Below are positions 1 through 47,862 of a stretch of 47,862 bases of DNA, piece by piece. The first letter of the stretch is position 1. Each line of letters begins with the position of its first letter. The position numbers and the translations under genes are program-made. The DNA comes from Caldimicrobium sp. (lineage in GTDB: Bacteria > Desulfobacterota > Thermodesulfobacteria > Thermodesulfobacteriales > Thermodesulfobacteriaceae), in contig JANXDB010000050.1 in assembly GCA_025060015.1 (NCBI GenBank), positions 1-47,862 on the forward strand. The letters run 5' to 3'. The notes beneath the pieces are model-generated. The model ran no database searches. It saw only the letters and a list, made by a program, of their open reading frames with translations, and was not told where the DNA came from.

Positions 1-142
1 TCGATAGTAGCTCTACAAATACCAGAAAAGCTTTGACTGTGGCTTCGATGCCAAAGGAGTTATGAAATTCGATGGCCTTTAGTCTGAAGGCCACTTCTTT
101 TCTTTGGGATGCATCTTTGATGGCTTCAAGTCTTTGCAGCAT
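1..142 (-). pseudogene. Transposase/integrase N-terminal fragment (copy A)
   Basis: Translation from the ATG at 142 gives a helix-turn-helix-like start (MLQRLEAIKDASQRKEVAFR, then a segment with IEFHNSFGIEATVKAFLV). This is the style of the DNA-binding N-terminus of DDE/integrase-type transposases, and it matches the fragment at 47688. After residue 40 the reading changes: the expected Arg-Ala-Thr-Ile of the recognition helix (AGAGCTACTATC) is present but in another frame, so a small indel seems to have broken it. The gene leaves the window at base 1. The upstream frame is also open from a GTG at about 172, so the true start is uncertain. Transposase identity is inferred from the HTH style and from the repetition, not from catalytic residues, which are outside the window. 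Confidence 0.5.
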
Positions 143-193
143 GGGAAAAGGGGTTAGTGAGAAGCAAAACACAAAAGACCTTGAACTTATGCA
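1..193 (-). mobile_element. 5' end of an IS element (copy A, inverted relative to copy B)
   Basis: Read on the minus strand, this segment aligns base for base (about nine in ten by eye) with 47622-47790 on the plus strand. The shared block begins at TGCATAAGTTCAAGGTC (minus strand, from 193), continues through a short leader and enters a coding region starting at 142. The homology stops sharply at 193, where a run of T begins, so 193 is taken as the element's left end. The element runs off the window, so the family, terminal repeats and target duplication cannot be determined. Confidence 0.7.
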
Positions 194-362
194 TTTTTTT
201 ATTTTTTTATAGTCTTTTTTAGTACTTTCACATTTCTCTACAAGGGTGTGTTTATAGAGCCATAAAATAGGTGATTTCAATTTACAGATCCCGAAGTATA
301 ATTACATGTAATACTTAAACTTGACTTAAAAGTTTGCTATAAGATCTAAAGGAAAGAATTTA
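194..362. other. Intergenic region with a promoter and palindrome
   Basis: This AT-rich spacer lies between the IS end and the first intact gene. It starts with T-rich tracts (194-230), then holds a promoter-like pair at 275-302 and a perfect 12-bp palindrome, ATTACATGTAAT, at 301-312. A ribosome binding site (AAAGGA) sits just before the ATG at 363. No open reading frame or structured RNA was recognised. Confidence 0.5.
275..302 (+). promoter_or_regulatory. Putative sigma-70 promoter for the HAD-rhomboid-SDH operon
   Basis: TTTCAA (275-280), a 16-bp spacer and a perfect TATAAT (297-302) lie about 55 bp before the ATG at 363. The palindrome ATTACATGTAAT overlaps the last two bases of the -10 box and the expected start site, a typical operator position. 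A second TTGACT at 321-326 has no well-spaced -10 box. Confidence 0.4.
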
Positions 363-1385
363 ATGAGCTTTATTGCCTTTGATTGTGAGGGACCTCTTAC
401 TCTCAACGACAACGCCTTTGAATTCACTGCCCAAATAGTCCCTAAAGGCGACTACTTTTTTACTCAAATATCTCGTTTTGATGACTATCTTGCAGACATT
501 AAACGTAGGCAGGGATATAAGGCAGGTGATACCCTGAAGTTAATACTCCCATTCCTAAGACTTTTTGGAGCTACAAATGAGCTCTTAGAGGAGTTCTCTG
601 AGAGGACTTTACTATTTTTGAGAGGTATTCCCGAGGTCTTGACAAAAATCCATAAAGATGTGCCAATTTTCATTATCAGTACCAGTTATAAGCCCTATCT
701 AATTGCTCTCTCCAAAAAACTAAACTTTCCCCTTTCTCAGATCTTTTGCACAGAGGTAGATTTAAACACGGTTACACTTAGCGGAGAGGAAAGAAAAGCT
801 TTGGAAGGGTTTTATCGAGAGATAATTAGTTTTCCACCCATTGCTCTTCCCAAAGATGCAAAATCTTCTGAGGATTTGGATACAGATCAAAGGCGTGTTC
901 TTGATCGATTAGAGGAGATATTCTTTGAGCACATATGGAATTTTGACTGTGGTGTGTTTCTTCGTGAGGTTAATCCCATTGGTGGGGAGGAAAAGGCCAG
1001 GGCCTGTGTGGAAATTTCAGAAAGGGTTGGAGTTCCGTTAAGGGAGGGTTTTTACTGTGGAGATAGCATAACCGATGTGCAAGCCTTAGGCCTTTTGAAA
1101 GTGGAGGGAGGAGTAAGCCTTGCCTTTAATGGTAATCGTTACGCCCTAAGGAGTGCCGAGTTTTATGCCTTGGCTGACCATGGATACATCTTTGAGGATT
1201 TGGTTAGAGTTTTTTTAGCAAAGGGTGTGGCAGGGTTGAGGGACATGGGAGTTAACGTAGTGAGAAATGCCTTTGAATTTGGTAAAATCCCTCCTGAGGG
1301 TTCCTCCAAATTTTATAAACTTGTGGAAAAAAGCGAGGCTTTTCGAAAGAAAATAAGGGGCGAGGCAATAGGTGCCTTAGGATGA
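363..1385 (+). CDS. HAD-superfamily protein, resembling archaeal EhaR-type proteins
   Basis: This 340-residue soluble protein carries two HAD-fold signatures. The N-terminal strand ends in FDCEG, with the nucleophile-type Asp at D7, and a late GDSITD at about 233-238 provides the Mg-binding acidic pair. The usual motif I second Asp is replaced by Glu (DCE), so catalysis may differ from ordinary HAD phosphatases. The N-terminal block (residues 1-65, including YKAGDTLKLILPFL) recalls the protein annotated as subunit R of archaeal energy-converting hydrogenase A clusters; that resemblance is from memory. The ATG is preceded by AAAGGA, and the stop overlaps the rhomboid start (ATGA). No hydrogenase genes are in the window. 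The substrate is unknown. Confidence 0.65.
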   Translation: MSFIAFDCEGPLTLNDNAFEFTAQIVPKGDYFFTQISRFDDYLADIKRRQGYKAGDTLKLILPFLRLFGATNELLEEFSERTLLFLRGIPEVLTKIHKDVPIFIISTSYKPYLIALSKKLNFPLSQIFCTEVDLNTVTLSGEERKALEGFYREIISFPPIALPKDAKSSEDLDTDQRRVLDRLEEIFFEHIWNFDCGVFLREVNPIGGEEKARACVEISERVGVPLREGFYCGDSITDVQALGLLKVEGGVSLAFNGNRYALRSAEFYALADHGYIFEDLVRVFLAKGVAGLRDMGVNVVRNAFEFGKIPPEGSSKFYKLVEKSEAFRKKIRGEAIGALG

Positions 1386-2122
1386 TCCCTTTACAAGATC
1401 TAAATCCACGACTAAAGCCCCCCATAGTCACCTGGGCACTCATAATTGTGAATGTTCTAGTATTTTTCTATGAGTTGTCTCTTTCGCAGGAGGCGAGAGA
1501 GGCTTTTTTTAAGACCTATGGTTTCGTGCCAGGGCTCTTTTTTGATGATTATTTTGCCGTTTTGACAGGGCGAGCCCCCTGGGAGCCCTATCTCTCTATC
1601 ATAACCCATCTATTTATTCACGGAGGCTGGCTCCATCTTATCGGAAACATGTGGACCCTTTGGATATTTGGGGACAATGTGGAAGACCGCCTCGGATCCT
1701 TCAGATTTTTTATTTTTTATCTTTCCATGGGCATTGCAGCAACCCTTGTTCATAGCCTGATATACTCTGATTCAGTTATACCTCTCGTAGGAGCAAGTGG
1801 TGCCATATCAGCCGTTATGGGAGCATACTTTATGATGTATCCCTTAGCACGGATTCTGGTGCTCGTGCCTGTATTTTTTGTTCCGATTTTTGTTGAGGTT
1901 CCAGCCTTTATATTTTTGGGAGTCTGGTTTCTTCTTCAATTTTATAGTGGTCTTTTTTCTCTTGCCTTACCAGGCTCAGTGGGTGGAGTGGCATGGTTTG
2001 CCCATCTGGGTGGCTTTATTGCAGGGGCACTTCTTTACAGGTTTTTCTGTAAAAAGCGTTGCCGGTATTTCCAGGATCAATTTGGTGTTTTTGGATCCCT
2101 TTTTGATTTAGATAAAACATAG
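1382..2122 (+). CDS. Rhomboid family intramembrane serine protease
   Basis: This 246-residue polytopic membrane protein has about six hydrophobic segments. Family hallmarks are all visible: the H-x-x-x-N element (GGWLHLIGNMWTLW, about residues 84-97), the catalytic GASG with Ser139, and the catalytic His208 in FAHLGG. Rhomboids cleave transmembrane helices of membrane proteins inside the bilayer. A short Cys/Arg-rich cytoplasmic tail (KKRCRY) follows the last helix. The gene overlaps the HAD gene by 4 bp and is followed 10 bp later by a second, membrane-tethered protease, which suggests a joint role in membrane protein turnover. The substrate is unknown. Confidence 0.88.
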   Translation: MIPLQDLNPRLKPPIVTWALIIVNVLVFFYELSLSQEAREAFFKTYGFVPGLFFDDYFAVLTGRAPWEPYLSIITHLFIHGGWLHLIGNMWTLWIFGDNVEDRLGSFRFFIFYLSMGIAATLVHSLIYSDSVIPLVGASGAISAVMGAYFMMYPLARILVLVPVFFVPIFVEVPAFIFLGVWFLLQFYSGLFSLALPGSVGGVAWFAHLGGFIAGALLYRFFCKKRCRYFQDQFGVFGSLFDLDKT

Positions 2123-2132
2123 GAGAGACTTT

Positions 2133-2966
2133 ATGGGAGGATTGGAGTTATTTTGGATTCTCTTGTTGGTCTTGGCAATGCAACCCTTTTTGAGACAAAA
2201 ATTTTTAGAGATGGCTCGGGCAAAGATGATAGAAAAAATCGAGGCCAAAAGAGGTTCAAGGGTTATTCTCTTAGTTCATCGTCAGGAAACCATGAGTTTC
2301 TTGGGTTTTCCTATCATGCGGTTTATTGATATAAATGATTCAGAAGAGGTCATTAGGGCTATTCACCTAACAGACAAAGATGTGCCTATAGATATAATTT
2401 TACATACTCCCGGAGGCTTGGTTCTGGCTGCCCTTCAGATAGCACTTGCTATTAAAAAACACCCTGCCAAGGTAACTGCCTTCATCCCCCACTATGCTAT
2501 GAGTGGCGGAACTCTCATAGCTCTTGCCTGTGATGAAATTGTAATGGATGAACATGCAGTTCTTGGTCCTGTTGATCCCCAAATTGAGGGATACCCAGCA
2601 GCGTCTATCCTAAGACTACTAAAGAAAAAACCTCTTGAAAGGATAGATGACAAAACTTTGATCTTGGCAGATGTGGCTGAAATGGCCTTAAGACAGATGA
2701 AAGAAAATCTTAGGCTTATTCTCAATGAGAAACTATCAGAAGAAAAGATAGAAAAGTTGGCAGAGGTTTTCTCTCAGGGCTATTTTACTCATGATCATCC
2801 TATAACCTTTGATGAAGCCCAAAGACTAGGACTTCCGGTCTCTACAGAGATGCCAGTGGAGATTTACCAGCTTATGAAGCTCTTTCCTCAGCCAACAAGA
2901 GGCGTTCCATCAGTTGAGTATTTACCCCTTCCAAAAAAGAAAGTTGGAAAGGCAGAGGCCCCTTAA
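2133..2966 (+). CDS. SDH/ClpP-fold membrane-anchored serine protease
   Basis: This 277-residue protein has one N-terminal transmembrane helix (residues 5-17) and a ClpP/crotonase-fold domain. The oxyanion-type glycine motif HTPGG and the nucleophile Ser124 in AMSGGT, followed by LGPVDPQI, are characteristic of the SDH (serine dehydrogenase proteinase, PF01972) branch related to SppA. Such proteins are thought to degrade membrane-derived peptides. It probably faces the cytoplasm or periplasm from a single anchor; topology is not decided by the sequence. It lies directly after the rhomboid gene and its 3' end overlaps the next gene. The family call is firm and the substrate is not known. Confidence 0.82.
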   Translation: MGGLELFWILLLVLAMQPFLRQKFLEMARAKMIEKIEAKRGSRVILLVHRQETMSFLGFPIMRFIDINDSEEVIRAIHLTDKDVPIDIILHTPGGLVLAALQIALAIKKHPAKVTAFIPHYAMSGGTLIALACDEIVMDEHAVLGPVDPQIEGYPAASILRLLKKKPLERIDDKTLILADVAEMALRQMKENLRLILNEKLSEEKIEKLAEVFSQGYFTHDHPITFDEAQRLGLPVSTEMPVEIYQLMKLFPQPTRGVPSVEYLPLPKKKVGKAEAP

Positions 2967-3426
2967 GGCTACTATTAAACTCTTTCCTTTTTGTTTTGAC
3001 TTTGTATTTGATGAATATCACAGGGTAACACAACTTATCATCAATTGGCATCTCCAAGTAGAAAGACCTAAAATTGATAGTATCCCTCAGTTACAAGATG
3101 GATCTATCTTAATCCTGAGAGAACTGATTTCATACTTCAAAGGTCTCAAGAGATATCTCGATATACCACATAATCTCTCCAAAGTCACTCCCCTTTCAAG
3201 GGAAGTGATAACTTATTTAAGAGAGATACCCAGTGGAAAAGTTGAAACCTATGGTAATCTGGCCAAGAGATTTGGCACCTCTCCAAGAGCCATAGGACAG
3301 ATTCTTGCCCACAATCCTTTACCGTTGATATATCCCTGTCACAGAATCGTAGGTATGAACCACATAGGAGGTTATTCTCAAGGTCCGCTTACAAAGTGGA
3401 TGTTATTGTATTGGGAGAGATTTTAG
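2914..3426 (+). CDS. ogt: Methylated-DNA--protein-cysteine methyltransferase (Ogt/AGT type)
   Basis: This suicide DNA-repair protein transfers alkyl groups from O6-alkylguanine to its own cysteine. The C-terminal half carries the whole active-site block: helix-turn-helix with SPRAIGQILAHNP (Arg finger) and PCHRIV with acceptor Cys142, then GGYSQG. The N-terminal 70 residues correspond to the poorly conserved ribonuclease-like domain. The ATG at 2914 lies 53 bp inside the protease gene; an in-frame TTG at 2944 gives a 160-residue product with a smaller overlap, and the choice is open. At 160-170 residues the length suits the family. No terminator is obvious after it. Confidence 0.87.
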   Translation: MSIYPFQKRKLERQRPLKATIKLFPFCFDFVFDEYHRVTQLIINWHLQVERPKIDSIPQLQDGSILILRELISYFKGLKRYLDIPHNLSKVTPLSREVITYLREIPSGKVETYGNLAKRFGTSPRAIGQILAHNPLPLIYPCHRIVGMNHIGGYSQGPLTKWMLLYWERF

Positions 3427-3430
3427 AAAG

Positions 3431-3573
3431 TTTGACACCATCGTAGTCAAAAAATTGACTTTTAGGTCTGTATTAACATGTTATTTCGGGATTAGAATTT
3501 TGTAAGATCTGATAAACTACCTAACACTAAATAGGCACGATTTTTGTAGACAAACAACCAAAGGAGGTGTGTT
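3431..3573 (+). promoter_or_regulatory. Leader region of the flagellar operon with two candidate promoters
   Basis: This spacer separates ogt from fliL. It contains an inverted repeat TTTGAC-N9-GTCAAA (3431-3451), a sigma-70-like pair TTGACT (3455-3460) with an 18-bp spacer and TGTTAT (3479-3484), and a sigma-54-like element at 3533-3548. The fliL ribosome binding site AAAGGAGG is at 3560-3567. Confidence 0.45.
3533..3548 (+). promoter_or_regulatory. Candidate sigma-54 (RpoN) promoter before fliL
   Basis: AGGCACGATTTTTGTA matches the -24/-12 consensus TGGCACG-N4-TTGCW except for the first T and for GT in place of the -12 GC; the GG-N10-GT spacing is exact. The predicted start site is about 3559, giving a very short leader that begins at the Shine-Dalgarno sequence. 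RpoN itself is encoded at 26319. No enhancer site was identified. Confidence 0.4.
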
Positions 3574-4053
3574 ATGGCAGAGGAAGTCAAAGCGGAAGGA
3601 AAGGGTGGAAAAGGAGGTAAAAACAAACTACTTATCTTTCTTCTCTTAGGAATACTCATCATTGCCATAGCAGGTGTAGGAGCATTTTTTATCCTTGGAA
3701 AAAAGGAAGGTGAAGAGGGCACAAAAGGAAAAAAGGCAAACAAAGCTCAACAGACAGTCTTTATGGAAATTGATCCCATTATCGTTAATCTTCTTGATCC
3801 CTCTGGAAGGAGATATTTACAAGTGAAATTAAGTCTTGAAGTTGCTGATAAAAAAGCTGAGGGAGAAATCAAGAAAAAAGAGCCCAAGTTAAGGGATAGT
3901 ATTCTCACTATCCTTAGCGGAAAAACTGTTGAGGAGGTAATAATTCCCGACGCCAAGGATAAAATGAAATCAGAAATCCTGAAAAAACTTAAAGAGGAGA
4001 TTGGAGAAGATTTAATCGTAAATGTCTACATAACCCAATTTATAGTGGAGTAG
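3574..4053 (+). CDS. fliL: Flagellar basal body-associated protein FliL
   Basis: This 159-residue single-pass inner-membrane protein associates with the stator/MS ring and supports torque. A Lys/Gly-rich cytoplasmic head (1-18) precedes a strong transmembrane helix (about 19-42), followed by the periplasmic FliL domain (DPIIVNLLDPSGRRYLQVKL, then IIPDAKDKMKSEILKKLKE). A perfect AAAGGAGG precedes the ATG. It is the first gene of the flagellar block and sits 6 bp before fliM, the usual order in many phyla. Confidence 0.93.
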   Translation: MAEEVKAEGKGGKGGKNKLLIFLLLGILIIAIAGVGAFFILGKKEGEEGTKGKKANKAQQTVFMEIDPIIVNLLDPSGRRYLQVKLSLEVADKKAEGEIKKKEPKLRDSILTILSGKTVEEVIIPDAKDKMKSEILKKLKEEIGEDLIVNVYITQFIVE

Positions 4054-4059
4054 AGTTTT

Positions 4060-5037
4060 ATGGAAAAGGTTCTTTCCCAGGAAGAAATTGATGCTCTGTT
4101 ATCTGGTTTAGATAGTGGGAAAATAGATACCACTCCTGAGGGGAGAGAAGAGAAGGAGGCTCGTTCTTTTGATTTTAAAAATTATTCTATCTCTACAAGG
4201 CTTAAAATACCAGGCATTGATGTTGTAAACGACCATCTGGCACGATCCTTAAGATTAGGTTTCTCCACCCTCTTGAAGGAAATGGTTGATCTCACTTCTA
4301 TTCCTACGCAAATGGAAAGATTTAAGGACTTTATGAATAAGATACCTGTTCCAACTTCCATTCACATATTTAAGCTTGAGCCACTAAAGGGGAACGCCCT
4401 TTTGATAATTGATGCTCCTTTGGTTTTTATCTTTGTGGAGAGATTTTTAGGAGGCGGAGAAAGGAGAATTATAAAGGTTGAAGGTCGAGAGTTTACTCCC
4501 ATCGAGCAAAGGCTAATTAGAAGGGTCGTTAACATGATTTTTCTTGAGCTTGAAAAGGCCTGGAAAAACATCTACCCTGTGAAGCCAAAATACGTTAGAG
4601 GTGAGGTTAACCCTCAATTTGCCAGAGTGCTTCAACCAGAGGAAACTGTATTAGTAACGGGTTTTAATGTAGATTTGGAAAGTTTGAGCGGGAAAATTCT
4701 CTTTTGTTATTCTTTTAGTTCCTTTCAACCTATTAAGGATAAACTTTACTCCCCATACCAGATCGAAGAGGTTATTGATGCCAAGTGGAAGAGGGCTTTG
4801 GAGCAAGCCATTTTTAACAGTCAGGTTACCCTAAAAGTTCTTTTGAGTAAGGGACAGATTACCTTAGAGGATCTCCTTAGGTTGGAGATAGGGGATGTAA
4901 TACTGCTTGATAAAAAAGCAGATGAACCAGTGGAGGTTTTGATTGAAGATGTACCTAAAATGTCTGGGAAGCTCGGCGTTTACAAAAGACACATGGCTCT
5001 GAGAATAGAGAACTTTATTACTTTAGCTGAAGAATAA
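4060..5037 (+). CDS. fliM: Flagellar motor switch protein FliM
   Basis: This C-ring protein receives phosphorylated CheY and reverses the motor. Its N-terminus carries the CheY-binding peptide LSQEEIDALLSG (residues 5-16). The middle CheC-like domain includes RFLGGG (from residue 128), and a C-terminal SpoA/FliN-like domain follows (about 240-325). The length of 325 matches the family. It lies between fliL and fliN and shares its SpoA partner with the next gene. Confidence 0.95.
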   Translation: MEKVLSQEEIDALLSGLDSGKIDTTPEGREEKEARSFDFKNYSISTRLKIPGIDVVNDHLARSLRLGFSTLLKEMVDLTSIPTQMERFKDFMNKIPVPTSIHIFKLEPLKGNALLIIDAPLVFIFVERFLGGGERRIIKVEGREFTPIEQRLIRRVVNMIFLELEKAWKNIYPVKPKYVRGEVNPQFARVLQPEETVLVTGFNVDLESLSGKILFCYSFSSFQPIKDKLYSPYQIEEVIDAKWKRALEQAIFNSQVTLKVLLSKGQITLEDLLRLEIGDVILLDKKADEPVEVLIEDVPKMSGKLGVYKRHMALRIENFITLAEE

Positions 5038-5049
5038 AGGAGGAGTTTT

Positions 5050-5529
5050 ATGACGGAAGAAAAGATTGATAACCAAGAGGAAATTATCAATCCTGATGAT
5101 TTGATGGCAATGTGGGAATCGGCCTTAAAGGAGGCCCAGACACCATCTGCAAAGGAAGAAGTTTCATACCCTCAGGAAAACATTCCAGAGGATCAACCAA
5201 AAATTCCCAGAGAAACTCAACCTCTCAAACTACAGGAACTAACTGCAACAAAGGAAGTGGGGTTTCATCCTGAGCTTGATTTTATACTGGATATACCGCT
5301 GGAGATATCTGTTGAAATAGGTAGAACCAAAATGCTAATTAAGGATCTGTTAAAGCTCAATCAGGGTGCAATCATTGAATTAGAAAAGCTGGCCGGAGAA
5401 CCTGTTGAGATATATGTAAACGGAAGACTTATGGCTAAAGGAGAGGTAGTGGTTGTAAATGATCGTTTTGGTGTAAGGGTCACTGAAATCATAAGTGCTC
5501 AAGATAGAATCAAAAAACTTGGGTCATAA
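5050..5529 (+). CDS. fliN: Flagellar motor switch protein FliN
   Basis: FliN completes the C-ring with FliM and docks FliH for export. The conserved SpoA domain occupies the C-terminal half (about residues 75-150: ILDIPLEISVEIGRTKM, LLKLNQGAIIELEKLAGEPV, NDRFGVRVTEI). The first 70 residues are an acidic, proline-containing linker without clear homology; there is no CheC domain, so this is FliN rather than FliY. AAGGAGG precedes the ATG. Confidence 0.94.
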   Translation: MTEEKIDNQEEIINPDDLMAMWESALKEAQTPSAKEEVSYPQENIPEDQPKIPRETQPLKLQELTATKEVGFHPELDFILDIPLEISVEIGRTKMLIKDLLKLNQGAIIELEKLAGEPVEIYVNGRLMAKGEVVVVNDRFGVRVTEIISAQDRIKKLGS

Positions 5530-5533
5530 AGCT

Positions 5534-5785
5534 ATGGATTGGCTAAGTTACCTTCAAAGTTTAGGGATTATCTTACTCATATTAAGTTCCCTTCCTTTGA
5601 TCTCCTATCTCAATGGGAGGCTTAAGAACAAGAGACAGCAAAATTCTCACATAAAGATCCTTGAAATCAAGCCCATTGCCTACAAGGCTCAACTTCTGTT
5701 TGTTGAAATAGAAGGTAAGAAATTACTTATCGGTCTCTCAGACAAAGGCTTTAGTTTTTTAGGAGAACTGAAAAATGATAGCTAA
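5534..5785 (+). CDS. fliO: Flagellar biosynthetic protein FliO
   Basis: This 83-residue membrane protein has a single N-terminal transmembrane helix (about 7-26), then a basic stretch and a small beta-rich domain with the FliO-type LLFVEIEGKKLLIGLSDKG. FliO assists assembly of the FliP ring in the export gate. An open frame exists from 5495 inside fliN, but the ATG at 5534, 4 bp after the fliN stop, fits the family (short or no N-tail before the helix). It overlaps fliP by 11 bp. Confidence 0.85.
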   Translation: MDWLSYLQSLGIILLILSSLPLISYLNGRLKNKRQQNSHIKILEIKPIAYKAQLLFVEIEGKKLLIGLSDKGFSFLGELKNDS

Positions 5786-6473
5786 TTTGTATCTCTTAGC
5801 TTTGCCAGCTGTGAAACTCACCGTAGAAACTGGCCAGAACCCTGCTCAATTTAGCACCCTTTTACAAATACTTATCCTCTTGACTGTTTTATCTGTTGCA
5901 CCCGCAATATTACTAATGTTAACATCCTTTACCAGATTGGTTGTTGTTTTCTCCATCTTAAGACATGCCTTAGGACTTCAACAGACACCACCAAATCAAG
6001 TTCTCATCTCTTTAGCTCTTTTTTTGACTTTTTTTATCATGAGTCCTGTTCTAAAAGAGGCCTACACCAAGGCGATTCAACCTTATCTGAAAAAAGAAAT
6101 AGATGAGAAAACCCTTTTTGAAAGGGCTAGTGCACCCTTTAAGGAGTTTATGCTCAAAAATACCCGCGAAAAAGACCTAGCCCTCTTTATAAAGTTAAAG
6201 GGAGAAGAAAGACCAAAAAGTAAAGATGAGGTCTCTCTACTAACTCTGATTCCTGCCTTTATGATTAGTGAGCTTAAAACCGCTTTTCAGATTGGCTTTC
6301 TCCTTTATGTTCCTTTTTTGGTAATTGATATAGTGGTGTCAAGTGTGTTAATATCCATGGGAGTCCTCATGCTTCCACCCATGATGATCTCTCTTCCCCT
6401 AAAGCTTTTGCTTTTCGTCTTGGTAGATGGATGGAACCTTTTAATTATATCTCTTGTTAAAAGTTTCTACTAA
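5775..6473 (+). CDS. fliP: Flagellar export gate protein FliP
   Basis: This 232-residue polytopic protein is the core of the type III export gate (FliP5-FliQ4-FliR1). Conserved segments are present: LTSFTRLVVVFSILRHALGL and QTPPNQV in the first half, and FMISELKTAFQIGF, IDIVVSSVLISMGMLMLPP-like and LLFVLVDGWNLL in the second. The hydrophobic N-terminus is short compared with proteobacterial FliP, whose signal peptide is cleavable. The loop between helices 2 and 3 is charged, as expected. Confidence 0.95.
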   Translation: MIANLYLLALPAVKLTVETGQNPAQFSTLLQILILLTVLSVAPAILLMLTSFTRLVVVFSILRHALGLQQTPPNQVLISLALFLTFFIMSPVLKEAYTKAIQPYLKKEIDEKTLFERASAPFKEFMLKNTREKDLALFIKLKGEERPKSKDEVSLLTLIPAFMISELKTAFQIGFLLYVPFLVIDIVVSSVLISMGVLMLPPMMISLPLKLLLFVLVDGWNLLIISLVKSFY

Positions 6474-6485
6474 AAGGAGGTCTTC

Positions 6486-6755
6486 ATGACTGACTCTGCA
6501 GTGATAACCCTTGCAAAAGAGGCGATTAAATTGAGCCTTTTTCTCTCAGCACCACTTTTAATCACAGCCTTAGTCGTAGGTCTTGCCATCAGCATTTTTC
6601 AGGCTGTAACCCAGATTCAGGAGATGACTCTCACCTTCGTCCCCAAGATCCTAGCCATGGTTTTAGTATTGTTTTTAACTATGCCCTGGTTTTTGAAAAA
6701 GTTAACAGAATTCACTGAAAACATCTTTCTCAACATCCCTGGTATGCTAAAATGA
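6486..6755 (+). CDS. fliQ: Flagellar export gate protein FliQ
   Basis: This 89-residue protein has two transmembrane helices (about 15-40 and 52-75). The FliQ signature is visible as AVTQIQEMTLTFVPKI between the helices. It winds around FliP/FliR in the gate. AAAGGAGG precedes the ATG, and the stop overlaps the fliR start (ATGA), suggesting translational coupling. Confidence 0.94.
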   Translation: MTDSAVITLAKEAIKLSLFLSAPLLITALVVGLAISIFQAVTQIQEMTLTFVPKILAMVLVLFLTMPWFLKKLTEFTENIFLNIPGMLK

Positions 6756-7528
6756 CACCTGATATTTTCTACCTTCTTGAGAAACATTTCTACCTTTTTC
6801 TACTGATTTTTTTTAGAATTCTCTTTTTATTCATGATTTTCCCAGTATTTGCCGCCACCTTCTTTCCAACAAAGGTTAAATTAGCTTTATCATTGGTATT
6901 AGCTCTCTCACTTACTCCTTATCTAAGCCACCATCTAATTATATCAATGAATCCATTTGAGTTAATATACTATATGATTTCAGATTTTTTTCTGATGTTT
7001 ATAATTGCACTTTTTTTAAGATTCATCCTTGGTGGTTTACAATTAGGTGGGGAGTTGGTGGGATTACAGATGGGCTTTGGTCTATCTCAAACCTTTGATC
7101 CTTCAAGTGGAGTAAGTATGCCTGTCATTGCTCAATTTCTCTACTTTATATTTCTCTTGCTCTTTTTTACCCTCGATATTCATCATTTTCTTCTCTATTT
7201 TTTGGTGAAATCCTTCTATGAGCTTCCTCCTGGAGTGTTACTGAAAGAGGAAAATATTTTTAAATTTCTTATCAAAAAAAGTCATCTTGTCTTTGACATA
7301 GCTGTCAAAATTTTGGCACCATTAATGGTTTTTATGTTATTAATAAATATCGTCCTTGCGATTATTGGAAGATTACTTCCTCAGATCAATGTGTTATTTG
7401 TGAGTTTTCCTCTCACTTTGGGATTAGGCTTGTTCTTTTTTGGTATAATGCTCTTTCTTGTTCCGAGGATTTTTAATCAATATTTTAACCAATTTAACCA
7501 ATTTTTGTTTCAGATCTTGAAGTATTGA
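6752..7528 (+). CDS. fliR: Flagellar export gate protein FliR
   Basis: This 258-residue membrane protein has about six hydrophobic helices and carries the family block LGGELVGLQMGFGLSQTFDPSSG in the middle. It is the single-copy gate subunit that caps the FliP/FliQ helix and contacts FlhB. It overlaps fliQ by 4 bp and is followed after 7 bp by flhB, the conserved order. Confidence 0.94.
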   Translation: MTPDIFYLLEKHFYLFLLIFFRILFLFMIFPVFAATFFPTKVKLALSLVLALSLTPYLSHHLIISMNPFELIYYMISDFFLMFIIALFLRFILGGLQLGGELVGLQMGFGLSQTFDPSSGVSMPVIAQFLYFIFLLLFFTLDIHHFLLYFLVKSFYELPPGVLLKEENIFKFLIKKSHLVFDIAVKILAPLMVFMLLINIVLAIIGRLLPQINVLFVSFPLTLGLGLFFFGIMLFLVPRIFNQYFNQFNQFLFQILKY

Positions 7529-7535
7529 GGTAGTT

Positions 7536-8615
7536 ATGCCAGAAGAACAAGCTCAAGAACGAACTGAGGAGGCAACCCCGCGGCGAAGGGAGGAGGCACG
7601 TCGTAGGGGACAGGTTGTAAAAAGTAGAGAACTATCTTCGTTGGCTATTCTATCTACGGGATTTCTTTCTCTGATTTTTTTGAGTTTTATATTTTTTCAA
7701 CAGTTTATTTTTATCACAAAATTCAGCTTCTCTAGCTTCAATCTTGAAATAGCAGATCTTGATTATTTTTTTCATTTTTTTAAAATCTGCACTAAGTCTT
7801 TACTAAAGTTTCTTTTTCCCTATCTCGGATTATTGGTTATTTCTGCCGTGGTTATCTATCTTCTTCAAACTGGAGGAGGTGTGTGGGCAACAGAAACCTT
7901 AGGTTTTAAATTCGATAGGTTAAACCCTGTTGAAGGATTTAAGAGACTTTTTTCTCTGGTCTCTCTATTTGAGCTTTTAAAATCTCTGACAAAACTCATT
8001 ATAATTGTTGGTATTGCATACTGGGTTTTAAGTCAAAAATTTGGCACTATAATCAAATTGTTGGGGCAAAATTCCTATCATCTTTTACTTGCTTTGAAAG
8101 TTCTATTTCAAGAATTAATGACGAAAATGCTATTCATCCTTGCTTTTCTTGCTATTCTTGATTGGCTCTACAACCGTTGGGATGTAGAGAGAAAGTTGCG
8201 TATGACTCGTCAGGAGTTGAAAGAAGAGCTAAAACAAACAGAGGGAGACCCCTGGATCAAGGCTAAGATAAGACAGAAGCAACGTGAAATGAGTAGACAG
8301 AGAATGCTTGCTGAGGTGCCTAAGGCGGATGTGGTGATAACTAACCCAGAGCATTACGCCGTTGCTCTAAAGTATGAGTTAGGCAAGATGAGTGCACCCG
8401 TGGTTGTGGCTAAAGGTTTGGATCATCTGGCTCAGAAGATTAAAGAGATAGCCATGAGCCATGGTATTCCTATTTATGAAGATCCACCACTGGCACAGAT
8501 TTTGTATAAGAAAGTTGAGGTGGGAGAAATCATTCCACAGGATCTATATCAGGCTGTTGCCAAGGTTTTAGCCTATGTTTATAAACTAAAAAAAAGAGGA
8601 GCTAAGCACGCCTGA
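7536..8615 (+). CDS. flhB: Flagellar export switch protein FlhB
   Basis: FlhB switches export specificity from rod/hook to filament proteins by self-cleavage. The protein has a charged N-terminus (ERTEEATPRRREEARRRGQV), four transmembrane helices to about residue 215 and a cytoplasmic domain. The autocleavage motif is NPEH at about 270-273, a variant of the common NPTH that keeps the Asn-Pro pair. Its partner in length control, a FliK-like protein, is encoded at 14702. The stop overlaps the flhA start (TGATG). Confidence 0.95.
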   Translation: MPEEQAQERTEEATPRRREEARRRGQVVKSRELSSLAILSTGFLSLIFLSFIFFQQFIFITKFSFSSFNLEIADLDYFFHFFKICTKSLLKFLFPYLGLLVISAVVIYLLQTGGGVWATETLGFKFDRLNPVEGFKRLFSLVSLFELLKSLTKLIIIVGIAYWVLSQKFGTIIKLLGQNSYHLLLALKVLFQELMTKMLFILAFLAILDWLYNRWDVERKLRMTRQELKEELKQTEGDPWIKAKIRQKQREMSRQRMLAEVPKADVVITNPEHYAVALKYELGKMSAPVVVAKGLDHLAQKIKEIAMSHGIPIYEDPPLAQILYKKVEVGEIIPQDLYQAVAKVLAYVYKLKKRGAKHA

Positions 8616-10678
8616 TGGAAAGAAGTTTAACCCTTAAAAGTCTTTTCGATTTTTATAGTATAAGCGCTGTTTTAGGCATAATTCTTCTCTTTTCTCTTAT
8701 CATTTTTCCTCTTCCAAGGTTTCTCATAGATTTAGCTCTATCCCTTAACTTTTCCATCGGTCTCTTAATTCTAGTAATGGCTATGCAGGTAAACAAACCC
8801 CTTGATTTTACAGCTTTCCCCTCTTTACTTCTTTTGACTACTCTTTTTAGACTAACGATGAACATAGCAACTACAAGGGTAATTCTACTCAGAGGACACG
8901 AGGGTGTTGAAGCCGCAGGTTATCTCATCAAGAGTTTTGGTGAATTTGTCGTAGGTGGAAACTTTGTTGTTGGTTTCATAGTTTTCTTAATCTTGGTACT
9001 TATAAATTTTGTTGTGATAACCAAGGGAGCTGGAAGGATAGCGGAAGTAGCAGCAAGATTTACTTTAGATGCTATGCCTGGAAAACAGATGGCTATAGAT
9101 GCTGATCTTAACGCTGGGCTCATTGACGAGAGAGAGGCAAGAAGGAGAAGAGAGGAGATAGCTAAAGAGGCTGAATTTTACGGTGCTATGGATGGTGCCT
9201 CAAAATTCATAAGAGGAGAAGCTATAGCAGGTCTAATTATCACCGTTATCAACATAATCGGTGGGATCCTCATAGGCACCCTTCAGAAGGGCCTGGATTT
9301 AACCACATCAGCTAAAACCTATACTATACTAACTATTGGAGATGGCCTAGTGTCACAGCTCCCTGCCATTGTGGTCTCAACCTCCGCAGGTATTATCGTA
9401 AGTAGGGCTGCTGCAGAAGAAGGTATGGGAAAAGACATAGCTAAGCAGTTTGCTCTGAAGCCTGAAGCTATGTTTTTAGCAAGCGGTGCAGTTTTAGCCC
9501 TTGGACTAATACCTGGGCTTCCCTTCCTTCCCTTTTTTGTCTTTTCTTCCTTTTTATCGGTGATGGGATATGTATCCTACAGATATCTCAAGAGAGAAAA
9601 ACCTCAGCCTACGGAAGTGGTGCCAACGGCACCTCCTGAGGTTGAGGAGGTTAAACCTGTTGAGTTGCTGGCTGTAGAACTGGGTTATGCCCTCATATAC
9701 CTTGCCGATGAGACCAGAGGAGGAGATCTTCTAGAGAGAATTAAAGGTTTGAGAAGACAGCTGGCTCATGAAATGGGTATAATCATTCCTTCTGTTCATG
9801 TGAGGGATAATCTTGCCTTGAAGCCTGGTGAATACCAGATCCTCATCAAGGGTGTGGAGGTAGCCAAAGCAGAACTTCTACCAAATTACTACCTTGCTCT
9901 TCCCCCTTATCCTGACGCTATACCTCCAGAGGGACTTATTCCAACCGCAGAACCCACCTTTGGAATGAAGGCATATTTTGTCTCTGATGATCTAAGAGAA
10001 ACCGCTGAAATGGCTGGTTTTACGGTAGTCAGTTTGTCCACAGTGATCACCACTCACCTCTCGGAGGTTATCAAAATTTATGCTGATGAACTTTTAACTA
10101 AACAGGAAGTGCAGAAGATCATTGATACTTTAAACAAGTACTATCCAAAACTTGTTGAAGAAACCCTAAATAGCGTCAATTTGAACACCATACAGAAAGT
10201 TTTACAAAATCTGGTAAAAGAGGGTGTTTCTCTAAAGGATATGGTTACTGTTTTTGAGGTTATCAGTGACTATGGAGCAAATGTCAAGGATAGCGATGTG
10301 CTTACAGAGTATGTGCGTCAAAGATTAGGAAGACTGATCATTAAACCTTACCTAGTTGATGGAAAATTACCCTGTATCTTGATAGGTGATGATGTTGAGG
10401 AGGTTATGAGAAAGAGTTTACAGAGGACGGACCAAGGTGTCTTCTTAATGATAGATCCAAAGATAGGAGCAAAGATTGTAACAGCCCTCTCACAGGCCGT
10501 AGAAAGATTAGCCTTAAGAAATATAACACCAGTTATATTAGCAGGACCAACAATAAGAAGGCATCTCAGACGATTGATTGAGAGGACGCTAAGATATGTG
10601 CCAGTGATATCTCAGGCAGAGATACCAAGTGAAGTACAAGTAGAAATCTCTGAGGTTGTGAAATTGGTCAGAGATTAG
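8615..10678 (+). CDS. flhA: Flagellar export protein FlhA
   Basis: This 687-residue export-gate protein has eight N-terminal transmembrane helices (to about residue 325) and a large cytoplasmic domain forming the nonameric ring that docks chaperone-substrate pairs. Diagnostic stretches include TRVILLRGHEG, DAMPGKQMAIDADLNAG, GDGLVSQLPAIVVSTSAG and, near the C-terminus, ERTLRYVPVISQAEIP. It starts on TGATG with flhB and runs to 4 bp before flhF. Confidence 0.96.
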   Translation: MERSLTLKSLFDFYSISAVLGIILLFSLIIFPLPRFLIDLALSLNFSIGLLILVMAMQVNKPLDFTAFPSLLLLTTLFRLTMNIATTRVILLRGHEGVEAAGYLIKSFGEFVVGGNFVVGFIVFLILVLINFVVITKGAGRIAEVAARFTLDAMPGKQMAIDADLNAGLIDEREARRRREEIAKEAEFYGAMDGASKFIRGEAIAGLIITVINIIGGILIGTLQKGLDLTTSAKTYTILTIGDGLVSQLPAIVVSTSAGIIVSRAAAEEGMGKDIAKQFALKPEAMFLASGAVLALGLIPGLPFLPFFVFSSFLSVMGYVSYRYLKREKPQPTEVVPTAPPEVEEVKPVELLAVELGYALIYLADETRGGDLLERIKGLRRQLAHEMGIIIPSVHVRDNLALKPGEYQILIKGVEVAKAELLPNYYLALPPYPDAIPPEGLIPTAEPTFGMKAYFVSDDLRETAEMAGFTVVSLSTVITTHLSEVIKIYADELLTKQEVQKIIDTLNKYYPKLVEETLNSVNLNTIQKVLQNLVKEGVSLKDMVTVFEVISDYGANVKDSDVLTEYVRQRLGRLIIKPYLVDGKLPCILIGDDVEEVMRKSLQRTDQGVFLMIDPKIGAKIVTALSQAVERLALRNITPVILAGPTIRRHLRRLIERTLRYVPVISQAEIPSEVQVEISEVVKLVRD

Positions 10679-10682
10679 TTCT

Positions 10683-11696
10683 ATGAGGATAAAAAAATTT
10701 AGAGCTAAAAATATGTTTGAAGCGTTGAGAAAGGTAAAAGAGGAATTTGGAGAAGAGGCTGTTATAATCGATTCTGGAAAAGTCAAAGAAGATGGTAAAG
10801 ATCTATACGAAGTGGTCGCCGCCATAGAAGATAAAGAGATGAAGATATCCACTTCTGAAAGTGATTTCAATAGTGCCATTGTTACTGCATCTCAAATATC
10901 AGGTAATCAGGATATCTTAAGAGAGCTTCAAGATATTAAAGAAATTCTAAAAAAACTCCTGGTCAACCAAGATCAGGGTATTATCAACTTACTCAGAGAA
11001 GGGGTTCCAGAAGACTTAGCCAAGGAGATTAACAGTTTTAATGGTGGCTTAAGAGACTTTATCCTGAATAAGTGGCGTAAAAAAGGTGTAAATCCAATTT
11101 CTCGTTTGCAGGTTTTCATCGGAGAGGCAGGTGTAGGCAAAACCACCGCCCTTTACAAAGTTGCCTTTTGGTTCAAATATTATCGAAAGAAAAAAGTGGC
11201 GGTAATTGAGACTGATAATTACAAAGTTGGGGCAAGAGAACAAGCACAAAGACTCTCTAAACTCTTAGAGATTCCCCTTTATCAGGCAGACTGGGATGAA
11301 CTTAGCAGAGATATTTCCACTTTCTTGGAGAACTATGATTTCATATTTTTTGATACCCCAAATCTTGGTAGAAGATTCAGTTTACAGGAACTTGAAGAAA
11401 TATACAATTTATTTCCCTCTTTAAGATTTTACTGGGTAGCAAGAACGACTGATCATTGGGAGCATACTTTTGAGATTTGGGAGGAATTGAAGGCCCTCCC
11501 TATTGAGGGATTGATTTTGACCTTTGTCGATAAATACCAAAAGGGATATAGACTCTTTTGGCTTTTACGGGATGAGATTCCTCCACCAGTTTTTATCTCA
11601 AATGGAGACAGAATTCCTGAGGATATAGAAAAAGTCACTGATGATAAGTTACTTGAAATTCTTACAAGAGGAATAAAAGATCTAAGAAATTTATGA
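10683..11696 (+). CDS. flhF: FlhF-like SRP-type GTPase with degenerate nucleotide motifs
   Basis: FlhF recruits the first MS-ring components and fixes flagellar position. The order flhA-flhF-flhG-fliA and the N-terminal block MRIKKFRAKNMFEALRKVKE (a FlhF hallmark) support the call. The P-loop GEAGVGKTT (147-155) is intact, as is a DNYKVGAREQ motif. However, the G3 motif DTAGR is altered to DTPNLGR and the G4 motif TKLDE appears as TFVDKY, so GTP specificity and hydrolysis may be weakened. Length (337) is slightly short. Confidence 0.85.
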   Translation: MRIKKFRAKNMFEALRKVKEEFGEEAVIIDSGKVKEDGKDLYEVVAAIEDKEMKISTSESDFNSAIVTASQISGNQDILRELQDIKEILKKLLVNQDQGIINLLREGVPEDLAKEINSFNGGLRDFILNKWRKKGVNPISRLQVFIGEAGVGKTTALYKVAFWFKYYRKKKVAVIETDNYKVGAREQAQRLSKLLEIPLYQADWDELSRDISTFLENYDFIFFDTPNLGRRFSLQELEEIYNLFPSLRFYWVARTTDHWEHTFEIWEELKALPIEGLILTFVDKYQKGYRLFWLLRDEIPPPVFISNGDRIPEDIEKVTDDKLLEILTRGIKDLRNL

Positions 11697-11711
11697 TATA
11701 ATGGAGGTACT

Positions 11712-12506
11712 ATGAGAAGCTTTTCTATAGCAAGTGGTAAAGGTGGGGTTGGAAAAACGAGTTTTGTGATCAACATTGCTTTAGCTCTTGAGTATCTTGG
11801 TCAAAAGGTTTTGATACTTGATGCTGATCTTGGTCTTGCCAACGTGGACATAATGTTGGGATTGGCTCCGAAGTTTGATATCCGCTATGTCTTAAGTGGA
11901 CAACTTCAACTGAAAGATATCCTTTTAGAGACGGAATACGGTTTTACAATAGTTCCTGCCGGCTCAGGAATTAATGAACTGACACAGCTCAATACTGCAC
12001 AAAAGCTAATATTGAAGACACAAATGGAAGAAGCCTTCAAGCCATACGATTTTCTGTTCATAGATATCTCAGCTGGTATATCCGATAACGTGTTATTTTT
12101 CTCTCAACTGGCAGATGAACGCATTGTTCTGGTAACTCCGGAACCAACTTCGATGGCAGATGCCTATGCCTATTTAAAGGTAGCCTATCGAAAATGCAGA
12201 ATAAAGAACTTTAACATTGTAATCAATATGGCAAAGGATGACTCTGAAGGCAAAAGAATTTACCAGCAACTGCTATATGTCTGTGAAAAGTTTCTTCCAG
12301 ATATTAAGCTATCACTTTTGGGGATCCTTCACTATGATGAATGTGTAAAGAAGTCAATAAGGTCACAAATCCCCTTTTTAAAATACTGTCCTGATGCTAA
12401 AATAAGTACGAAAGTAAAGGAGATTGCCTATAAGTTGATAAATCTAAAAAGGTTACGTGATAGTAACAATTTGGCAGAATTTTTAGAGAGATTTACGCAA
12501 TTATAA
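11712..12506 (+). CDS. flhG: Flagellar number regulator FlhG (FleN/MinD-like ATPase)
   Basis: This 264-residue P-loop ATPase of the ParA/MinD family limits flagellar number and acts with FlhF. The deviant Walker A SGKGGVGKTS lies at residues 8-17 with the signature Lys10, and LDADLGLANVDIMLGL follows. DISAGI fills the Walker B position and TPEPTSMADAYA the later conserved block. Homologues activate FlhF GTPase through an N-terminal DQAxxLR motif, which is absent here, in keeping with the degenerate FlhF. AATGGAGG precedes the ATG. Confidence 0.92.
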   Translation: MRSFSIASGKGGVGKTSFVINIALALEYLGQKVLILDADLGLANVDIMLGLAPKFDIRYVLSGQLQLKDILLETEYGFTIVPAGSGINELTQLNTAQKLILKTQMEEAFKPYDFLFIDISAGISDNVLFFSQLADERIVLVTPEPTSMADAYAYLKVAYRKCRIKNFNIVINMAKDDSEGKRIYQQLLYVCEKFLPDIKLSLLGILHYDECVKKSIRSQIPFLKYCPDAKISTKVKEIAYKLINLKRLRDSNNLAEFLERFTQL

Positions 12507-12516
12507 CAAATCTATA

Positions 12517-13248
12517 ATGGTAAAAATTACAGACTTAAAACCACCTATAGAAAGGATTATAGAGGAGTTTTTACCCAGAATAAATCAAATAGCTAACAAG
12601 TATGCCTATTTGGGTAATCCTGTTTTGTCAAAGGAAGATCTTGTTTCTGCAGGAATAATTGGCTTGATCGAAGCTTACCACCGTTTTGATCCCTCAAAAA
12701 AGGTCAATTTTCGAACTTACGCGGAGTTCAGAATCAAAGGTGCTATCCTTGATGAGATAAGAAAAATAGATATAATACCAAGAAGTACTAGAGAAAAGAT
12801 CTCTGAATTAGAAGAAAAGATTCGGTCTCTGCATCTAAAACTTGGTAGAATGCCTGAAGAGGAGGAGATTGCAGAGGCTATGGGATTGACACTGGAAGAG
12901 TATCAACGTTTCCTTGAAAATGTTAAAGGCATATCTTTTTTGGACATTGAATCCCTGAAGCAAAAAATGCCTGATCTGGAAGATGAAGATATTTTTGAAT
13001 TTATCCCTAGTCAGACTGCAAAGACTGATCCCTTCGAAAACTATGTTTTAAAAGAACTTCAGGCGAAATTGGAGAAAGCATTAAATTATCTATCGGAAAA
13101 AGAGAAATTAATTCTTACTCTCTACTATTACGAAGATCTAAACATGAAAGAAATTGCCAAAATTCTCGAGTATACAGAAGGAAGAATTTCACAACTACAC
13201 AATCAAGCCATTATGAAATTAAGGTCACTTATGAATAAAGAACTTTAA
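12517..13248 (+). CDS. fliA: RNA polymerase sigma-28 factor FliA
   Basis: This 243-residue sigma factor directs late flagellar and chemotaxis genes. Region 2 (DLVSAGIIGLIEAYHRFDP, FRTYAEFRIKGAILDEIRK), region 3 (about 90-140) and region 4 with a helix-turn-helix (LNMKEIAKILEYTEGRISQ, about 205-223) are all present. It lies 10 bp after flhG and no strong Shine-Dalgarno sequence precedes its ATG. No anti-sigma FlgM gene is adjacent. Confidence 0.94.
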   Translation: MVKITDLKPPIERIIEEFLPRINQIANKYAYLGNPVLSKEDLVSAGIIGLIEAYHRFDPSKKVNFRTYAEFRIKGAILDEIRKIDIIPRSTREKISELEEKIRSLHLKLGRMPEEEEIAEAMGLTLEEYQRFLENVKGISFLDIESLKQKMPDLEDEDIFEFIPSQTAKTDPFENYVLKELQAKLEKALNYLSEKEKLILTLYYYEDLNMKEIAKILEYTEGRISQLHNQAIMKLRSLMNKEL

Positions 13249-13263
13249 AAGGAGGGCTTCTGT

Positions 13264-13647
13264 ATGGCTTTAGATCTAAATATCAAAATCCTTGTGGTAG
13301 ATGATTTTTCCACTATGCGAAAGATAATAAGGAATATCTTGAGCCAACTTGGGTTTAAGAACATAATTGAAGCAGATGATGGGACTTCGGCCATGGAAAT
13401 ATTGAGCAAAGAGAAGATAGATCTGATTATATCTGATTGGAATATGCCCAAAATGAGCGGGTTAGAACTTCTAAAGGCTGTTCGATCCAATGAACAAACA
13501 AAGGATCTACCCTTTATCATGGTTACGGCAGAAGCTCAAAAGGAAAACATCCTTGAGGCTATCAAATATAGGGTGAGTCAGTATATCGTCAAACCTTTTA
13601 CCCCTGAAACTCTTAAGGAAAAGTTAGAAAAGGTTTTTGGAGGTTAA
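13264..13647 (+). CDS. cheY: Chemotaxis response regulator CheY
   Basis: This 127-residue single receiver domain has the acidic pair VVDDF (D15-D16), phospho-acceptor Asp58 in SDWNMPKMSG, the switch Thr in VTAEA and the Lys in IVKPF. The SDWNMP and TAEAQ wording is the chemotaxis CheY type that binds FliM. AAAGGAGG precedes the start. It sits directly after fliA. A second receiver, at 16068, lies next to cheB and is less canonical, so this one is the better motor-binding candidate. Confidence 0.92.
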   Translation: MALDLNIKILVVDDFSTMRKIIRNILSQLGFKNIIEADDGTSAMEILSKEKIDLIISDWNMPKMSGLELLKAVRSNEQTKDLPFIMVTAEAQKENILEAIKYRVSQYIVKPFTPETLKEKLEKVFGG

Positions 13648-13648
13648 T

Positions 13649-14353
13649 TTGGACGAGGACACTAAAAAAGAATTGCAGGAGTTAGTCTCTGGGGAGTCCA
13701 AAGAAAGGCCCTATTTAAAAAAAAGCCCCCAGGAAGAAACAGAAGAATTAATTCATGAGTTGTTGAAGGAGAGAGAGAGTGCTATAACTGACAGTAAAGG
13801 ACTTGAAAGGAGTTATAAAAAATTTCTATTTCTTGGAGCGTCTATATTCTTAGTAGTTATCTTGATTATAGGCCTGATACTGATATGGAGGTTACTTACC
13901 GAAACTCCTGGAAACAAGACCAAGACATCTGAAACAACGGATACTATTGAGAAGGCCAAATCTGATGAAAAAAGAGATGCGCAAGAAAATGCCTCTGTAA
14001 CTCCTGCTAATGACACCAGACAGGCTTTGATTGGCAAAAGGGTTGAGGAGAAAAAATATAATTATTACCTAAAACTTTCCGATTTTCTTTTTCCCTTGGA
14101 TGAGCGAACCTTTTTAAAAGTAGATGTCCTGGTTTATTTTGAAAATTATGAAGAATATCATAAAGCTCAGAGGCGAGAATTTGAATTGAGAAGATTTTTC
14201 ACCCATGAACTTAAAAGATTAGATAAAAATGTCTGGAAAAAAGAGGAACAGATTAAAACTCTTGAGGAGAGATTAAAAGATAACCTGAATAAAGGAAGCT
14301 TTGGTTTCCTTTCAGCTAAAATTGTCCTTGAAGGAGTCTTGCTCAAGACCTAG
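13649..14353 (+). CDS. Single-pass membrane protein with FliL-like outer domain
   Basis: This 234-residue protein has an acidic cytoplasmic head (1-55), one strong transmembrane helix (about 56-80), a Ser/Thr/Lys linker and a C-terminal domain of about 110 residues. The C-terminal domain has the rhythm of FliL: a hydrophobic strand around LFPLDERTFLKVDVLVYF, a charged helix starting near HKAQRREFELRRFF, then a last strand AKIVLEGVLLKT. I infer a divergent FliL-type stator or basal-body protein. The TTG at 13649 is preferred over one at 13637 because GGAGG lies 5 bases before it. The start overlaps no neighbour, lying just past the cheY stop. Confidence 0.5.
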   Translation: MDEDTKKELQELVSGESKERPYLKKSPQEETEELIHELLKERESAITDSKGLERSYKKFLFLGASIFLVVILIIGLILIWRLLTETPGNKTKTSETTDTIEKAKSDEKRDAQENASVTPANDTRQALIGKRVEEKKYNYYLKLSDFLFPLDERTFLKVDVLVYFENYEEYHKAQRREFELRRFFTHELKRLDKNVWKKEEQIKTLEERLKDNLNKGSFGFLSAKIVLEGVLLKT

Positions 14354-14365
14354 GAGAGTGAGGGA

Positions 14366-14695
14366 ATGCCTAAGGATCTCTTTCTTTACGCTCTCTTAAT
14401 TCTTGACCTAATAATACTTGGTTTTCTAATTACCCTTTATTTAAAGTTCAGAAAGATTGTTAGTTTTCCCTGGGAGGATATAGAAGCCTCATTGGAGAGG
14501 GCTCAAGTACTAGTCACTAAACTGCAGGAACTAAGAAGTTCTACTGTGAATGAATCACATAGCACCGAAGATATCATGAGAGACCAAGTTTATGCACTGC
14601 ACAAAAATGGTATGGGTCCAAAGGAAATTGCCAAGAGATTGGGTATCAGCGAAGGAGAGGTTGAGATCCTCTTGAAGAGAAAAAAACTCCCCTAA
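14366..14695 (+). CDS. Membrane-anchored helix-turn-helix protein (DUF2802-like)
   Basis: This 109-residue protein has one N-terminal transmembrane helix (5-26), a coiled linker, and a C-terminal helix-turn-helix (QVYALHKNGMGPKEIAKRLG then ISEGEVEILLKRKK, about 73-107). The layout resembles the DUF2802-type proteins found in flagellar clusters of other proteobacteria; that is a comparison from memory. The HTH could bind DNA near the membrane or be a protein contact. It lies between the FliL-like and FliK-like genes on the same transcript. Function unknown. Confidence 0.5.
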   Translation: MPKDLFLYALLILDLIILGFLITLYLKFRKIVSFPWEDIEASLERAQVLVTKLQELRSSTVNESHSTEDIMRDQVYALHKNGMGPKEIAKRLGISEGEVEILLKRKKLP

Positions 14696-14701
14696 AACAA
14701 T

Positions 14702-15505
14702 ATGCAGGTAACTGCTCCATCACCTATCTACTATTTACCAGAAAATCTTTGGGCACTTCTTACCAGGCCTGGACGGGAATTGACCGTGAGGATAATCCAG
14801 ATTGAGGGTAAGATGTTATATCTTGAGTTTGGTGGCCACAGGTTTAATGCCCGACTCACAGGAACGCTCAATCCCGAAGATTTTAGAGTGGGTGAATTCC
14901 TTAAGGTGAGGGTAGCCCAAAGTGAAGGTCCTATTGTGTTAGAAGTGATTGAGTCTCCACGTGGAAAGGTTGAGACAGGCCTTTTATATCTTTTTAGTAA
15001 AGGTAGAGAGACCAATGTGGTTGACTCTTCCCTCAAATTTAAAGAGATCAGTATTTTAGCAGACCTTTTGAAGGGCTTAACTGAGAAAACTCACTCAAGA
15101 GATAGAGGTACCTCTAAAAGTCTCATTGAGGATATCCTTGGAGAGGACATCAAAGCCAGTAATTTGATTTTCGAGGAAGATAGGTTGTTTTTACCTTTTG
15201 TTTTTAAGGATCATAAATCTTGGGGGTTTCTTGAAGTTTTCAGTCCTGAAGAAAAGGGAGAGAAAATCCGAATCTTTGCTTTAAAATTGTTTCTGGATTA
15301 TTTGGGATACCTAGAGGCTTTCTTTAGCTATCGCGATAACCTAATTGAAGTTGAACTTTGGTTTTCTGAAAAGGAAGTGTTAGAGTATGTCAGAGAGTAT
15401 ATAAATGAGCTAAAAAAAGATCTTTCCTTTTCTGCAAAGTTTGTTAAGATAGTACTTGAAAAGAAAGAAGTTTTACCAGGTCAGCTTTTGGAGAAAATTG
15501 GGTAA
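14702..15505 (+). CDS. FliK-like flagellar hook-length control protein (probable)
   Basis: This 267-residue protein has an N-terminal beta-domain (LLTRPGRELTVRIIQIEGKM, LEFGGHRFNARLTGTL, about 17-75) like the repeat domain seen before FliK cores. The C-terminal region resembles the FliK core (PF02120): a strand with WGFLEVF, LKLFLDYLGYLEAFFSYRDN matching the usual LDPPxLGxVEVxL spot, and a final helix rich in Leu. FliK measures the hook and triggers the FlhB switch. The classical Pro-rich N-terminal ruler is absent, and at 267 residues it is short. The flagellar context supports the call, which is otherwise moderate. Confidence 0.5.
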   Translation: MQVTAPSPIYYLPENLWALLTRPGRELTVRIIQIEGKMLYLEFGGHRFNARLTGTLNPEDFRVGEFLKVRVAQSEGPIVLEVIESPRGKVETGLLYLFSKGRETNVVDSSLKFKEISILADLLKGLTEKTHSRDRGTSKSLIEDILGEDIKASNLIFEEDRLFLPFVFKDHKSWGFLEVFSPEEKGEKIRIFALKLFLDYLGYLEAFFSYRDNLIEVELWFSEKEVLEYVREYINELKKDLSFSAKFVKIVLEKKEVLPGQLLEKIG

Positions 15506-15510
15506 CAGGT

Positions 15511-16068
15511 ATGTCCATATATTTTGACAAACCAGGTCCTGTCAATACCAAAGCTTGTCTTGATATAGTGAGAAAAGCTTTAAAAGAAAAGGGAATAAAG
15601 CATCTGGTAGTTGCCTCAACTTTTGGTGAGACTGCTCTAAAGTTTGCCAGAGCTCTCCAAGGAGAGGAGGTCAATTTAGTTGTAGTTACTCATAATGTAG
15701 GATTTAGAGAACCTGGGATTTTAGAGATGACTGATGACACAAAGAGAGAGTTAAATTTTCTTGGTGCCAAGGTCTATACTGGTACTATGGTCTTTAGAAA
15801 CATCGGGGCCTCCATCAAAGCACAATTTCACTACTCAGAGGAAGCCCTGATTGCTCAAACCTTAAGAATTTTTGGTCCAGGTCTAAAGGTTTGCATAGAG
15901 ATTGTCTTAATGTGCTGTGATGCTGGACTGATTCCTCCAGAGGACGTCTTAGCCGTTGCCGGCACAGCAAGAGGTGCAGATACTGTAGCTATCATAAAGG
16001 CTGTACCATCGAATCTTTTTTTTAACATAAAGGTTCGAGAAATCTTAGCAAAGCCAAGGGATTGGTGA
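15511..16068 (+). CDS. Stand-alone pyruvate kinase C-terminal-domain protein
   Basis: This 185-residue protein is built only of the pyruvate kinase alpha/beta C-terminal domain (PF02887 type): GIKHLVVASTFGETALKFAR, VVTHNVGFREPG, and near the end LAVAGTARGADTVAIIKAV. In pyruvate kinase this domain binds allosteric effectors. No catalytic barrel is present, so enzyme activity is unlikely. Such orphan domains are known in archaea and anaerobic bacteria with no settled role. It lies inside the flagellar/chemotaxis transcript, 5 bp after the FliK-like gene and overlapping cheY2 by 1 bp, so a regulatory link to motility is possible but unproven. Confidence 0.75.
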   Translation: MSIYFDKPGPVNTKACLDIVRKALKEKGIKHLVVASTFGETALKFARALQGEEVNLVVVTHNVGFREPGILEMTDDTKRELNFLGAKVYTGTMVFRNIGASIKAQFHYSEEALIAQTLRIFGPGLKVCIEIVLMCCDAGLIPPEDVLAVAGTARGADTVAIIKAVPSNLFFNIKVREILAKPRDW

Positions 16069-16439
16069 TGAAAAAGGCATTAGTTGTAGATGATTCTAAG
16101 GCCATAAGACAGATAGAGAGAAAGTACCTTGAAGAGCTAGGTTTCTATGTTTTAGAGGCAGAAAACGGTGAAGAGGCATTGCAAATATTAAAGGAAAACT
16201 CCGATCTTGACCTCATTCTACTTGATTGGCATATGCCTATTATGAATGGCTATGAATTTCTTAAGAAAATGCGAGAAAACTCCGCTTACTCTCATATCAA
16301 GGTTATGATGGTAACGACAGAAAATCAGCAAAAAAGTGTTATCGATGCCATTATGGCAGGGGCTAACGAGTATCTAATGAAGCCCTTTGACAAAGAAATG
16401 CTCGAGACTAAAATAAGATATCTTCTTGAGGGTTTTTAA
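16068..16439 (+). CDS. cheY2: CheY-like response regulator (second receiver)
   Basis: This 123-residue receiver domain has the acidic pair DD at 8-9, acceptor Asp53 in LDWHMPIMNG, Thr in MVTTE and Lys in LMKPF. The ATG at 16068 overlaps the previous stop (TGATG); upstream TTG and GTG codons in frame are less likely. It sits directly before cheB and cheR, suggesting a phosphate sink or adaptation role besides the motor-binding CheY at 13264. Confidence 0.88.
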   Translation: MKKALVVDDSKAIRQIERKYLEELGFYVLEAENGEEALQILKENSDLDLILLDWHMPIMNGYEFLKKMRENSAYSHIKVMMVTTENQQKSVIDAIMAGANEYLMKPFDKEMLETKIRYLLEGF

Positions 16440-16445
16440 GTTAAC

Positions 16446-17477
16446 ATGTCAAAGGTAAGGGTACTGATTGTTGACGATTCTGCAATTATGCGAAAGCTTA
16501 TATCCGATTTGCTAACTAAAGAGAAGGACATTGAAATCGTAGCACAGGCTACCAATGGAAAAGAAGCCATAGAGAAGGCTAGGCTTCTTAAACCTGATGT
16601 TATAACCCTTGATATTGAGATGCCAGAAATGGATGGTTTGACTGCACTTAAATTTCTGAAAAAAGAGGTGCCACAGACCAAAGTGATAATGTTTTCATCT
16701 TTAACCCAGGAGGGGGCCAAAGCTACATTAGAGGCTTTGTCCCTTGGGGCCTATGATTTTGTTCCAAAGCCTTCCTCGAAGTCTTTTTTGGAGAGTGTCA
16801 AAAAAATCGAAATGGATTTAGTGCCTAAGATTAGATCAGTAAACGCCCCCAGAGATATCAAGCACTTTAAACCCTCTTTTCAAACCTCTAAACTCAAAAC
16901 TGGAATATACAAAGTCTTGGGAATTGGGGTGTCTACCGGAGGCCCTCAAACTTTGATGGAGATCTTTAAAAATATTCCATCCACTTTAAGAGTCCCAATA
17001 TTTATAGTCCAACACATGCCTCCTCTTTTTACAAAACAACTGGCAGAAAGGCTTGATAAATTAACCCCTCTTACGGTAAAAGAAGCTGAAAACGGAGAAC
17101 CTGTCAAAGAAGGTCACGTTTACATCGCACCAGGCGATTATCACATGAAAGTCACCTTAAACAACAAAGAGAGAACCATAACTCTTACCCAAGACTCGCC
17201 TATAAACAACTGCAGGCCCGCAGTAGATGTCCTCTTTGAATCTTTAGCAGAAGTATATAACGGTGCTTGTCTGGCAATCGTTCTCACCGGGATGGGAAAG
17301 GATGGAACAGAAGGTGCTCGGAAGATCAAACAAAAAGGGGGAGGAGTAATAGCACAGGATTCTCAAAGTTCCATAGTCTTTGGTATGCCCAGGGCAGTAA
17401 TCGAAGCTGGCCTAGCCGATGAAATTCTTAACCTGGAAGATATACCCAAGAGATTAAGGGAATTATTCAGAGTATAA
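16446..17477 (+). CDS. cheB: Chemotaxis protein-glutamate methylesterase CheB
   Basis: This 343-residue two-domain protein removes methyl groups from receptors when phosphorylated by CheA. The receiver (1-125) has Asp56 in LDIEMPEMDG. The methylesterase domain (about 150-343) has the catalytic Ser163 in GVSTGGP, His in IVQHMP and Asp in LTGMGKDGTEG. Standard length. A 6-base gap separates it from cheY2 and cheR follows after 11 bases. Confidence 0.96.
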   Translation: MSKVRVLIVDDSAIMRKLISDLLTKEKDIEIVAQATNGKEAIEKARLLKPDVITLDIEMPEMDGLTALKFLKKEVPQTKVIMFSSLTQEGAKATLEALSLGAYDFVPKPSSKSFLESVKKIEMDLVPKIRSVNAPRDIKHFKPSFQTSKLKTGIYKVLGIGVSTGGPQTLMEIFKNIPSTLRVPIFIVQHMPPLFTKQLAERLDKLTPLTVKEAENGEPVKEGHVYIAPGDYHMKVTLNNKERTITLTQDSPINNCRPAVDVLFESLAEVYNGACLAIVLTGMGKDGTEGARKIKQKGGGVIAQDSQSSIVFGMPRAVIEAGLADEILNLEDIPKRLRELFRV

Positions 17478-17488
17478 AAGGTTTGGGC

Positions 17489-18307
17489 ATGGATAGGGAG
17501 ATATTTAATTTTTTTACAGGTTTAGTAGAAAAAGCAAGTGGTATTTCTTATCAAGTGGGTAAAGAATATCTCTTAGAGAGCCGGCTTAGAGAGTTGGCAA
17601 TAAGTTTAGGATACAGAGATTTGAAGGATTTTTACGAGAGTATTAGGAAAAATCTCAAACCTCAGGTTTTAAACCAGATTATTGACACCCTAACTACAAA
17701 TGAGACCTATTTTTTCAGAGATCAACATCCCTTTGAGACAATAAAAAAAAATATATTACCAGATCTGTTTCAAAAAAGGTGTCAAGAAAAAATCGTTAAG
17801 ATCTGGTCAGCAGCCTGTTCAACTGGACAGGAACCTTATAGTATTTCGCTTTTGATATTGGAGTATTTTTCTAACTATCTATCAAATTACAGAGTAAGTA
17901 TCTATGCTACTGATATTTCAGAATCCTCCTTGAAGAAGGCCAGAGAGGGGATTTACAATCAAATAGAGGTAAATAGGGGATTACCGGTAACCTTTCTGAT
18001 AAAGTATTTTAAACAGGATGGTGGAAATTGGAGAATAGATGAGAGGGTTAGAAATTTGGTCAAATTTGAATTTTTAAACCTTCTTGATGTCTCAACCAAA
18101 GTTAGAGAAAAATTTGACCTTATTCTGTGTCGATATGTGCTTATTTATTTCAGCAAAGATGTTAAGAACAGGGTCTTTCAATCTCTCTGGAATATTTTGA
18201 ACAAAGGTGGCTATTTTATTCTGGGAGCAACAGAGATTCCACCGCTAAATATGCCTGATATGGAAAAGAAAATCTTTGGAAATACAGTTGTTTATTACAA
18301 ATCATAA
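17489..18307 (+). CDS. cheR: Chemotaxis protein methyltransferase CheR
   Basis: This 272-residue SAM-dependent enzyme methylates glutamates of chemoreceptors. It has the N-terminal helical domain (1-75), TLTTNETYFFRD (about 68-80) and the SAM site WSAACSTGQEPYS (about 109-121), then YATDIS and CRYVLIYFS. The ATG at 17489 is chosen over a TTG at 17483 because AAAGG lies 7 bases ahead of it. The partner CheB precedes it. Receptors are not in the window. Confidence 0.95.
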   Translation: MDREIFNFFTGLVEKASGISYQVGKEYLLESRLRELAISLGYRDLKDFYESIRKNLKPQVLNQIIDTLTTNETYFFRDQHPFETIKKNILPDLFQKRCQEKIVKIWSAACSTGQEPYSISLLILEYFSNYLSNYRVSIYATDISESSLKKAREGIYNQIEVNRGLPVTFLIKYFKQDGGNWRIDERVRNLVKFEFLNLLDVSTKVREKFDLILCRYVLIYFSKDVKNRVFQSLWNILNKGGYFILGATEIPPLNMPDMEKKIFGNTVVYYKS

Positions 18308-18329
18308 CTTATAGGGAGGTAAGATCTGT

Positions 18330-20981
18330 ATGATAGAGGATGATATCTTGAAGGATTTTTTGGTTGAAGCAAAGGATGGAATAGCTAAAATGGAGGAGGA
18401 ATTTATAGAATTAGAACGTGATAAAAATAACGTTGAGATTCTAAAAAGTCTCTTTCGAACTATGCATTCCCTTAAAGGGGCTGCTGGTTTTTTTGGATTT
18501 AAATCTCTAGAGGGTATAGCTCACTTTGCTGAGGATATATTATCAAAATTGAGAGACGGAGTGATTGAAGCTAGCGAAGACATTGTTGATATTCTCCTTA
18601 AATGTTTGGATGAAATAAAGTTCATTGTGGCTTATCTTGAGGAAAGTAAAACTGAACCCCTAGATGATAGGATCTTAGAGTTTTTAGTGAATCTCTCAAA
18701 ATTTAATGATAAGTTGAAAAAGAGGATTCAAGAAGAGAAAGTGGAGAAAGTAGAATCGGCAGAGCTAAAAGAGGAGATAGCTCCAAAGGAGCTTGAGGAG
18801 AGATCAATTGGTGATCAGACACTCGAAGAGATAAAACCCAGCGAGGCCGTTGAAAAGACTGATCTCCCTGTTAAACCATCTCCAGAGGAGATTTCAGAGA
18901 GGGTCAAAGACGATAAGCCCTTACCAACACCTGGCATAAAGGAGCTTACAGAAACCCACATCAAGGTAGATGTAAGACTTCTCGATACCCTGATGAATCT
19001 TGCTGGTGAATTAGTCTTGGCCCGAAACCGGGTAGTTCAATTGGCAAATAGATTATCAGATTCTGATCTGCAGAGGAGTGTTCAGGTTCTATCCATGGTT
19101 ACAACTGAACTTCAAGAGACAATTATGAAAACAAGGATGCAACCCATTGGGGTGGTTTTCAATAAATTTCCTCGTATAGTGAGAGATCTTGCAAAGAGTC
19201 TGAACAAGAGAGTTAACCTTCACTTAGAAGGGACTGAAACTGAGCTTGATCGGTCCATCATTGAAGCAATTAAAGATCCATTGACTCACCTTGTTAGAAA
19301 CTCCATCGATCATGGCATAGAGGCTCCAGAGATCAGAGCACAGGTTGGTAAATCTCCCGAGGGGAATCTATTTTTAAGGGCCTATCACGAGGGAGGACAG
19401 GTTGTAATAGAAATAGAGGATGACGGAAAGGGGATCGATTTAGAGAAGATCAAGAGAAAGGCAGTGGAGAAGGGGCTTGTCTCTCCTGAGGAGATAGATC
19501 GTCTCTCTGAAAAGGAGATTCTTTCATTCATATTCAAGTCTGGTTTTTCCACAGCAGAAAAGATAACCCAGGTTTCAGGCCGTGGGGTGGGAATGGATGT
19601 TGTTAAGACTAATATTGAGAAATTAGGTGGATCCATCGAAATTAATACCATACTTAGAAAAGGCACAACTGTCAGGGTTAAAATACCTTTAACCTTGGCC
19701 ATTATTCCCGCTTTGATTGTCACATCAAATGAACAGAGATACGCCATCCCCCAGGTAAATCTCAAGGAAATTGTAAGCATCAATCCGCAAAAGGATATTT
19801 TATATCTTGGTGAGAGTCAATTTTATAGATTAAGGGGAGAAATCATACCAATTTTATCCCTATCAAATATTTTAGATCAGAACAAGACCCAGGAGGAACA
19901 TAACCTATTGATATTGACCACTGGAGAGAGATATTATGGTTTGTTAGTAGACAGAATATACGATTCAGAGGAGATAGTGGTAAAGCCTCTGGGTAAGTGG
20001 TTTAAAGGTATACCCCTATACAGTGGGGCAACTATCATGGGTGATGGGAAGCTTGCCTTAATACTTGATATAGTTGGACTAAGTAAGTTTGTTGGTCTCA
20101 AGGCAGAAGAGGTAGAAAGAGCCCTAGAAGAAAAACAAATTAAAACTATCACTGAAGAGACACAGTTTATTCTTCTCTTCGATGTAGAGGATACCACCCT
20201 TGCCCTCCCCTTGGCCTTAATTTCAAGGCTTGATAAAATCAGGGGAGATAAAATCGAAATCGTGGGGGGAAAAGAAATAATACTCTATAAAAATAAGGTT
20301 ATTCCCGTGATCCGATTGGAAAATTACTTACCTATTCAGGGAGTTTTACCACAGGAGGAATACAGTGTTCTATTTTTTTCAGAGAGGGAAAAGACCTGCG
20401 CCATTATCTGTTCACGGATTGTTGACACAATTGAGACCAGTCTTCAAGTAGAGACCGATCTTTACGTTCAGCCTGGGATTTTAGGATACAGAATTATCAA
20501 CAATAAAACAGTTTTATTCCTTGATATATATAAGATCATTGAAATGTATGATCCAGAATGGTTCACTGTGAAGAGCCTAGAGAGAGAAGGACCGACAAAC
20601 ATCCTATTAGCTGAGGATTCGCCATTCTTCCAAAATATGATAAGTAATTATTTAACACAGGGTGGCTTTCATGTTGAAATTGCTCCAAATGGTGAAGAGG
20701 CCCTTAAAAAATTGAAAGCAGGTTTTAAGCCTGACTTGATTATCAGTGATATAGAAATGCCTGTGATGGATGGTTTTGAGTTTATCAAAGAACTTCGAAG
20801 TCAAAATGAATTCAGAGATATACCCGTTATGGTTTTAACATCATTGACAGGTGAGGATATTAGGAGAAAAGTCTTTGAACTCGGTGCAAATGCCTATGAG
20901 GTGAAATTAGAAAGAGAGAGGGTCCTCTCTGCCATTGAAAAACTACTCGAGAAAAAATTAAATAGAGCCATGGTCTTGTAA
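18330..20981 (+). CDS. cheA: Hybrid chemotaxis kinase CheA with two CheW-like domains and a fused receiver
   Basis: This 883-residue histidine kinase has an HPt domain with phospho-acceptor His46 (HSLKGAAGF), a charged linker (about 135-210) where the P2 CheY-binding domain would normally be, and a dimerisation domain (LMNLAGELVLARNR). The ATPase has HLVRNSIDHGIE (N box), DDGKGID (G1) and GRGVGMDVV (G2). A CheW/P5 domain (about 455-595), a second CheW-like domain (about 610-745) and a C-terminal receiver with Asp807 in SDIEMPVMDG follow. AGGGAGG precedes the start. The receiver's switch-end wording YEVKLE replaces the usual KPF, though the Lys is kept. Confidence 0.94.
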   Translation: MIEDDILKDFLVEAKDGIAKMEEEFIELERDKNNVEILKSLFRTMHSLKGAAGFFGFKSLEGIAHFAEDILSKLRDGVIEASEDIVDILLKCLDEIKFIVAYLEESKTEPLDDRILEFLVNLSKFNDKLKKRIQEEKVEKVESAELKEEIAPKELEERSIGDQTLEEIKPSEAVEKTDLPVKPSPEEISERVKDDKPLPTPGIKELTETHIKVDVRLLDTLMNLAGELVLARNRVVQLANRLSDSDLQRSVQVLSMVTTELQETIMKTRMQPIGVVFNKFPRIVRDLAKSLNKRVNLHLEGTETELDRSIIEAIKDPLTHLVRNSIDHGIEAPEIRAQVGKSPEGNLFLRAYHEGGQVVIEIEDDGKGIDLEKIKRKAVEKGLVSPEEIDRLSEKEILSFIFKSGFSTAEKITQVSGRGVGMDVVKTNIEKLGGSIEINTILRKGTTVRVKIPLTLAIIPALIVTSNEQRYAIPQVNLKEIVSINPQKDILYLGESQFYRLRGEIIPILSLSNILDQNKTQEEHNLLILTTGERYYGLLVDRIYDSEEIVVKPLGKWFKGIPLYSGATIMGDGKLALILDIVGLSKFVGLKAEEVERALEEKQIKTITEETQFILLFDVEDTTLALPLALISRLDKIRGDKIEIVGGKEIILYKNKVIPVIRLENYLPIQGVLPQEEYSVLFFSEREKTCAIICSRIVDTIETSLQVETDLYVQPGILGYRIINNKTVLFLDIYKIIEMYDPEWFTVKSLEREGPTNILLAEDSPFFQNMISNYLTQGGFHVEIAPNGEEALKKLKAGFKPDLIISDIEMPVMDGFEFIKELRSQNEFRDIPVMVLTSLTGEDIRRKVFELGANAYEVKLERERVLSAIEKLLEKKLNRAMVL

Positions 20982-20985
20982 TTAA

Positions 20986-21903
20986 ATGATGAAGATCTTG
21001 TCCTTTAATAACAAAGAAGAAATCAAGGCTTTCTTTAGACAGAAGGTCAAAGAGCTTCACCCGGATAAAGGTGGATGTATTGAAAAATATCTTATTCTGC
21101 AGAATTGGTATAAGCAAGCCTTAGAACAATTTAGAAATGAGAATAAGATCAAGATTTCTAAAATAAGTGATAGATATGTTGGCTATGGAAACTCCTTTTA
21201 CAAAACACAGAAATTTACAATAAAAGAACTTGCTTTGGGCTTGGAAAAAGAGCTTACTCTTCCTCTTAAAGAGAACCCATGCCCCTACTGTGAGGGTTCA
21301 GGTATAAATAAACATAGTCTTAAAAAGACTTGTTCCTACTGCCACGGAGAGGGTATCTTGAAACTGGTTTCTGGAAATGAGGAAGTTATCCACAACTGTA
21401 CTTTTTGTGCCGGAGTTGGGTACATTAACATTGAAAGGTGTTCACACTGTTTTGGAAAAGGAAAGATTAAGGAGGAGATACCTCTCAAGATAAAACTACC
21501 CTTTGGCTTGCGTCAAGGTGATATTCTATGTATCTCTGGTGAAACCATGGGTGTGTGCTGGAATTTTTACATAGAGGTTGAGGTTGAACCTCATCCCTTT
21601 TGGAGATTAGAGGGAGATAACTTGATCTGTGAGGTAAAAGTGCCTTTCTATGAGATCCTTCTTCGGGACACTCTTGAGGTTGAAACCCTTGAGGGAATAG
21701 AACGAGTCCCCACTGGCTATTTTGCTGATGGAGAACCAGTGGTATTCACTGGAAGAGGACCATTTTTGTCAGATGAGAGCAGACTCAGGAGAGGAGATCT
21801 TATTGTGAATCTTAAAACACTTTTTCCTAAGACACTATCATTAGAAGCAGAAACCTTACTATATAATTTTAAAAACTTAATAGAGAGGGAGCGACTATGT
21901 TAG
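20986..21903 (+). CDS. J-domain/zinc-finger protein (DnaJ-like, short J-domain)
   Basis: This 305-residue protein has the DnaJ plan. It has a J-domain remnant with HPDKGG (25-30) but only a short, unusual helix I. No Gly/Phe linker is evident. A full zinc-finger region has four Cys-x-x-Cys-x-Gly-x-Gly repeats (C99/C102, C116/C119, C138/C141, C152/C155), and a C-terminal substrate-binding domain follows (about 165-290). The HPD that stimulates DnaK is intact. It lies between cheA and cheW and overlaps cheW by 7 bp, so it is co-expressed with chemotaxis genes rather than with dnaK. It may be a dedicated co-chaperone, which is inference. ATG at 20986 or 20989; no clear ribosome site. Confidence 0.8.
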   Translation: MMKILSFNNKEEIKAFFRQKVKELHPDKGGCIEKYLILQNWYKQALEQFRNENKIKISKISDRYVGYGNSFYKTQKFTIKELALGLEKELTLPLKENPCPYCEGSGINKHSLKKTCSYCHGEGILKLVSGNEEVIHNCTFCAGVGYINIERCSHCFGKGKIKEEIPLKIKLPFGLRQGDILCISGETMGVCWNFYIEVEVEPHPFWRLEGDNLICEVKVPFYEILLRDTLEVETLEGIERVPTGYFADGEPVVFTGRGPFLSDESRLRRGDLIVNLKTLFPKTLSLEAETLLYNFKNLIERERLC

Positions 21904-22367
21904 AGAAGGCCTCAATTGCTCAAAAAGATTTATCAAGATCTCAGGCTATACAGAATACAATCATTTTGGTTACCTTTTATCTTGGAAATTATCTTTTTGG
22001 AATCAAAGCAGAAAAGGTTATGGAAATAAATAAAGATTTAGATATAACTCCTGTACCCCATTCAGAGGATTATATCCTCGGAATCATGAACTTAAGAGGT
22101 CAAATTATAACAGTTATAGACCTTTCAAAAAAGATCAGAACAATGTTCTCTGTAAATCCTCGTTTGAATTTGATTCTGCGTCATCAGGATGAGGTGGCTG
22201 CTTTTCTTATTGAAAAAATCGATGACATCCTTGAGATACCTGTTAATAAGCTTGAGGAGCCTCCGGAAAAGATCGAAGGTATTAGCAGAGAGTTTGTGGA
22301 AAAGGTATATCAACTGCCGGATCGGTTACTAATAGTATTGAATGTTGATAAAGTTTTCGATCATTGA
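21897..22367 (+). CDS. cheW: Chemotaxis coupling protein CheW
   Basis: This 156-residue single CheW domain links receptors to CheA. Its conserved blocks are YLFGIKAEKVMEI, ITPVPHSEDYILGIMNLRGQ, ITVIDLSKKI and, at the end, LPDRLLIVLNVDKVF. An N-terminal extension of about 20 residues precedes the domain. It closes the flagellar/chemotaxis block. Its last 7 bases overlap the 3' end of the HNH gene on the other strand. Confidence 0.93.
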   Translation: MLEKASIAQKDLSRSQAIQNTIILVTFYLGNYLFGIKAEKVMEINKDLDITPVPHSEDYILGIMNLRGQIITVIDLSKKIRTMFSVNPRLNLILRHQDEVAAFLIEKIDDILEIPVNKLEEPPEKIEGISREFVEKVYQLPDRLLIVLNVDKVFDH

Positions 22368-22984
22368 CCCCCATCATCGTCAAAAAGACCAGCGAAATTA
22401 AGAAAAACTCTCCATTTATCCTTTTTGTGCTTGGGGAATTCCTCTAATATTAAGGCTTGCCAGCGTGGTGTTTTGGGTGCTTTTAAGAGTTTGAGTCCTG
22501 CCTCGTCAGGGGTTCTATTTCCCTTCTTAAGGTTACACTTCTTACAGCAAAGCACCACATTGGACCAGACAGTTTTACCACCTCTACTCCTTGGGATTAC
22601 GTGATCTATTGTTCGCTCTTTAGGATTTTTTAAAAGCCTGCCACAGTATTGGCAGGTGAACCGATCCCTTAAAAAGAGATTCTGTCTAGAGAAGATAACC
22701 TCACTTTGAGGCAGCGATTCATAGAAGGGCAAATAGATAGCATCTGGTATGAGAAGGGTAATTGAGGGACTTCTGATAAATTTTAGATCTGAACTAGGGC
22801 CATTTTCATAGAATTTACTTATTTTGATCCATTCTTCAAAGGTATGAGTTGTCCAATCGGAGGTGATAACCTTAGCTGTGCCTTTTACTAAGTGACAGAT
22901 AGCTCTTTGTAGAGTGGTAATTTGAGTTGCCTGATAAAATTTATTTAGGACTAAGATCTTTTCTTGAAGACTGGTTTTGACCAC
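22361..22984 (-). CDS. HNH endonuclease family protein
   Basis: This 207-residue protein has a central HNH domain: CQYCGRLL, TIDHVIPRSRGGKTVWSNVVLCC and KKCNLKKGNRTPDEA (about 112-165). These give two Cys pairs for zinc and the His-Asn-His core. The first 100 residues form a helical extension with QRAICHLVKGTAKV, which is common in this chromosomally encoded subfamily. The start is a GTG at 22984, 5 bases after the stop of the AsnC-like gene. It is not next to mobile elements or a methylase, so it is probably a housekeeping nuclease of unknown target. Confidence 0.82.
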   Translation of the reverse strand: MVKTSLQEKILVLNKFYQATQITTLQRAICHLVKGTAKVITSDWTTHTFEEWIKISKFYENGPSSDLKFIRSPSITLLIPDAIYLPFYESLPQSEVIFSRQNLFLRDRFTCQYCGRLLKNPKERTIDHVIPRSRGGKTVWSNVVLCCKKCNLKKGNRTPDEAGLKLLKAPKTPRWQALILEEFPKHKKDKWRVFLNFAGLFDDDGGQ

Positions 22985-22989
22985 CCCCT

Positions 22990-23223
22990 TTAACTAACCA
23001 CAGGACAGGTCATGGTATGATTGATTGCAGGAATATTCTGGAATTTTTCCAGGAGAAGTTTGGAGATATCCTCGTAATTTGGCACTTCAATCTCAACGAT
23101 TATGTCGTAAGGTCCCATGATAATGTCCATTTTTTTAACCTCTGGCACTCTCTTTAACTCCTCAGCAACCTTCTGTGTTTGTCCAATCTGGGTGTTAATT
23201 AACACATAAGCTCTGATTCCCAT
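22990..23223 (-). CDS. AsnC/Lrp ligand-binding (RAM) domain protein without DNA-binding domain
   Basis: This 77-residue protein is the entire RAM (regulation of amino acid metabolism) domain: AYVLINTQIGQTQKVAEELK, VKKMDIIMGPYDIIVEIEV and a C-terminal INHTMTCPVV. No helix-turn-helix is present. Stand-alone RAM proteins assemble as ring dimers and bind amino acids. It lies just downstream of a methionine synthase-like gene, so methionine is an attractive but unproven ligand. GGGGG lies 8 bases before the ATG, and an extended -10 promoter precedes it (23250-23258). Confidence 0.82.
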   Translation of the reverse strand: MGIRAYVLINTQIGQTQKVAEELKRVPEVKKMDIIMGPYDIIVEIEVPNYEDISKLLLEKFQNIPAINHTMTCPVVS

Positions 23224-23249
23224 GACGCTACCCCCTTTTTTCTAAATAA

Positions 23250-23258
23250 AGTATAGCA
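23250..23258 (-). promoter_or_regulatory. Extended -10 promoter for the AsnC-like and HNH genes
   Basis: On the minus strand TGCTATACT is an extended -10 element (TGN plus TATACT). TTGCTT lies 14 bases upstream, too close for a good -35. It overlaps the last codons' downstream edge of the MetE-like gene and would start a transcript near 23243, about 20 bases before the ATG. Confidence 0.35.
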
Positions 23259-23261
23259 TTT

Positions 23262-24302
23262 TCATTTAAAAGCAAGTTTAATTGAATTTAAAAGATTTAT
23301 TACTTTACCCACCGCCTTTTCAGGGAGACTACCCATGCCACAGGCTGGTGTGATGAGGCTTCGCTTTAGGATATTTTGGAGATCCATATTTAATTTTTGG
23401 GCAGTTGTTGTCAATTGTTTTGTAAATCTCTCAAGAATCTCTTCTCGATTGGTTGCTTCAAGAAGAGCGATATCGGTGGGCACTGTTCCCCAGGCTATGA
23501 AGGTATCGTCCCTTTGTAAAAATTTAGATAGGGAATCTGCGTAGATTATAAAGCGATCAAAGTAAGAAAAGTTATCAAAATTCACTATTTTGACCTGGGT
23601 TTCTAAAACTAAATCCCATGAGGTATTTGCGCAGATGTGAACCCCAGTCATAATGTCAAAGGAGTGGAGGGCCTCAAAGATCTCATTAAGCATGTTTTGG
23701 ACCAGTTCTTTACCCAGGGTTATATAGCTACTACTGCCAAAGCCTGCAAGCCCTGGTTCATCAAGAAAGACAATGACCTTTGAAGACACCTCCTTTAAGA
23801 ACATGCTTTGGGCAAGGGCTTTAAGAGTTACGAATTTTATTAAGAGATCCCTTAGGTCCTCTCGAAAAATTATGCACTCTCCCTCTTTAGTCTTAAGAGT
23901 TGTTCCCAAGGTAAAGGGGCCTGTGATCTGTCCTTTTGTAAGGGGAGGTTTTTTTGTTCTTAATCGCTCAATGAAGGGGATAAAAGCTCTTGATGATGAG
24001 TCTTCCCAAAACCTTTTTAACAGATCGAGGCGGTTATTTTCTTTAATTTCAACATAAGTCTCATAAAAGTTGACTAATTCCTCTTCGAAAGTTCCGCTAT
24101 CTAGGAGGATTCTCTCCTTTTCAAAGTGAAATCCTGGAAAACTCCTAACAAATTGCCAAATCATGCCTTCGTCTTTGAACTTTGGTAGCTGGGGCCAGGC
24201 AGGGATGTCAAAACTTAAAGAGATTTCAAGGGCTTTTTCTACTTCAGTGAAAGGTAAACTACCAATGTGGGTTGTGGGTAAGAAAATTTCAAGGGACGAC
24301 AC
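23262..24302 (-). CDS. Core-MetE-like methionine synthase (short, B12-independent fold)
   Basis: This protein of about 346 residues covers only the catalytic C-terminal barrel of MetE-type methionine synthase (COG0620). THIGSLP lies near the N-terminus, and zinc-ligand candidates are HIC (about H223, C225) and PACGMG (about C321). DEPGL gives the acidic residue. The folate-binding N-terminal half of MetE is missing. Known short core-MetE enzymes take methyl groups from corrinoid proteins, so that is the likely mode here. An open frame extends to 24344, but a GTG at 24302 has AGAGGAGGAG just before it and overlaps the VKOR stop by 14 bp, so it is preferred. The exact subgroup is not resolved. 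Confidence 0.75.
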   Translation of the reverse strand: MSSLEIFLPTTHIGSLPFTEVEKALEISLSFDIPAWPQLPKFKDEGMIWQFVRSFPGFHFEKERILLDSGTFEEELVNFYETYVEIKENNRLDLLKRFWEDSSSRAFIPFIERLRTKKPPLTKGQITGPFTLGTTLKTKEGECIIFREDLRDLLIKFVTLKALAQSMFLKEVSSKVIVFLDEPGLAGFGSSSYITLGKELVQNMLNEIFEALHSFDIMTGVHICANTSWDLVLETQVKIVNFDNFSYFDRFIIYADSLSKFLQRDDTFIAWGTVPTDIALLEATNREEILERFTKQLTTTAQKLNMDLQNILKRSLITPACGMGSLPEKAVGKVINLLNSIKLAFK

Positions 24303-25056
24303 AGACTCCTCCTCTCTCATGAATTTGCAGTTGACAGGTAGCATTGTCTACTGGATTGGTATTAATCAAGATCTGATTTTCCCTTCTTTCAATTAAAACA
24401 GGTAGGGTAGTTATATTTAAGGCCCTTAACAGGGGATAGACCTTACTTAGGTGAATCTTTTCCCAATCACCATAAAGGGGATTTTTCAAAAATTCCAGAC
24501 AGCGCGGGCAATTTTCTGAGTATATGATATAACCTTTTGATGTATCCTTTAGTACTCTATCTAAATCAAGACTCGTGAGGAAGAAAGCCACTGAAAAACC
24601 AATTATCGAACCAAAGCATAGAGATAAAAGAGAGGATAGCCCAAAAGGGTCATCTCTTATGACAAAGAGAAGGAAGATAAAAATCAATGATGTAAGAATG
24701 GCAACAGAGATGCAAAAATAACAGGTTGCCTTTAGCTCCAAAAGAAGTCTTGAGATAAATACAGCCTCTGCGAAAACCCCACTTCCAGCCAGAAATAATA
24801 GAAAGTTTTTGAAAAAAGACCCCTTTGTCTTATAGTAGATAATGGTTGTAAGGAGAAATACAGTAAAGAAAAGCCCTCCTATCAGGAGTAAAGTTGTTTT
24901 TGGAATCGGAGAGATTAACCTTGCTATTTCACAGCCTTTATCAAGGCAAAGGGTTTTATCGTATTGAGAGAGAAAATACTCAAGCAGGATAAGTATAAGG
25001 GTTAAGGATAGTAAAAAGAGAAGAATATAAAGGGAATTTTTTCTCTTTTTTTTCAT
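24289..25056 (-). CDS. VKOR-family disulfide oxidoreductase fused to a thioredoxin-like domain
   Basis: This 255-residue membrane protein makes disulfide bonds. It has an N-terminal helix, a periplasmic Cys pair (C37, C42), several transmembrane helices and the active-site CYFC (C112, C115) near the quinone site. A C-terminal thioredoxin/glutaredoxin-like segment has ENCPRC (C183, C186) and a cis-Pro-like TTLPV. It replaces a DsbB. A further Cys pair (C241, C252) is near the end. It is the first gene of a four-gene minus-strand operon, with a near-leaderless promoter at 25065-25092. Confidence 0.85.
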   Translation of the reverse strand: MKKKRKNSLYILLFLLSLTLILILLEYFLSQYDKTLCLDKGCEIARLISPIPKTTLLLIGGLFFTVFLLTTIIYYKTKGSFFKNFLLFLAGSGVFAEAVFISRLLLELKATCYFCISVAILTSLIFIFLLFVIRDDPFGLSSLLSLCFGSIIGFSVAFFLTSLDLDRVLKDTSKGYIIYSENCPRCLEFLKNPLYGDWEKIHLSKVYPLLRALNITTLPVLIERRENQILINTNPVDNATCQLQIHERGGVCVVP

Positions 25057-25064
25057 GTGGCTAT

Positions 25065-25092
25065 ATTTTAGCCCTTTGGAGTAAAAAGTAAA
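25065..25092 (-). promoter_or_regulatory. Putative sigma-70 promoter for the VKOR operon
   Basis: On the minus strand TTTACT (25092-25087), a 16-bp spacer and TAAAAT (25070-25065) place the start about 8 bases from the -10, close to the ATG at 25056, so the mRNA would have almost no leader. Confidence 0.4.
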
Positions 25093-25095
25093 GGC

Positions 25096-25123
25096 TTGTT
25101 TTAATACCTTTTTGGATTATACT
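25096..25123 (+). promoter_or_regulatory. Putative sigma-70 promoter for the lptA-rpoN operon
   Basis: TTGTTT (25096-25101), a 16-bp spacer and TATACT (25118-25123) lie 7 bases before the lptA ATG at 25131. The predicted start falls at or next to the ATG, so a leaderless or near-leaderless mRNA is expected. It runs back to back with the VKOR promoter in a 74-bp gap, and the two may compete. Confidence 0.45.
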
Positions 25124-25130
25124 TAAGGGC

Positions 25131-25598
25131 ATGAAAGCTTTATTAATACTCGTTTTTTGCCTGTTTTACTTTATCTTATCGATGCAGGAAGATCTCTTTG
25201 CCTTAAAGGAAATCAACATTACTTCAGACAAAATGGAGGTCTTTGAAGATGAGGGATTGGCGGTTTTCACTGGAAAGGTATTTGCTCAAAGCAAGGAGAT
25301 TAAGCTTTGGGCTGATAAACTCTATGTGTACTACGTGAAAGGCGAGACAAAGAGAAATATTCAAAGGGTAATCGCCTTAGGAAGGGTAAAAATAGAAAGG
25401 GGTAAATGGAGGGCCGTTGCTGGAAAAGCTACATATTTTAGAGATCAAGAAAAACTTGTTCTTGAAGAAATGCCCAAGGTGTGGCATGATGATAATTTAG
25501 TTGAAGGTGACTTGGTGTTTGTTTACTTTAATGAGGACAGAAGCGAGGTATTTTCACGAGAAGGTGGACGGGTAAGGGTAAGGTTTTATGAAAAATGA
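25131..25598 (+). CDS. lptA: LPS transport periplasmic protein LptA (OstA-like)
   Basis: This 155-residue secreted protein has a signal-like hydrophobic N-terminus (1-20), then the beta-jellyroll OstA repeat: INITSDKMEVFEDEGLAVFT, VFAQSKEIKLWADKL and RVIALGRVKIERG. It bridges LPS between the inner and outer membrane. Immediately followed by lptB (11-bp overlap), as in many Gram-negative genomes. No LptC gene precedes it here. Confidence 0.9.
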   Translation: MKALLILVFCLFYFILSMQEDLFALKEINITSDKMEVFEDEGLAVFTGKVFAQSKEIKLWADKLYVYYVKGETKRNIQRVIALGRVKIERGKWRAVAGKATYFRDQEKLVLEEMPKVWHDDNLVEGDLVFVYFNEDRSEVFSREGGRVRVRFYEK

Positions 25599-26322
25599 GT
25601 CCTCGCGGCTTGAAGCCCAAAATTTAAAGAAGAGTTTAAAAAAAAGAGAAGTTGTAAAGGATGTCTCCCTTTTTGTTGAAAAGGGTGAGATTGTAGGGCT
25701 TTTAGGTCCTAATGGTGCTGGAAAAACCACTTCTTTTTATATGATAGCTGGGTTTTTAAAGCCAGACAATGGAAAGATCACCTTTGATGGTAAGGATATC
25801 ACAAATTGTGATGTTTCTGAAAGAGCAAGTCTCGGCCTTATCTATCTCCCTCAAGAAACTTCTGTTTTTCGTGGATTGACGGTGAAGGAGAATTTTCAAA
25901 TTGTTATGGAAAAGTGGAGGGACAGAGTAAATAAAATGGAGGAGAAGATTGAACTTTATTTAGACATATTCAACCTTAGAGAGGTTTTAGATATCAAAGC
26001 CCAACATCTCTCCGGTGGTCAAAAGAGAAAGGTAGAGATTTTGAGGGCTTTACTTATAGAGCCAGATATCATTCTTTTGGATGAGCCCTTTGCTGGTATA
26101 GACCCTTTAGGTATAGCCCAGCTAAAGGATATCTTTAAGACTCTCAAAAAAGAAGGGCTCGGATTAATTATATCCGATCATAATGTGAGAGACACTCTTA
26201 AGATCTGTGACAGAGCCTATGTAATGGCTGAAGGACTAATTATCGGTCAAGGAGCTCCTGAGGATTTAGTCGAGATTAAAGAGGTTAGAGAGAAATATCT
26301 GGGATCGGATTTTCAAATATGA
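25588..26322 (+). CDS. lptB: LPS export ABC transporter ATPase LptB
   Basis: This 244-residue ATPase powers LPS extraction by LptFG. Walker A is GPNGAGKTT (about 40-48), the Q-loop region is LPQETSVFRG, the ABC signature LSGGQKRKVEI, Walker B IILLDEPFAGIDP and the H-loop IISDHNV. The sequence LPQETSVF with AGIDP is the LptB signature that separates it from other ABC ATPases. Starts inside lptA and ends on the rpoN start (ATGA-type overlap). Confidence 0.95.
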   Translation: MKNESSRLEAQNLKKSLKKREVVKDVSLFVEKGEIVGLLGPNGAGKTTSFYMIAGFLKPDNGKITFDGKDITNCDVSERASLGLIYLPQETSVFRGLTVKENFQIVMEKWRDRVNKMEEKIELYLDIFNLREVLDIKAQHLSGGQKRKVEILRALLIEPDIILLDEPFAGIDPLGIAQLKDIFKTLKKEGLGLIISDHNVRDTLKICDRAYVMAEGLIIGQGAPEDLVEIKEVREKYLGSDFQI

Positions 26323-27734
26323 TTGAATTAAAGAGTAAACTACAATTAGCGCCACAGCTCATTTTAACACCACAGCTCAAATTACTTCTGAAGGTATTGC
26401 AATTCAACAACCTAGAGCTTAACGAGTATCTGTTGCAAGAGGTCCAGAGCAATCCCTTCCTTGACATAGAATTTAATGACCTTGTGGAAAGGGAGCCTCA
26501 GAATGAGGAGAAGGAGATAAGTTTGGTTGAAGAATTCAATTGGGAAGAGCCTGTTCTCTTTGAGCCAAGGTCGATGATGATACCCCTGGAAGAAGCAGAG
26601 GACGAGGGCTCTATAATAGAGCGAAGCCTCGGTACCGAGGAAACCCTTACAGAACATCTTCTATGGCAGTTAGGTTTCCATGAGCTATCTCCCCTTAAGT
26701 TAGAAATTGCCAACTACATTATTGGGAACCTCAACGAAAGAGGATATCTCAGGATATCTCCAGAAGAGATCTCAAAGGATTTAAAGGTGTCTTTGGAGCT
26801 GGTAGAAAGCGTAAGATCCTTGATTAGAAGCCTTGATCCTGTGGGAGTGGCCTCTGTTGATTTAAAGGAGTGTCTTCTTGAACAACTTAAATTTCTTGGT
26901 TATGCCAATGATTCTCTTCCGTGGCTTCTAGTCCAGAAACACTTAGAGGAAATTCCTGAAGGTCCAGAGGCTTTAGCGCAAAGATATGGCTATGCTTTGG
27001 ATTTTCTTAAGGAGGCTTTAGAGGTTATTAAGAATCTTGAGCCATATCCAGCACGGAATTACTTCTCCACTCGAGGATTATATTTCGAACCTGACATACG
27101 CTTTTACAAAGAGGAGGGAGAGTGGAAGGTAGAGGTTTTAAGGGAGAAAAATTTTGGCGTGCGCTTTAGTTCACTGTACTACAAGATCGTGAATAACAGG
27201 AAAACTATAAACAGCGGGAAGGCCAAGGAGTTTCTCAAGGAGAAGATCAAAAATGCTGAACATCTACTTAAGGCTCTTGATAGCAGATACACAACCCTTT
27301 ACAAAGTTGGCAAGGCTATATTAGAGACACAATGTGAATTTTTAGACAAAGGCCTCCAATACTTAAAACCTCTGACTTTAAGGGAACTTTCTCAAATGAC
27401 TAATCTCCATGAGTCCACCTTGAGTAGGGTTGTAAGTCAAAAATATGTGGACACACCCATAGGAATTCTCCCTCTAAAATTTTTCTTTTCTACTGGATAT
27501 CAAACCCAAAAGGGAGAGAGTCTATCAGCTGTAGCCATAAAGAATTACATAAAAGAAATAGTATCTCAAGAGAATTCAGAAAATCCCCTCAGCGATAATG
27601 AGATAAGTCAGCTCCTTTTCAAGAAGTACGGTTTAAAAATTGCACGAAGAACTATAACTAAATATAGAGAAGAAATGGGTATTCCTTCCATAAGGGAGAG
27701 AAAGAGGAAAAAATCAGCAGCAGGAGGAGGATAA
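26319..27734 (+). CDS. rpoN: RNA polymerase sigma-54 factor RpoN
   Basis: This 471-residue sigma factor has the Gln-rich, activator-responsive region I (LAPQLILTPQLKLLLKVLQF, residues 8-27), the acidic region II, the core-binding domain (about 110-300) and the DNA-binding helix-turn-helix. The C-terminal RpoN box ARRTITKYREEMGIPS is complete. The gene order lptA-lptB-rpoN-hpf is conserved widely. It may control the flagellar operon here, given the -24/-12-like site at 3533. Confidence 0.96.
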   Translation: MIELKSKLQLAPQLILTPQLKLLLKVLQFNNLELNEYLLQEVQSNPFLDIEFNDLVEREPQNEEKEISLVEEFNWEEPVLFEPRSMMIPLEEAEDEGSIIERSLGTEETLTEHLLWQLGFHELSPLKLEIANYIIGNLNERGYLRISPEEISKDLKVSLELVESVRSLIRSLDPVGVASVDLKECLLEQLKFLGYANDSLPWLLVQKHLEEIPEGPEALAQRYGYALDFLKEALEVIKNLEPYPARNYFSTRGLYFEPDIRFYKEEGEWKVEVLREKNFGVRFSSLYYKIVNNRKTINSGKAKEFLKEKIKNAEHLLKALDSRYTTLYKVGKAILETQCEFLDKGLQYLKPLTLRELSQMTNLHESTLSRVVSQKYVDTPIGILPLKFFFSTGYQTQKGESLSAVAIKNYIKEIVSQENSENPLSDNEISQLLFKKYGLKIARRTITKYREEMGIPSIRERKRKKSAAGGG

Positions 27735-27736
27735 GC

Positions 27737-28243
27737 ATGATGGAGTTTAACTTTACCTTCAAGGGTATGGATTCTTCACCAGCTATAGCTCAGTATGCAG
27801 AGAAAAAGTTTTCTAGGCTAGAAAGGTATTTTTACGGTCCGGTGCATGCACATGTTATCTTAAGACGAGAAAAGTTTAGAGAAATAGCTGAGGTTATCCT
27901 CACAGGAGATGGCGAAACTATTGTAGTAAAAGAGGAGACCGATGATGTCTATTCTTCCATAGATTTTGCCTATGAATCCTTAGAAAAACAGGTAAAGAAA
28001 CTCAAGGAAAAAAGGCAAGAGCATAGACCTCCGAGAATCCAAAGTCAGATCATACCAACAAGTGATGAAGGAGTGATAGTAAGGACGGCAAAGGTATCTC
28101 CCCTGGCAACTCAGGATGCTCTTGAGCTCTTTAAAAAGAGTAGGGATAGGGTCTTTCTCTTTTTTAATACTGATCAAGATAAGATCTGCTGCTTTTACAG
28201 AGAAGGAGAGGATATCATCCTTTTAATCCCAGAGATATTTTGA
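27737..28243 (+). CDS. hpf: Ribosome hibernation-promoting factor (long form)
   Basis: This 168-residue protein joins an N-terminal S30AE domain (1-100: FTFKGMDSSPAIAQYAEKKF, RLERYFYG) to the C-terminal dimerisation domain (about 113-166: EGVIVRTAKVSPLATQDALE, FFNTDQDKICCFYREGED). The two together make it a long-form HPF able to pair 70S ribosomes as 100S dimers. It follows rpoN by 2 bp with AGGAGGAGG ahead. The stop overlaps rapZ (TGATG). Confidence 0.93.
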   Translation: MMEFNFTFKGMDSSPAIAQYAEKKFSRLERYFYGPVHAHVILRREKFREIAEVILTGDGETIVVKEETDDVYSSIDFAYESLEKQVKKLKEKRQEHRPPRIQSQIIPTSDEGVIVRTAKVSPLATQDALELFKKSRDRVFLFFNTDQDKICCFYREGEDIILLIPEIF

Positions 28244-29112
28244 TGAAGCTTCATGCGGTAATAATCACTGGCGAGTCTGGAGCAGGAAAAAGCTCAGTCC
28301 TTAAGGCTTTAGAAGACTTAGACTATCTAGCTATTGAAAATTTCCCCACAAGACTTCTTCTTCCCTATTTGGAAGAACTTAGCAGTATTGGTTATACTGA
28401 TAGAGTAGCTTTGGTTATGGATCTGAGAGATCCCCATTTCCTGCAAGAGGGTCCAGACATACTCTCAAAGTTAAGAGAGCACTCAATTTCTTATGACCTC
28501 CTTTACCTCACAGCTGATACCGAGGTTCTTATAACCAGATTTAGTCAAACAAGGAGGCCTCATCCTCTTTTCAAAGATTTGAAGGATTTAAGGAAGGCCA
28601 TCGAAGCGGAAAAACAAAGGCTTTCTATCTTCAAAGAATATGCAACTATTTTTCTTGATACCTCTAATTTTAATATTCATCAACTTAGGCACGAGATATT
28701 CATCCTTTTTGGAAAACATAAGGATATACAAAAGCCTCTGTTGCATATAATCTCCTTTGGTTACAAATATGGTATTCCTCCTGAGGTAAATTATCTTTTT
28801 GATGCGCGAATGCTTCCTAATCCGTATTTCGTGCCAGAGTTAAAACCACTTAGTGGTGAGGATCAGAGGATCAAGGACTTTCTCTTGCAAAGTCCAAAGA
28901 CCACAGATTTATTAAACCACTTGGTGAATTATCTAAAATGGGCTATACCCATGCATCTTGAAGAAGGAAGAAAGTTGATTATCTTTGGAATTGGGTGCAC
29001 TGGTGGAAGGCACAGAAGCCCAGCTATTGCCCAATTTCTTGCTGAAAGAATAAGCAGGGAGCTTCCTCAAATTGAAGTCGTAGTTACCATCCGAGATGTG
29101 GAAAGAGATTGA
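28243..29112 (+). CDS. rapZ: RNase adapter protein RapZ
   Basis: This 289-residue protein has a P-loop GESGAGKSS (10-18) and the C-terminal block FGIGCTGGRHRSPAIAQF. RapZ guides RNase E to the GlmZ small RNA in enterobacteria and so governs glmS; outside them its target is unclear. GlmS itself is encoded at 38359. It starts on the overlapping TGATG; an in-frame TTG one codon upstream is disfavoured. Confidence 0.92.
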   Translation: MKLHAVIITGESGAGKSSVLKALEDLDYLAIENFPTRLLLPYLEELSSIGYTDRVALVMDLRDPHFLQEGPDILSKLREHSISYDLLYLTADTEVLITRFSQTRRPHPLFKDLKDLRKAIEAEKQRLSIFKEYATIFLDTSNFNIHQLRHEIFILFGKHKDIQKPLLHIISFGYKYGIPPEVNYLFDARMLPNPYFVPELKPLSGEDQRIKDFLLQSPKTTDLLNHLVNYLKWAIPMHLEEGRKLIIFGIGCTGGRHRSPAIAQFLAERISRELPQIEVVVTIRDVERD

Positions 29113-29575
29113 AGTTTCAATCCTTAATGACCTATCTGAGGTTGAGTCTCTGAGTTCCATTGAGAGGGAGGCCTTTGGAGATATCGCCTGGAGTACAGAC
29201 ATTTTAGAGGGTGAGCTTAAAAATCCCTTTTCCAAAGCTTTGGTTTTGCTGATCGATGGTAGGACTGTTGGATATCTTTTGTATAGGGTTATTGAAAAGG
29301 AGGGAGAACTTCTGAGAATAGCCATTAAGCCTGAGTTTCAGGGTATGGGATGTGGTAAATTATTAATCAACTCTTTATTAAAAAAACTTGCTAAAGATGG
29401 AATAAATGGGCTATATTTAGAAGTGTGGGAAAAAAACGAACAGGCCCGTAAGCTCTATCAAAAAACTGGTTTTAAGTTTTTGTATAAGAGAAAGGACTAC
29501 TATAAATTAGGAGAACACGCAGATATTTTTTATATTTCACTTAGGGAGGCTTGCCATGATCAAGGTTGCCATTAA
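29096..29575 (+). CDS. rimI: GNAT acetyltransferase, RimI-like
   Basis: This 159-residue GNAT protein has the acetyl-CoA pyrophosphate loop IAIKPEFQGMGCGKLLINSL (about 77-96) and the C-terminal NEQARKLYQKTGFK, YYKLGEHADIFYISL. That wording matches RimI, the ribosomal-protein S18 alanine acetyltransferase. It overlaps rapZ by 17 bp and the gap gene by 20 bp. No strong ribosome site is seen, so it is likely coupled to rapZ. Confidence 0.85.
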   Translation: MWKEIEVSILNDLSEVESLSSIEREAFGDIAWSTDILEGELKNPFSKALVLLIDGRTVGYLLYRVIEKEGELLRIAIKPEFQGMGCGKLLINSLLKKLAKDGINGLYLEVWEKNEQARKLYQKTGFKFLYKRKDYYKLGEHADIFYISLREACHDQGCH

Positions 29576-30560
29576 TGGTTTTGGTAGAATAGGTAGAGCT
29601 TTTTTAAGAGCTCGTTTTAAATATCCTGAGTTCAATCAAATAGAAATCACTGCCATTAACGATCTGGCCTCTCCTGAGATGTTAGCCCATCTTTTTAAGC
29701 ATGACTCTGTTTTGGGGAAGCTCCCCTATGAAGTCCATGTGGAAAGAGATTACATAATTGTTAATGAAAAGAGAATTCGCATTTTTCAGGAGAGAGACCC
29801 TGAAAAGATTCCCTGGAGGGAGGCAGGTGTAGATTATGTAATCGAATCTTCTGGACTCTTTACTGATGGTGAGTTAGCAAGAAAACACCTTAAGGCGGGG
29901 GCTAAGAGAGTTATAATCTCAGCACCTGCTAAAAACGAAGATGTCACTATAGTCATGGGTGTCAATGAAGATGCCTATGATCCCACTAAACACTTTATCG
30001 TTTCCAACGCATCCTGCACCACCAATTGTCTTGCTCCCATTCTTGCGCTTCTTTCTCGTTATTTTGAAATTGAAAAGGGTTTCATGACCACGGTGCATGC
30101 CTATACCAATGACCAACGTCTTCTTGATATGGTTCATCCTAAGGATTTTCGTAGGGCAAGGGCTGCTGCCCTTAACATGATCCCCACTTCAACTGGTGTT
30201 ATGAAGGCATTGCAGAAGATTTTGCCAAGTCTAGCAGATAAGATAGAAGGGCTCTCTGTTAGGGTTCCTACCTGTGATGTCTCCCTCTTAGATCTTGTTA
30301 TCAAAATTAAGGGAGAAGCTACCACAGCGGAAGTAAACAAAATCTTTAAAGAAAACCAAAGCAGATACATTGCCTACTGTGAAGAGCCTCTTGTTTCTCA
30401 GGATTTCATCGGTGATCCCCATAGTGCCATTATAGATGGCCTGTCAACAAAGGTAATTCAAGGAGACCTCATTAAGATTCTTGCCTGGTATGACAACGAA
30501 TGGGGATACTCTGTGAGACTCCTTGACCTGACTAACCACATGATAAGTAAGGAATTTTAA
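29556..30560 (+). CDS. gap: Glyceraldehyde-3-phosphate dehydrogenase, type I
   Basis: This 334-residue tetrameric enzyme oxidises G3P with NAD and phosphate. The Rossmann start INGFGRIGRAFLRA, the SNASCTTNC active site with Cys154, the catalytic-His block TTVHAYTND and the C-terminal WYDNEWGYS are all present. Length is standard. A divergent paralogue follows at 34673, with a dikinase-like gene between, which is an unusual arrangement. Confidence 0.96.
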   Translation: MIKVAINGFGRIGRAFLRARFKYPEFNQIEITAINDLASPEMLAHLFKHDSVLGKLPYEVHVERDYIIVNEKRIRIFQERDPEKIPWREAGVDYVIESSGLFTDGELARKHLKAGAKRVIISAPAKNEDVTIVMGVNEDAYDPTKHFIVSNASCTTNCLAPILALLSRYFEIEKGFMTTVHAYTNDQRLLDMVHPKDFRRARAAALNMIPTSTGVMKALQKILPSLADKIEGLSVRVPTCDVSLLDLVIKIKGEATTAEVNKIFKENQSRYIAYCEEPLVSQDFIGDPHSAIIDGLSTKVIQGDLIKILAWYDNEWGYSVRLLDLTNHMISKEF

Positions 30561-30575
30561 AATCAATAATCTGTA

Positions 30576-33500
30576 ATGGCCCTTTCTACCTATACGTCTA
30601 AGGCCCTTTTAGCTAACTTAGCTCAAACTCAAGTTGCAGAGATAAGCTATGATCCAAAGTATGAGGTATTTTTTGATATATTCGAAGATTTTCCGGCCTT
30701 AAAAAAGCAGATTACCTTCCTTTTGCGAGAGATCTTTCATCCCTATCGCAACAATCTCCTGGTATTGGAGGAGTTCAGAGGTTTTTTCTTAAAGAACCTC
30801 TCCCTCTTGCTCAGAAGCCCCAAAAAGGAAAAGGGTCTTTATGCAGTCTTTGAGTTGCTTTTTAAGTTCTTTGGCGATGAGAAACACCTTAATATCAGGA
30901 CCTCTGAGACCTATTACGCCATACTGGATAGAACTTTAGATCTTCTGCAAAAAGAGGAATTTTCTCAGCTATCCCCGATTTTAAGAGAGATAATCAGAGC
31001 TGGCCTTGAGTTACCTGATCACATCTTTTCAGCTTTTTTAGAAAATTATTACTCTTTCAAACGACTTGCAAAAAAATTTACTAAGTTTCCCCTTGACGTA
31101 GAGTTTACCGCTACTTTAGAGCGATTACTGGCAAAGTATTACGAAAGTGTCTACAGTATATGGAAAAAACAGGGTTTTCACAACTTAGACATTTCATGGC
31201 CAGAGAGCATAACTGTTGATCCCCAAAATCTAAAACTTTCCGATCTGCTTATCTTGCCAGACCACCTGGATCTTCTCAGAAAGGTTAAGGATTATGTGCG
31301 AAGAATAAGCAGTGATGAGGAAAGCTCCCTGACCCTGGAAGGCAGGTTGTCTCTTCTCTTTAAGTTCATAGAAAATCCCCTTCTACTTCTTCTTCATGAA
31401 GAGCTAATAAAGGAGATAAAGATCATTCTTTTGAAATCCATTGAGGGGCAACCTTCAGAAAACTTAGAGGAGTTTCTGATCAAATTCTTCTCTATTTTAA
31501 AGGAAAAGTCTAGTCTCTATCCCTGGACAGCCTTTGAGTGTATCAAAGGCATAGGCATATCCATTTTGAATAAGAGGGCTGTTTACCTGGCAGAAGTCCT
31601 AATGAACGAGATCATAAAGTATGGATTTTTCCCACCAGAGGTAGAGGGTATTGACGAACACTGGAGAATAAAACAGAATCCCTATCATCTCTTAAACATC
31701 AAAAGTTGGCTTGAGATCTTCAACGCACACCCAGAGTGGTGTAGTAGTTTACTTTCTGCCTTGCTTCTCAATCTTAAACTCTATGGAGTATCCATCAAAG
31801 ATACTGATCTCTTCCAGAGAGAAATCACTTCCCTCCTCAATGCCCCTATAAGACCTGTGTTCAATCTGGTAAAGCAGTTTTGTAAGGTCTTTCCTGTTTA
31901 TTTCAATGAGATCGGGGCTGAGGGTTTGATAAGAGATATATCCACAGAGATTGACGAACTCTTTCAAAGGAAAGATAGCCTTCTTCATTTTCTACGAAAG
32001 TTCATTCACATTGAGAACTCAAGTTTAGCCATAGATTTCATCAAAGATATCTTCAGATTTTGGTATACTTTAGATGGTTCCTATATACGGAGGTATCTAC
32101 CAGAGACCGTCTGGAAAAGGGTCACAGGGGATGAGATAGCCACTCACATAGCCACTCAAAAGATCTTAGTTGACCTCCTTAGGACTCTCTCTTTATACGA
32201 TCTGGATGAGTTTTTAGAATTGGATCTCATCCTCATAAGAAAACAGATTGATAATATCGATGACAAAGAGGATCATAAAAAGAAGATTCTCTGGCTAATG
32301 CATCTATACAAACTGGAAAAACAGAAATACTTTGGATATCTCACCGATCTTGAGACCTTTTTAGAACAGTACCAGAACTCTGGCTTTGACTTTGTCACTG
32401 AAATCCCCTCTTTACTTAGCGAAAGGGACCCTATTAAAAAAATACAAACCCTTCTTAACTGGCTTAAGTTTCTGAAGGAGGAATATCTTCTGTCTCCAGA
32501 GAAATTTACACCACTTGAGGAAATCTTCCTTAAGAGACATGTAGCTGTGGACATTCCCTCGATGTATGGAAGATACCGTGAGAAAAAATTTGATGCCTTA
32601 GGTCTTACCTATAGGCTGGAATTCCTGGTGGAGAACCTCCTTGAGGAGCTTGTTGAAAGGTTTAAGATTGACTTTTTGACGAAGGAGAAATTTTACACCA
32701 TTCTCGAGATACTCTATCTCTTTAAAAAGGCCCTGGAAAATGATGGCATCTCCTCACAGAAATTTAACATGTATTTAGATCTCCTGGAAAATTCTTTGAG
32801 AAGTTATCCCCTTTCCTTCTATCAGTATCTGGATATTTTCAAGGGCCTTATGGATGGTGTCCAGCACATTATCAAATCCTACTATGTGAATCCCTATCTT
32901 AAGGTTTTTCCTTTAGTTTTTGAAACTATGAATTACAAAGCCTTAAAGGATAAATACAGGAAGTATTTGAACCATCGGGAAAAAGAGGAGATATACTACT
33001 GTATCAGTGAGGCTGTAATCAAAGATCTACTTACCTCTGGTTTTGCTATCAGATCACTGGATAATTTTCTGAAAAAGGTCTATTATGCCCTTATCAACAG
33101 CAAAGAAAAGGTCAAAGATGAGGATCTCAACTTGCTTCTCAGTTTGGATCTGCAAAAGGCGGTATCCTTTTTGGATGAGGGTAATCCTCAGGCAAACGAT
33201 CTTATCTATCTTGGTGGGAAGGCCTACAATCTGATTCAGATAGCAAAGATGCCCCATCAAAGGGTAAAAATCCCCAAAGGTTTTGTATTGACTACAGAGA
33301 TCTTCAGGTGTTATCCACTCTTCAAAAAATATCCCCTTATCTGGAAGGAATATGAAGCTCTGGTTAGAGAGACAGTGAGGAGAATAGAGATCAAAACCGG
33401 AAGAAGATTTAACACCGCTGATAATCCTCTTTTGTTAAGCATCAGAAGTGGATCTGCCATCTCTATGCCTGGTATGATGAGTTCCCTTTTGAATGTGGGG

Positions 33501-34676
33501 TTGAATCTGGAGATTGTGGAAGGTCTTGCAAAGAAGACTCAAAATCCGTGGTTTGCCTGGGATACCTATAGAAGATTTATTCAAAGCTGGGCCATGGCTC
33601 AGGGTGTGCCCAGAGATTTCTTCAACAGACTCATGAGAGAGCACAAGAGAAGATACAGAGTAAAGTTCAAAAGGGATTTCTCCGGTAAAGAGATGCAGGA
33701 ATTGGCGTTACTTTATAGAGAAGAGGTGGAGAAGTTAGGCATCCCTGTCCTTGATGATCCCTGGGAACAGCTTTTCAAAGGAATAGAACACATCCTTAGG
33801 TCCTGGTATCATCAAAAGGCTGTTTTTTACAGAGAGATAATGGAAATTGCAGAGGAGTGGGGAACTGCCATTATAATTCAAGAGATGGTTTTTGGAAATA
33901 AAGGACCTAAATCAGGAACTGGCGTAACCTTCACCACCTCACCTTTAGGTAAATTTCCAAGGATTTTACTATGGGGAGATTATACTCCATACAACCAGGG
34001 AGAAGACATTGTCTCAGGGCTGGTCAATGCACTACCTATTTCTATAGAACAGAGGAAAATTGAGGGTAGGGAGGGGCCTTCCCTAGAGGAGGCTTTTCCA
34101 GAGATATATAAAGCACTCCTTGAATTTTCCTATCATCTTGTATATGATGAGGGCTGGGATCATCAGGAGATTGAATTTACCTTTGAAAGCGAAAATCCGG
34201 AGGATCTTTACATTTTACAGATTAGAGACATTATTCTCCGGGAAGAAAAGATTTTGCCTAGTTTTCAAAAAAGAGCCCTAGAAAATCTTCAATACCTCGG
34301 TAAGGGAATAGGTGTCTCTGGAAGCCTGGTTTCAGGAAGGATCGTCTTTTCTCTAGAGGATATCCTTGAACTGAAACAAGCAGGTGATCCCCTTATACTT
34401 CTCAGATATGATACCGTGCCTGAAAATATCAAGGAGATATCCCTTGTGGAGGGTTTATTAACTGCAAGAGGTGGGCAAACCTCACATGCCGCCATTGTGG
34501 CAAGTAGATTAGGCAAGGTTTCTGTTGTTGGTTGTGAGGATTTAAGAATTGATGATTTAGAAAAATCAGCTAAACTTAGGGATGAAATCCTGAATCTGGG
34601 TGATTGGATCACCCTCAATGGTATATCTGGAGATATTTACAAAGGAAAATTAGAGATTAAAAGGAGGGACCTATGA
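30576..34676 (+). CDS. PPDK-type dikinase-like protein lacking the PEP barrel, with huge helical N-terminus
   Basis: This 1366-residue protein divides into an N-terminal part of about 860 residues with no recognised domain, predominantly charged and leucine-rich (probably all helical), and a C-terminal dikinase module. That module has the ATP-binding domain of pyruvate phosphate dikinase (LGGKAYNL near 878-885, SIRSGSAISMPGMM from about 955, EEWGTAIIIQEMVFGN) and the phospho-His domain with catalytic His1304 in GGQTSHAAIVASR. It ends 62 residues after this His, so the C-terminal PEP/pyruvate TIM barrel is absent. I infer a His-phosphorylated dikinase acting on another substrate, perhaps bound by the N-terminal region. 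It overlaps the second gap gene by 4 bp. Confidence 0.75.
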   Translation: MALSTYTSKALLANLAQTQVAEISYDPKYEVFFDIFEDFPALKKQITFLLREIFHPYRNNLLVLEEFRGFFLKNLSLLLRSPKKEKGLYAVFELLFKFFGDEKHLNIRTSETYYAILDRTLDLLQKEEFSQLSPILREIIRAGLELPDHIFSAFLENYYSFKRLAKKFTKFPLDVEFTATLERLLAKYYESVYSIWKKQGFHNLDISWPESITVDPQNLKLSDLLILPDHLDLLRKVKDYVRRISSDEESSLTLEGRLSLLFKFIENPLLLLLHEELIKEIKIILLKSIEGQPSENLEEFLIKFFSILKEKSSLYPWTAFECIKGIGISILNKRAVYLAEVLMNEIIKYGFFPPEVEGIDEHWRIKQNPYHLLNIKSWLEIFNAHPEWCSSLLSALLLNLKLYGVSIKDTDLFQREITSLLNAPIRPVFNLVKQFCKVFPVYFNEIGAEGLIRDISTEIDELFQRKDSLLHFLRKFIHIENSSLAIDFIKDIFRFWYTLDGSYIRRYLPETVWKRVTGDEIATHIATQKILVDLLRTLSLYDLDEFLELDLILIRKQIDNIDDKEDHKKKILWLMHLYKLEKQKYFGYLTDLETFLEQYQNSGFDFVTEIPSLLSERDPIKKIQTLLNWLKFLKEEYLLSPEKFTPLEEIFLKRHVAVDIPSMYGRYREKKFDALGLTYRLEFLVENLLEELVERFKIDFLTKEKFYTILEILYLFKKALENDGISSQKFNMYLDLLENSLRSYPLSFYQYLDIFKGLMDGVQHIIKSYYVNPYLKVFPLVFETMNYKALKDKYRKYLNHREKEEIYYCISEAVIKDLLTSGFAIRSLDNFLKKVYYALINSKEKVKDEDLNLLLSLDLQKAVSFLDEGNPQANDLIYLGGKAYNLIQIAKMPHQRVKIPKGFVLTTEIFRCYPLFKKYPLIWKEYEALVRETVRRIEIKTGRRFNTADNPLLLSIRSGSAISMPGMMSSLLNVGLNLEIVEGLAKKTQNPWFAWDTYRRFIQSWAMAQGVPRDFFNRLMREHKRRYRVKFKRDFSGKEMQELALLYREEVEKLGIPVLDDPWEQLFKGIEHILRSWYHQKAVFYREIMEIAEEWGTAIIIQEMVFGNKGPKSGTGVTFTTSPLGKFPRILLWGDYTPYNQGEDIVSGLVNALPISIEQRKIEGREGPSLEEAFPEIYKALLEFSYHLVYDEGWDHQEIEFTFESENPEDLYILQIRDIILREEKILPSFQKRALENLQYLGKGIGVSGSLVSGRIVFSLEDILELKQAGDPLILLRYDTVPENIKEISLVEGLLTARGGQTSHAAIVASRLGKVSVVGCEDLRIDDLEKSAKLRDEILNLGDWITLNGISGDIYKGKLEIKRRDL
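32136..32159 (+). repeat. Short tandem repeat within the dikinase-like gene
   Basis: Two 12-base units (ATAGCCACTCAC and ATAGCCACTCAA) lie head to tail, encoding Ile-Ala-Thr-His then Ile-Ala-Thr-Gln. In-frame duplication; no evident role. Confidence 0.5.
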
Positions 34677-35911
34677 AGCTTGGAATTAACGGCTTAGGTA
34701 GGATTGGTAAACTGACCCTCTGGCATCATGTTGCTAAAAAGTATTTTTCCGAGATTGTAGTAAATCTCGGTAGAGAGGTGGGAACTTCCTTTACCGATCT
34801 TGCAGAATACATAGAAAAGGATAGTACCTATGGATGGCTTCCCGTTTGGTTGTATGGATATAGAGCTAAAAGGGTGATTGAGAACCTCGATGAAAAAGAA
34901 GGCACCATGATGATTGACGGAGTCAAGGTCAAGTTCCTAAGAAAAAACAGGAATCCAAAGGATATCCAATGGAGAGATGAGGGTGTTAAGCTTGTTGTTG
35001 ACTGCACTGGAAAATTCAGAGATCCAACCGTTGACCCCGAGGACCCTAAAGGCTCTGTGAGAGGACATCTCTTAGCAGGAGCTGAAAAGGTCATAGTCTC
35101 AGCACCCTTTAAGGTGAAAAACAAGGACAAGACTTTGCCTGAAGATGCAGTTACGCTTGTTTACGGCATCAATGATGAGATGTACCAACCTGAGAAACAT
35201 CATGTAATCTCTTCAGCTTCCTGCACCACTACCTGTCTTACTTACATGGTTAAACCGCTCCTAGATTATTTTGGCCCAGAGAGGATACTCTCTGCCTCCA
35301 TGGTAACAGTTCATGCCACAACAGCCTCCCAGTCAATACTTGATAGAGTACCAAAGGAAGGAGAAAAGGATCTCAGAAGAACACGTAGTGTTTTTAACAA
35401 CATCATTTTAACCTCTACAGGGGCAGCAGAGGCCTTAGCTTGGGTTATTCCAGAGATGAAGAAAATAGGCTTTATGGCAGAAAGTGTAAGAATCCCCCTA
35501 ACTACGGGCAGTTTGATCATTCTCACGGTAAACATTCAGGATGAAAGTGTGGAAAAACACATCAACAGAGATCTTATTAATCAGATCTATAGAGAGGCCT
35601 CCAACACCAAATATAAGGATTATCTCCTCTTTTCCATGGAGCAGAATGTCTCAACCGATATTATAGGCTATCCTAAGGCTGCAGCCATAATTGAGGGAAG
35701 GGAGACCCATACCAGAACAGCTGTTGCCAGAGTGGACTTACAAAAGGCCTGCGGAGAAGTCTCCAAAGAGGAGATTCAGGGGCTTTCCTGCTCTCAGATC
35801 GAAATTCCAATAACTCAAGTGGTTGTCTATGGCTGGTATGATAACGAACTTGCTTCATACACCCATCTTATGGGAGATCTCACTGTATTTATCGCTGAAA
35901 AGATGTTCTAA
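34673..35911 (+). CDS. Divergent glyceraldehyde-3-phosphate dehydrogenase-like protein
   Basis: This 412-residue protein keeps the GAPDH plan: NAD-binding INGLGRIGKLTLW, the active-site SSASCTTTC with Cys184, MVTVHATTASQ with the base His and the C-terminal YGWYDNELASYTHLMGDL. It is about 78 residues longer than classical GAPDH, with insertions around residues 40-60, 110-130 and in the C-terminal third (SMEQNVSTDIIGYPKAAAII, SCSQIE). Such long GAPDHs form a separate clade. It lies 4 bp into the dikinase gene end and 3 bp before nusB. Whether it prefers NADP, another aldehyde or the reverse direction is unknown. Confidence 0.88.
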   Translation: MKLGINGLGRIGKLTLWHHVAKKYFSEIVVNLGREVGTSFTDLAEYIEKDSTYGWLPVWLYGYRAKRVIENLDEKEGTMMIDGVKVKFLRKNRNPKDIQWRDEGVKLVVDCTGKFRDPTVDPEDPKGSVRGHLLAGAEKVIVSAPFKVKNKDKTLPEDAVTLVYGINDEMYQPEKHHVISSASCTTTCLTYMVKPLLDYFGPERILSASMVTVHATTASQSILDRVPKEGEKDLRRTRSVFNNIILTSTGAAEALAWVIPEMKKIGFMAESVRIPLTTGSLIILTVNIQDESVEKHINRDLINQIYREASNTKYKDYLLFSMEQNVSTDIIGYPKAAAIIEGRETHTRTAVARVDLQKACGEVSKEEIQGLSCSQIEIPITQVVVYGWYDNELASYTHLMGDLTVFIAEKMF

Positions 35912-35914
35912 AAT

Positions 35915-36346
35915 ATGATAAGGAGGAAGGGAAGGGAAATAGCCCTGCAGATACTGTATCTAATCGATGTGGTAGGCTTGGGAGTGGATGAGGCCCTAGA
36001 GAGCTATCATAAACATCTAAATATCGAGGATGAAAAGGCCTACCTCTTTGGCGAAAAGATTGTGCGGGGCGTAGTAGCAAATAAAGATCGTATAGATAGC
36101 TACATAAAGAGATATACCCCAACCTGGCCTTTTGAGAGGCTCAATATCACCGATAGAAATATCCTACGCATAGCCCTTTATGAATTCCTATACTGTCCCG
36201 ATATACCCTGTGTTGTAAGCATAAATGAAGCGGTAGAGCTTGCTAAGACCTTTGGCACCGATGAATCCCCTTCCTTTGTCAACGGAATCTTAGATCAGAT
36301 ATATAAAAATGAGATCCAACCTCAAGAAAAGCTCTCTTTTAGATAG
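35915..36346 (+). CDS. nusB: Transcription antitermination factor NusB
   Basis: This 143-residue helical protein binds the boxA RNA with S10 during rRNA antitermination. It has RRKGREIALQILYLIDV at the start, a central LNITDRNILRIALYEFLY and the C-terminal INEAVELAKTFGTDESPSFVNGILDQI. Standard length. It overlaps the next gene by 38 bp and lacks a good Shine-Dalgarno sequence. Confidence 0.94.
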   Translation: MIRRKGREIALQILYLIDVVGLGVDEALESYHKHLNIEDEKAYLFGEKIVRGVVANKDRIDSYIKRYTPTWPFERLNITDRNILRIALYEFLYCPDIPCVVSINEAVELAKTFGTDESPSFVNGILDQIYKNEIQPQEKLSFR

Positions 36347-37202
36347 GATCTTAAGTCCCTCCTTTTGGGAGGGGCTTTCTAGTTCAAAGGACAAGGCTAA
36401 GGGTGCTTATCTAAAAAGAGATTTTTGGGACTTGGTAGCAGAGGACTACGATGCCTTAGAGGAGACTTCTTTTTACCGATCGATGCAGGAGGACATCCTT
36501 CAGGAGATGAAAAAGAGAGGTGCCCTGCGAAGAGATTTCACCTTCTTTGATGTTTGTTGTGGAACAGGTTCTTATGCCCTGAAAGTTGCCCCAGAGGTTT
36601 TCCGGATCTATGCCCTTGATATCTCCTCTTCCATGCTTGCCATCTTTTCAAAGAAGATTCAAGAAAAAGGCCTGCAAAACATAGAGATTATTGAAGCGGA
36701 TTGGAGGACCTACGAGCCCCCTCAGAAATACAACACTGTCTTTGTGTCCATGACTCCTGTGTTAAGAGATCTAAAGGAAGTAAGAAGGTTAATCAACGCT
36801 GCCAAAGATTTTTTTATAGCTGTTCAATGGGCTGGCTTGAGAAAAAATCCCTTAGCTGAAGAGATAGAGAAGCTATTTTTTAAGGACCGCAAAAGAGAGG
36901 AACACTTGGGGGCATTTTTGATTTTTAATTATCTTTACACCTTAGGGATGCCTGCAGATATAAAATTTTATCAGGGTTTCTTTGAGAGAAAAAGTCCCCT
37001 TGAAAAATTCTGGAAGAGGCTTAAGTTCCGCTTGGAAGCAAAGGGTTATAAAGTGAATCCAAAAAAGGAAAAGGAAATTATGAAATTTTTAGAAAAGAGA
37101 ACCAAGGATGGTTTCATAGAGACCAAAACTAAGGTTAGGATCGGTGCTTTGTTTTTAAGAAAAGAGGAGGGAACCAATGGAGATAATGGAGATCATTGTT
37201 AG
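36309..37202 (+). CDS. SAM-dependent methyltransferase, class I
   Basis: This 297-residue protein has a Rossmann SAM site: FFDVCCGTGSYALKV (motif I, about 79-93), YALDIS and IIEADWRTYEPP, typical of class I methyltransferases. The N-terminal 45 residues before LVAEDYDALEE may be a false extension: the ATG at 36309 lies inside nusB, has no ribosome site, and the segment crosses the 36353-36377 hairpin. No better ATG lies before the motif. The substrate is unknown. Neighbours are a metal-binding domain and cytidylate kinase, which do not clarify it. Confidence 0.7.
   Translation: MRSNLKKSSLLDRILSPSFWEGLSSSKDKAKGAYLKRDFWDLVAEDYDALEETSFYRSMQEDILQEMKKRGALRRDFTFFDVCCGTGSYALKVAPEVFRIYALDISSSMLAIFSKKIQEKGLQNIEIIEADWRTYEPPQKYNTVFVSMTPVLRDLKEVRRLINAAKDFFIAVQWAGLRKNPLAEEIEKLFFKDRKREEHLGAFLIFNYLYTLGMPADIKFYQGFFERKSPLEKFWKRLKFRLEAKGYKVNPKKEKEIMKFLEKRTKDGFIETKTKVRIGALFLRKEEGTNGDNGDHC
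36353..36377 (+). terminator. Hairpin just after nusB (possible terminator or attenuator)
   Basis: AAGTCCCTCC, loop TTTTG, GGAGGGGCTT form a 10-bp stem with one G-T pair, directly after the nusB stop and within the 5' part of the methyltransferase frame. The following TCTAG is not a proper U-tract, so full termination is doubtful. Confidence 0.4.
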
Positions 37203-37383
37203 AGGCATGACCTGTGAGCACTGTGTTAGAAGAGTAGAAAGGGCCCTTCTTTCTACTGGAAAGGTAAGAAATGTAAAGGTGGACTTGGCAACGGGAAGGG
37301 TTACCTTTGAGAGAGATCCCTCTCTCACCGTAGAAGAGATAAAAAGTGCCATTGAGATCTATGGCTACAAGGTTGAAGCTTAA
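37177..37383 (+). CDS. Stand-alone heavy-metal-associated (CopZ-like) protein
   Basis: This 68-residue HMA fold protein has the metal-binding GMTCEHC (Cys13, Cys16) and a C-terminal EEIKSAIEIYGYKVE. It would carry copper or another soft metal ion, usually for a P-type ATPase that is not in the window. GAGGAGG precedes the ATG. It overlaps the methyltransferase by 26 bp and abuts cmk with no gap. Confidence 0.87.
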   Translation: MEIMEIIVRGMTCEHCVRRVERALLSTGKVRNVKVDLATGRVTFERDPSLTVEEIKSAIEIYGYKVEA

Positions 37384-38064
37384 ATGGATAGCTTTGTTAT
37401 AACCATCGACGGTCCTGCTGGATCTGGTAAAACAACCACTGCCAGAGCCTTAGCTCAAAGGTTAAATTTTGACCTTTTGGAGTCTGGGGCCATTTATCGC
37501 TATTTAACCTGGCGTTTGTGGAGGGAGGGTAAAGATATAAAGGATTTTACCACTGAGAATGAACTTCGGAGGTATCTGCTAGCTCTCCTATCAACTTTGA
37601 TAGTCGAATTGACTCCCCAGGGCACAAAGCTCATCTACCAGGAAAAAGAACTTGCAGAGGAGCTACGGCAAAGGGAGGTAGAAGAGAGGGTCTCCTTGGT
37701 TTCAGCAAATCCCATTGTGCGAGAGATGATAAATGTCTTTTTGAGAGGGCTTGTTGCGGATAAAAGGGTTGTTACTGAAGGTAGAGACATGGGGTCTGTG
37801 GTCTTTCCAGAGGCAAAGCTTAAGATCTATCTTACAGCGGACATAGAGGTTAGAGCCAAAAGGCGCTATAGGGATGTCAATGACAGGGACTTTGAAGCCG
37901 TTCTTCATAATCTCACTCAGAGGGACACCATGGATTCCCAAAGGGGGGTTGCACCTTTGAAGAAACCAGAGGATGCCATTGTTATAGATACCACCAACCT
38001 TACAGTGGAAGAAGTGGTAAATATGATAATGTCTTTGGAGAGTCTTTCAAGAGATGAGAAATAG
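37384..38064 (+). CDS. cmk: Cytidylate kinase
   Basis: This 226-residue nucleoside monophosphate kinase phosphorylates CMP and dCMP. It has the Walker A GPAGSGKTT (10-18), the family block ESGAIYRYLTW, VTEGRDMGSVVFPEA and LTADIEVRAKRRYRD. It starts right after the HMA stop, so its ATG follows TAA directly. Overlaps the HNH gene by 11 bp. Confidence 0.94.
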   Translation: MDSFVITIDGPAGSGKTTTARALAQRLNFDLLESGAIYRYLTWRLWREGKDIKDFTTENELRRYLLALLSTLIVELTPQGTKLIYQEKELAEELRQREVEERVSLVSANPIVREMINVFLRGLVADKRVVTEGRDMGSVVFPEAKLKIYLTADIEVRAKRRYRDVNDRDFEAVLHNLTQRDTMDSQRGVAPLKKPEDAIVIDTTNLTVEEVVNMIMSLESLSRDEK

Positions 38065-38371
38065 AGAAGGCCTTTTAACTATAGAAGAGCACATTCAGAG
38101 GGAACGAGCTAAAGCCAGAGCCCTGAGAAAGACCCGCTGGTGGAGACGGAAAGTAGAGCGAGGAATTTGTTATTACTGTGGTAAGAGAGTCCCTCCAGAT
38201 TCTCTCACCATGGATCATAGGATACCCTTAAGCCAGGGAGGGACATCAAGTAGAGAAAACATTGTGCCAGCCTGTAAGGACTGTAATACCAAAAAAAAGT
38301 ATATGACACCTTGGGAATGGGAAGAGTATATGAAACATCTCAAAGGAGAAGAGATCTTATGTGCGGAATAG
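38054..38371 (+). CDS. Small HNH nuclease-like protein
   Basis: This 105-residue protein holds one HNH motif: CYYCGKRVP, TMDHRIPLSQGGTSSRENIVPAC and KDCNTKKKYMTPWEWEEYM. The N-terminal 35 residues are basic and helical (ERAKARALRKTRWWRRKVER). Such short HNH proteins are common beside core genes in this bacterial group; whether it cuts DNA is unknown. It overlaps glmS by 13 bp and cmk by 11 bp. Confidence 0.8.
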   Translation: MRNREGLLTIEEHIQRERAKARALRKTRWWRRKVERGICYYCGKRVPPDSLTMDHRIPLSQGGTSSRENIVPACKDCNTKKKYMTPWEWEEYMKHLKGEEILCAE

Positions 38372-40200
38372 TTGGCTACCTTGGCAATCGGCCTTTGCTT
38401 CCTGTTCTTCTTGAAGGCTTGAGGAGACTTGAATATAGGGGCTATGATTCTGCAGGCGTGGTTTTTCTCAGAGATAAGGCCTTAGAGATAAAGAAGGTAA
38501 AGGGTAGGGTATATGACCTTGAGGAGAAGCTCTTTTACATGGATAAAAGCGGAACCACCTCCCCTGGTTTAGGACATACTCGTTGGGCAACCCATGGTGA
38601 GCCCTCGGATGAGAATGCCCATCCCCATTTCGATTGTCGAGGAAAACTGGCCCTGGTGCACAACGGAATAATTGAAAACTACTATGTTCTTAAGAGAAAA
38701 CTCATCCAAAGGGGACATAGATTTTTATCGGAGACAGACACGGAAGTCATTGTTCATCTGGTGGAGGACTATCAGCAGGAGGGTTTTTCACTCTGGGAGG
38801 CCTTTTTGAAAGCGCTAAGGGACTTACAGGGAGCCTTTGCCCTTGCCTTAATATCACCAGATGAACCTGACAAGATCCTCGTTGCCCGCTATCAAAGTCC
38901 CCTTATCATTGGCGTAGGTGAGGGAGAAGTTTTCTTGGCCTCAGACATTCCAGCCCTTCTGCCTTTCACGAAGAGAATGATCTTTTTAGAGGATGGAGAG
39001 GTAGCCCTTTTACAGCAGAATAACTTACAGATCTTTGATTTCAAGGGAACCCCAAGGGAATATGTGATAAGGGAAATCCATTGGGATATCTCCCAGGCAG
39101 AAAAGGGAGGATATCCCCACTTTATGTTAAAGGAGATCATGGAACAGCCTCAAGCCCTGCAGAATACCCTGATGGGTAGGGTTAATCTGGCAACAGGTGA
39201 AATCGACTTTTCCCGTGAGGGCCTATCAAAGGAGTGGTTAGGTAACATTGAAAAGATCTACATCGTTGCCTGTGGAACTTCATATCATGCTGGGCTTGTG
39301 GGTAAGTATCTACTTGAGAGGAGTGTTAATATCCCCATAGAGGTGGATCTTGCCTCAGAGTTTCGCTACAGAAATCCCCACCTTACCGAAAGGACACTCT
39401 TCATAGGGATCTCCCAGTCTGGTGAGACGGCAGATACCTTGGCAAGTCTAAGACTTGCCAAGGAAAAAGGGGCAAAGATTCTATCCATATGCAATGTCCT
39501 TGGAAGCTCCATTACCCGTGAAAGTGAGATAGTGATCTACACCCAGGCAGGGCCTGAAATCAGCGTGGCTTCTACCAAGGCCTTTACCACACAGGTGTTG
39601 ATCCTTTTGCTTCTCTCCCTCTACTGGAAAACGCTCAATGGTTGGTCTTTGGAGAGCAATATCGTGGATAGGCTCCTTTCGCTTTCCTCTCAGATGAGTA
39701 AATTTTTAGAGAGGATTCAGCCAGGGCTAAAGGAGATAGCCAAGCGTTGGCATCATGTCTCTGATTTCCTTTACCTTGGAAGAAATATCCTCTATCCCAT
39801 TGCCCTCGAGGGAGCTTTGAAATTAAAGGAGATAGCCTACATTCATGCAGAGGGCTATGCAGCTGGGGAGATGAAGCATGGCCCTATAGCCTTGGTTGAA
39901 GAAAGGGTCCCAACGGTCATCCTTTCAGCCAAAGAGACAGGACTCATCTTTGAAAAAACCCTTTCCAATGCTGAAGAGATCAGATCTAGAAGAGGTCCTA
40001 TAATAGGAGTTTTCACTGAGGGTGCTTCAGAGCTTCAAAACCTCTGTGAAGACTTTGTGGAGGTCCCTGAAACTACCTATGAGTTTTTGCCACTTTTTTA
40101 CGTTATGCCATTGCAACTACTTGCCTATGAAATTGCAGTGCTTCGGGGTTGTGATGTTGATAGACCAAGAAATCTGGCAAAAAGCGTAACTGTTGAGTAG
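38359..40200 (+). CDS. glmS: Glucosamine--fructose-6-phosphate aminotransferase GlmS
   Basis: This 613-residue enzyme makes glucosamine-6-phosphate for cell wall and LPS. The ATG at 38359 puts Cys2 of MCGIVGYLG next to the cleaved Met, the required N-terminal nucleophile, so the longer open frame to 38311 is rejected. A glutaminase domain (HTRWATHGEPSDENAHPH), two SIS domains (CGTSYHAG, ISQSGETADT) and the canonical C-terminus DVDRPRNLAKSVTVE are intact. No glmS ribozyme is seen upstream, where the HNH gene overlaps. Confidence 0.97.
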   Translation: MCGIVGYLGNRPLLPVLLEGLRRLEYRGYDSAGVVFLRDKALEIKKVKGRVYDLEEKLFYMDKSGTTSPGLGHTRWATHGEPSDENAHPHFDCRGKLALVHNGIIENYYVLKRKLIQRGHRFLSETDTEVIVHLVEDYQQEGFSLWEAFLKALRDLQGAFALALISPDEPDKILVARYQSPLIIGVGEGEVFLASDIPALLPFTKRMIFLEDGEVALLQQNNLQIFDFKGTPREYVIREIHWDISQAEKGGYPHFMLKEIMEQPQALQNTLMGRVNLATGEIDFSREGLSKEWLGNIEKIYIVACGTSYHAGLVGKYLLERSVNIPIEVDLASEFRYRNPHLTERTLFIGISQSGETADTLASLRLAKEKGAKILSICNVLGSSITRESEIVIYTQAGPEISVASTKAFTTQVLILLLLSLYWKTLNGWSLESNIVDRLLSLSSQMSKFLERIQPGLKEIAKRWHHVSDFLYLGRNILYPIALEGALKLKEIAYIHAEGYAAGEMKHGPIALVEERVPTVILSAKETGLIFEKTLSNAEEIRSRRGPIIGVFTEGASELQNLCEDFVEVPETTYEFLPLFYVMPLQLLAYEIAVLRGCDVDRPRNLAKSVTVE

Positions 40201-40226
40201 ATAAATCGGCTTTAGGAGGTAAAGTC

Positions 40227-40430
40227 ATGGAGTGTATGAGGGAGAGAAATTTAAAGAGATGTAACTGCTCTTATGAGCCTTGTGCTAAAAAAGGCATATG
40301 CTGTGAGTGTTTGCACTATCACTTAAGGATGCGTCAGCTTCCTGCCTGTGCTTTCCCCAAGGAGGCTGAGGCAACCTATGATCGCAGTTTTGAACATTTT
40401 GCAAGACTTGTAAGGGAGGGTAAAGCCTGA
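40227..40430 (+). CDS. Cys-rich protein, DUF6485-type
   Basis: This 67-residue protein has six Cys in a dense N-terminal cluster (KRCNCSYEPCAKKGICCECL) and a seventh in PACAFP, in the style of the DUF6485 family as I remember it. The spacing suggests zinc binding. AGGAGG precedes the ATG. It sits 1 base before rsfS and 26 after glmS, same direction. Function unknown. Confidence 0.7.
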   Translation: MECMRERNLKRCNCSYEPCAKKGICCECLHYHLRMRQLPACAFPKEAEATYDRSFEHFARLVREGKA

Positions 40431-40431
40431 T

Positions 40432-40797
40432 ATGGAAGGCAGAGTAGAGACAATTGTCAAGCTACTTTCCGATAAGAAGGCAGAGGACATCCTTGTTTTA
40501 GATGTAAGATCCAAGGTTGATTACACCGATCACTTTATCATCTGTAGTGCCCATTCCACAAGGCATGCCCAGGGTATATCAGATTATGTGATTTCAGAAC
40601 TGGAAAAGCTAAATCTAAAACCCTTGGGAGTTGAGGGCTGGGAAACCGGTAATTGGATTATTCTTGACTATAACACCGTTATTGTGCATATTTTTTTTGA
40701 ACCTGTTAGAGCCCTCTATGCTCTGGAAGAGTTGTGGGCAGAATATCTTCCTCGAAGGAGGGAAGTCCCTTCTCAGGAAAGAGATACCTTTCAATAG
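40432..40797 (+). CDS. rsfS: Ribosomal silencing factor RsfS
   Basis: This 121-residue protein binds L14 and blocks subunit joining. Its signatures are LVLDVRSKVDYTDHFIICSA, VEGWETGNWIILDYNTVIVH and the C-terminal ALEELWAEYLP. Its last 92 bases lie antisense to the 3' end of hflX. No terminator is visible between the two. Confidence 0.93.
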   Translation: MEGRVETIVKLLSDKKAEDILVLDVRSKVDYTDHFIICSAHSTRHAQGISDYVISELEKLNLKPLGVEGWETGNWIILDYNTVIVHIFFEPVRALYALEELWAEYLPRRREVPSQERDTFQ

Positions 40798-42454
40798 TAT
40801 CAAGAAGTTTTTCTAGGTTGTATCCAGTTTTAGCAGAGATCTCAAGGCCTCCGTATTGTTTTATGACTCTCTCCAAAAGTCTTGGGGAAAAGTCCTCCCT
40901 CTCTTTAAGAAGATCTACCTTGTTGAACACAACGAGGCGAGGAGTTTTGAGGAGATCCATCTCCTCTAAGACGGTTTCCACTGTTTGCACATGATTTTCC
41001 CAGTCAGGATGACTAATATCTACCAGGTGAATAAGAAGATCTGCGTTGTAAAGCTCTTCCAGCGTGGCTTTGAAGGCTTTTTTTAAGTCCTCAGGAAGAT
41101 CTCTGATAAACCCCACAGTGTCGGTGAGAAGAAAGATTTTGCCGTTTTCAGTTCTGACGATCTTGGTAACTGGATCGAGGGTTGCAAAGAGTTTATCTTC
41201 AGCAAGGTAATTTTCCTTTGAAAGTCTGTTAAGAAGGGTGGTTTTACCGGCATTGGTGTAACCAATGAGGGCAACCACTTTGAAATTGAGTTTTTTTCTT
41301 CTGCTTCTTCGAAGCTCCCTTTCAGAAGAGATCTTATCAAGTTCTCTTTCAAGTTTAGCCAGGCGGTCTTTAATTCTCCTTCGGTCAACTTCAAGCTTTG
41401 TTTCTCCTGGCCCTCTTCCCCCGATGCCACCCGTTAGGCGGGAAAAGGCATCATCTTTGGCTCTAAGCCTTGGAAGGGCATAGCGTAGTTGGGCCATTTC
41501 CACCTGTATTTTACCTTCGCGAGATTTGGCTCTCTGGGCAAAGATATCTAAAATAAGCTGGGTGCGATCGATAACTCTCAGATCAGTTGCCTCGGTGAGG
41601 GCTCTAACCTGAGAGGGAGAAAGCTCCCTATCAAAGATAAGGAGATTTGCCCTAGTTCTCATTGCCTGAATCATCACCTCAAGGAGCTTTCCCTTGCCTA
41701 TGAGGTAGCGGGGATCAAGGGATGGTCTTTTCTGGATGATCTCTCCTACAATGGTGACCCCTGCGGTTCTTGTCAGTTCCCGAAGTTCATTTAGGCGCTC
41801 TTCCCAGTCATGGGTATGAGGTTCTCTGACAAGTATTATGAGGGCTCTGTCCTCGTTGTCTTTAATGGTTTTGAGAGGTTGAATCCTTTCTAATTCAGCT
41901 TCAAGGTTTTTGATGAGTTCTATAAAGTTTTCCTTTAAGTCCCAGACATAGCGAGGTTTAAAGAAAAAGAAAAATTGGCTGTCTTTCTCTGCAAGGGAAG
42001 CCTGAAAGAAGTCCTGATGGGGCAGGATGTGGGCAAGGTGAATTTTCCCTGGCTCTCCTCTTTCATTGACCTCCAGGGCCCCAACCAAGTCAAGCCTAAG
42101 GAAGGCAAGGTCAAGAAGGTCGTCGTCATCAAGGCTTGAAGCCTTGTTATTCTTAACAAGATGGGTGTGAATAAGGCGAAGGCCCTTTAATCTTGAGGCA
42201 AAGTCTCGGTATCCCCTTAGTTCGGGGATTTCGATTTGACTATGAGTTCCCACGATGACATAGTCGATCTCTCCCTTTCTGTTTATAAGGAGACCGATTT
42301 GACGATTCAGTTGAGAGGAGATCTCCGCTAATTCCCAGGCAAGATCTGGCGTGATTATGGCTTGAGGGGAGATTTTTCTGAGGTAAAGCCTTTCTAATCT
42401 TCTTAATTCGCTTGGTTTTAAGCCTTGAAGGTTTCCGTAAACTATCCTGCTCAA
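40706..42454 (-). CDS. hflX: Ribosome-associated GTPase HflX (long form)
   Basis: This 582-residue GTPase rescues or recycles stalled ribosomes. The N-terminal extension (about 1-185, beginning YGNLQGLKPSELRRLERLY) is the long-form version known in Clostridia and deltaproteobacteria-like lineages. The HflX domain carries RYLIGKGKL, DRTQLILDIFAQRAKSREGKIQ and GGIGGRGPGETKLE. The G-domain carries GYTNAGKTTLLNRL (about 397), DTVGFIRDLP and NKVDLL. The start codon is TTG at 42454, with no strong ribosome site. It ends antisense inside rsfS; the last 20 residues are likely variable. Confidence 0.92.
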   Translation of the reverse strand: MSRIVYGNLQGLKPSELRRLERLYLRKISPQAIITPDLAWELAEISSQLNRQIGLLINRKGEIDYVIVGTHSQIEIPELRGYRDFASRLKGLRLIHTHLVKNNKASSLDDDDLLDLAFLRLDLVGALEVNERGEPGKIHLAHILPHQDFFQASLAEKDSQFFFFFKPRYVWDLKENFIELIKNLEAELERIQPLKTIKDNEDRALIILVREPHTHDWEERLNELRELTRTAGVTIVGEIIQKRPSLDPRYLIGKGKLLEVMIQAMRTRANLLIFDRELSPSQVRALTEATDLRVIDRTQLILDIFAQRAKSREGKIQVEMAQLRYALPRLRAKDDAFSRLTGGIGGRGPGETKLEVDRRRIKDRLAKLERELDKISSERELRRSRRKKLNFKVVALIGYTNAGKTTLLNRLSKENYLAEDKLFATLDPVTKIVRTENGKIFLLTDTVGFIRDLPEDLKKAFKATLEELYNADLLIHLVDISHPDWENHVQTVETVLEEMDLLKTPRLVVFNKVDLLKEREDFSPRLLERVIKQYGGLEISAKTGYNLEKLLDTIERYLFPEKGLPSFEEDILPTTLPEHRGL

Positions 42455-42490
42455 AATTTGTCTATAGTTAAGGATTTTGGAATAATTTAA

Positions 42491-42829
42491 TCATCTCCTT
42501 TTTTTATTCAAGAGGCCTTCATGGTGTCTAGATGGGACAACATTACAGTGAAGAGATTGATCCTTTAGCTCACATTTTGCCTTATAGAGATCAACTCCTT
42601 CAAGCCTTCCGGTGGCAGTGCAGTTAGAGACATGGCCCGTTTCTTCACAGGTCACAGACCCCTCGATGGTGAGATTTATAATGCCCGTGGCTGTGGCGTT
42701 TCTACAGTTGGGAAGAAAAGTATCATCAATGGTGACATTGGAGGCATCCATGGCACGCTTGCTCATACAATGGGCAATGGGCTCCTTTGCACAGGCCCTG
42801 ACAATGGGAAGAGCATAGGAGTAAACAGG
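42491..42829 (-). pseudogene. Headless pilin copy (silent cassette or truncated duplicate)
   Basis: Reading from 42829 to the TGA at 42491 gives about 112 codons homologous to the pilin gene just upstream. YSYALPIVRACA matches [11 protein letters not shown] of the pilin, and [19 protein letters not shown] in the pilin matches EGVDLYKAKCELKDQSLHC here. The N-terminal leader, cleavage site and hydrophobic helix are absent; an in-frame TAA sits directly before the homologous start (42832-42830). An internal ATG at 42766 gives a 91-residue frame, but without a hydrophobic N-terminus it could not be a pilin. The middle is divergent, with different Cys positions. It lies 22 bases after the pilin stop, same strand. 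Confidence 0.8.
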
Positions 42830-42854
42830 TTATGACCCCTCTGATAATACTGAT

Positions 42855-43298
42855 TTACTTGCCCACAACTGTGCATCTTACGGATTGATCTTTGTATTCA
42901 CATTTAGCCTGATAATCATCTACTCCATCGAGTGTAGCTACGGACAAAGTGGTTGTTTCGTTTGATACTGAGCCATCGCTTTGACAAGTGGGATTACCTA
43001 TTTCGGTAATTTTAACATTTCCACCTGCTGTTGATATTATATGGTTCGTGGTAGGACAATTAGGTGAGTTTGTGTTGCTTGGAGAGAATCGACCATTTGG
43101 GTTTTCCACGCACCATGAGGCAATATCCATAGCACAGGCCCTTGCAGCAGGCAGGGCATAGCTTGTTACTTTAGCCTTTCTTTGGTATTTCATGTACTGG
43201 GGGATGGCAATGCTTGCCAGGATGGCAATGATTGCAATAACAATGAGAAGCTCAATCAAGGTAAAACCTCCAACCTTGGACTCACTAACTCTACTCAT
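42855..43298 (-). CDS. pilA: Type IV pilin major-subunit-like protein
   Basis: This 147-residue prepilin has a short positively charged leader, the prepilin peptidase site GG|FTLIE (cleavage after G11, Glu5 of the mature protein) and a hydrophobic helix [26 protein letters not shown] globular domain with several Cys (two in the last 20 residues) follows. AAAGGAGG precedes the ATG. A strong sigma-70 promoter sits 83 bases upstream. No pilus assembly genes are in the window. A truncated copy follows downstream. Confidence 0.92.
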
Positions 43299-43348
43299 AG
43301 GACACCTCCTTTTGATTTTATTCTCAAGCCATCTTTTTTCAGTTCCAT
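43295..43348 (-). CDS. Possible 17-codon leader ORF overlapping the pilin start
   Basis: An ATG at 43348 opens a 17-residue frame ([17 protein letters not shown]) whose TGA overlaps the pilin ATG. The Shine-Dalgarno-like GGAGG is 14 bases before this ATG, too far for strong initiation, and the peptide could be chance. If translated it could couple to pilin translation. Confidence 0.25.
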
Positions 43349-43380
43349 AAAAAAATTACAAGCCTCCTTTCTAAAATCTC

Positions 43381-43409
43381 TTTATAACACTACATCGGTT
43401 AAAAGTCAA
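43381..43409 (-). promoter_or_regulatory. Sigma-70 promoter of the pilin gene
   Basis: On the minus strand TTGACT (43409-43404), a 17-bp spacer and TATAAA (43386-43381) are close to consensus and correctly spaced. The predicted start is about 43374, giving a 75-base leader before the pilin ATG. No convincing sigma-54 site was found here, although many pilin genes use RpoN. Confidence 0.55.
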
Positions 43410-43542
43410 GAGTAATAAGCCGTTTTTTGATACTTAAGTTTTAGCAGAAGTTTCAAGTTCAAGCCTTCGTTTTAAAGATTGAAATAACCAAAATTTGATA
43501 TAACATATTAATCAAAAAGTTTGAACTTAAAAGGAGGCCAAT
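43410..43542. promoter_or_regulatory. Divergent spacer between the pilin and thioredoxin-like genes
   Basis: The 244-base gap 43299-43542 holds the pilin promoter and leader in its left part. Its right part has an inverted repeat TTTGAT-N11-ATCAAA (43493-43515) shortly before the thioredoxin-like gene's AAAAGGAGG, with TATAAC between the arms as a possible -10. No gene was recognised. Confidence 0.35.
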
Positions 43543-44034
43543 ATGAAGAAAAAGATTGCGCTATTTCTTGGTGTATCTCTTATTATGTTTTATCTCACAT
43601 TTCCCTTTAGCCTTCAAGCCTCAACAGGAAATCTTTCCTTTAACTCTTATGATGGTAAGAAATACCACTTTGCCGATTTCAAAGGGAAATACATCCTTCT
43701 CAATCTCTTTTCCAGCTATTGCCCTCCCTGTATGGTTGAGCTAAAGGTCCTGCAGAAACTAAACGAAACCTGCGATAACAACGGCCTTCAGATCATCTCT
43801 CTTATGATCGATCGTGACGGAGCACCTCTTCTTCCCAAAATAGTCTCCTCAAGAAACCTTACCTATCCTGTTGGGCTTGCCAATCAGGATATCCTAAAGC
43901 TCTTCTCCGACTTCTCCATAACACCCACTACCTATCTTCTTGATCCACAGGGCAAGAGAATTGAAAAGTTCGTGGGATACAAGAACTACAAAGAGTGGAC
44001 CCAGGCTTTAAGCAAATACGTCAAATGTAACTAA
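43543..44034 (+). CDS. TlpA/ResA-like periplasmic thioredoxin
   Basis: This 163-residue protein has a signal peptide (basic MKKK, hydrophobic 5-23, Ala-Ser at 26-27) and a thioredoxin fold with CPPC (Cys60, Cys63) in FSSYCPPCMVELKVL, then TPTTYLLDPQGK (cis-Pro) and a C-terminal helix. CPPC is typical of TlpA/DsbE proteins acting as reductants in the envelope. AAAAGGAGG precedes the ATG. It has no same-strand partner. Its 3' end overlaps selD by 4 bases on the opposite strand. Confidence 0.87.
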   Translation: MKKKIALFLGVSLIMFYLTFPFSLQASTGNLSFNSYDGKKYHFADFKGKYILLNLFSSYCPPCMVELKVLQKLNETCDNNGLQIISLMIDRDGAPLLPKIVSSRNLTYPVGLANQDILKLFSDFSITPTTYLLDPQGKRIEKFVGYKNYKEWTQALSKYVKCN

Positions 44035-45083
44035 GGGAGTATCTCAAGCCCTGGATCTCCCTCGGCAACCTCTCCCACAAGGAATAGAGAGTAAAAACCC
44101 CTCTCGAAATTCCTCCTTTCAAAGAGATCCTTTTTCTCCCTCGGGCAGGCTATAAGTAAGCCTCCTGAGGTTTGGGCATCGGCAAGGATGAAATGATCCT
44201 CCTCAGGGATTGAGGGGTGAATCGATAGTAGCTTCTCACAAAAGGCAAGGTTTTGATAATCTCCCTCCGGGATTATACCCATGCGGGCATACTCCCTTGC
44301 CTCTTTAATAAAGGGAATTCGATGGAGATAGAAGATAAATCTTTTGGAACTTGCTCTTGCCATCTCCAGAGCATGGCCTGTTAAGCCAAAACCTGTGATG
44401 TCTGTTGCAGAGCTGACCCCTACCTCAACCATCACCTCCGCAGGCACTCTATTTAGCTCAACCATGATGTTTACCATCCTCTGATAAAGAGGGCTCTTCT
44501 CGTCAAAAAGGCCTGCCTTAAAGGCCGTTGCCAAAATCCCAGTGCCTAGAGGTTTTGTAAGGTAAAGAAGGTCTCCAACTTTAGCTTCTCTATTGGTTAT
44601 TATTCTCTCAGGATGGGCAATTCCAATCAGTGCAAGACCGTATTTTGGTTGGGGATCATCTACACTGTGGCCTCCTACAAGGAGAGCACCTGCTTCCTTA
44701 ATCTTCGAAAGACCCCCTTCAAGGATTCTCTTTAAGACATCTCTTGACAGACCCTTCTTGGGAAAGGATATGAGATTCAGAGCAAGAAGGGGCTTTGCCC
44801 CTGTGACATAGATATCTGAGAGGGAATTAGCTACAGCTATCTGGCCAAAGACAAAGGGATCGTTTACCACAGGGGTGAAGAAATCTGCAGTAAAGACTAA
44901 AGCAAGTTCAGGACTAAGCCTAAAGATTGCAGCATCAGCTCCATTTTCAAAGCTCTGCAGGAGATCAGGATGCGAGGGCAGGGGAAGCTCTCTGAGAATC
45001 TCCTCCAGGAACTCCTGAGGAAGCTTTGCTGCTCAGCCTGAGGCGGTAACCATCTGGGTTAGCTTAAGTTCTGGCGCACTCAC
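44031..45083 (-). CDS. selD: Selenophosphate synthetase SelD, itself a selenoprotein (Sec17)
   Basis: SelD makes selenophosphate from selenide and ATP for Sec-tRNA. From the GTG at 45083 the frame runs to an in-frame TGA at 45035-45033, codon 17, within TASG-Sec-AAKLP. Known SelD enzymes have Cys or Sec exactly there, and the Lys three residues later (K20) is the conserved catalytic lysine, so TGA is read as selenocysteine. The frame then continues unbroken through ADFFTPVVNDP and VGGHSVDDPQPKYG to the TAG at 44031, 350 residues, a normal length. GGGAGA lies about 5 bases ahead of the GTG. A hairpin follows the TGA. Gene calls that stop at TGA would begin at 44870 and lose the active site. 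It overlaps mogA by 20 bp. Confidence 0.93.
45000..45035 (-). promoter_or_regulatory. Bacterial SECIS hairpin in selD
   Basis: After the TGA, 9 bases lead to CTTCCTCAGG, a 4-base loop AGTT and CCTGGAGGAG. These form a 10-bp stem with one mismatch and two G-U pairs. The loop begins 20 bases after the TGA, in the range used by SelB on bacterial SECIS elements, and has G and U at its centre. Confidence 0.75.
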
Positions 45084-45555
45084 TGGGTTCTCCCTTTATC
45101 TTGCTTACCGCATGGGAAATGAGTTCCCTAAGATGAGGCATGATCTCCTGTAGGGCTTTGGGGCTTCCTGGAAGGTTGATAACAAGGGTCCCACCCCTTA
45201 TACCAGCAAGGCCTCTGCTAAGAGCAGAAAGAGGGGTCTTGGGAAAACTGAGATACCTGATAAACTCAGCTATGCCTGGTATCTCCCTTTCAAGGATCTC
45301 TTTTGTGGCTTCAGGGGTGACATCTCTGGGATGAACACCAGTACCACCAGAGGTAAGAAGGAGGTCCACCTTTAGGTTATCGCAAAGATCTATCAGCTTT
45401 TCGATTATGAGAGGCTTTTCATCAGGCAAAAGGTCGTAGGCTGAGACTTCCCAGCCTTGATCTTTCAAAAACTCAACGAGGTATTTGCCAGAGAGATCTT
45501 CCCTTTCTCCTCTGCTTCCCTTATCACTCAGAACAAGGACAGCGCATTTTATCAT
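45064..45555 (-). CDS. mogA: Molybdopterin adenylyltransferase MogA
   Basis: This 163-residue enzyme adenylates molybdopterin before Mo or W insertion. The signatures are VLSDKGSRGEREDLSG near the start, LLTSGGTGVHPRDVTPEAT (67-84) and GIRGGTLVINLPGSPKAL (131-149). MoaB is a similar fold, and the two cannot be fully separated by eye. Its start overlaps the EF-G-like stop (ATGA) and its end overlaps selD, tying Mo-cofactor and selenium supply, as needed for formate dehydrogenases. Confidence 0.88.
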   Translation of the reverse strand: MIKCAVLVLSDKGSRGEREDLSGKYLVEFLKDQGWEVSAYDLLPDEKPLIIEKLIDLCDNLKVDLLLTSGGTGVHPRDVTPEATKEILEREIPGIAEFIRYLSFPKTPLSALSRGLAGIRGGTLVINLPGSPKALQEIMPHLRELISHAVSKIKGEPSECART

Positions 45556-47507
45556 TCCACAGCTTCCGCTTTGGCACGAGCAATCACTTTCTCAGCTACG
45601 AAAGGTGGAGCCTCTTCATAATGGGAAAACCTGCTGACAAAATAGCCCCTACCTGCCGTAAGACCGTTGAGAGTAACCACATATTCCAGAAGTTCAGCCA
45701 TAGGTGCCTGAGCCCTTATTTTAGTGTGTTTTCCTCTCTTTTCAAGGTTAAGGACTCTTCCCCTTTTTGAATTGAGATCCCCGATGACCTCTCCCACGGT
45801 ATCGTCAGGCACAAAGATTTCAAGCTCCATAAAAGGCTCAAGAAGCACGGCATTTGCCTGTTCTAAAGCCTTTTTGAGACAGTGAAAGGCTGCGATCTTA
45901 AAGGCAAGATCTGAAGAGTCCACCTCATGGGATTTACCATCATAAAACTGCACTTTAATGTCCACCACAGGAAATCCTGCCAAAATGCCCTTTTCCATAG
46001 CTTCTCTCACCCCCTTTTCCACTGCAGGCACAAAGTTCCTTGGAACATTCATCCCTGTCAAGGTCTCGATGAATTCAAACCCCTTTCCCCTCTCCAAGGG
46101 GGATACATGGAAATGCACCTCTGCAAATTGACCTCTGCCCCCGCTCTGTTTCTTATGCCTGTATATCACTCCCTGTATGCCCTTTTTAATGGTCTCCCTG
46201 TATGGCACTTTAGGAAGACTGGTTTTAACCTTCACGCCGTATTTCTCCCTAAGCTTTTCTACGGTTTTTTCTATGTGGATCTTACCTAAACCTGAAACCA
46301 AAAGTTCCCTTGTTTCATCATGGCGAAAGAAGTAAAGGGAGGGATCCTCCTCCTTAAGCTTAGCAATGGCTCCGCTTATTTTGTCTTCGTCTGCTCTGGT
46401 TTCAGGAATAAGAGCCAAGGTAAACATGGGAGTTGGCATATCAGGGGAGGGTAGGGCCTCCTTTAGGGGTTCTGAGGAAAAGGTATCGCCAGTTTTTAGA
46501 GCTTCAACTTTGGAAAAGACCACTATTTCTCCTTCGTTTATCTCCTTTGAAGCCTCTAAAGTGTCCCCTTTGGGAACTAAGACCTGAGTGTATTTTTCTT
46601 CCTTTCCTTGGGAGGTGTAAAGAAGATTGTCAGATTTGATGACGCCCTTTAAAACTCTTCCAAAGGATAGTTTTCCTGCATAGGGATCATAGAGGGTTTT
46701 AAAGACAAAGCCGTAGGAGCTTTGCTCTTTGAGTTCAAAGAACCTTCTTGAGGGATAAAACTCAGTCAATCTCTTTAAAAATAGTGGAATGCCGGCTCCT
46801 GTCAAAGCAGAACCGATGAAGATGGGAATTATCCTAAGATTTTCCAGGCTTAGTTTTAACCCCTCAGTGATTTCCTCTTTGGTGAGCTCCCCTGTCTCCA
46901 GATACTTTTCAATGAATTCATCCTTGGCTTCAGCGGTAACCTCCATCAGTTGTTCCCTTAGGGTCTTGATCTTTTCCCTGTATTTCTCAGGAGGCATGCC
47001 AAAGGTGATATCCTTTCCCTCTTCTTTTACTGAAGCATTTTCCAGAAGGTCTACTAAAGTAAGAGGAATAGCACTGTTAAAGCCATAGACCACGGGGATT
47101 TGTAGAGTTTCTATTAAGTCTTGTAGATCACATATGGTTTGAGCCCAAAGGTTTTTTTCGGAGTCTATTTTGTTCACAAAGGTTATTAAGGGAAGCCCTG
47201 CCTCACGGGAGATCTCAAAAATTCTGTAAGCATGGTATTTAACAGGGGCTGTGGAGTCTGCGATAAGGATTCCGAGATCTGCTACCGTTGAAGCCCATTT
47301 CAACTCTCCGATAAAGTTTTCATCCCCCGGGGTATCAATGAGATAAAGGGGCTCCCCTTTGAGAAGGCAACCATAGACGTTAATCGAGGTGGTGGGACCT
47401 TTTTTGGCACTTTTTGTTTTTGTTTGGGTTAGAAATAGGACCTTCTCAATAAACTGAGTTTTACCACTCTCTGAGGATCCAAAGACAGCTATTACTCGCC
47501 CTTTCAT
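45552..47507 (-). CDS. Elongation factor G-like GTPase (FusA2-type)
   Basis: This 651-residue protein resembles EF-G. It has the G-domain P-loop GSSESGKT (residues 9-16, an unusual variant of GHIDAGKT), a switch I region GPTTSI in place of RGITI, DTPGDENF and NKID. Domain II (YAGKLSFGRVLKG), domain III, domain IV (HKKQSGGRGQFAEV) and domain V (PMAELLEYVVTLNGLTAGRG) follow. The divergent G-domain argues for the EF-G-like paralogue rather than the main translocase. The ATG at 47507 is chosen because GGAGG lies 8 bases before it; a TTG at 47513 is too close. It heads the mogA-selD operon. Role unknown. Confidence 0.88.
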   Translation of the reverse strand: MKGRVIAVFGSSESGKTQFIEKVLFLTQTKTKSAKKGPTTSINVYGCLLKGEPLYLIDTPGDENFIGELKWASTVADLGILIADSTAPVKYHAYRIFEISREAGLPLITFVNKIDSEKNLWAQTICDLQDLIETLQIPVVYGFNSAIPLTLVDLLENASVKEEGKDITFGMPPEKYREKIKTLREQLMEVTAEAKDEFIEKYLETGELTKEEITEGLKLSLENLRIIPIFIGSALTGAGIPLFLKRLTEFYPSRRFFELKEQSSYGFVFKTLYDPYAGKLSFGRVLKGVIKSDNLLYTSQGKEEKYTQVLVPKGDTLEASKEINEGEIVVFSKVEALKTGDTFSSEPLKEALPSPDMPTPMFTLALIPETRADEDKISGAIAKLKEEDPSLYFFRHDETRELLVSGLGKIHIEKTVEKLREKYGVKVKTSLPKVPYRETIKKGIQGVIYRHKKQSGGRGQFAEVHFHVSPLERGKGFEFIETLTGMNVPRNFVPAVEKGVREAMEKGILAGFPVVDIKVQFYDGKSHEVDSSDLAFKIAAFHCLKKALEQANAVLLEPFMELEIFVPDDTVGEVIGDLNSKRGRVLNLEKRGKHTKIRAQAPMAELLEYVVTLNGLTAGRGYFVSRFSHYEEAPPFVAEKVIARAKAEAVE

Positions 47508-47621
47508 AGCCAAGACCTCCTTTTGTGAATAACTTTTAAAGCTTTAATTCTATTTTTTAGTCTTTTTAATATTATTTTAAAGATTCGTAAAAAGACAAGG
47601 TTTTTTTTTGAAAAGCCCGGT
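47508..47621 (-). promoter_or_regulatory. Upstream region of the EF-G-like operon
   Basis: AT-rich leader before the EF-G-like start. On the minus strand TTGTCT (47598-47593), an 18-bp spacer and TAATAT (47574-47569) form a modest promoter candidate, with AAAGGAGG before the ATG. The rest holds poly-A/T runs next to the IS end at 47622. No gene was seen. Confidence 0.35.
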
Positions 47622-47862
47622 TGCATAAGTTCAAGGTCTTTTATGTTTTGCTTCTCACTAACCCCTTCTCCCATCAAAGACTTAAAAATGCTGCAAAGAC
47701 TTGAAGCAATTAAAGATGCATCCCAAAGAAATGAAGTCGCCTTTAGACTAAGGCTCATCGAATTTCAGAACTCTTTTGGCATAGAGGCCACTATTTACCA
47801 AAAAGGAAATGCTCAAAGAGGTGGCGAAAGGAGGTAATAGAATTTATCCTGAGTTACAGGAG
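47622..47862 (+). mobile_element. 5' end of an IS element (copy B)
   Basis: This segment matches 193-1 read on the minus strand, from TGCATAAGTTCAAGGTC onward. Compared with copy A it has a 15-base in-frame insertion before the transposase start (about 47674-47688) that includes a copy of CAAAGACTT, and a likely deletion of about 30 bases at 47792. The element leaves the window, so its right end is unseen. Confidence 0.7.
47688..47837 (+). pseudogene. Broken transposase N-terminal fragment (copy B)
   Basis: From the ATG at 47688 the frame reads like copy A (MLQRLEAIKDASQRNEVAFR, then IEFQNSFGIEAT). It then goes straight to IYQKGN and a stop at 47837. Compared with copy A the segment VKAFLV to RAT is missing, consistent with a deletion between similar GCCACT and GCTACT sequences. 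Beyond the lesion, the other frame (from about 47793) reads TKKEMLKEVAKGGNRIYPEL, which could be the displaced continuation. Both copies are therefore probably inactive. Identity as a transposase is inferred. Confidence 0.5.

Follow-up and report, generated by a model that had tools for sequence, protein, structure and literature searches.

A selD gene with an in-frame TGA predicted to encode active-site selenocysteine in Caldimicrobium sp.

The window, by which we mean the whole 47,862-nucleotide stretch of DNA that was analysed, carries on its minus strand a gene for selenide-water dikinase (selenophosphate synthetase), selD. Two genes lie upstream of it on the same strand and a third converges on it from the other side (Table 1). 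Both upstream neighbours, the MogA/MoaB-type gene and the gene for the elongation factor G-like protein, are kept beside selD in most of the family. The predicted start at GTG 45083 is supported by a fair ribosome-binding site, AAAGGGAGAACCCA, of which a near form is found in relatives; indeed, near forms of AAAGGGAGA recur at the matching place in members of the family. selD is probably coupled to the gene ahead of it. Scans for promoter-like and terminator-like sequences gave results near shuffled expectation. Elsewhere in the window, a short open reading frame (ORF) at 42855-43298 (minus strand) has a type IV pilin-like N-terminus, and the C-terminal part of a further ORF at 42491-42766 (minus strand) resembles it, as if it were a partial copy.

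Table 1. Coordinates of selD, its signals and neighbours, and the second TGA-bearing gene of the genome
Feature	Position	Strand	Remarks
selD, selenide-water dikinase (selenophosphate synthetase)	44031..45083	-	350 residues; GTG start, TAG stop; codon 17 TGA = predicted Sec
TGA codon 17, predicted selenocysteine	45033..45035	-	on Cys17 of E. coli SelD
AAG codon 20	45024..45026	-	conserved Lys20 of SelD
Bacterial SECIS-type hairpin	45000..45023	-	bases 10-33 after TGA; 9 pairs plus one bulged G or one C-A
Hairpin loop AGTT	45013-45010	-	
AAAGGGAGA, ribosome-binding-site-like	45089..45097	-	ahead of GTG 45083; inferred from sequence
MogA/MoaB-type molybdenum cofactor gene	45064..45555	-	upstream; 20-base overlap with selD
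Elongation factor G-like protein	45552..47513	-	upstream of MogA/MoaB gene
TlpA/ResA-like thiol-disulfide oxidoreductase	43543..44034	+	convergent; ends overlap selD end by 4 bases
Formate dehydrogenase alpha subunit with TGA	L051:10-3366		one frame with N-terminal glutamate-synthase-small-subunit-like domain

Translation of the minus strand from 45083 to 44031 gives 350 residues, and the sole in-frame stop before the end is the TGA at codon 17, where the surrounding residues read TASG-U-AAK; the frame is as open as the preliminary description had it. The product matches the curated SelD equivalog model TIGR00476 over its full length (339 bits where the cut-off is 125, model positions 1-310 of 311), and its scores to the HypE, ThiL and PurM models are far lower. 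Pfam AIRS and AIRS_C domains are matched as well. Among solved SelD structures, that of E. coli (3u0o) is matched with 213 bits and that of Aquifex (2yye) with 203 bits. When the product is aligned with 3u0o, U17 falls on E. coli Cys17 and K20 on Lys20, and the SGCAAK of Aquifex SelD corresponds to SGUAAK here. The in-frame UGA therefore aligns with the Cys of homologues, as is expected of a bacterial selenoprotein gene, and the earlier placement of the TGA on the Cys/Sec position, with Lys20 retained, is borne out. Position 17 and Lys20 are, as we assume from established knowledge of SelD, the catalytic residues. The genome holds this one SelD only. ORF calling with standard stops yields only 44870-44031, a product of 279 aa that begins at GTG 44870, so that 71 codons are lost together with the active site, exactly as had been predicted.

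A 10-bp hairpin with the loop AGTT had also been proposed to follow the TGA. Both the hairpin and the loop are present, but only nine of the ten pairs form: the proposed stem (bases 10-19 with 24-33 past the TGA) combines nine standard pairs with one C-A, and the minimum-energy form of the stretch, at -10.9 kcal/mol, consists of nine pairs with a single G bulged out. Published rules for bacterial SECIS elements call for a loop of 3-9 bases with a G within the first two and situated 16-37 bases from the UGA, and for an energy of at most -7.5 kcal/mol (PMC13188914). The selD hairpin satisfies these rules, its AGUU loop sitting 19 bases from the UGA, and a competing hairpin further downstream is slightly more stable (-12.0 vs -10.9). 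The folding energy of the 51 bases from the TGA does not stand out from that of shuffled sequences (z +0.41), their best fold being another structure, and the hairpin window compared with synonymous recodings gives a z of -1.43. Rfam models at gathering thresholds found no match within the window. Taken alone, then, the selD hairpin is weak and unremarkable.

It is the comparison with relatives, rather than the single sequence, that supports the hairpin and puts it beyond chance. Against synonymous recodings, the hairpin window has a mean z of -4.2 in 20 sequences (our own and its nearest relatives); a second group of 18 gives -3.2 and a third, of 51 more remote sequences, -2.5, compared with averages of -0.2 to 0.0 for control windows within the same selD genes. 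Covariation was assessed in 28 distinct sequences over a register of eight pairs that joins bases 13-20 past the TGA to bases 24-31. In this register 91.5% of cells are paired, as against 33-60% in slid registers, a comparison that allows for relatedness. In shuffles, which ignore relatedness, the number of cells changed on both sides averages 14.4 and the covariation 0.169; the observed values are 33 and 0.376, and neither was reached in any of 500 shuffles. Compensatory changes are found in four of the eight pairs, one of which is A-U in 13 sequences and C-G in 13. The loop core across relatives is mostly GUU or GGA, bounded by a pair, which agrees with the published bacterial pattern N1-G-[G/U]-N-N2 (PMC13188914). 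In our own scan, the published SECIS rules were satisfied by 69 of 89 TGA-bearing selD genes, vs 23 of 135 control windows; the remaining 20 of the 89 failed them. Judged by these sequence comparisons, the hairpin after the TGA is a real conserved element.

The TGA itself is nearly universal in the phylum. We surveyed 119 genomes, comprising our own and relatives up to phylum level, with counts taken from the result table. SelD with one in-frame TGA was present in 109; one genome, G058, has TGC in its SelD gene, and nine yielded no SelD, so that the TGA form accounts for 109 of the 110 SelD-bearing genomes. In G109 the gene is split between two contigs. Wherever the locus was read, in our own genome and 88 others, the TGA occupies the identical codon (89/89). 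The closest named relative, Caldimicrobium sp. SKYB6, is 81% identical, which places the window in a Caldimicrobium-like bacterium of the Thermodesulfobacteriota.

A TGA of this kind calls for a selenocysteine apparatus, and the genome (1.60 Mb in 67 contigs, 99% complete) was searched for one family by family. The three genes whose absence would have told against the preliminary description, selA (591 bits), selB (398 bits) and selC, are all there, together in one genome as a bacterial selenoprotein demands. The tRNA-Sec scores 84 bits and has the anticodon TCA (UCA); the next three matches to the tRNA-Sec model are tRNA-Ser, tRNA-Ser and tRNA-Leu. The formate dehydrogenase with an in-frame TGA that had been suggested as a further check was likewise found: its alpha subunit (TIGR01591, 760 bits) contains a single TGA, within NNVDCPARVUHAPSVAG, the Sec site known from E. 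coli FdhF. No selenouridine synthase scored above cut-off in this genome, and selenophosphate, and hence SelD, therefore seems to serve Sec only. Together, the gene content would mean that this thermophile-related bacterium uses selenocysteine and has at least two selenoprotein genes.

Codon 17 of selD is thus almost certainly read as selenocysteine in the active site, a reading of the sequence that has four competitors. A true TGC or TGT could have been turned into TGA by an error of sequencing or assembly, SelD being a Cys form here as it commonly is elsewhere and as the TGC of G058 shows for this phylum. Such a misreading, which the preliminary description had itself allowed for, is ruled out because TGA-bearing SelD occurs in 108 other genomes of the phylum; each has a single TGA, at the identical codon in 88 of 88 read, and a covarying hairpin follows it. 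The error reading is already refuted, and its probability is negligible. Under the standard code the frame does break at codon 17, as a premature stop would break a pseudogene, but conservation extends to the residues on either side and, across the phylum, to the TGA itself, and no other stop is present. Moreover, this would be the sole SelD of a genome that has tRNA-Sec, selA and selB and, besides selD, another selenoprotein gene with a TGA; a pseudogene is extremely unlikely.

Mechanical ORF calling yields a product that starts downstream, for instance at GTG 44870, and leaves the TGA in untranslated sequence. That product lacks both residue 17 and Lys20, as well as a conserved DAA segment at residue 50. 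Conservation of the part upstream of it at the protein level extends over about 90 loci, and this part also aligns with the solved SelD structures; we give this start practically no credence. Finally, read-through of the UGA might insert Cys or Trp, with a selC*-type tRNA-Cys as one candidate, since a tRNA-Cys with tRNA-Sec structure has been reported in the phylum (PMC7609411) and one is seen in the relative G077. Here, however, the tRNA that best fits the tRNA-Sec model is a tRNA-Sec with TCA and the other three of the top four are tRNAs for Ser, Ser and Leu, in a genome with the full Sec set, which makes such read-through very improbable.

The best explanation overall, which we hold with little short of certainty, is that the selenophosphate synthetase encoded by selD is a selenoprotein in its own right. 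This earlier claim is supported by the open frame, the conserved TGA, the covarying hairpin, the complete Sec gene set and the second selenoprotein gene; from homology we infer Sec insertion, the binding of SelB and the activity of the enzyme. Ribosomes would start at GTG 45083, and the mRNA hairpin just past UGA codon 17 would bind SelB carrying Sec-tRNA-Sec, with the result that Sec would be inserted at this codon in place of termination. The Sec residue and Lys20 would make up the catalytic site, converting selenide and ATP to selenophosphate, which SelA would use to make Sec-tRNA-Sec, both for SelD and for at least one formate dehydrogenase. We also considered whether the two overlapping hairpins, being of similar strength, might switch and so adjust the insertion of Sec into SelD to the supply of selenium. 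This is most unlikely; if true, it would make SelD a self-limiting selenium switch.

Sec-containing SelD has been published for Deltaproteobacteria / Thermodesulfobacteriota, Clostridia and Pasteurellales, and the present case agrees with these in its single predicted Sec position, its coding-region SECIS just past the UGA and its Sec gene set; it differs in sequence divergence only and not in kind (PMC1794560, PMC4561486). The SelD proteins of E. coli (3u0o) and Aquifex aeolicus (2yye, 2zod) belong to the same family, with position 17 and Lys20 aligned, and have Cys at position 17 where Sec is predicted here. The formate dehydrogenase alpha subunit, a different enzyme from SelD, is TGA-bearing and of the E. 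coli FdhF type (motif RVUHAPSVAG), and stands here behind the glutamate-synthase-small-subunit-like part in one frame. Because Sec-containing SelD is a published and common selenoprotein of the phylum, nothing here is new in kind: this SelD is an ordinary member of a known selenoprotein. With plain gene calling SelD loses its active site, and since both Sec use and the miscalled SelD are standard knowledge for the phylum, the value lies in correct annotation, not discovery.

The Sec genes appear to travel together across the phylum, because G044 and G073, two of the genomes without SelD, also had no selA, no selB above cut-off and no ARAGORN-called tRNA-Sec among the best candidates. In G103 (99% complete), selA and selB both score above cut-off and no SelD was found, which may reflect a gap or an unusual selenium donor. 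Four genomes (G047, G050, G084 and G096) have two SelD genes apiece, both with TGA. In G077, a single contig that is 99% complete, we found TGA-SelD (L069), selB (L117) and tRNA-Sec(UCA) (L153); neither selA, by TIGR00474 or PF03841, nor SepSecS was found there. G107 (98%) and G082 (94%) are alike in having TGA-SelD, selB and tRNA-Sec without selA. SepSecS was sought in those genomes that have SelB and TGA-SelD and gave no selA match, and the one weak match fell in a frame whose sequence, in our judgement, is that of a DegT-type aminotransferase. The missing selA of these three genomes could be due to assembly gaps, a few missed genes being expected among about 110 genomes, or to an unknown Sec synthase. 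G077 also carries, at L159:1503-1593, a tRNA-Sec-shaped tRNA whose anticodon, GCA, is that of Cys; it scores 66 bits against the tRNA-Sec model and fits the selC* tRNA-Cys published from this phylum (PMC7609411).
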